21,144 nucleotides of DNA from IMG/VR virus record IMGVR_UViG_3300033141_004953, positions 1-21,144 of that record. The stretch is one strand, 5' to 3'. Numbering within the stretch: the stretch's first letter is position 1; every line of letters begins with the position of its first letter. The notes below the pieces were generated by a model. It did no database searches and had not been told where the DNA came from. It saw nothing but the letters and a program-made list of their open reading frames with translations. Both the position numbers and the translations under genes were made by a program. This document shows, in pieces, positions 1-21,144 of this stretch. Source of the DNA: a virus.

Positions 1-1553
1 AAAGCACAGTTCATTAATGCTGCTGCTGATTTTTCTTTTATAAACTCTGTTCCCATCATCCAAAGTCCACGACCTGCAGGAGAAAATTTAAAATTAAAAA
101 TTTTATCATACATTATCTGCGCTGAGTTGTGAACAACAAACCCACCAGACATTGTAAATTGCTTAATATCTTTAACTTCTATATCAAAAGTTTCTGTCAA
201 TCTTCCATCTTCTATATCTACTACCTCTATTGGGAGAGCAGAAAGAGATATTTCTTTTTCTTTAAAAATTCTATAAGTAGTTACTGACTTATATTTATCA
301 CATCCTATTTGATTACCAAAATAATTTCTTATAGTATCAATCTTAAATGAATGAGCCTGTTTAGAACCCCTATCATAGTCTTTTTCACATTTATATTTTG
401 TACTCTGATTGCCTATAATTTTTTTAAATCTTTTCAAATTTTCATAATCTTTTAAACATACTTGGAAAATATTATTAGGGTTTTGTTGAATTTTTTTTAT
501 ATAAGCACAGATACCTAGAGAATTGTATAACAATTTTACTTGTTTAGCAAAGTTTTCATATATAGTACAAACAGCTATAAGAGGTCTATTTTTATAACTT
601 CCATCAGCATCAAAAAGACCTGCTAAATAAGACGCTCTGATATTTCTTGTAGATGATATTATCCAATCTGGAATATTTATCTCTTTATTAGGTTGTTTTA
701 TATTATTAAAAAAATATTTTGATAGGTCATTAGAAAATACTTTCACCACCCAAGTATCATAATTATATACTTTAGACTTATACCCAAACATCCGAAAAGC
801 GTCCTTAGCTCTTTCTAAAGCACTGTTTAAATTCTTTCTGTTTTTTTCTATCCTCAAACGAATAGTACCATTAATAGGCTTGGCTTTATTGCGTCCAAAA
901 ACCCTATATCTTTTACCTGGAATTTGTACATAACCATCACCATGTATTTCTCCAATTAACCAAGCAATTTTTTCATCTAGTTTTGGTACATGGATATTAT
1001 CACTTATAGGTAATTTAGTTTCTTTTCCTTCATAACCATTTGCATCAAAGACTAATCTATCTCCTATTCTTATTTCAGATGCTTTTTTAAATTTCCAAGA
1101 TGTTATACTATCCTCGAATATGGCTACTTTATGATTAGGAGTACACTCAATATTACCAAAACAAGTTTTTAATATTATCGTTTTTTGTATCCCTTGATTA
1201 TATACATTAGATACTTCTGATACTCCAGCTAGAGTTTGTATTATATCCCCTATTCTAATATCTTCAATAGGCTTTACACCTTCTTTTAAATGAATTAATG
1301 TTCCTTTGGGCAAACATTTTTGAGCTTTCCATGGTTTCCATGGCAATCTTAACTTCTCACAATGGTCTTTTTGTGTGTTGTAAACCCCTTCTACAACTCT
1401 TTTTATGGTTTCCCACCATTGTTCATTTCTATTTTCTTTTTCAATATAGCGTGAATAGGTACGATAATAAACAAATTCTCCCAAAGCATCCCAGTTTGGT
1501 TTTTTATTTTGATATTTAGCTAAAAATGCTTCTGTTAAATGAAATGTTAACAT
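1..1553 (-). CDS. nrdJ: Class II (adenosylcobalamin-dependent) ribonucleoside-triphosphate reductase, intein-split, 3' part outside window
   Basis: This enzyme reduces ribonucleotides to deoxyribonucleotides with cobalamin as radical source, supplying dNTPs for phage replication. Seen: the N-extein (79 residues) has LGEFVYYRTYSRY and NEQWWETIKRVVEG. After a 397-residue intein, the C-extein continues SAQIMYDKIFNF, then GRGLWMMGT and LMNCA before the window edge. All of these are hallmarks of the monomeric Lactobacillus-type RTPR. With the intein removed, the Cys of MNCA falls at residue 119, the position of one of the paired active-site cysteines in the Lactobacillus leichmannii enzyme. The start ATG at 1553 has a modest AAAAGGGA site upstream. 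It is the last visible gene of the leftward recombination block. The catalytic core lies beyond base 1, so activity cannot be judged. Confidence 0.9.
   Translation of the reverse strand, partial: MLTFHLTEAFLAKYQNKKPNWDALGEFVYYRTYSRYIEKENRNEQWWETIKRVVEGVYNTQKDHCEKLRLPWKPWKAQKCLPKGTLIHLKEGVKPIEDIRIGDIIQTLAGVSEVSNVYNQGIQKTIILKTCFGNIECTPNHKVAIFEDSITSWKFKKASEIRIGDRLVFDANGYEGKETKLPISDNIHVPKLDEKIAWLIGEIHGDGYVQIPGKRYRVFGRNKAKPINGTIRLRIEKNRKNLNSALERAKDAFRMFGYKSKVYNYDTWVVKVFSNDLSKYFFNNIKQPNKEINIPDWIISSTRNIRASYLAGLFDADGSYKNRPLIAVCTIYENFAKQVKLLYNSLGICAYIKKIQQNPNNIFQVCLKDYENLKRFKKIIGNQSTKYKCEKDYDRGSKQAHSFKIDTIRNYFGNQIGCDKYKSVTTYRIFKEKEISLSALPIEVVDIEDGRLTETFDIEVKDIKQFTMSGGFVVHNSAQIMYDKIFNFKFSPAGRGLWMMGTEFIKEKSAAALMNCA
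126..1316 (-). other. LAGLIDADG homing-endonuclease intein inside the ribonucleotide reductase
   Basis: This is an in-frame insertion of 397 codons between Lys79 and Ser80 of the reductase. Seen: it begins with Cys (CLPKGTLIHL), has a block B TPNH motif, and ends VVHN followed by Ser as the +1 residue. These are the residues needed for protein splicing: N-terminal Cys, block B His, penultimate His, terminal Asn and a nucleophilic +1 Ser. Two LAGLIDADG-type motifs lie between them, LIGEIHGDGY (around 936-975) and LAGLFDADGS (around 600-630), both keeping the catalytic Asp. It therefore looks both splicing-competent and endonuclease-competent. The flanking exteins join into an uninterrupted RTPR sequence, which fixes the boundaries. 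Confidence 0.93.
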
Positions 1554-1594
1554 TAAAATTCCCTTTTAAAATAATAGTTTATTTTCTTTCTTTT

Positions 1595-2221
1595 TTATAA
1601 AATATTCAGAAGAATGATATTTACTAGTTTTACAGATTTAAATACTTCTTTACTAATATCAATTGCAAGACCTAATCTTCTAAGTTCACTAATTGGTATT
1701 AAACGTCCAATTGTTTTATTGAAAACTTGTTTATAATTATGTTTTACGTATTTTAACATAAATTCATCTTTATATTCAATAAACCACTTTTTTAAAGAAA
1801 AAAATTCAAGCCTAAATGCTGAATATAATTCATATGACTCTATTTTATTTTTTGGTAATGAATCGGAAACTAATTTCCAAAAAAAATAATAAATAAAATT
1901 TATTGAAGTATCTTCTGATAATAATGGACTTAATTTCTCATAACCTTCTATAGAACAACTTTTTTCTTCTATAAAAAAATTTGATGTATGCCAGTATCTA
2001 TCGTGTTTTGTATCAATATGTATTACTCTATATTTACTGAAATTTGGATAAGTAATACTAATATCTCTACCTTTTTGTTGATTTGTAATATCAGAATTAA
2101 TTTTAAAATTTAGACCACAATCTTGCCAATAAAAAGATAAATACTTATCACAATTTTTAGAAAATTCTTCCTCTTTTTTATAACTATCATTAAAATCAGA
2201 ATAACTCTCTATAAGTTCCAT
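1595..2221 (-). CDS. Hypothetical protein, possible PD-(D/E)XK-like nuclease
   Basis: 208 residues, not recognised with certainty. Seen: a charged N-terminus, then QQKGRDISITYP, VIHIDTKHDRYW, FFIEEKS and a hydrophobic INFIYYFFW strand. An Asp (RDI) followed by a beta strand carrying DTK, then another strand and a Glu-Lys pair, is compatible with a PD-(D/E)XK core. That fold is weakly defined by sequence, so this is only a suggestion. The gene lies between RecA and the ribonucleotide reductase in the same direction, 23 bases after the recA stop. No clear Shine-Dalgarno site precedes the ATG at 2221; the upstream bases are almost pure A/T. It could equally be a host-takeover protein of unknown fold. 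Confidence 0.6.
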   Translation of the reverse strand: MELIESYSDFNDSYKKEEEFSKNCDKYLSFYWQDCGLNFKINSDITNQQKGRDISITYPNFSKYRVIHIDTKHDRYWHTSNFFIEEKSCSIEGYEKLSPLLSEDTSINFIYYFFWKLVSDSLPKNKIESYELYSAFRLEFFSLKKWFIEYKDEFMLKYVKHNYKQVFNKTIGRLIPISELRRLGLAIDISKEVFKSVKLVNIILLNIL

Positions 2222-2244
2222 AATAAAATTAATATATAAATTTT

Positions 2245-3294
2245 TTAACTTTCTTGTTTAACCTTTCTAATTTTTTTATTCTGCTTCGATGGAATTAAAA
2301 TATTATCAACTTTAGTCTTTAAATCTTTAAATACATCTTGATTTTCTTTAAGAAAAAGAATTGATTTATTTCTACCCTGCCCAATTCTAATATCTCCAAT
2401 TGAATACCATGCCCCAGCTTTGTTAATAAATTCATATTTCACACCATAATCAATATACTCACCATAAACATTTAATCCTGTTTCAAAAAGTAAATCAACT
2501 TCCACCTCTCTCATTGGTGGAGCAGTTTTATTTTTTGTACACCTAATCCTAGATTTAATACCAACCACAACATCACCTTCTTTGATAAATTCAACTTTTC
2601 GAATATCAACACGAATACTTGAATAAAATTTTAATGCTTCTCCTCCTGGAGTTGTTGTTGGAGAACCCCATACTTTCCCAACTTTTTGACGTATTTGATT
2701 AATAAAAATTAAAGTAGTATTTGTTTGACTGGCAATTGCTGTTAATTTTCGTAATGCCTTACTCATCAGCCGTGCTTGTAACGCCATAAACTGAGCTTCC
2801 ATCTTAGCTTCAACTTCTGCAATTGGCACAAGAGCAGCGACAGAATCAATAATAATAATATCAACTGAATTAGAACGAATTAGTGTTTCTAGAATATTTA
2901 GTGCTTCTTCACCATAAGCTGGCCGAATCATCTTAAATTTTTCATCCGAAGTATCAAGTCCTAACTTTTCTCCATATTCATAATCGAATGTATGTTCAAT
3001 ATCTAAATAAACAACATATTTATTATATTTTCTTTGAATATCCCCCGCTATTATAGTAGCAATAGAACTTTTACCTCCAGATGGTTGTCCATAAAATTCG
3101 GCTATTCGTCCTTGTGGTATACCATTTCCAAAAATATAATTTAATGAAGGTGATTCTACTAAATAACGTTGAATTTGAAATTCTGTTTCATCCTTATGTT
3201 TAATTGTATCTTTTCCATAATCTTTCTCAATTTCTGCATATGCTTTATCTAATGCACTTAAATTTTCCTTGGTTTTAATTTTTCTTTTAGGCAT
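2245..3294 (-). CDS. recA: RecA recombinase
   Basis: This is an ATP-dependent strand-exchange protein that coats ssDNA and pairs it with homologous duplex. Seen in 349 residues: an N-terminal oligomerisation helix, Walker A GQPSGGKSS (about 69-77), the catalytic Glu in LDIEH (about 100), Walker B IIIID (about 146-150), loop L1 around MALQARLMSK, and loop L2 with INQIRQKVG...PTTTPGGEALKFY (about 198-223). The C-terminal domain has GAWYSIGDIRIGQGR. This is bacterial-type RecA rather than T4 UvsX. Length matches the family, but the tail is basic (KQNKKIRKVK) where many bacterial RecAs have an acidic, auto-inhibitory tail. AAGGAGAG precedes the ATG. It starts one base after the HNH gene stop, so the two are surely co-transcribed. 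Confidence 0.96.
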   Translation of the reverse strand: MPKRKIKTKENLSALDKAYAEIEKDYGKDTIKHKDETEFQIQRYLVESPSLNYIFGNGIPQGRIAEFYGQPSGGKSSIATIIAGDIQRKYNKYVVYLDIEHTFDYEYGEKLGLDTSDEKFKMIRPAYGEEALNILETLIRSNSVDIIIIDSVAALVPIAEVEAKMEAQFMALQARLMSKALRKLTAIASQTNTTLIFINQIRQKVGKVWGSPTTTPGGEALKFYSSIRVDIRKVEFIKEGDVVVGIKSRIRCTKNKTAPPMREVEVDLLFETGLNVYGEYIDYGVKYEFINKAGAWYSIGDIRIGQGRNKSILFLKENQDVFKDLKTKVDNILIPSKQNKKIRKVKQES

Positions 3295-3295
3295 T

Positions 3296-3685
3296 CTACT
3301 CTCCTTGTAATTCTTTAATTGTTAAATTTAATCTATTTATAATTGTTATTAATTGCTCAAGTTGGTTACTACCCAATATTTTTTTCCAAAATACCCATGA
3401 TTCTTTTGGACCAATATATTCTCCTGTAATTGGATTATTAAAAACATCCAATTGAGAATGGCTATATCGATTAAGACTAACAATATTATTAATTTCGTAT
3501 TTTAATTTTGGATACATACTTTTCCGAAGGATATGAGCTGGGTCAATAATATAAAAAAGTTTTTTTGCATTTTTACAAAGTTGTTTTAATTCCGTAGGAG
3601 ACAAAATTGAACATAATCTACACTGATAATTATCTCTAGCATAAACACGCTGTTTAAGCTCTACCCATAATTTATCTTTCTTCAT
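3296..3685 (-). CDS. HNH endonuclease
   Basis: 129-residue single-domain HNH (beta-beta-alpha metal) nuclease. Seen: a zinc-type CxxC pair (C22, C25), the DPAH motif (D48, H51), N67 in NNIVSL, and a final His in RYSHSQLD (H76), the usual order of HNH catalytic residues. Its place directly upstream of recA within a recombination cluster suggests a structural role like NinG/Rap-type recombination nucleases, which also carry HNH-like motifs. A free-standing homing nuclease is the alternative. The ATG at 3685 has no Shine-Dalgarno site; it is preceded by a TATA-rich stretch (TATATTTATTAT), so expression may rely on translational coupling or a nearby promoter. Confidence 0.82.
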   Translation of the reverse strand: MKKDKLWVELKQRVYARDNYQCRLCSILSPTELKQLCKNAKKLFYIIDPAHILRKSMYPKLKYEINNIVSLNRYSHSQLDVFNNPITGEYIGPKESWVFWKKILGSNQLEQLITIINRLNLTIKELQGE

Positions 3686-3723
3686 ATAATAAATATAATG
3701 AAATTTTAAAAAAAAGAAAGAAA

Positions 3724-4173
3724 TTATTGTATGAATCTAAGAACTTTATCCACTGTTCTTCTTTCTTCAGGACTAAGTGAATCATAAACTTCTCGTAAAA
3801 TTTCATCATTTGCATTATCTTTATTTTTATCAAGCAGTGGAGAGTTGGCACCCTCTTTTGAAGGTTTTGCAAGAGATATAAATGAATCAATTATTTCTAA
3901 ATTATTTCGTTTAAGATTTGAAAATAAACCCATTAATTGTGTAATTGATAATTCATCAGCATCAATTTTTTGGATTAATTTTCTGCGCACAAGTTCAGTG
4001 AGACTATCTTGTTCTTGAATTTTTGCCATTCGCTTCATAAAAAAATCAGCTAAAGTTGTAAAAAGAGCATAAGCTGGGTCAGTAATTTTTGCATACTCAA
4101 CCTCATTTTTAATATTTTGATTATCAATTCGAGCTAAAATATCATTTGCTTCATTTTTAACATTTTCATCCAT
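3724..4173 (-). CDS. Conserved-looking phage protein of unknown function
   Basis: 149 residues, not recognised. It is mostly helical and charged, with no signal peptide, membrane segment or cysteine cluster. A central amphipathic region contains SITQLMGLFSNLKRNNLEII, and the C-terminal end (LSPEERRTVDKVLRFI) resembles a short helical tail. A good AAGAAGGAA site lies just before the ATG. The start immediately follows the stop of the upstream 150-residue gene, so it is one of a tight run of leftward genes with the sigma-like protein. No function can be assigned; a small regulatory or replication accessory role is plausible only from context. Confidence 0.7.
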   Translation of the reverse strand: MDENVKNEANDILARIDNQNIKNEVEYAKITDPAYALFTTLADFFMKRMAKIQEQDSLTELVRRKLIQKIDADELSITQLMGLFSNLKRNNLEIIDSFISLAKPSKEGANSPLLDKNKDNANDEILREVYDSLSPEERRTVDKVLRFIQ

Positions 4174-4626
4174 TTATTTTTCCTTCTTTTTTGGTATAAA
4201 AAAATCATCAATATTATCTTGTTTACGTAATTTTTGTAATAGTTTATATAATTGTTCTCTAATCCAAGAATTTAGATTTTTAATTTGAATTCCATAACTA
4301 ATACTTGAAATTTCAAAAGGAAATTCCTTTTTTATTTCAACCCAATCTTTACCTTCAATTTCGTGATAATAATATAAAATTGCTAATAATAATGAATTTT
4401 TAAATTGTTTTTCCGTTGGAAACTGAATAATCCTTCCACTAAATAAATTAATAATTTTTAAAAAAGTATCTAAATCAACTAATCTATATAATTCCACAAT
4501 ATCAGTATTGCTTTGAGTGTTATAAAGAATAAGAGATAATGCTTGTAAAATTAATTCAATACCACATAAATTATCATCTAAAAGTCGATTTAATCGTTCT
4601 TCATGAATATCTTCTGCTTCAATCAC
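4174..4626 (-). CDS. Small unknown protein with a Mor-like helical region
   Basis: 150 residues. Seen: the segment LYRLVDLDTFLKIINLFSGR followed by IIQFPTEKQFKNSLLLAILYYY. This resembles the dimerisation part and start of the helix-turn-helix of Mor/C-type activators, where helices precede a G/R-x-I-x-(I/F)-P strand. The rest (DWVEIKKEF) could be part of a DNA-binding helix. That likeness is weak and was judged by eye. Translation starts with GTG, overlapping the stop of the sigma-like gene by four bases (GTGA), with GGGAG seven bases upstream, so the two are translationally coupled. The partnership hints at a transcription or replication switch. Confidence 0.65.
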   Translation of the reverse strand: MIEAEDIHEERLNRLLDDNLCGIELILQALSLILYNTQSNTDIVELYRLVDLDTFLKIINLFSGRIIQFPTEKQFKNSLLLAILYYYHEIEGKDWVEIKKEFPFEISSISYGIQIKNLNSWIREQLYKLLQKLRKQDNIDDFFIPKKKEK

Positions 4627-5435
4627 TTTTCTACTCCCATTAAAGACCTATAGATAATTCTTGCAATTTCTTTTATAGCTTTTTGTACTTTAAGACCAAA
4701 TACATTATAGTATTGAAGCATAAATTTTGAAGTATCTCCATGACTTTGAATATAATTCTTAAGACCAATTAAGGTTAACAAGGAAATTGCTGTAGATTTC
4801 CTCTTAATAATTGGTATGTATCTATTAATTATCTTAAGAATTTCATAAACATAATAATCACTAGAAAAAATTTCCTCACTAGGATTTTGTAACATCAAAC
4901 TTGAATAACCAATAACACCTAATGCCTCTATTAATTCTTTATCATCCCCTTTAGTTTTAATTAATTGATTCAAAGAATCATGTTTTTCCTCTTTCTTTGA
5001 ACCAAAAAGTTCTTGTTGAACTTTTCTGCGTAAATAACCATTAAATGAATTATCAATTTTAAATTGTGGTTTTTTTAAATATAAAGTTATTAATTGCACC
5101 GCTACATCATGACTTTTTTCGGATAAATAATCAGAATCATATTTATATTTTCCCTTTAGCATTTTAAGAATTGTTGATTTACTATAACTTTTTAATATTG
5201 TATACATTTCAGAAAGTGTTTGTTGATTGCGGTCTTTTAAATAATTATCCTGTAAAATAAATAGTTTTACTTCCGTAGGTGGCTTATCCCACCATTTAGA
5301 TAAACAATCTTCATAAGGACATCTTAAAGGATATTCATCTTTCTTATATTGAACAATCTTACCACAATTACCACACTTTTTTTTATAAGTTCTTTTTTTT
5401 GTTTGCACATTGCTTTTAATATTCATTTTAATCAT
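4623..5435 (-). CDS. Sigma-factor-like protein with N-terminal zinc ribbon
   Basis: 270 residues. Seen: four cysteines in a CGNC...CPYEDC arrangement (about C21, C24, C39, C44) forming a likely zinc ribbon, then a helical region around 60-160. FKIDNSFNGYLRRKVQQELF and KHDSLNQL there match the look of sigma region 2, with a helix, the conserved F-x-x-Y-L and a trailing sLd. A second helical part follows. This suggests a divergent phage sigma factor that redirects host RNA polymerase, but region 4 is not clear, so another RNA-polymerase-binding or DNA-binding role is possible. The stop overlaps the next gene's GTG. MIKMN offers two starts; the second (5426) has GGA at better spacing. Confidence 0.6.
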   Translation of the reverse strand: MIKMNIKSNVQTKKRTYKKKCGNCGKIVQYKKDEYPLRCPYEDCLSKWWDKPPTEVKLFILQDNYLKDRNQQTLSEMYTILKSYSKSTILKMLKGKYKYDSDYLSEKSHDVAVQLITLYLKKPQFKIDNSFNGYLRRKVQQELFGSKKEEKHDSLNQLIKTKGDDKELIEALGVIGYSSLMLQNPSEEIFSSDYYVYEILKIINRYIPIIKRKSTAISLLTLIGLKNYIQSHGDTSKFMLQYYNVFGLKVQKAIKEIARIIYRSLMGVEK

Positions 5436-5451
5436 CCAATTTGTTTTTATC

Positions 5452-5925
5452 TTATTGATAAATTATTTTATCTAATATTTGAGTAGCATCAAAACATCTT
5501 TTTTTATTAATTATTGTTGTAGTTAAAAATAAACAATTTCTCTTATATTCTAATAATTCTTTTTTTAAAATCGATTTTTTACCTTTATCTATTAGTGCTG
5601 CAATAAATTTTATATCAAAAAACAAAATATCTAAGGATTTATATGGTATAAAAATACCTAAATTAATTAAACAAATCGCATCAGGTTTTTCTTTCTTAAT
5701 CTGTAATAAATTTTCTAATTGATGTGGTTTAATTTCTTTAAAATTAAACGCTTTGAATCCATGTAATAATTTTGTTTCCCAATATAAAGACTTATTTTGA
5801 AATACAGAAAATCCATCAAAAGGATTCTGAATTCCCATACCCCCTAATGGGTCTGCAATTTTATGACTAAAACCAATTTTTTTAAGGTTTAAATTAATTA
5901 TTGAATTTAACTGTGATTCTTTCAT
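5452..5925 (-). CDS. RecU-like Holliday junction resolvase (PD-(D/E)XK)
   Basis: 157 residues. This family cuts Holliday junctions during recombination and packaging. Seen: NPFDGFSVF (catalytic Asp about 37), LYWETKLLHG (Glu 50 and Lys 52 of the ExK motif), then FNFKEIKPHQLENLL, whose HQ pair follows the catalytic strand exactly as in RecU. A later hydrophobic strand (ICLINLGIFIPY) also fits. The protein is shorter than typical RecU (about 200 residues), lacking obvious extra C-terminal parts. It sits with RecA, SSB and HNH in a recombination cluster. The start ATG has only a weak GAGTGAG site; a TATAAT-like box lies about 10 bases upstream, so the leader may be extremely short. Confidence 0.75.
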   Translation of the reverse strand: MKESQLNSIINLNLKKIGFSHKIADPLGGMGIQNPFDGFSVFQNKSLYWETKLLHGFKAFNFKEIKPHQLENLLQIKKEKPDAICLINLGIFIPYKSLDILFFDIKFIAALIDKGKKSILKKELLEYKRNCLFLTTTIINKKRCFDATQILDKIIYQ

Positions 5926-5934
5926 CTCACTCTT

Positions 5935-5946
5935 TATTATATTAGT
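5935..5946 (-). promoter_or_regulatory. Promoter-like ACTAATATAATA box
   Basis: On the minus strand this reads ACTAATATAATA and ends nine bases before the RecU-like start codon. The same 11-base core occurs at 13430-13440 before terL and at 20813-20823 before a small ORF/tRNA region. TATAAT fits a -10 element, but no good -35 lies 17 bases upstream here. It sits just beyond the terminator that ends the upstream SSB transcript, where a new promoter is expected. Confidence 0.45.
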
Positions 5947-5965
5947 TATAGTTTTAAAAAGCCAT

Positions 5966-5996
5966 AAAAAAAGTGAATATCATATACGATATTCAC
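5966..5996 (-). terminator. Intrinsic terminator after the SSB gene
   Basis: A perfect 9-bp stem (GTGAATATC at 5973-5981 and GATATTCAC at 5988-5996) with a six-base loop is followed, on the minus strand, by seven T residues (5972-5966). This orientation ends leftward transcription coming from the ssDNA-binding protein gene, about 90 bases past its stop. Confidence 0.9.
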
Positions 5997-6088
5997 CTTC
6001 TCATTTTAATTCAGGTGTAAACATTAAACATTAAATCTATCAGTGTATTCAATCACAAACCTTGTCCTTTGTGGACGGGGTGGTTGAC

Positions 6089-7192
6089 TTATTCAAACTC
6101 TTCACCACATTTTGGACAACAATGAAAACTTCCAGGAGCTTCAAATTCACAAGTAGGACAACTATATAATTGTTCATCATTTCCATATATAAAAGCACCT
6201 GATTCATTAGCTCCTACTATCAATTTTTTTTCATCTTCTGTTAATTTAATAATTCCAGTATAACCAAATGAATCTAAATCAATGCTTTTTGGGACTCTCC
6301 TTGCTCTTGTTTTTTTCTCCTCCATGGGTGGATTTTCATCATTCTCTTTAACTTTTTCTTCAGAAGTTTCTATTTCTACTTTTGTTTTTTCATCTACAAT
6401 TTTTTCTTCTTTTTCTTTTTTTGCTTCTTCTTCAAAAAATTCTGCAGCATCATCAACTTGCTTTTTTCCTCTTTCTTCTTTTTCCTTTTCAGCTAATTCA
6501 CAAAGTTCTTCATAATAAGTAGTATTAAATGCAGAATCAACTTGTTGTATAAAAGCCTTTAATCGATTTTTAATTTTCTGATAACTGGTTACCTGGAATA
6601 ATTTATCTAAATCAAATTGTTTATATAACTTCTCTTCTTCAGTAAGTGAACCATCTACCATTAATTCAATTAAATCATTTGAAAACTCTTCTTTTCTATT
6701 TAAAAGATATGCAACCTTATACCAAGGTTTATCATCTAACTTTGTAATAGCAATATCATAGGTAGTCCAATCCCCATAGTGTTCAACAATATCATCTAAT
6801 ATCATATCATATAACATTTTAGGAACACCAGCATCATAAAAAAGTGCTACTTCACCGTTTGCTTTCTTACTTTCACTAACTTTTTTTGATAAAACTAATG
6901 TAGATTGATTTTCTTTGTGCCAATCCATTTGTGACCTATCAATCACATTCATAACAACATTTGTCGAGGGTTTCCATCCTTTTTCATATGCGATATGTGG
7001 CTTATTGTTTTTAAAAACTCTAGTAAAAATAGCTGGATGTTTTTCTTGATTCCTGAATATTTTTGTATTTGTACTACTATCCCAATCATATTCAAGAACA
7101 CGGTCAAAAATTCTCCAGAGAATCCAATCTGGTTGAACTTCTTTCAATGGCCAAATACAACGAAAAGGTTTATCATTATCACCCGCTATCAT
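6089..7192 (-). CDS. gp32-like single-stranded DNA-binding protein with C-terminal zinc ribbon
   Basis: 367 residues from the first in-frame ATG. This family coats ssDNA at replication and recombination forks. Seen: an OB-fold-like core with KPFRCIWPLKEVQPDWILW, KHPAIFTRVFKNNKP, GWKPSTNVVMNVIDRS and DWHKENQSTLVLSKK, the pattern of phage gp32-type SSBs. An acidic, Lys/Glu-rich linker follows (about 215-300), then a CPTC...CCPKC zinc ribbon at the end (345-362), unlike T4 gp32, whose zinc lies in the core. The ATG at 7192 has no ribosome site. The frame is open back to 7247, and a matching N-terminus with a good ribosome site lies just upstream in other frames, so the natural protein is probably about 64 residues longer. 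Confidence 0.72.
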   Translation of the reverse strand: MIAGDNDKPFRCIWPLKEVQPDWILWRIFDRVLEYDWDSSTNTKIFRNQEKHPAIFTRVFKNNKPHIAYEKGWKPSTNVVMNVIDRSQMDWHKENQSTLVLSKKVSESKKANGEVALFYDAGVPKMLYDMILDDIVEHYGDWTTYDIAITKLDDKPWYKVAYLLNRKEEFSNDLIELMVDGSLTEEEKLYKQFDLDKLFQVTSYQKIKNRLKAFIQQVDSAFNTTYYEELCELAEKEKEERGKKQVDDAAEFFEEEAKKEKEEKIVDEKTKVEIETSEEKVKENDENPPMEEKKTRARRVPKSIDLDSFGYTGIIKLTEDEKKLIVGANESGAFIYGNDEQLYSCPTCEFEAPGSFHCCPKCGEEFE

Positions 7193-7386
7193 AGAGATAT
7201 TAATAATTTTTGGTGAAAACTCGTCCTCTCTTACATGATAAGGATTTTAGGTACTCCAATTTTTAACGCACAATAATCAATCGGGTCATATTGGAAGCTC
7301 CGATTTCTTTTTTCTTGTTCCTCAATTTTTTCTTGTTCTCTTTGCCGCATTGCCGCTTTAAACTTATCTGCTCTTGATACGTCCAT
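7193..7386 (-). pseudogene. Displaced 5' end of the SSB gene (apparent frameshifts)
   Basis: An ATG at 7386 has a strong AGGGGAG site and opens MDVSRADKFKAAMRQREQEK, a helical start typical of phage SSB N-termini. In its own frame it stops at 7201 after 61 codons. Read in neighbouring frames, the tail becomes KIGVPK and then NPYHVREDEF, running into SSB residue 1 at 7192. A single missing base in each of two four-base A runs (plus-strand T runs at 7261-7264 and 7246-7249) would restore one continuous protein; one +1 shift near AAA-TCC would also rejoin it. It is either a sequencing or assembly error, a true mutation, or less likely programmed frameshifting. Confidence 0.6.
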
Positions 7387-7474
7387 AATTTTACTCCCCT
7401 CTTAATCTAAAAATTTAATTCAACAAAATCCTTATGTTAAAGATAACAACATTAATTAATATCGTCAAATTTTA

Positions 7475-7503
7475 ATTATTACGAAATAGCTTGACTTTTT
7501 CAA
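7475..7503 (-). promoter_or_regulatory. SSB promoter, downstream copy
   Basis: Minus-strand TTGAAA (7503-7498), 17-base spacer, AATAAT (7480-7475), matching five of six bases in each sigma-70 box. Transcription would begin near 7468, about 80 bases ahead of the SSB ATG at 7386. An overlapping alternative is TTGACG (7468-7463) with TATCTT (7445-7440), also with a 17-base spacer. Confidence 0.5.
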
Positions 7504-7520
7504 AATATCGTCAAATTTTA

Positions 7521-7549
7521 ATTATTACGAAATAGCTTGACTTTTTCAA
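7521..7549 (-). promoter_or_regulatory. SSB promoter, upstream copy
   Basis: Identical TTGAAA-17-AATAAT promoter in the second repeat unit (TTGAAA at 7549-7544, AATAAT at 7526-7521), 46 bases from its twin and in the same direction. Confidence 0.5.
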
Positions 7550-7559
7550 ATTTTTGTAT

Positions 7560-7661
7560 TAGATCCACTCTATCCCGTCCGGTGAAGAATGTATAGATCC
7601 ATATAATAGATCTAAATATTAAATTTAACTAGATCCAATTGGGTTTAAGTTAAAATCCAAT
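7560..7661. promoter_or_regulatory. TAGATC motif cluster and imperfect inverted repeat
   Basis: TAGATC occurs four times, at 7560, 7594, 7607 and 7630 (three of them TAGATCC). An imperfect 24-base inverted repeat lies at 7638-7661 (ATTGGGTTT with AAATCCAAT, nine pairs with one G-T). There is no T run, so it is not a clear terminator. The cluster sits just upstream of the duplicated SSB promoter and could be an operator or another protein-binding region. The function is inference. Confidence 0.35.
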
Positions 7662-7699
7662 AATAAAAGTACACAAAGCAAAATAGACTTGACAATAAT

Positions 7700-8101
7700 T
7701 TAAACACGAAATTTAAAATTAGATAATCTTTTAAAAAAAGAATCAAATTTTCTTTGTTGTTTAGAAAAAGGAATTTTCTCTATATTTTTCTTATTTATCT
7801 CTCCAATAATTTGAGACATATTATAACTTCTTAACTTACCTCTTAGTTTTGATAATTCCTGAGTAAAATCAAATTTTAATTCTTCTACTTTATTGTTAAT
7901 AATATCTACAAAAAATGGTTTATGTAAGTATAGAAGTAATTTATTTATTTCATTTGATTTTTTTGGTAAAAGATTAACCAAAAACTGATACATATCATCA
8001 TATTTTTTTGAGTGTAGCTCAGTATTATCATTAAGAGTATAGCTACAATAAAATTTATTTCTAGGTAATACAAATACAAATTTAATATTTGGATTTTTCA
8101 A
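7700..8101 (-). CDS. Hypothetical protein
   Basis: 133 residues, not recognised. It is rich in Lys, Asn, Leu and Phe with no clear motif, signal peptide or membrane span. The N-terminal half looks beta-rich (KFVFVLPRNKFYCSYTL), and the rest is helical with a basic C-terminus (FFKRLSNFKFRV). Translation uses a TTG start overlapping the upstream gene's TGA (TTGA) with a strong AAAAAGGAG site, so it is coupled to the MmcB-like gene and probably works with it. It is the last gene before the control region preceding SSB. Confidence 0.65.
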   Translation of the reverse strand: MKNPNIKFVFVLPRNKFYCSYTLNDNTELHSKKYDDMYQFLVNLLPKKSNEINKLLLYLHKPFFVDIINNKVEELKFDFTQELSKLRGKLRSYNMSQIIGEINKKNIEKIPFSKQQRKFDSFFKRLSNFKFRV

Positions 8102-8601
8102 TTTATTTTCTCCTTTTTATTTAAATACTCTCTAAGTTGCTTGTTTTCATTTTTTAATCTTTCTAATTCTTGAGGTCGTATAATAGCTACACGACTTATT
8201 AATATATGTAGTAATAAAGAAAGTTGAATTTCAATATTTCTTTTAATGGCATATTTTTTTATGTACATATAATTGCTTTTTTCACTTATCCAATATAATC
8301 CTACTTCCTTGCTTGGAATTTCATTTGGTTGAATTAATCCTTGTGGACAAATAAAATAAAATTTATGACAATAAGATAAATATTCTTGCCATTTAGTATC
8401 TCTTTTAAAATCATTTTTATTAACTTTAATTTCATATCCTATAGTACAAAGATTTACCCATGACCTATTTAATACCCATGCATCAAATATTCTTAAATTA
8501 GGATTTCCCCATGATGGTCCAGTTTTACAATGTGGAATAAATACATCTGTAGAATGGTGTGTTTTTAAAACTTGTAAGATATCTTTTTCAGTCATTTTCA
8601 T
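8098..8601 (-). CDS. MmcB-like PD-(D/E)XK family protein
   Basis: 167 residues. Seen: LRIFDAWVLNRSW (Asp about 40), GYEIKVNKNDFKRDTKW (Glu 57 and Lys 59 of the ExK motif), then YLSYCHKFYFICPQGLI and a GLYWIS strand. This order matches the MmcB family, a PD-(D/E)XK-fold group linked to DNA repair in bacteria and common in phages. A Lys/Glu-rich coiled tail (ERLKNENKQLREYLNKKEK) follows. It is the first gene of the leftward block, behind a TTGACA/TAATTT promoter. Two starts are possible (MKM); neither has a strong ribosome site. The exact substrate is unknown. Confidence 0.7.
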   Translation of the reverse strand: MKMTEKDILQVLKTHHSTDVFIPHCKTGPSWGNPNLRIFDAWVLNRSWVNLCTIGYEIKVNKNDFKRDTKWQEYLSYCHKFYFICPQGLIQPNEIPSKEVGLYWISEKSNYMYIKKYAIKRNIEIQLSLLLHILISRVAIIRPQELERLKNENKQLREYLNKKEKIN

Positions 8602-8613
8602 ATTTCTTTATGT

Positions 8614-8629
8614 TTTCTTAATTAAGAAA
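8614..8629. promoter_or_regulatory. Perfect 16-base palindrome at leftward start site
   Basis: TTTCTTAATTAAGAAA is a perfect palindrome just downstream of the leftward -10 box, covering the expected transcription start. That placement suits a repressor operator; an RNA hairpin is possible but weak. Confidence 0.4.
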
Positions 8630-8655
8630 TTAAACATTTTTGAGAAAATTGTCAA
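8627..8655 (-). promoter_or_regulatory. Leftward sigma-70 promoter before the MmcB-like gene
   Basis: Minus-strand TTGACA (8655-8650), exactly 17 bases, then TAATTT (8632-8627). It lies in the 160-base divergent gap and would drive the MmcB-like gene and its neighbour. On the plus side of the same gap only weak candidates are seen (for example TATATT at 8710-8715) for the rightward genes. Confidence 0.6.
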
Positions 8656-8761
8656 GATAAGATTGATTATTAACTAGTTTTATATTAACTTAACTTATTA
8701 GAGATAGGATATATTTCTTTAATTTTAGAATTATTAATACTAAATAATGGAGGATTAGATT

Positions 8762-8926
8762 ATGGATACTCCAGAATTTACAGGCACTACTTTAGAAGAA
8801 TGGAAAGAGTATTTAAAACGCAACAAAGAAGATGAATATAAAAAATGGAAAAAGGAAAATAATATACAAAGTATGCCTAGAAGAAGTATTGCAGACCCTA
8901 AATTACCAGAAGGTGAATTAAGATAA
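8762..8926 (+). CDS. Small hypothetical protein (54 residues)
   Basis: Opens the rightward block. The ATG has the best ribosome site in the window (GGAGG at 8749-8753, eight bases before ATG). The product is small, highly charged and probably helical: TTLEEWKEYLKRNKEDEYKK, then a basic patch MPRRS and an acidic end. No known family is recognised. A close variant of the ACTAATATAAT box (TACTAAATAAT) lies just before the GGAGG. It ends 21 bases before the DUF3293-like gene and is likely co-transcribed with it. Confidence 0.65.
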   Translation: MDTPEFTGTTLEEWKEYLKRNKEDEYKKWKKENNIQSMPRRSIADPKLPEGELR

Positions 8927-8947
8927 TATTAAAGGAAAACATATATA

Positions 8948-9994
8948 ATGATAAGTTTAAAAGAGTTTACTAAAAATTGCTCATTTTGGGTAAAAGGAAA
9001 ACAAATAATTCCATTAGATGAAATAAAACATATTGATTATGTTTTACAAAACCCAAATTTATTCTCCATTTCCAAAATGGAAATTGAAACTATTTATAAA
9101 AAATACAATGAGCCAATTGGTTTTGAAGGAAGAGCTAGAGATGAAATAATTAAAATAGTTGCAAAAGATGGTTGGATTAGAATTAGACATTATATGAAAC
9201 ATCTAGATTATTGGTCAATTCAATGTGATATTTATAGAAAAAGGAAAAAAGCAATTCTTAATTTTATTGACTATGCAATTGATAAAAATTATATGAATTA
9301 TCGAGATGCTGTAACTATATTATCTTATGATACTGATGAAGTTATTTCATATTCTTTTAGAGATGGAGGAATTTCTAAGTTATTTGAAAAGAATAAAAAG
9401 ATTATAAAAATTTTAGACAGACATATTTTAATTGAAACATCTTTGAGTAGATTATATGCTCATAGTAAGAATGGTTTTTTTCTTATTAGTGCTTTTAGAG
9501 GAGAATATACAGAAAAAGAAAATCTTAGAAGAACAAAAGAATTAGAATCGGATTTGAGAGGGTATGGTCTAGGTCCAATTAATTTGGGTTATATTGAGGT
9601 CTATGGAAAATGGATTGAAAATAAAAATACTCCAAGAGAAAGAGTTAGTTATGAAATATCTCTGTTTGTACCATACAGAAAAGAAGTTATGTCACCTGTT
9701 AAATTTTATGCACTTGCAGTTGATTTAATGGTCAAGTATGACCAAGAAGCAATCTTTTATAAAGAACCTGGTGATTCTGTTTTTTATTTGCTAGACCAGA
9801 GTGAAAATGTTATTATTACTTTTAATAAATTTTCTCCTGGTAAAATGGGGGATGCTTATACAGAACTTAAAAAAGGTACTTTTATTGACAATAAATATAT
9901 TACAAGAACATTTGTTTTTGAGGGTTTTCAAAAAGTAAATAATCATTTACATGCATATTCTTTATCTTATAATGGACATATTCTAGCTGGTTGA
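8948..9994 (+). CDS. Two-module phage protein with DUF3293-like C-terminal domain
   Basis: 348 residues. The N-terminal module (about 1-100) has HIDYVLQNPNLF, GFEGRARDEIIKIVAKDGWI and HYMKHLDYWSIQ. I associate that pattern with a recurring but uncharacterised phage domain. After a helical linker, about 175-290 reads GFFLISAFRGEYTEKENLRR, then LGYIEVYGKWIE, YEISLFVPYR, and ALAVDLMVKYDQEAIFY. This fits the DUF3293 layout: a strand, an N-rich turn, a G-x-W-x-E strand, and a helix leading to gQeAif. No activity is known for DUF3293 proteins. AAAGGA precedes the ATG. The call rests on motif layout only. Confidence 0.55.
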   Translation: MISLKEFTKNCSFWVKGKQIIPLDEIKHIDYVLQNPNLFSISKMEIETIYKKYNEPIGFEGRARDEIIKIVAKDGWIRIRHYMKHLDYWSIQCDIYRKRKKAILNFIDYAIDKNYMNYRDAVTILSYDTDEVISYSFRDGGISKLFEKNKKIIKILDRHILIETSLSRLYAHSKNGFFLISAFRGEYTEKENLRRTKELESDLRGYGLGPINLGYIEVYGKWIENKNTPRERVSYEISLFVPYRKEVMSPVKFYALAVDLMVKYDQEAIFYKEPGDSVFYLLDQSENVIITFNKFSPGKMGDAYTELKKGTFIDNKYITRTFVFEGFQKVNNHLHAYSLSYNGHILAG

Positions 9995-10014
9995 AATATA
10001 TTTAGGGGGATTTA

Positions 10015-12114
10015 ATGCAGATAAATAATTTAATTCTTAAAAATTTTGGTTGTATTAAAGATTCTACGTTTAAATTTACCAAAGGTATTAATCTTATCCT
10101 TGGGGATAATGGTACTGGTAAATCCCATATTTTAAAAGCTCTTGCGTTTCTTCTTATTAATTATACACAAAAAGCTATTGAAAACTATTGTAATTGGAAT
10201 TCAAATTCATTTATACTTAAAATGAATTTAACTCACTTACAGAAAAATTTTGATTTTAAGTATAAATATAATAGAACAAATAATAAACTAGATAGAGAAC
10301 TTTATATAAATGAGCATTATTATAAAGGACAAGATGTTATTAATATATTAACAGAATATTTTGACCCATCTCTATGTAAAGCTTCTATTATTTCTTTTCA
10401 AGGTAAAATAGATTTAATTGATGCTAAACCTGCAGAAAGACGAGAGAGTCTTAAAAAAATCCGTAATCTAGATTTTGATAAACAAGTTAAAGAACTAGAT
10501 AATGAAATTAAGGAAATTGAAGATGGTAAATTATTTGAAGTAAATAATGAAATTTTAATTTTAAAAAATAGAGATTATACTTTTTCAGAACTAGAAAAAT
10601 TACCTTTTGATAAAACAGTCTATTTATCTTTACAAGAAGAATTTACAGTTATTCAGGATAAAATTAATTCAATTCAAAAAGATATCGAATTTTATAATAA
10701 ATTAATTTTACAAAAGCAGCATTATGAAAGAAATATTCAGGATATTAAGAATGATAATCTTAAATTACAGGAATTTGTTGAACAATCTGAAAAAGATATT
10801 TTAACAAGTGAAGCAATTCTTAATAGTGATTTAGAAGAAAATTTGAGAAAACTAAAAGAAGAATTAAATCAAGATTTTGAAATATATAAAAGAAATTTAG
10901 AAAATGAAATTTCATCTATTAAGTTAATTCGAGTTCCTTCTTTTAATAAAGATGAATTATCACAAGCTAGAGATAAGGTAACAAAACAATTTAACCTATG
11001 GTCTAGTTATGATAAGCAGTATGAGTTATGTTTAAAGGGCAAATGTCCTACTTGTGGACATATTTTTGATTCAGATGAAACTGACAAATATAAAAAATTA
11101 GCTAAGGATGCTGAAATAAAACTAACAGAACTTAAGAATCACGTTTTGAAATTAGAAAAACAAGAATTATTCTTTCATGAACGAAAAGATAAAGCCTTTG
11201 CTTTAAAATCAAAAAAGGAAAAATTACAATTACAACTAGATGCTGAAATAAAAAATATTCAAAATAAAAAAGATAAAATTCTACAGAATATTCAACAAGA
11301 GAAAAAGGATATTGAACTTTTAAAAAAAGAAAATCAAACAATAATTGATATGTGTGAAAAGAGCATTAATAAAACTATTGAAGATATTAGAAAAAATAAA
11401 GAAAAAATTTTAGAAATAAAAAGCTTAATCAAAGAACTTAAAATTCCTTTAAGTGTGCCAGAAGTTTCCAAAGAAGATACAGTCAAATTAAATGAGATAC
11501 GAGTCAAAATTGACTCCTATAATCATATAGTTGAGCAAAATAAACTTATTACAAAGCAGAATATAAAACTAAAAGAACAAAAAGAGCAAGATGAGAAAAA
11601 ACTTAAAGAATATAGAAAAGAACGTGATGAGCTAATGAAAAGTATTCAAGATTTAAAAAGAGGCAAATTAATTTTACAAAAAGAATTTCCAAATTTTGTA
11701 ATTTCAACAATGGTAGGAGATATTGAAACAGGTATAAATGATTTGGTAAATAGAATTTATGATGGTCGATATGAAGTTAAGATAAAAGAAAACAAAGGTG
11801 GAATTGAAGTTTTGTATGGTCAGAAAAAATCAAGTATTGAAACAGCATCTGGTTTTGAAAAAGGATTGTTTAATTTTGGATATAAACATGCTTTTTCTCA
11901 GATTGCTGGACTTGGAATTCTTTTACTTGATGAAATAGATGCTTTTGCTTCGGAGAAAAATTCTGAAAAGTTATTTACTGTTATAGGTCAATTAAATAAT
12001 TTATATAAGCAGGTTTTTATAATTACACACAAACCAGCTATTCAAGAAGTATTATCTAGAGATTATCATGCTACTGTTTTTGAAATGATAAATGGTAATG
12101 TAATAAAATATTGA
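10015..12114 (+). CDS. SbcC/Rad50/gp46-like recombination nuclease ATPase subunit
   Basis: 699 residues. This is the SMC-like ATPase that, with an SbcD/Mre11/gp47 partner, resects DNA ends for recombination. Seen: Walker A GDNGTGKS (about 30-37), two long coiled-coil arms separated by a zinc-hook GKCPTCGH (CxxC at about 344-347), an ABC-signature-like stretch ETASGFEKGLFNFGYKHAF (about 609-627), Walker B ILLLDEIDAF (about 636-645), and a switch His in ITHKPA. It is shorter than SbcC (about 1050 residues) and closer to phage gp46-size proteins. The AGGGGGA ribosome site is strong. No SbcD/gp47-like nuclease gene is visible in this window. Confidence 0.93.
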   Translation: MQINNLILKNFGCIKDSTFKFTKGINLILGDNGTGKSHILKALAFLLINYTQKAIENYCNWNSNSFILKMNLTHLQKNFDFKYKYNRTNNKLDRELYINEHYYKGQDVINILTEYFDPSLCKASIISFQGKIDLIDAKPAERRESLKKIRNLDFDKQVKELDNEIKEIEDGKLFEVNNEILILKNRDYTFSELEKLPFDKTVYLSLQEEFTVIQDKINSIQKDIEFYNKLILQKQHYERNIQDIKNDNLKLQEFVEQSEKDILTSEAILNSDLEENLRKLKEELNQDFEIYKRNLENEISSIKLIRVPSFNKDELSQARDKVTKQFNLWSSYDKQYELCLKGKCPTCGHIFDSDETDKYKKLAKDAEIKLTELKNHVLKLEKQELFFHERKDKAFALKSKKEKLQLQLDAEIKNIQNKKDKILQNIQQEKKDIELLKKENQTIIDMCEKSINKTIEDIRKNKEKILEIKSLIKELKIPLSVPEVSKEDTVKLNEIRVKIDSYNHIVEQNKLITKQNIKLKEQKEQDEKKLKEYRKERDELMKSIQDLKRGKLILQKEFPNFVISTMVGDIETGINDLVNRIYDGRYEVKIKENKGGIEVLYGQKKSSIETASGFEKGLFNFGYKHAFSQIAGLGILLLDEIDAFASEKNSEKLFTVIGQLNNLYKQVFIITHKPAIQEVLSRDYHATVFEMINGNVIKY

Positions 12115-12127
12115 GGGTTAATATATT

Positions 12128-12433
12128 ATGAGAGAAGAATTTAATCAAGTAAATGAAAAAATGGACAAAGTGTGCAAAGAACTTGCTGTATTTTTATCTA
12201 TTAAAAATAGGAATTATGGTAATTCAGCATTAGAACCAATTTCGGTGTTTTCAAAACATATTACAAAAGAAGATATTCCTTTAAGTTCAATCTTAATTAG
12301 ACTTGATGATAAATTAAAACGAATTAAAAATGCTCCAAAATTAAGAAAAAATGATATTGTAGATATTATGGGCTATTTAGTTTTACTTTGTATTAAACAG
12401 GATTGGTTAACTTTTGAAGATTTAATAGATTAG
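12128..12433 (+). CDS. Nmad1/DUF1599-type nucleotide-modification-associated protein
   Basis: 101 residues. Seen: a helix ending in IKNRNYGNSALEP, then a central SILIRLDDKLKRIKNA, and a last helix KNDIVDIMGYLVLLCIK. The YGN, R-x-x-DK-x-x-R and D-I-x-G-Y-x-x-L elements match the small all-helical DUF1599 (nucleotide modification associated domain 1) family, frequently found with phage DNA-modification genes. It starts 13 bases after the SbcC-like gene, with GAGGG upstream. A Mom-like protein is encoded further along the same strand, which strengthens the idea of modified phage DNA. The biochemical activity is not established. Confidence 0.7.
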   Translation: MREEFNQVNEKMDKVCKELAVFLSIKNRNYGNSALEPISVFSKHITKEDIPLSSILIRLDDKLKRIKNAPKLRKNDIVDIMGYLVLLCIKQDWLTFEDLID

Positions 12434-12497
12434 AGGACTTTTTATTCTTTTCTTAACTAAATAGATAGAAACTTATTTTAGATTGAGAGGAAATAAA

Positions 12498-13361
12498 ATG
12501 TATCGAATAATACAGGAACAGTTAACAGAAGACCAGTTAATGGAAAAATTACTAGCTTATATTAAAGATAATAGAAAAAAAATTGAATCAGGAGTTTATG
12601 ATTATATTGCTGATAGTGACGATATTGATACTTATTTACAAGATGAAGGTTATGATATTTTAGCTGATATTCTTGGCAATAGATGGCAAGCTTATTCATC
12701 TAGAGGTTTTAGCAATCCAGTTATTGTTAAAAATATTAAAGGTAGGGGTTTTCCTGATTATGATGATGTTATAGCAGAAACAGTAAAAAACCTTCCAGAA
12801 GGAATCTCTGAAGAGAATCTTGTAGATTATGTTACGTTAGAATTTTTTGATGAACTTTTTTGGCAAGATTTACAATTTGTTATAGATAATTTACAGCAGG
12901 ATGATTTTCCAAATTTCGTTGTAGTTGGACGGAGTGGTGGTTATTGGGGTGTTGAAATAAATATTTTTGATATGTTCATTTTAAATGATGTTGTAGTTGA
13001 AAAAATGGTTTCTAACATTATTGATAATTTTGAGAAAATGCTAGTAGCTGAAGAACTTAGAGCACCTTTTCAAATGTGGGGTGATCCTATCGCATCTATA
13101 AACACTTTCTATGATGATTCTAATAACGTAATTCAAGATAATATTGTAGAATCAATAGCAAATACAATTTTAGTACAAGAAAATAATTATTCGGATATGG
13201 TTAAAATGAGTGAAACAGCTCAAACAATGTTTAAACATTTAGATGAAGTAATTGAAGCTACTATTAAATATTTTGAAAGCACAGACAGGTGGGTAGAAGA
13301 GATTATTGCAAATGAATGGTGGGAACAACCGGTGGAAGTACAAGAAGAACCAACAGAATAA
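12498..13361 (+). CDS. Hypothetical acidic protein
   Basis: 287 residues from the ATG at 12498, chosen because GAGAGG lies seven bases upstream; a TTG at 12483 is the only other upstream start. Not recognised. It is strongly acidic and helical, with SDDIDTYLQDEGYDILADIL, a beta-like FPNFVVVGRSGGYWGVEINI in the middle and a Trp-rich acidic end (WVEEIIANEWWEQPVEV). There is no signal peptide or cysteine motif. The GRSGGYWG stretch looks like a conserved loop and might be used to find relatives. It is the last gene before a strong terminator. Confidence 0.65.
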   Translation: MYRIIQEQLTEDQLMEKLLAYIKDNRKKIESGVYDYIADSDDIDTYLQDEGYDILADILGNRWQAYSSRGFSNPVIVKNIKGRGFPDYDDVIAETVKNLPEGISEENLVDYVTLEFFDELFWQDLQFVIDNLQQDDFPNFVVVGRSGGYWGVEINIFDMFILNDVVVEKMVSNIIDNFEKMLVAEELRAPFQMWGDPIASINTFYDDSNNVIQDNIVESIANTILVQENNYSDMVKMSETAQTMFKHLDEVIEATIKYFESTDRWVEEIIANEWWEQPVEVQEEPTE

Positions 13362-13390
13362 TTAAATATTTTAAGAAATTGAATAGAGTA

Positions 13391-13425
13391 AAAACCTGCT
13401 ATTACTTATAATAGTAGGTTTTTTT
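13391..13425 (+). terminator. Intrinsic terminator before terL
   Basis: Stem ACCTGCTATTA (13394-13404) with TAATAGTAGGT (13409-13419), eleven pairs with one G-T, loop CTTA, then a run of seven T. A-runs on the left side could let it act in both directions. It ends the rightward unit begun near 8762. Confidence 0.9.
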
Positions 13426-13429
13426 ATAT

Positions 13430-13440
13430 ACTAATATAAT
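13430..13440 (+). promoter_or_regulatory. ACTAATATAAT box abutting the terL start codon
   Basis: The same 11-mer as at 5935-5946 (minus) and 20813-20823 (plus). Here TATAAT (13435-13440) touches the terL ATG and no Shine-Dalgarno site exists. If it is a -10 box, transcription would start just inside the annotated coding region, so either this is a different signal or terL starts further in. Confidence 0.4.
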
Positions 13441-15519
13441 ATGAACTTAAATTTTAAAAATTTATATTTATTTGCAGAATATCTAAAAGGGAACGAAAGT
13501 CAAGAAATTAAACAAAAATTTGAAGGATTGACTGGCGATGAGCTGGAAAAAAGTCTAAAAATTATTCTTAATAATCCAAAAATCCCTGAAAGTATAAAGA
13601 AAAATTTTCCTAAAACAAGTTGGCGAATAAATTATCGTAGAAGACCACCTACTATGGAAGAATTTCTTACTGATAAATGGATTGGACCAACAGGATTAAC
13701 AATATATGACCATGTAAAAAAAGCATTGATTGAGTTTTGGGGTCAGAGTTATTATACCCCTGGAATAACAGATATTTCTGGAGCTACTAAAAAATATCGA
13801 CATTTAATATTAGCATCTTCAATCGGATGGGGTAAAAGTTTAGCTTCAGCAATTAGTGCTTTATATATTATAGTATGTCTTAGTTTAATGCGAAATCCTA
13901 AAAATTATTTTGGATTATCTCAAGCAACTACCATAGTAATAGCTCTTATTTCTTTTAGTTTGAAGAAAGCTGAACAGATTTTATTACAACCATTCTTTCA
14001 AATTCTAACTACATCTCCGCGTTTTAAGAGAGTAATGCGAGAGGAAAAATTAGAAGAACGACAAAAAGAATTTCCAGATAAGATTATTTGGACAAGTGCT
14101 GGTAGAGTAGGTTCAATTCAATTTGTAAATGATTTACATATTTTAATTGCTTCTGAACCAGCACATTTGTTAGGATTAACTTTAATGTGCGCTGTCTTTT
14201 CTGAAATAAGTTTTTTTATTGAAAGAGGTATTAGTCCAGAGACAATTTGGCGTATTTATAATGATGCTAAAGGTAGAGTTTATAGTAGATTTGGTACTGA
14301 ATATTTTGCTTCTACTATACTTGATTCAAGTCCAAATGATATGGAATTATCTCCAATTGATAAATATATTTTTGGTGGAGCAGCTTATAAAGACCAGACT
14401 AATTATATTGTAACTTCTACCCATTGGGATGTATTTCCTGAAAAATATCCTGAATGGCAAAAAACAAAAAAAACGTTTACAGTATATCGAGGTTCCGCTA
14501 CAAAACCACCAAGACTTATTGATAATGAAGACGAATTAAAAAATTATAATTCTGCTGAAATATATAAAGTACCTATTGATATTCATCAACATTTTATTGA
14601 TAATTTAAAAAAGAGTATTAAAGACTATTGTGGATATCCAGGTGGTTCAACTGCAAAATTATTTGAAAGTTTTGATGTTATTGAAAATATGTTTACAGTA
14701 CAATTGAAAAATATTTATACATCAATTTATGCTCCAGCCGATAAAGCACCTGAATATTTAATTTGGAATCAAATTAAAAATGATTTTTTTATAGAAATTG
14801 AAAAAGGCCATTTTGTATTTTATCGAAATCCAAATGAAAACAGATATATTCATTGTGATCTTAGTGAATCTCATGATGTTGCTGGAATAGGTTGTGTTCA
14901 TCCAGAACTTAATAAAAATGGTAATATGATTGTTATTGTTGATTTTTCAATAGCGATTGTTCCACGAAATAGTAAAATAAATTTAGATGCTATTGCATGC
15001 TTTATTATTGATTTAATACAATTAGGTAATATGAGAATTGCAAAGATTAGCTCTGACCGTTTTCAAAGTTCTCCACTTATTCAGAGGTTACAAAGATTGG
15101 ATTATAATATTGATAAATTTTCTGTTGATAGAACAAAAGAACCCTATTATGTTTTGGCATCATGGATTAAAAATGGTCGAATTAAATCTGGTAGAAATAT
15201 TTTTTTAAAGAATAATTTAAAATCCTTACAAGAAGTAGTAAGCGCCAAGGGTCATAGCAAAATTGACCATGTAATTGTATCATCACCAGTTTATGATGAT
15301 GGAGCTAATTGGGAAACTTCTTTAATGGGTTTAGGACAAAAAGATGTATCAGATGGAGTTTGTGGTGCTGTAAATCATTGTATTTCTGATTTTAAAGGGG
15401 TTCCAAAATATCAGTGGTATGATGATGAAAAAAATATGAAGTTAACAAATAAGAAAATTAAAACAGCTATATTAGAAAATCTTCATAATGATTTTAGTTT
15501 TCAACTTGATAAATCCTAA
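13441..15519 (+). CDS. terL: Terminase large subunit
   Basis: 692 residues. This is the ATP-driven DNA packaging motor and headful/cohesive-end nuclease. Seen: Walker A-type SSIGWGKS (about 126-133), a helical ATPase core, a Walker B-like strand ending LMCAVFSEIS (catalytic Glu near 251), and a C-terminal RNase H-like nuclease with Asp residues in HCDLSESHD (about 473), SSDRFQSS (about 538) and KDVSDGVCGAVNH (about 635). Full length for the family. The ATG at 13441 has no ribosome site and follows an AT box; the next in-frame ATG (residue 72) would cut conserved sequence (MEEFLTDKWIGP begins there). It is the first gene after the terminator. A small terminase subunit is not evident nearby. 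Confidence 0.92.
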   Translation: MNLNFKNLYLFAEYLKGNESQEIKQKFEGLTGDELEKSLKIILNNPKIPESIKKNFPKTSWRINYRRRPPTMEEFLTDKWIGPTGLTIYDHVKKALIEFWGQSYYTPGITDISGATKKYRHLILASSIGWGKSLASAISALYIIVCLSLMRNPKNYFGLSQATTIVIALISFSLKKAEQILLQPFFQILTTSPRFKRVMREEKLEERQKEFPDKIIWTSAGRVGSIQFVNDLHILIASEPAHLLGLTLMCAVFSEISFFIERGISPETIWRIYNDAKGRVYSRFGTEYFASTILDSSPNDMELSPIDKYIFGGAAYKDQTNYIVTSTHWDVFPEKYPEWQKTKKTFTVYRGSATKPPRLIDNEDELKNYNSAEIYKVPIDIHQHFIDNLKKSIKDYCGYPGGSTAKLFESFDVIENMFTVQLKNIYTSIYAPADKAPEYLIWNQIKNDFFIEIEKGHFVFYRNPNENRYIHCDLSESHDVAGIGCVHPELNKNGNMIVIVDFSIAIVPRNSKINLDAIACFIIDLIQLGNMRIAKISSDRFQSSPLIQRLQRLDYNIDKFSVDRTKEPYYVLASWIKNGRIKSGRNIFLKNNLKSLQEVVSAKGHSKIDHVIVSSPVYDDGANWETSLMGLGQKDVSDGVCGAVNHCISDFKGVPKYQWYDDEKNMKLTNKKIKTAILENLHNDFSFQLDKS

Positions 15520-15540
15520 AAATTATCTTATATTATATAA

Positions 15541-16365
15541 GTGACTATAAAGAAAATTAGTAAGAGAGATGCACTTTTATTTATCCATAAATATCATTAT
15601 AGTAAGATAATGCCAAGACTTACTAAGTATTATCTAGGATTTATTCAGAAAAATACTTTAGTAGGTGTTGTTACATTGGGATGGGGAACTCAGCCTAAAC
15701 ACACAATACAAAAAATATTCTATTCACATAAGAATAAAATTGATACAAATAATTATTTAGAAATAGGTAAATTATGTTTTCTTCCTTCTAAAAATAAAAG
15801 TAATTTTGGCAGTATGGCAATAGCTTTATTAATAAAATGGATTAAGAGTAATCTTAAGATAGATTTTCTTTATACTTTAGCAGATGGAATTGTAGGAAAA
15901 TGTGGTTATATTTACCAAGCAAGTAATTTTAGATATATTGGTAAATTTAAAACCAGCATTTATATTGATAGAAAAACTAAAGAAAAAATTCATCCTAGAA
16001 GTTCTAAAACTTTATGTACTGAAAATGCTTTATATGAGAACAAAAATAAAGTTTTTTGGCTTACTCATAAATTTTGTGAGTACAAAGGAATTGACAAAAT
16101 TAATGGATTAATGTTTCGATATATATATCCACTTAATTATAAAGCTCGTAAAATATTAGATAGTTATATAGAATATCAACATTTGGCAAATCCAAAAGAT
16201 AAAGATTTGTTTTTTGAAAAAAGAGTAGCAGATAAAACATTTAAAAAAATAGAACAACCAACATTCAATAAAAATGTTTTTAGGTATAATTATCAGAAAT
16301 ATAATGAAGAATCTAAATTAGATTTTAATTTTATTAGAAATAGCGAGGTTAGGATAAATGGCTAA
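15541..16365 (+). CDS. Mom-like DNA adenine hypermodification protein
   Basis: 274 residues. Phage Mu Mom converts adenine to N6-carbamoylmethyl-adenine, shielding DNA from restriction; the fold is GNAT-like. Seen: FIHKYHYSK near the N-terminus (HY about 19-20), YLGFIQKNTLVGVVTLG, then YLEIGKLCFLPSKNKSNFGS, YTLADGIVGKCGYIYQASNF and RYIGKF, in the same order as Mom family motifs (HYSH; L-E-L-x-R; pkN; yaD; G-x-iYqAsN). A basic 80-residue C-terminal tail is extra or divergent. It starts at GTG, 21 bases after terL, with only an AT-rich stretch and no Shine-Dalgarno site. The next small gene overlaps its end by eight bases. The exact modification in this phage is unknown. Confidence 0.75.
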   Translation: MTIKKISKRDALLFIHKYHYSKIMPRLTKYYLGFIQKNTLVGVVTLGWGTQPKHTIQKIFYSHKNKIDTNNYLEIGKLCFLPSKNKSNFGSMAIALLIKWIKSNLKIDFLYTLADGIVGKCGYIYQASNFRYIGKFKTSIYIDRKTKEKIHPRSSKTLCTENALYENKNKVFWLTHKFCEYKGIDKINGLMFRYIYPLNYKARKILDSYIEYQHLANPKDKDLFFEKRVADKTFKKIEQPTFNKNVFRYNYQKYNEESKLDFNFIRNSEVRING

Positions 16366-16504
16366 AGAAAAAAAAATAAAGCTTAATAAACAATTATTAA
16401 CAGAAGAAGAATTTGAAAAGAAGAAAGAAGAATTAGAAAAAAAGAAAGGAGTAAAGGTTGTAAAAGAAAATTCTAATTCTTATAAAGTTCGAATTCAAGG
16501 GTAG
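16358..16504 (+). CDS. Small basic/charged protein (48 residues)
   Basis: Overlaps the end of the Mom-like gene (its ATG lies inside the final codons), with GAGG nine bases upstream. The product is Lys/Glu-rich: LLTEEEFEKKKEELEKKKG forms an obvious charged helix, followed by a short beta-like VKVVKENSNSYKVRIQG. Not recognised. The reading frame and ribosome site support it as real. It may assist Mom or be a small nucleic-acid-binding protein; neither is shown. Confidence 0.6.
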   Translation: MAKEKKIKLNKQLLTEEEFEKKKEELEKKKGVKVVKENSNSYKVRIQG

Positions 16505-16523
16505 TTTAATTAAGGGGTATTAA

Positions 16524-16874
16524 ATGAAAAGAACAATTGAAGAGGAAATATTTATAGAAAAAGTTCGTTTAATTTCTGGAAAGAGTAAATATGAAATAAA
16601 TGATGTTATTTCTAGTATTATTACATTACTAGTTTTAGACTATTTAGAAGGCAAAGAAACAAGTTTTCCTTTATTTGGTAAAATAAAACTCAGTATAAAT
16701 TCTTTGAAACCAACGCTTGTACATGGTAAAAAGGAAACATTTTTAACAGTTAATGTTATTCCACATTCTTTTTTAAAAAAAGTTATTGGTCAGGTCATAG
16801 ATGGTGAAGAGAATGAAATTGAAAAAATTTTGAAAAAGAAAATACAATATCTTCTAAAAAAATATTCTGAATAA
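16524..16874 (+). CDS. HU/IHF-like DNA-binding protein (divergent)
   Basis: 116 residues. Seen: an N-terminal helical pair, EKVRLISGKSKYEINDVISS and IITLLVLDYLEGKETSFPLFGKIKL, the layout of the HU/IHF dimerisation helices leading to the F-x-x-G-x-F strand (here FPLFGKIKL). The classical DNA-intercalating arm is not obvious and the last 40 residues are basic (ILKKKIQYLLKKYS). This may be a nucleoid-type architectural protein for replication or packaging. AAGGGG precedes the ATG. It lies between Mom and the helicase loader. A different small helical phage protein cannot be excluded. Confidence 0.5.
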   Translation: MKRTIEEEIFIEKVRLISGKSKYEINDVISSIITLLVLDYLEGKETSFPLFGKIKLSINSLKPTLVHGKKETFLTVNVIPHSFLKKVIGQVIDGEENEIEKILKKKIQYLLKKYSE

Positions 16875-16884
16875 AGTTAAATTA

Positions 16885-17652
16885 ATGGTTAAATGGGAAA
16901 AATGTAATAAGTGTAATCATAAGGGAATTGTTGAAAAAATTGTTGATGGTAAGTATCAAAAAAGTTTGTGTACTTGTAAAATAGAATATAATAGACGTAG
17001 ATTGTTGGAAAATTTTGGTTATCCTCCTAGTGTTTATGATTTTAATATTAATTCTTTTCAAAATGAAAAAACTTTAAAACAGATTAATAAACTTAAAAAA
17101 TACATTAAGCAATTTAAAACAAAATTTTCAAATTTAAGTTTATATTTTTATGGAGAAAACATAAATCAAATATTAAAAATAGCTCAATGGGTTGGTCGAG
17201 AACTTATTTTTAAATATAATAATAAAAATAGAAAAATATTTAGTGCACCAATAATTACTATGTATCAACTTGTTCGTCTTTTAAATGAGGATATGAATTA
17301 TAATAATAGTTTTAAAATTGTAAATTCAATATATCAAAATTGTAATTTATTAATTTTAGATGATTGTTTTACTAGGGATAAGGTTTTAATTTATAATTCT
17401 GGTTATCAAATTCCATCTCTTTATGATTTTCTAAAAGAAAGAATGGAAAGTAAGGAAAAACCAATTCTTTTTATTTCAGATATTTCTGCAGAACAAATTG
17501 ATATAAGTATGTATAAAAAATCAATTAAAAAACTTATTTGTAACAATGTATATTCTATGGAATTTAATAATAGTATTACAAAGAAAGAAATTGATAATTT
17601 ATTTGAAGATGAATATACTTGTTATAGAACAAAAAAGGAAAAGTCCAGATGA
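16885..17652 (+). CDS. DnaC/DnaI-like helicase loader with degenerate Walker A
   Basis: 255 residues. Loaders of this type place DnaB helicase on ssDNA. Seen: an N-terminal zinc-binding group with C7, C10, C29 and C31 (CNKC...CTC), then an AAA+ region. LSLYFYGENINQILKIAQ stands where a P-loop G-x-x-x-x-GK-T/S should be, but the Lys-Thr/Ser is missing. Walker B is kept (NLLILDDCF, about 154-162) and a sensor-like PILFISDIS follows. The stop overlaps the dnaB ATG by four bases (ATGA), the classical loader-helicase arrangement. No ribosome site is seen before its own ATG. Probably the loader function persists without ATP binding, or ATP binding uses other residues. Confidence 0.75.
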   Translation: MVKWEKCNKCNHKGIVEKIVDGKYQKSLCTCKIEYNRRRLLENFGYPPSVYDFNINSFQNEKTLKQINKLKKYIKQFKTKFSNLSLYFYGENINQILKIAQWVGRELIFKYNNKNRKIFSAPIITMYQLVRLLNEDMNYNNSFKIVNSIYQNCNLLILDDCFTRDKVLIYNSGYQIPSLYDFLKERMESKEKPILFISDISAEQIDISMYKKSIKKLICNNVYSMEFNNSITKKEIDNLFEDEYTCYRTKKEKSR

Positions 17653-18962
17653 TATCATTGATCACAAATGAAAAACAAACATTAATGTGCTTGATTGAAA
17701 AACCAGAGTTAATTTTGCAATTTGAAAAAAATTACTTTATATCTGGAATAGGAAAAGATATATTTGATATTTTACATTATTTTTATAATAATGAAAAACC
17801 TATTCAGCCAACAATCAATAATATTATTAATGAGGGAAATCGAAAAAATGAAGCGATAACGAAAGATTTAATAACAAATCTTTTTAAAGAAGAATATACT
17901 TTAGAGGATTTTGAATATTATCAAAAAAGATTAAAAGAAGATTATATAAAAAATAAGTTTTCGGATAAAACCTTAAAAGAGTTATTAATAGTTCTTGAAC
18001 AAAAAGGGGATTTAGATACAAATAAATTAAGTTTATTGATTGAAGAATTACAGATAGGTATGGAAGAACTTGAAAACAAAAAAAATAATATACAGGATGG
18101 TTTTAATTTATTAAAAGATTATCAAGTAATTCTAGAGAAAAAGCAAAAAGGAGAGTATTTTTATAGTACTGGTGATTCATATTTAGATAGTTATTTAGTT
18201 GAGGGATTTATGCCAGGATATATTACTACATTATTTTCAAACACTGGAGTCGGAAAGTCTATGTATGCTCTCAATCTTATTAATAAACAAATTAATAAAT
18301 ATATTCCTAATTTATATGTTTCACTTGAACTTGGTCCAATTACTACAGCGGAACGATTACTCTCTATGAGAAATAGAATTCCAACTACAGTTTTTTCTGG
18401 TAGAAATCAAAATGATGATTTAAAAAAATTAGCTTCTAATACAGTTGAAAAAGAATTGGTTCACTTTGAGAATTATCCATATTTTGCTATAGTACAAAAA
18501 CCATCAGTTTCAATTACAGAATTAGAACATTATATTAGGATATTTAAAAAAAGAATAAATGTTAATTATTGTGTTGTTGTTGTCGATTTATTGACTATGC
18601 TATCTGATTTTTTAGGACAAGGTAAAGCAGAGATTTATGAAAATTGTATGAATAAATTACATTATCTTGTGCGAAAAGAAAATGTTCATCTCTTTGGTAT
18701 TGTTCAAGCAAGGCGAGATAACAGTGGTACTAAATATTCTGATATTAAAAGTTTAAATAAATTAAAACCAACACTTGATACAATTAAATCTAGTTCTGCT
18801 ATAGCTGAAAGAAGTAGAATTGTTTTATCTGCTTTTAGATTAAAATACTATGCTGAAATGTTTTTTCCTGAATCACCAGAATTGGATACAATGGAAGACA
18901 TACTCGAAATTGCAATTTTAAAACAAAGTTCAGGAGCTTTAGCAAATCTTAAATATTTTTAA
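17649..18962 (+). CDS. DnaB-like replicative helicase, C-terminus truncated by a duplication
   Basis: 437 residues. This hexameric helicase unwinds DNA at the phage fork. Seen: an N-terminal helical domain with a linker to about 165, then a RecA-like core with SNTGVGKS (Walker A, about 197-204), LYVSLELGP (H1a), VVVVDLLTML (Walker B, about 309-318), LFGIVQARR (motif H3) and IKSSSAIAERSRIVLS (H4), ending ILKQSSGALANLKYF. A 37-bp tandem duplication at the end shifts the frame to TAA. Without it the protein would run 21 residues further (YQGETSNIFKYVESEEYA and onwards) to a TGA at 19051-19053. The last core strand is therefore lost or misread. It overlaps the loader gene's stop. A primase partner is not seen. 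Confidence 0.9.
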   Translation: MISLITNEKQTLMCLIEKPELILQFEKNYFISGIGKDIFDILHYFYNNEKPIQPTINNIINEGNRKNEAITKDLITNLFKEEYTLEDFEYYQKRLKEDYIKNKFSDKTLKELLIVLEQKGDLDTNKLSLLIEELQIGMEELENKKNNIQDGFNLLKDYQVILEKKQKGEYFYSTGDSYLDSYLVEGFMPGYITTLFSNTGVGKSMYALNLINKQINKYIPNLYVSLELGPITTAERLLSMRNRIPTTVFSGRNQNDDLKKLASNTVEKELVHFENYPYFAIVQKPSVSITELEHYIRIFKKRINVNYCVVVVDLLTMLSDFLGQGKAEIYENCMNKLHYLVRKENVHLFGIVQARRDNSGTKYSDIKSLNKLKPTLDTIKSSSAIAERSRIVLSAFRLKYYAEMFFPESPELDTMEDILEIAILKQSSGALANLKYF

Positions 18963-18998
18963 AAGTTCAGGAGCTTTAGCAAATCTTAAATATTTTTA
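18925..18998 (+). repeat. Perfect 37-bp tandem duplication at the end of dnaB
   Basis: Units 18925-18961 and 18962-18998 are identical and directly abut (core GTTCAGGAGCTTTAGCAAAT). The second copy carries the codons that continue DnaB in another frame to the TGA at 19051. Because 37 is not a multiple of three, the duplication truncates the annotated protein. Confidence 0.97.
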
Positions 18999-19049
18999 TC
19001 AAGGAGAAACTTCTAATATTTTTAAATATGTTGAATCTGAAGAATACGC

Positions 19050-19078
19050 TTGACTTTTTTTATTAAAAACTGTATTAT
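19050..19078 (+). promoter_or_regulatory. Sigma-70 promoter for the lytic transglycosylase
   Basis: TTGACT (19050-19055), a 17-base spacer and TATTAT (19073-19078), with ATAGGAGA and the ATG following at a natural distance. It overlaps the out-of-frame dnaB stop and is the clearest promoter on the plus strand. Confidence 0.82.
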
Positions 19079-19100
19079 TAAAGGATAGGAGAAAATTCTA

Positions 19101-20072
19101 ATGGAAGAGTATAAAGAAATGGATATACAAGAAAAAGAGAAATCAGAAGAAAATAAAGCTTTAAAAAGAAAATATGTAAAGCATGCGAATGATACTAAAA
19201 AAAAGAAATCTAATGCTTTTCTTTCTAAATTTCAACAAGCTTGGTTTCAAACAATTCTAGTTGTTTTTATAATTTTCTTTTTTGCGATTTCAATCACATC
19301 AATAGTATTAATTTTTAAAAAGATAAATTCTAATTTAAAAGATGAATTAGATAATATGAAAGTTGAATATACTGAGAGAATTTCTAAACTTGAAAAGGAA
19401 AAAGAAGCTGTAATTGAAACAGCATTTTCGGTAAAAGATGAACTATTGAGCAGACATGAACTATTGAGCAGACATTATGTACAGGAAAGTAAACAGTTTG
19501 AAGATTTTATGCTAAATGGTACAAAGATTATTACTATTGAATATGAACTTTCTAAAACTTCAAAAAAAAATAGACTTACTCAAAAACAACTCAGAAATTA
19601 TTTAGCTATTACATTTGAAGGTTCTAGAATTGTTGGGTTAGACCCATATTTAGCTTTAGCAATAGATAAAGTTGAATCAGGATTTAATAAATATGCTAAG
19701 TCACCTGTTGGAGCTTTGGGAATTTGTCAATTTATGCCAGGAACTGCAAGATTAATAGCAAATTCGCATACAAATTTTAGTCAATTACAAGTAAGTGCAT
19801 ATGCTAGAGAAAAGTTATTTGACCCTTCTTATAGTAAAAAAATTCAGTTACGTTTTTTGAAATATTTATTAGAAGAATTTGAAGGAAGAATTCAATGGGC
19901 ATTGTTTGCTTATAACTATGGTCCAGATTATGTTTATCGATTTGCATGGAAAGAGGGAGAAGTTATTTTTAAAGATTTAACAGAAGAACAACAAAAGTAT
20001 GCTACAGATATTTTGAATTTTTATAATAAGATTACTATGACTTCAGAAGAGAATCACGATGTTAGTGAATAG
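19101..20072 (+). CDS. Membrane-anchored lytic transglycosylase (SLT domain)
   Basis: 323 residues. This muramidase-type enzyme cleaves peptidoglycan during entry or lysis. Seen: a cytoplasmic Lys/Glu-rich N-terminus, one membrane span (about 49-72, ILVVFIIFFFAISITSIVL), a charged coiled-coil stalk (75-110), a directly repeated ELLSRH pair (114-125) and a C-terminal SLT domain. The domain has LALAIDKVESGFNKYA (catalytic Glu about 192), GALGICQFMPGTA and FAYNYGPDYV. The single span anchors the SLT domain outside the membrane. It has its own strong promoter and ribosome site. Whether it is a virion-associated or lysis protein cannot be decided here. Confidence 0.9.
   Translation: MEEYKEMDIQEKEKSEENKALKRKYVKHANDTKKKKSNAFLSKFQQAWFQTILVVFIIFFFAISITSIVLIFKKINSNLKDELDNMKVEYTERISKLEKEKEAVIETAFSVKDELLSRHELLSRHYVQESKQFEDFMLNGTKIITIEYELSKTSKKNRLTQKQLRNYLAITFEGSRIVGLDPYLALAIDKVESGFNKYAKSPVGALGICQFMPGTARLIANSHTNFSQLQVSAYAREKLFDPSYSKKIQLRFLKYLLEEFEGRIQWALFAYNYGPDYVYRFAWKEGEVIFKDLTEEQQKYATDILNFYNKITMTSEENHDVSE
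19438..19475 (+). repeat. 18-bp tandem repeat in the transglycosylase
   Basis: An 18-base unit (ATGAACTATTGAGCAGAC) is perfectly repeated (19438-19455 and 19456-19473, with two further matching bases), giving ELLSRH twice in frame in the stalk. As 18 is a multiple of three, the gene stays open. Confidence 0.95.
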
Positions 20073-20079
20073 TATATTT

Positions 20080-20150
20080 GCGGGAGTAGCTCAAGGGTAG
20101 AGTATTGGCTTGCCAAGTCAGGGATATGGGTTCAAATCCCATCTTCCGCT
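20080..20150 (+). tRNA. tRNA-Gly (GCC anticodon)
   Basis: A 71-base cloverleaf: acceptor GCGGGAG with CTTCCGC (one G-T), D stem GCTC/GAGT, anticodon stem TTGGC/GTCAG around TTGCCAA (anticodon GCC), T arm ATGGG-TTCAAAT-CCCAT, discriminator T. CCA is not encoded. It starts eight bases after the transglycosylase stop. Confidence 0.95.
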
Positions 20151-20173
20151 AATTTTATTAAAAGGAGAATTTT

Positions 20174-20347
20174 ATGAAAGTTAAAATTGGTGAGATTGTT
20201 TATAATCCAGAATTACAACCAATTATGCTTATTCTTGAGAAGCAAGATAAGGTGAATATATGTTCTATGTCAAAAGATGCTAAAAAATATTGTGTATATC
20301 CAGATACAATGACAGTAGAAGAAATTAAAAAATTTATGGAAACCTAA
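20174..20347 (+). CDS. Small hypothetical protein (57 residues)
   Basis: Starts 23 bases after tRNA-Gly with an AAAGGAG site. The protein is probably a small beta-rich domain: MKVKIGEIVYNPELQPIMLI, then VNICSMSKDAKKYCVYP and a last helix TVEEIKKFMET. No family recognised; the two cysteines are not in a known motif. The open frame and ribosome site are the evidence. Confidence 0.55.
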   Translation: MKVKIGEIVYNPELQPIMLILEKQDKVNICSMSKDAKKYCVYPDTMTVEEIKKFMET

Positions 20348-20369
20348 TTTAGTATGGAGAAGAATAATA

Positions 20370-20525
20370 ATGCAAAATCAAATTGATGTAGAAGAGGAAT
20401 TAACTACATTAACTAATAAGATTTTAAAAAAGGAATTTAAAAAAATAGCAGATAATTTAATGATAAAAGCAATTGAACAAAAAAAAGAATTTAAAGACTT
20501 ACCTTTTAACATAATAATAAAATAA
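20370..20525 (+). CDS. Small helical hypothetical protein (51 residues)
   Basis: Starts 22 bases after the previous stop, with GGAGAAG upstream. The protein is entirely charged and helical (DVEEELTTLTNKILKKEFKK, then IADNLMIKAIEQKKEF) with a hydrophobic end LPFNIIIK. Not recognised; possibly a small regulatory or nucleic-acid-binding peptide. Confidence 0.5.
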   Translation: MQNQIDVEEELTTLTNKILKKEFKKIADNLMIKAIEQKKEFKDLPFNIIIK

Positions 20526-20533
20526 AAAAAGAC

Positions 20534-20562
20534 TTGACAAGAATTCAAAAATATGTTCTATT
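20534..20562 (+). promoter_or_regulatory. Sigma-70 promoter before the small winged-helix-like gene
   Basis: TTGACA (20534-20539), a 17-base spacer, TCTATT (20557-20562), followed by AAGAAGG and the ATG at 20584. TTGACA is a full consensus; the -10 matches four of six. Confidence 0.6.
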
Positions 20563-20583
20563 GATAATAGAAAGAAGGAAAAA

Positions 20584-20784
20584 ATGAAATTATCAAAAGT
20601 ACAGATAAGAGCTTTAAATAAGTTAGATGCACATGAATGGTGGTCTGCTTATGAAATTAATGAGTCTCTTGCTACTTTACAAGCACTTAAGCATAAAGGA
20701 CTAGTGGAAAGTAAACATACTTTAGGTGCATTTTCTTTTCCACGTATAGGAATTTTATTTAGAATAAAAACAAATATTTTATAA
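20584..20784 (+). CDS. Small winged-helix-like DNA-binding protein
   Basis: 66 residues. Seen: LSKVQIRALNKLDAHEWWSA, then YEINESLATLQALKHKGLVE and a wing-like SKHTLGAFSFPRIGILFRIK. The pattern Q-x-x-A-L-x-x-L, then T-L-x-A-L-x-x-K-G-L-V-E and a beta wing is typical of small winged-helix regulators. A good AAGAAGGAA site and TTGACA promoter precede it. It could repress nearby promoters or a phage operon; the target is unknown. Confidence 0.6.
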   Translation: MKLSKVQIRALNKLDAHEWWSAYEINESLATLQALKHKGLVESKHTLGAFSFPRIGILFRIKTNIL

Positions 20785-20791
20785 AAACTTA

Positions 20792-20823
20792 TTGACTTTT
20801 TGAAATTTTTATACTAATATAAT
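20792..20823 (+). promoter_or_regulatory. Promoter before small ORF and tRNA array
   Basis: TTGACT (20792-20797) with TAATAT at 17 bases (20815-20820), or TATAAT at 20 bases (20818-20823). The -10 region is the third copy of ACTAATATAAT (20813-20823). It may drive the 20843 ORF, the structured segment and the tRNA-Lys array beyond. Confidence 0.55.
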
Positions 20824-20842
20824 AATAAAAGGAAAATTACTT

Positions 20843-20932
20843 ATGGATAAAATAGATAAAAATAAACCGTATTTTTATTTGATTTTTAATCAGATGGTAA
20901 GTGATTTTCGCAAATCCTACCTCTGTTTATAA
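20843..20932 (+). CDS. Possible 29-residue peptide
   Basis: ATG after AAAGGA (about nine bases away), open to TAA: MDKIDKNKPYFYLIFNQMVS and nine more residues. It is very short and overlaps a segment that could fold as RNA, so it may instead be part of a structured transcript leader. No family is recognised. Confidence 0.25.
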   Translation: MDKIDKNKPYFYLIFNQMVSDFRKSYLCL

Positions 20933-20952
20933 AATCAGTATAAAAATCAAAT
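20877..20952. other. Potential long hairpin just before the tRNA array
   Basis: ATTTGATTTTTA (20877-20888) pairs perfectly with TAAAAATCAAAT (20941-20952). Inside it, CAGA/TCTG, GGTA/TACC and GATTT/AAATC stack (20891-20925) around a four-base loop. On the minus strand that loop reads GCGA, a GNRA type. It could be a small RNA, a processing signal for the downstream tRNAs, or a regulatory stem. No known RNA family is recognised and it is not followed by a T run. Confidence 0.4.
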
Positions 20953-20955
20953 TAT

Positions 20956-21028
20956 GGGATTGAAGCTTAACAGGTTAAGCCACCGGCTTTTAACCGGTAG
21001 ACAGCAGGTTCGAGTCCTGTCAATCCCA
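20956..21028 (+). tRNA. tRNA-Lys (TTT anticodon)
   Basis: A 73-base cloverleaf: acceptor GGGATTG/CAATCCC, D arm GCTT/AAGC, anticodon stem ACCGG/CCGGT around CTTTTAA (anticodon TTT), T arm GCAGG-TTCGAGT-CCTGT, discriminator A. CCA is not encoded. It is followed after two bases by the tmRNA-like RNA. Confidence 0.95.
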
Positions 21029-21030
21029 AA

Positions 21031-21108
21031 GGGGATGAATTGGATTTGACTTGAGATTAAAACCAAAGTGTTTTCTCAAGGACGTGGGTTCGAATCCCAC
21101 CATCTCCA
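21031..21108 (+). ncRNA. Miniature tmRNA-like RNA (tRNA-like domain without tag/pseudoknot region)
   Basis: 78 bases. The 5' end GGGGATGAATTGGATTTGAC matches the tmRNA 5' consensus (GGGGxTG...TGGATTCGAC). The 3' end GGACGTGGGTTCGAATCCCA plus CCATCTCCA matches the tmRNA 3' consensus. The acceptor stem GGGGATG/CATCTCC has G3-U70 and an A73 discriminator, the alanine identity set, and the T arm is GTGGG-TTCGAAT-CCCAC. Like tmRNA it has no normal D stem. Instead of 250-300 bases with a tag ORF and pseudoknots, a helix CTTGAGA/TCTCAAG (21050-21056 with 21074-21080) closes over 17 bases that can extend the stem (AAAC/GTTT). There is no anticodon arm and no encoded CCA. It sits two bases after tRNA-Lys. 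A degraded tmRNA or a noncanonical tRNA are the alternatives. Confidence 0.75.
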
Positions 21109-21114
21109 AAAAAT

Positions 21115-21144
21115 GCTCCTGTTATCTAATTGGAAGGATGCCAG
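21115..21144 (+). tRNA. Partial tRNA, 5' half only (window edge)
   Basis: GCTCCTG acceptor strand, TT at positions 8-9, D arm ATCT-AATTGGAA-GGAT with A14 and G18G19, then the first bases of the anticodon stem (CCAG) before the window ends. The amino acid cannot be told because the anticodon lies outside. Confidence 0.75.

What the first reader, a model, noticed from the sequence alone, without database searches (positions are those of the whole stretch)
21031..21108. A 78-base 'tagless' tmRNA in a phage tRNA array
Both ends carry tmRNA consensus sequence: the 5' end with TGGATTTGAC, and the 3' end with GGACGTGGGTTCGAATCC and CATCTCCA. G3-U70 and A73 are kept, so alanyl-tRNA synthetase could charge it. 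Yet the mRNA-like domain, resume codon, tag and pseudoknots are absent, replaced by a short capped helix. I know of full-length tmRNA genes in phages, but not of this minimal form. Such an RNA might bind SmpB, EF-Tu or stalled ribosomes without providing a tag, acting as a decoy for trans-translation or a source of Ala. These roles are inference.
Basis: partly seen in the sequence, partly recalled or inferred. Interest (0 to 1): 0.85.

Follow-up and report, generated by a model that had tools for sequence, protein, structure and literature searches.

The report
Tagless mini-tmRNA family in phages
The 78-base RNA is the tRNA-like end of the bacterial ribosome-rescue RNA (tmRNA) with its tag-coding part replaced by a small capped helix, and it belongs to a large, mostly unannotated family of phage RNAs that probably take the place of the host's rescue RNA during infection.

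Summary
Window 21031-21108 matches the Rfam tmRNA model end to end (68.8 bits, E 3.7e-25) with about 300 internal positions missing; no cloverleaf or anticodon is present. It is no assembly accident: a second contig carries the identical 78-mer inside an 18-tRNA array. In IMG/VR, 291 contigs match the short form; 256 keep the complete tRNA-like domain (167 different sequences). Their helix P2 covaries strongly, and they share a capped inner hairpin (AAAGCC-NNNN-GGA or, as in the window, CC-AAAG-UG). G3-U70 is kept in 166 of 167 (the exception is a register error) and A73 in all, while neighbouring acceptor pairs change freely, so selection for charging with alanine is strong. None of 50 records tested encodes SmpB; one of 50 also carries a full-length tmRNA. 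Nine cultured phages (eight Streptomyces, one Stenotrophomonas) have it, never annotated as tmRNA at that spot. The kind is not unprecedented: phage DS6A has a tmRNA reduced to the tRNA-like domain, and such molecules inhibit E. coli tmRNA. New here are the size and diversity of the phage family, the conserved cap and the retained alanine identity. Most likely mechanism (inferred): an alanylated SmpB/EF-Tu-borne decoy that enters stalled ribosomes and blocks tagging.

The parts
21031..21108 (+). mini-tmRNA (tRNA-like domain of tmRNA with the mRNA-like domain replaced by a capped P2), position 1 to A73
   Evidence: RF00023 68.8 bits, E 3.7e-25; family model R1 58.6 bits, E 7.7e-12
21031..21037 (+). 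acceptor stem 5' strand GGGGAUG, contains G3
   Evidence: 7/7 pairs with 21101-21107; G3-U70
21042..21050 (+). D-loop motif GGATTTGAC (SmpB contact region in tmRNA)
   Evidence: alignment; the same motif in the family
21050..21056 (+). P2 helix 5' strand CTTGAGA, pairs with 21074-21080
   Evidence: P2 covaries in 100 relatives
21057..21073 (+). cap of P2, TTAAAACCAAAGTGTTT, class II inner motif CC-AAAG-TG
   Evidence: class II motif in 12 of 167 unique sequences, shuffles mean 0.7, maximum 5
21074..21080 (+). P2 helix 3' strand TCTCAAG
21080..21083 (+). GGAC linker between P2 and T-arm (its first G is also the last P2 base)
21084..21100 (+). T-arm GTGGGTTCGAATCCCAC
   Evidence: T-stem 100% paired in 100 relatives, two of its five pairs with changes on both sides
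21101..21108 (+). acceptor stem 3' strand CATCTCC plus A73; no CCA encoded (followed by AAA)
20955..21029 (+). tRNA-Lys(TTT) directly upstream
   Evidence: ARAGORN, Rfam
21114..21144 (+). start of the next tRNA, cut by the contig end (complete as tRNA-Arg(TCG) in L003)

Best explanation
It is a phage mini-tmRNA: a tRNA-like domain with A73 and G3-U70 that the host processes like a tRNA, completes with CCA and charges with alanine; host SmpB and EF-Tu bind it and carry it to ribosomes stalled at the 3' end of an mRNA. Because it has no resume codon, tag or pseudoknots, it occupies the place of the host tmRNA (and may add one alanine) but cannot tag the nascent chain, so it blocks or diverts trans-translation during infection. 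Shown here: the sequence, the paired structure, the family, the retained alanine identity and the lack of a phage SmpB. Inferred: charging, SmpB/EF-Tu binding, ribosome entry and the effect on tagging.
For: Full-length RF00023 match with the interior deleted. 256 IMG/VR loci / 167 unique sequences of the same build, mean pairwise identity 69%, 97 clusters at 85%. Pairing 95.3% of cells, covariation score 0.656 versus 0.06-0.10 when slid. G3-U70 166/167 and A73 167/167 while pairs 4-69, 5-68 and 6-67 change on both sides. The same in relatives found through the loop motif, with no D-loop requirement. No SmpB in 50 records, so the host's is needed. [quoted passage not shown] a crystallised alanyl-TLD lacking the mRNA-like domain binds the stalled ribosome with SmpB and EF-Tu (PMC3968760, PMC8363625). 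In one lineage of 20 loci it lies about 100 nt upstream of the major capsid gene on the same strand, a place that would give high late expression (inference).
Against: The published inhibition did not need charging (PMC4131195), which makes the strict G3-U70 conservation unexplained by titration alone; the conserved cap has no assigned role; no expression or binding data; one record (L018's) carries both a mini and a full-length tmRNA, odd for a phage that only wants tagging off.
Confidence: 0.55

Rival explanations
1. Tag-free rescue: the charged mini-tmRNA enters stalled ribosomes with SmpB, takes the peptide and drives out the broken mRNA, and the peptidyl-mini-tmRNA is then released by drop-off or hydrolysis, so ribosomes are freed without degrading phage proteins.
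For: Same anatomy and G3-U70/A73 conservation; mitochondrial tmRNAs without a tag persist together with SmpB (PMC11915505); explains why charging is selected.
Against: Published TLD-only RNA inhibits tmRNA in E. coli; no release factor or hydrolase link was found next to the minis.
Confidence: 0.22
2. SmpB sponge: it only binds and titrates SmpB off the ribosome; charging is irrelevant.
For: Reported inhibition with or without chargeability (PMC4131195).
Against: G3-U70 and A73 are invariant in 166-167 of 167 sequences while neighbouring pairs drift; a sponge would not need them.
Confidence: 0.1
3. tRNA-like processing signal or attachment-site remnant: it punctuates a polycistronic mRNA, or is the ssrA core left from integration.
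For: Sits between prohead protease and capsid genes in one lineage and abuts a stop codon in another.
Against: Contexts differ between lineages; both acceptor strands and P2 covary; tyrosine integrase in only 7 of 50 records; real attachment sites hold only the 3' part of ssrA; processing needs neither G3-U70 nor the SmpB motifs.
Confidence: 0.06
4. Decayed tmRNA or an assembly deletion.
For: The window copy lies 36 bases from the contig end.
Against: Identical copy in L003 inside continuous sequence; 167 distinct covarying relatives; nine cultured phages.
Confidence: 0.01

Closest known systems
TLD-only tmRNA of mycobacteriophage DS6A (tmID 11587; Mao et al. 2009, cited in PMC4131195 and PMC11915505)
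   Same: Phage tmRNA consisting of little more than the tRNA-like domain; molecules of this kind inhibit E. coli tmRNA.
   Different: The only phage case the held papers name (the 2025 tmRNA database lists 79 phage tmRNAs, and 9 'standard, no CDS' forms from all sources). DS6A is not held in the collections, so whether it has the same cap could not be checked. Here 167 distinct sequences with a conserved cap.
Jakobid and other mitochondrial tmRNAs, and Mallomonadaceae plastid tmRNAs of about 65 bp, without a tag
   Same: tRNA-like domain kept, tag and pseudoknots lost.
   Different: Organellar, mostly permuted genes in mitochondria; not phage; no shared cap known.
Standard one-piece tmRNA (RF00023), including phage forms
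   Same: Acceptor stem, G3-U70, A73, D-loop GGNUUYGAC, GGAC, T-arm.
   Different: About 300 internal positions (mRNA-like domain, tag, pseudoknots) are missing.
Alanyl-TLD construct of the TLD-SmpB-EF-Tu ribosome crystal structure (PDB 4ABR/4ABS), and the UUCG-capped TLD fragment of the TLD-SmpB structure (2CZJ)
   Same: TLD with shortened P2; shows that such an RNA can bind SmpB, and with EF-Tu the stalled ribosome.
   Different: Man-made laboratory construct.

Membership tests
tmRNA (RF00023) | tRNA-like domain: acceptor stem, D-loop without D-stem, P2 base, T-arm | tested here: met
   68.8 bits, model ends 1 and 374 both reached
tmRNA (RF00023) | G3-U70 and A73 for AlaRS | tested here: met
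   Window and 166 of 167 (G3-U70) or 167 of 167 (A73) relatives
tmRNA (RF00023) | mRNA-like domain with resume codon, tag and stop | tested here: not met
   Insert of 29 nt between TTTGAC and GGAC; no ARAGORN tmRNA call
tmRNA (RF00023) | pseudoknots PK1-PK4 | tested here: not met
   No room in a 29-nt insert
TLD-only tmRNA (DS6A type) | little more than the tRNA-like domain | tested here: met
TLD-only tmRNA (DS6A type) | inhibits host trans-translation | not testable with these tools
   Reported for DS6A-like molecules (PMC4131195); needs experiment here
TLD-only tmRNA (DS6A type) | sequence or cap shared with DS6A | not tested
   DS6A record not in the held collections
tRNA (RF00005) | cloverleaf with D-stem and anticodon loop | tested here: not met
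   ARAGORN finds only tRNA-Gly and tRNA-Lys; Rfam prefers tmRNA
Permuted two-piece tmRNA (RF04321) | acceptor piece upstream of coding piece | tested here: not met
   23.0 bits against cut-off 47; no RF04321 match over cut-off in 50 related records

The most novel reading that the evidence does not exclude
A widespread class of phage counter-measures: alanine-charged, SmpB-borne mini-tmRNAs with a conserved capped hairpin that enter stalled ribosomes and replace host trans-translation by a phage-controlled, tag-free outcome, the cap making a specific contact on the ribosome or on a host factor.
Probability: 0.4. Interest if true: 0.88.

Novelty: new variant of a known kind. Interest (0 to 1): 0.73.

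Why it matters
Why phages carry tmRNA genes is an open question. A family of at least 256 viral loci and nine cultured phages, with alanine identity under strong selection and no tag, suggests that many phages act against, or reroute, ribosome rescue. Standard annotation misses it (ARAGORN reports nothing, or a wrong tmRNA or tRNA), and several carriers grow on laboratory Streptomyces strains, so the idea can be tested at once. It also offers natural minimal tRNA-like ligands for SmpB.

Tried and rejected
(1) Direct BLASTN of the window RNA against cultured phages: only neighbouring tRNAs matched. (2) T-arm hits in cultured phages as minis: those of Pseudomonas, Xanthomonas, Alcaligenes, Stenotrophomonas DLP_6, Sphingobium and S-CRM01 phages are permuted tmRNAs, Mx1 a standard one; a Mycobacterium prophage hit lies beside a tyrosine integrase and is probably an ssrA attachment core (inference). 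(3) Genome scan: 84 bacterial/archaeal matches, mostly 3' parts of ordinary tmRNAs or chance; 7 true minis (L172, L198, L205, L210, L218, L228, L248), L205 carrying the same sequence as a viral contig. (4) MAFFT alignment of all minis misaligned the acceptor stem, so a model was built from 15 equal-length members and used to align 100. (5) Second RNA piece (split tmRNA): no permuted match over cut-off in 50 records. (6) DS6A record: not held. (8) Resemblance of the AAAGCCGC motif to the region before the resume codon of E. coli tmRNA: noticed from memory, not tested.

Full report
WHAT IS THERE. Window 21031-21108 (+) reads GGGGATG AATTGGATTTGAC TTGAGATTAAAACCAAAGTGTTTTCTCAA GGAC GTGGGTTCGAATCCCAC CATCTCC A. 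The Rfam tmRNA model matches it from model position 1 to 374 with 68.8 bits (cut-off 47, E 3.7e-25) and a large internal deletion. ARAGORN reports tRNA-Gly and tRNA-Lys in the window but nothing here. All elements of the tmRNA tRNA-like domain are present: a 7-bp acceptor stem with G3-U70 and A73, the D-loop GGAUUUGAC without a D-stem, GGAC, and a 5-bp T-arm with UUCGAAU loop. The mRNA-like domain, resume codon, tag and pseudoknots are replaced by 29 nt that form P2 plus a small cap. CCA is not encoded. In isolation the free-energy minimum pairs D-loop with T-loop (-26.2 versus -25.5 kcal/mol for the tRNA-like form); this difference is too small to matter, and the family evidence decides.

NOT AN ARTEFACT. 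The record is a virus contig of 21,144 bases, so the feature sits near an end. L003, another contig, contains the identical 78-mer and reads on into a complete tRNA-Arg(TCG) in a locus with 18 tRNAs.

A LARGE FAMILY. Patterns fixing only TT(C/T)GAC and GGACNNGGGTTCRANTCC with a gap of 14-45 bases gave 250 (TTCGAC: 67 + 108 + 75) plus 41 (TTTGAC) contigs of IMG/VR. By my own estimate only a few would arise by chance. In 256 of these 291 loci the bases outside the pattern complete an acceptor stem (6 or 7 of 7 pairs) and T-stem; they comprise 167 different sequences, 69% identical on average, in 97 clusters at 85%. The D-loop, GGAC and T-loop were fixed by the search and are no evidence. Not fixed were: pair 3-70, G-U in 166 of 167 (the exception, L032, is a stem taken in the wrong register); A73 in 167 of 167; pairs 4-69, 5-68 and 6-67, which occur as GC, CG, UA, AU; C74 in 154 of 167 although a full CCA is encoded in only 44. 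P2 pairs outward from both ends of the insert without fitting: 122 of 167 have at least 5 contiguous pairs. On the model-fitted alignment of 100 sequences 95.3% of cells pair and the covariation score is 0.656 against 0.06-0.10 when partners are slid by 1-3 columns; 7 of 8 P2 pairs and all 4 pairs of the inner hairpin change on both sides (the alignment leans toward the structure).

A CONSERVED CAP. Inside P2 most members have an A-rich stretch followed by a 4-bp hairpin: AARN(N)CC-(4-7)-GG in 85 of 167 (shuffled loops: mean 3.4, maximum 9) and AAAGCC in 41 (mean 1.4, maximum 5). The window belongs to a smaller class, CC(A/G)AAG(U/C/A)G, 12 of 167 (mean 0.7, maximum 5). A scan anchored on AAAGCCGCACGCGGA and GGGTTCGA alone found 37 contigs. 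Those not seen before have diverged D-loops and GGAC, yet in those with an intact acceptor stem G3-U70 and A73 remain. So the cap is not a by-product of the first search pattern. Its role is unknown.

WHO HAS IT. Whole-record searches of 50 viral records: RF00023 above cut-off in 49; a full-length tmRNA as well in only one (L018's record, 77588-77979, 392 nt, 94.2 bits); no permuted tmRNA above cut-off; no SmpB; tyrosine integrase in 7. Most records are fragments, so absences are lower-grade evidence. In 208 of 256 loci ARAGORN calls no other tRNA in the fetched stretch, so this is not simply part of tRNA arrays. Cultured phages: Streptomyces phages BRock, GiJojo, LuckySocke, Alone3, pSt2308, Riptide, Shaeky and Tomas, and Stenotrophomonas virus Jojan60 (model R1 55.8-97.1 bits); none of these is annotated as tmRNA at that place. 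Seven of 84,980 bacterial and archaeal genomes had a true mini by this pattern, including the Prochlorococcus record L205 whose sequence equals a viral contig's. Contexts differ: in 20 loci the RNA lies upstream of the major capsid gene (PF05065), usually about 100 nt, with the prohead protease (PF04586) upstream in 13 of them; in 11 loci the stop codon of the upstream gene ends at or next to its first base; others lie elsewhere.

MECHANISM. Shown: the anatomy, its conservation and the lack of phage SmpB. From established knowledge: G3-U70 is the alanyl-tRNA synthetase identity element; SmpB binds the tRNA-like domain and substitutes for the missing anticodon half; an alanyl-TLD lacking the mRNA-like domain was crystallised on the stalled ribosome with SmpB and EF-Tu without major distortion (PMC3968760, PMC8363625, PMC3985003); TLD-only RNA strongly inhibits tmRNA (PMC4131195). 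Inferred: the mini-tmRNA is charged, enters stalled ribosomes and, having no resume codon, prevents tagging. Inhibition alone was reported not to need charging; the strict alanine identity therefore argues that the natural function goes through the ribosome, either as a charged decoy (my first choice, 0.55) or as tag-free rescue (0.22), rather than as a mere SmpB sponge (0.10).

NOVELTY. A tmRNA consisting of the tRNA-like domain was known from one phage (DS6A), some mitochondria and two plastids; the 2025 tmRNA database of 97,179 sequences lists 9 'standard, no CDS' forms from all sources (PMC11915505). Five text searches found no report of a broad phage family; the library holds open-licence papers only. 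The family's extent, its cap, its alanine identity and its capsid-operon placement appear to be new.

Noticed in passing
window 15541-16365 (+): Encodes a Mom family protein (PF25680, E 7.4e-51), a phage DNA-modification enzyme, downstream of a large-terminase-like gene (13441-15519).
   Followed up: partly
window 3-1553 (-): Ribonucleotide reductase alpha-domain gene interrupted by an intein with a LAGLIDADG homing endonuclease.
   Followed up: no
window 18930-19000 and 19437-19476: Short direct duplications (TTCAGGAGCTTTAGCAAATCTTAAATATTTTT twice at the end of the DnaB-like gene; GAACTATTGAGCAGACAT twice in the SLT-domain gene); recent duplications or assembly errors.
   Followed up: no
L018's record (IMGVR_UViG_3300025362_000004), 46486-46567 and 77588-77979: One 123.6-kb phage contig carries both a mini-tmRNA and a full-length tmRNA.
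   Followed up: partly
20 loci, e.g. L010, L022, L050, L317: The mini-tmRNA lies between the prohead protease and major capsid genes, usually about 100 nt before the capsid start, on the same strand.
   Followed up: partly
L012, L029, L126, L128, L133 and relatives: The mini-tmRNA starts at or next to the last base of the stop codon of an upstream gene of unknown family (about 390-420 aa).
   Followed up: no
L251-L254, L412, L414, L416: Unannotated tmRNAs in cultured phages: permuted in Pseudomonas PaMx31, Xanthomonas Rb1 and X1, Alcaligenes QDWS595, Stenotrophomonas DLP_6 and Synechococcus S-CRM01; standard in Myxococcus Mx1 (overlapped there by a 'Hef-like endonuclease' annotation).
   Followed up: partly
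L002 5916-6012 (-): Pistol ribozyme (RF02679, 50.7 bits) in the same phage contig as a mini-tmRNA.
   Followed up: no
L041, L053, L298, L302, L320: Mini-tmRNAs with longer inserts (about 38-43 nt) that do not share the usual cap.
   Followed up: no
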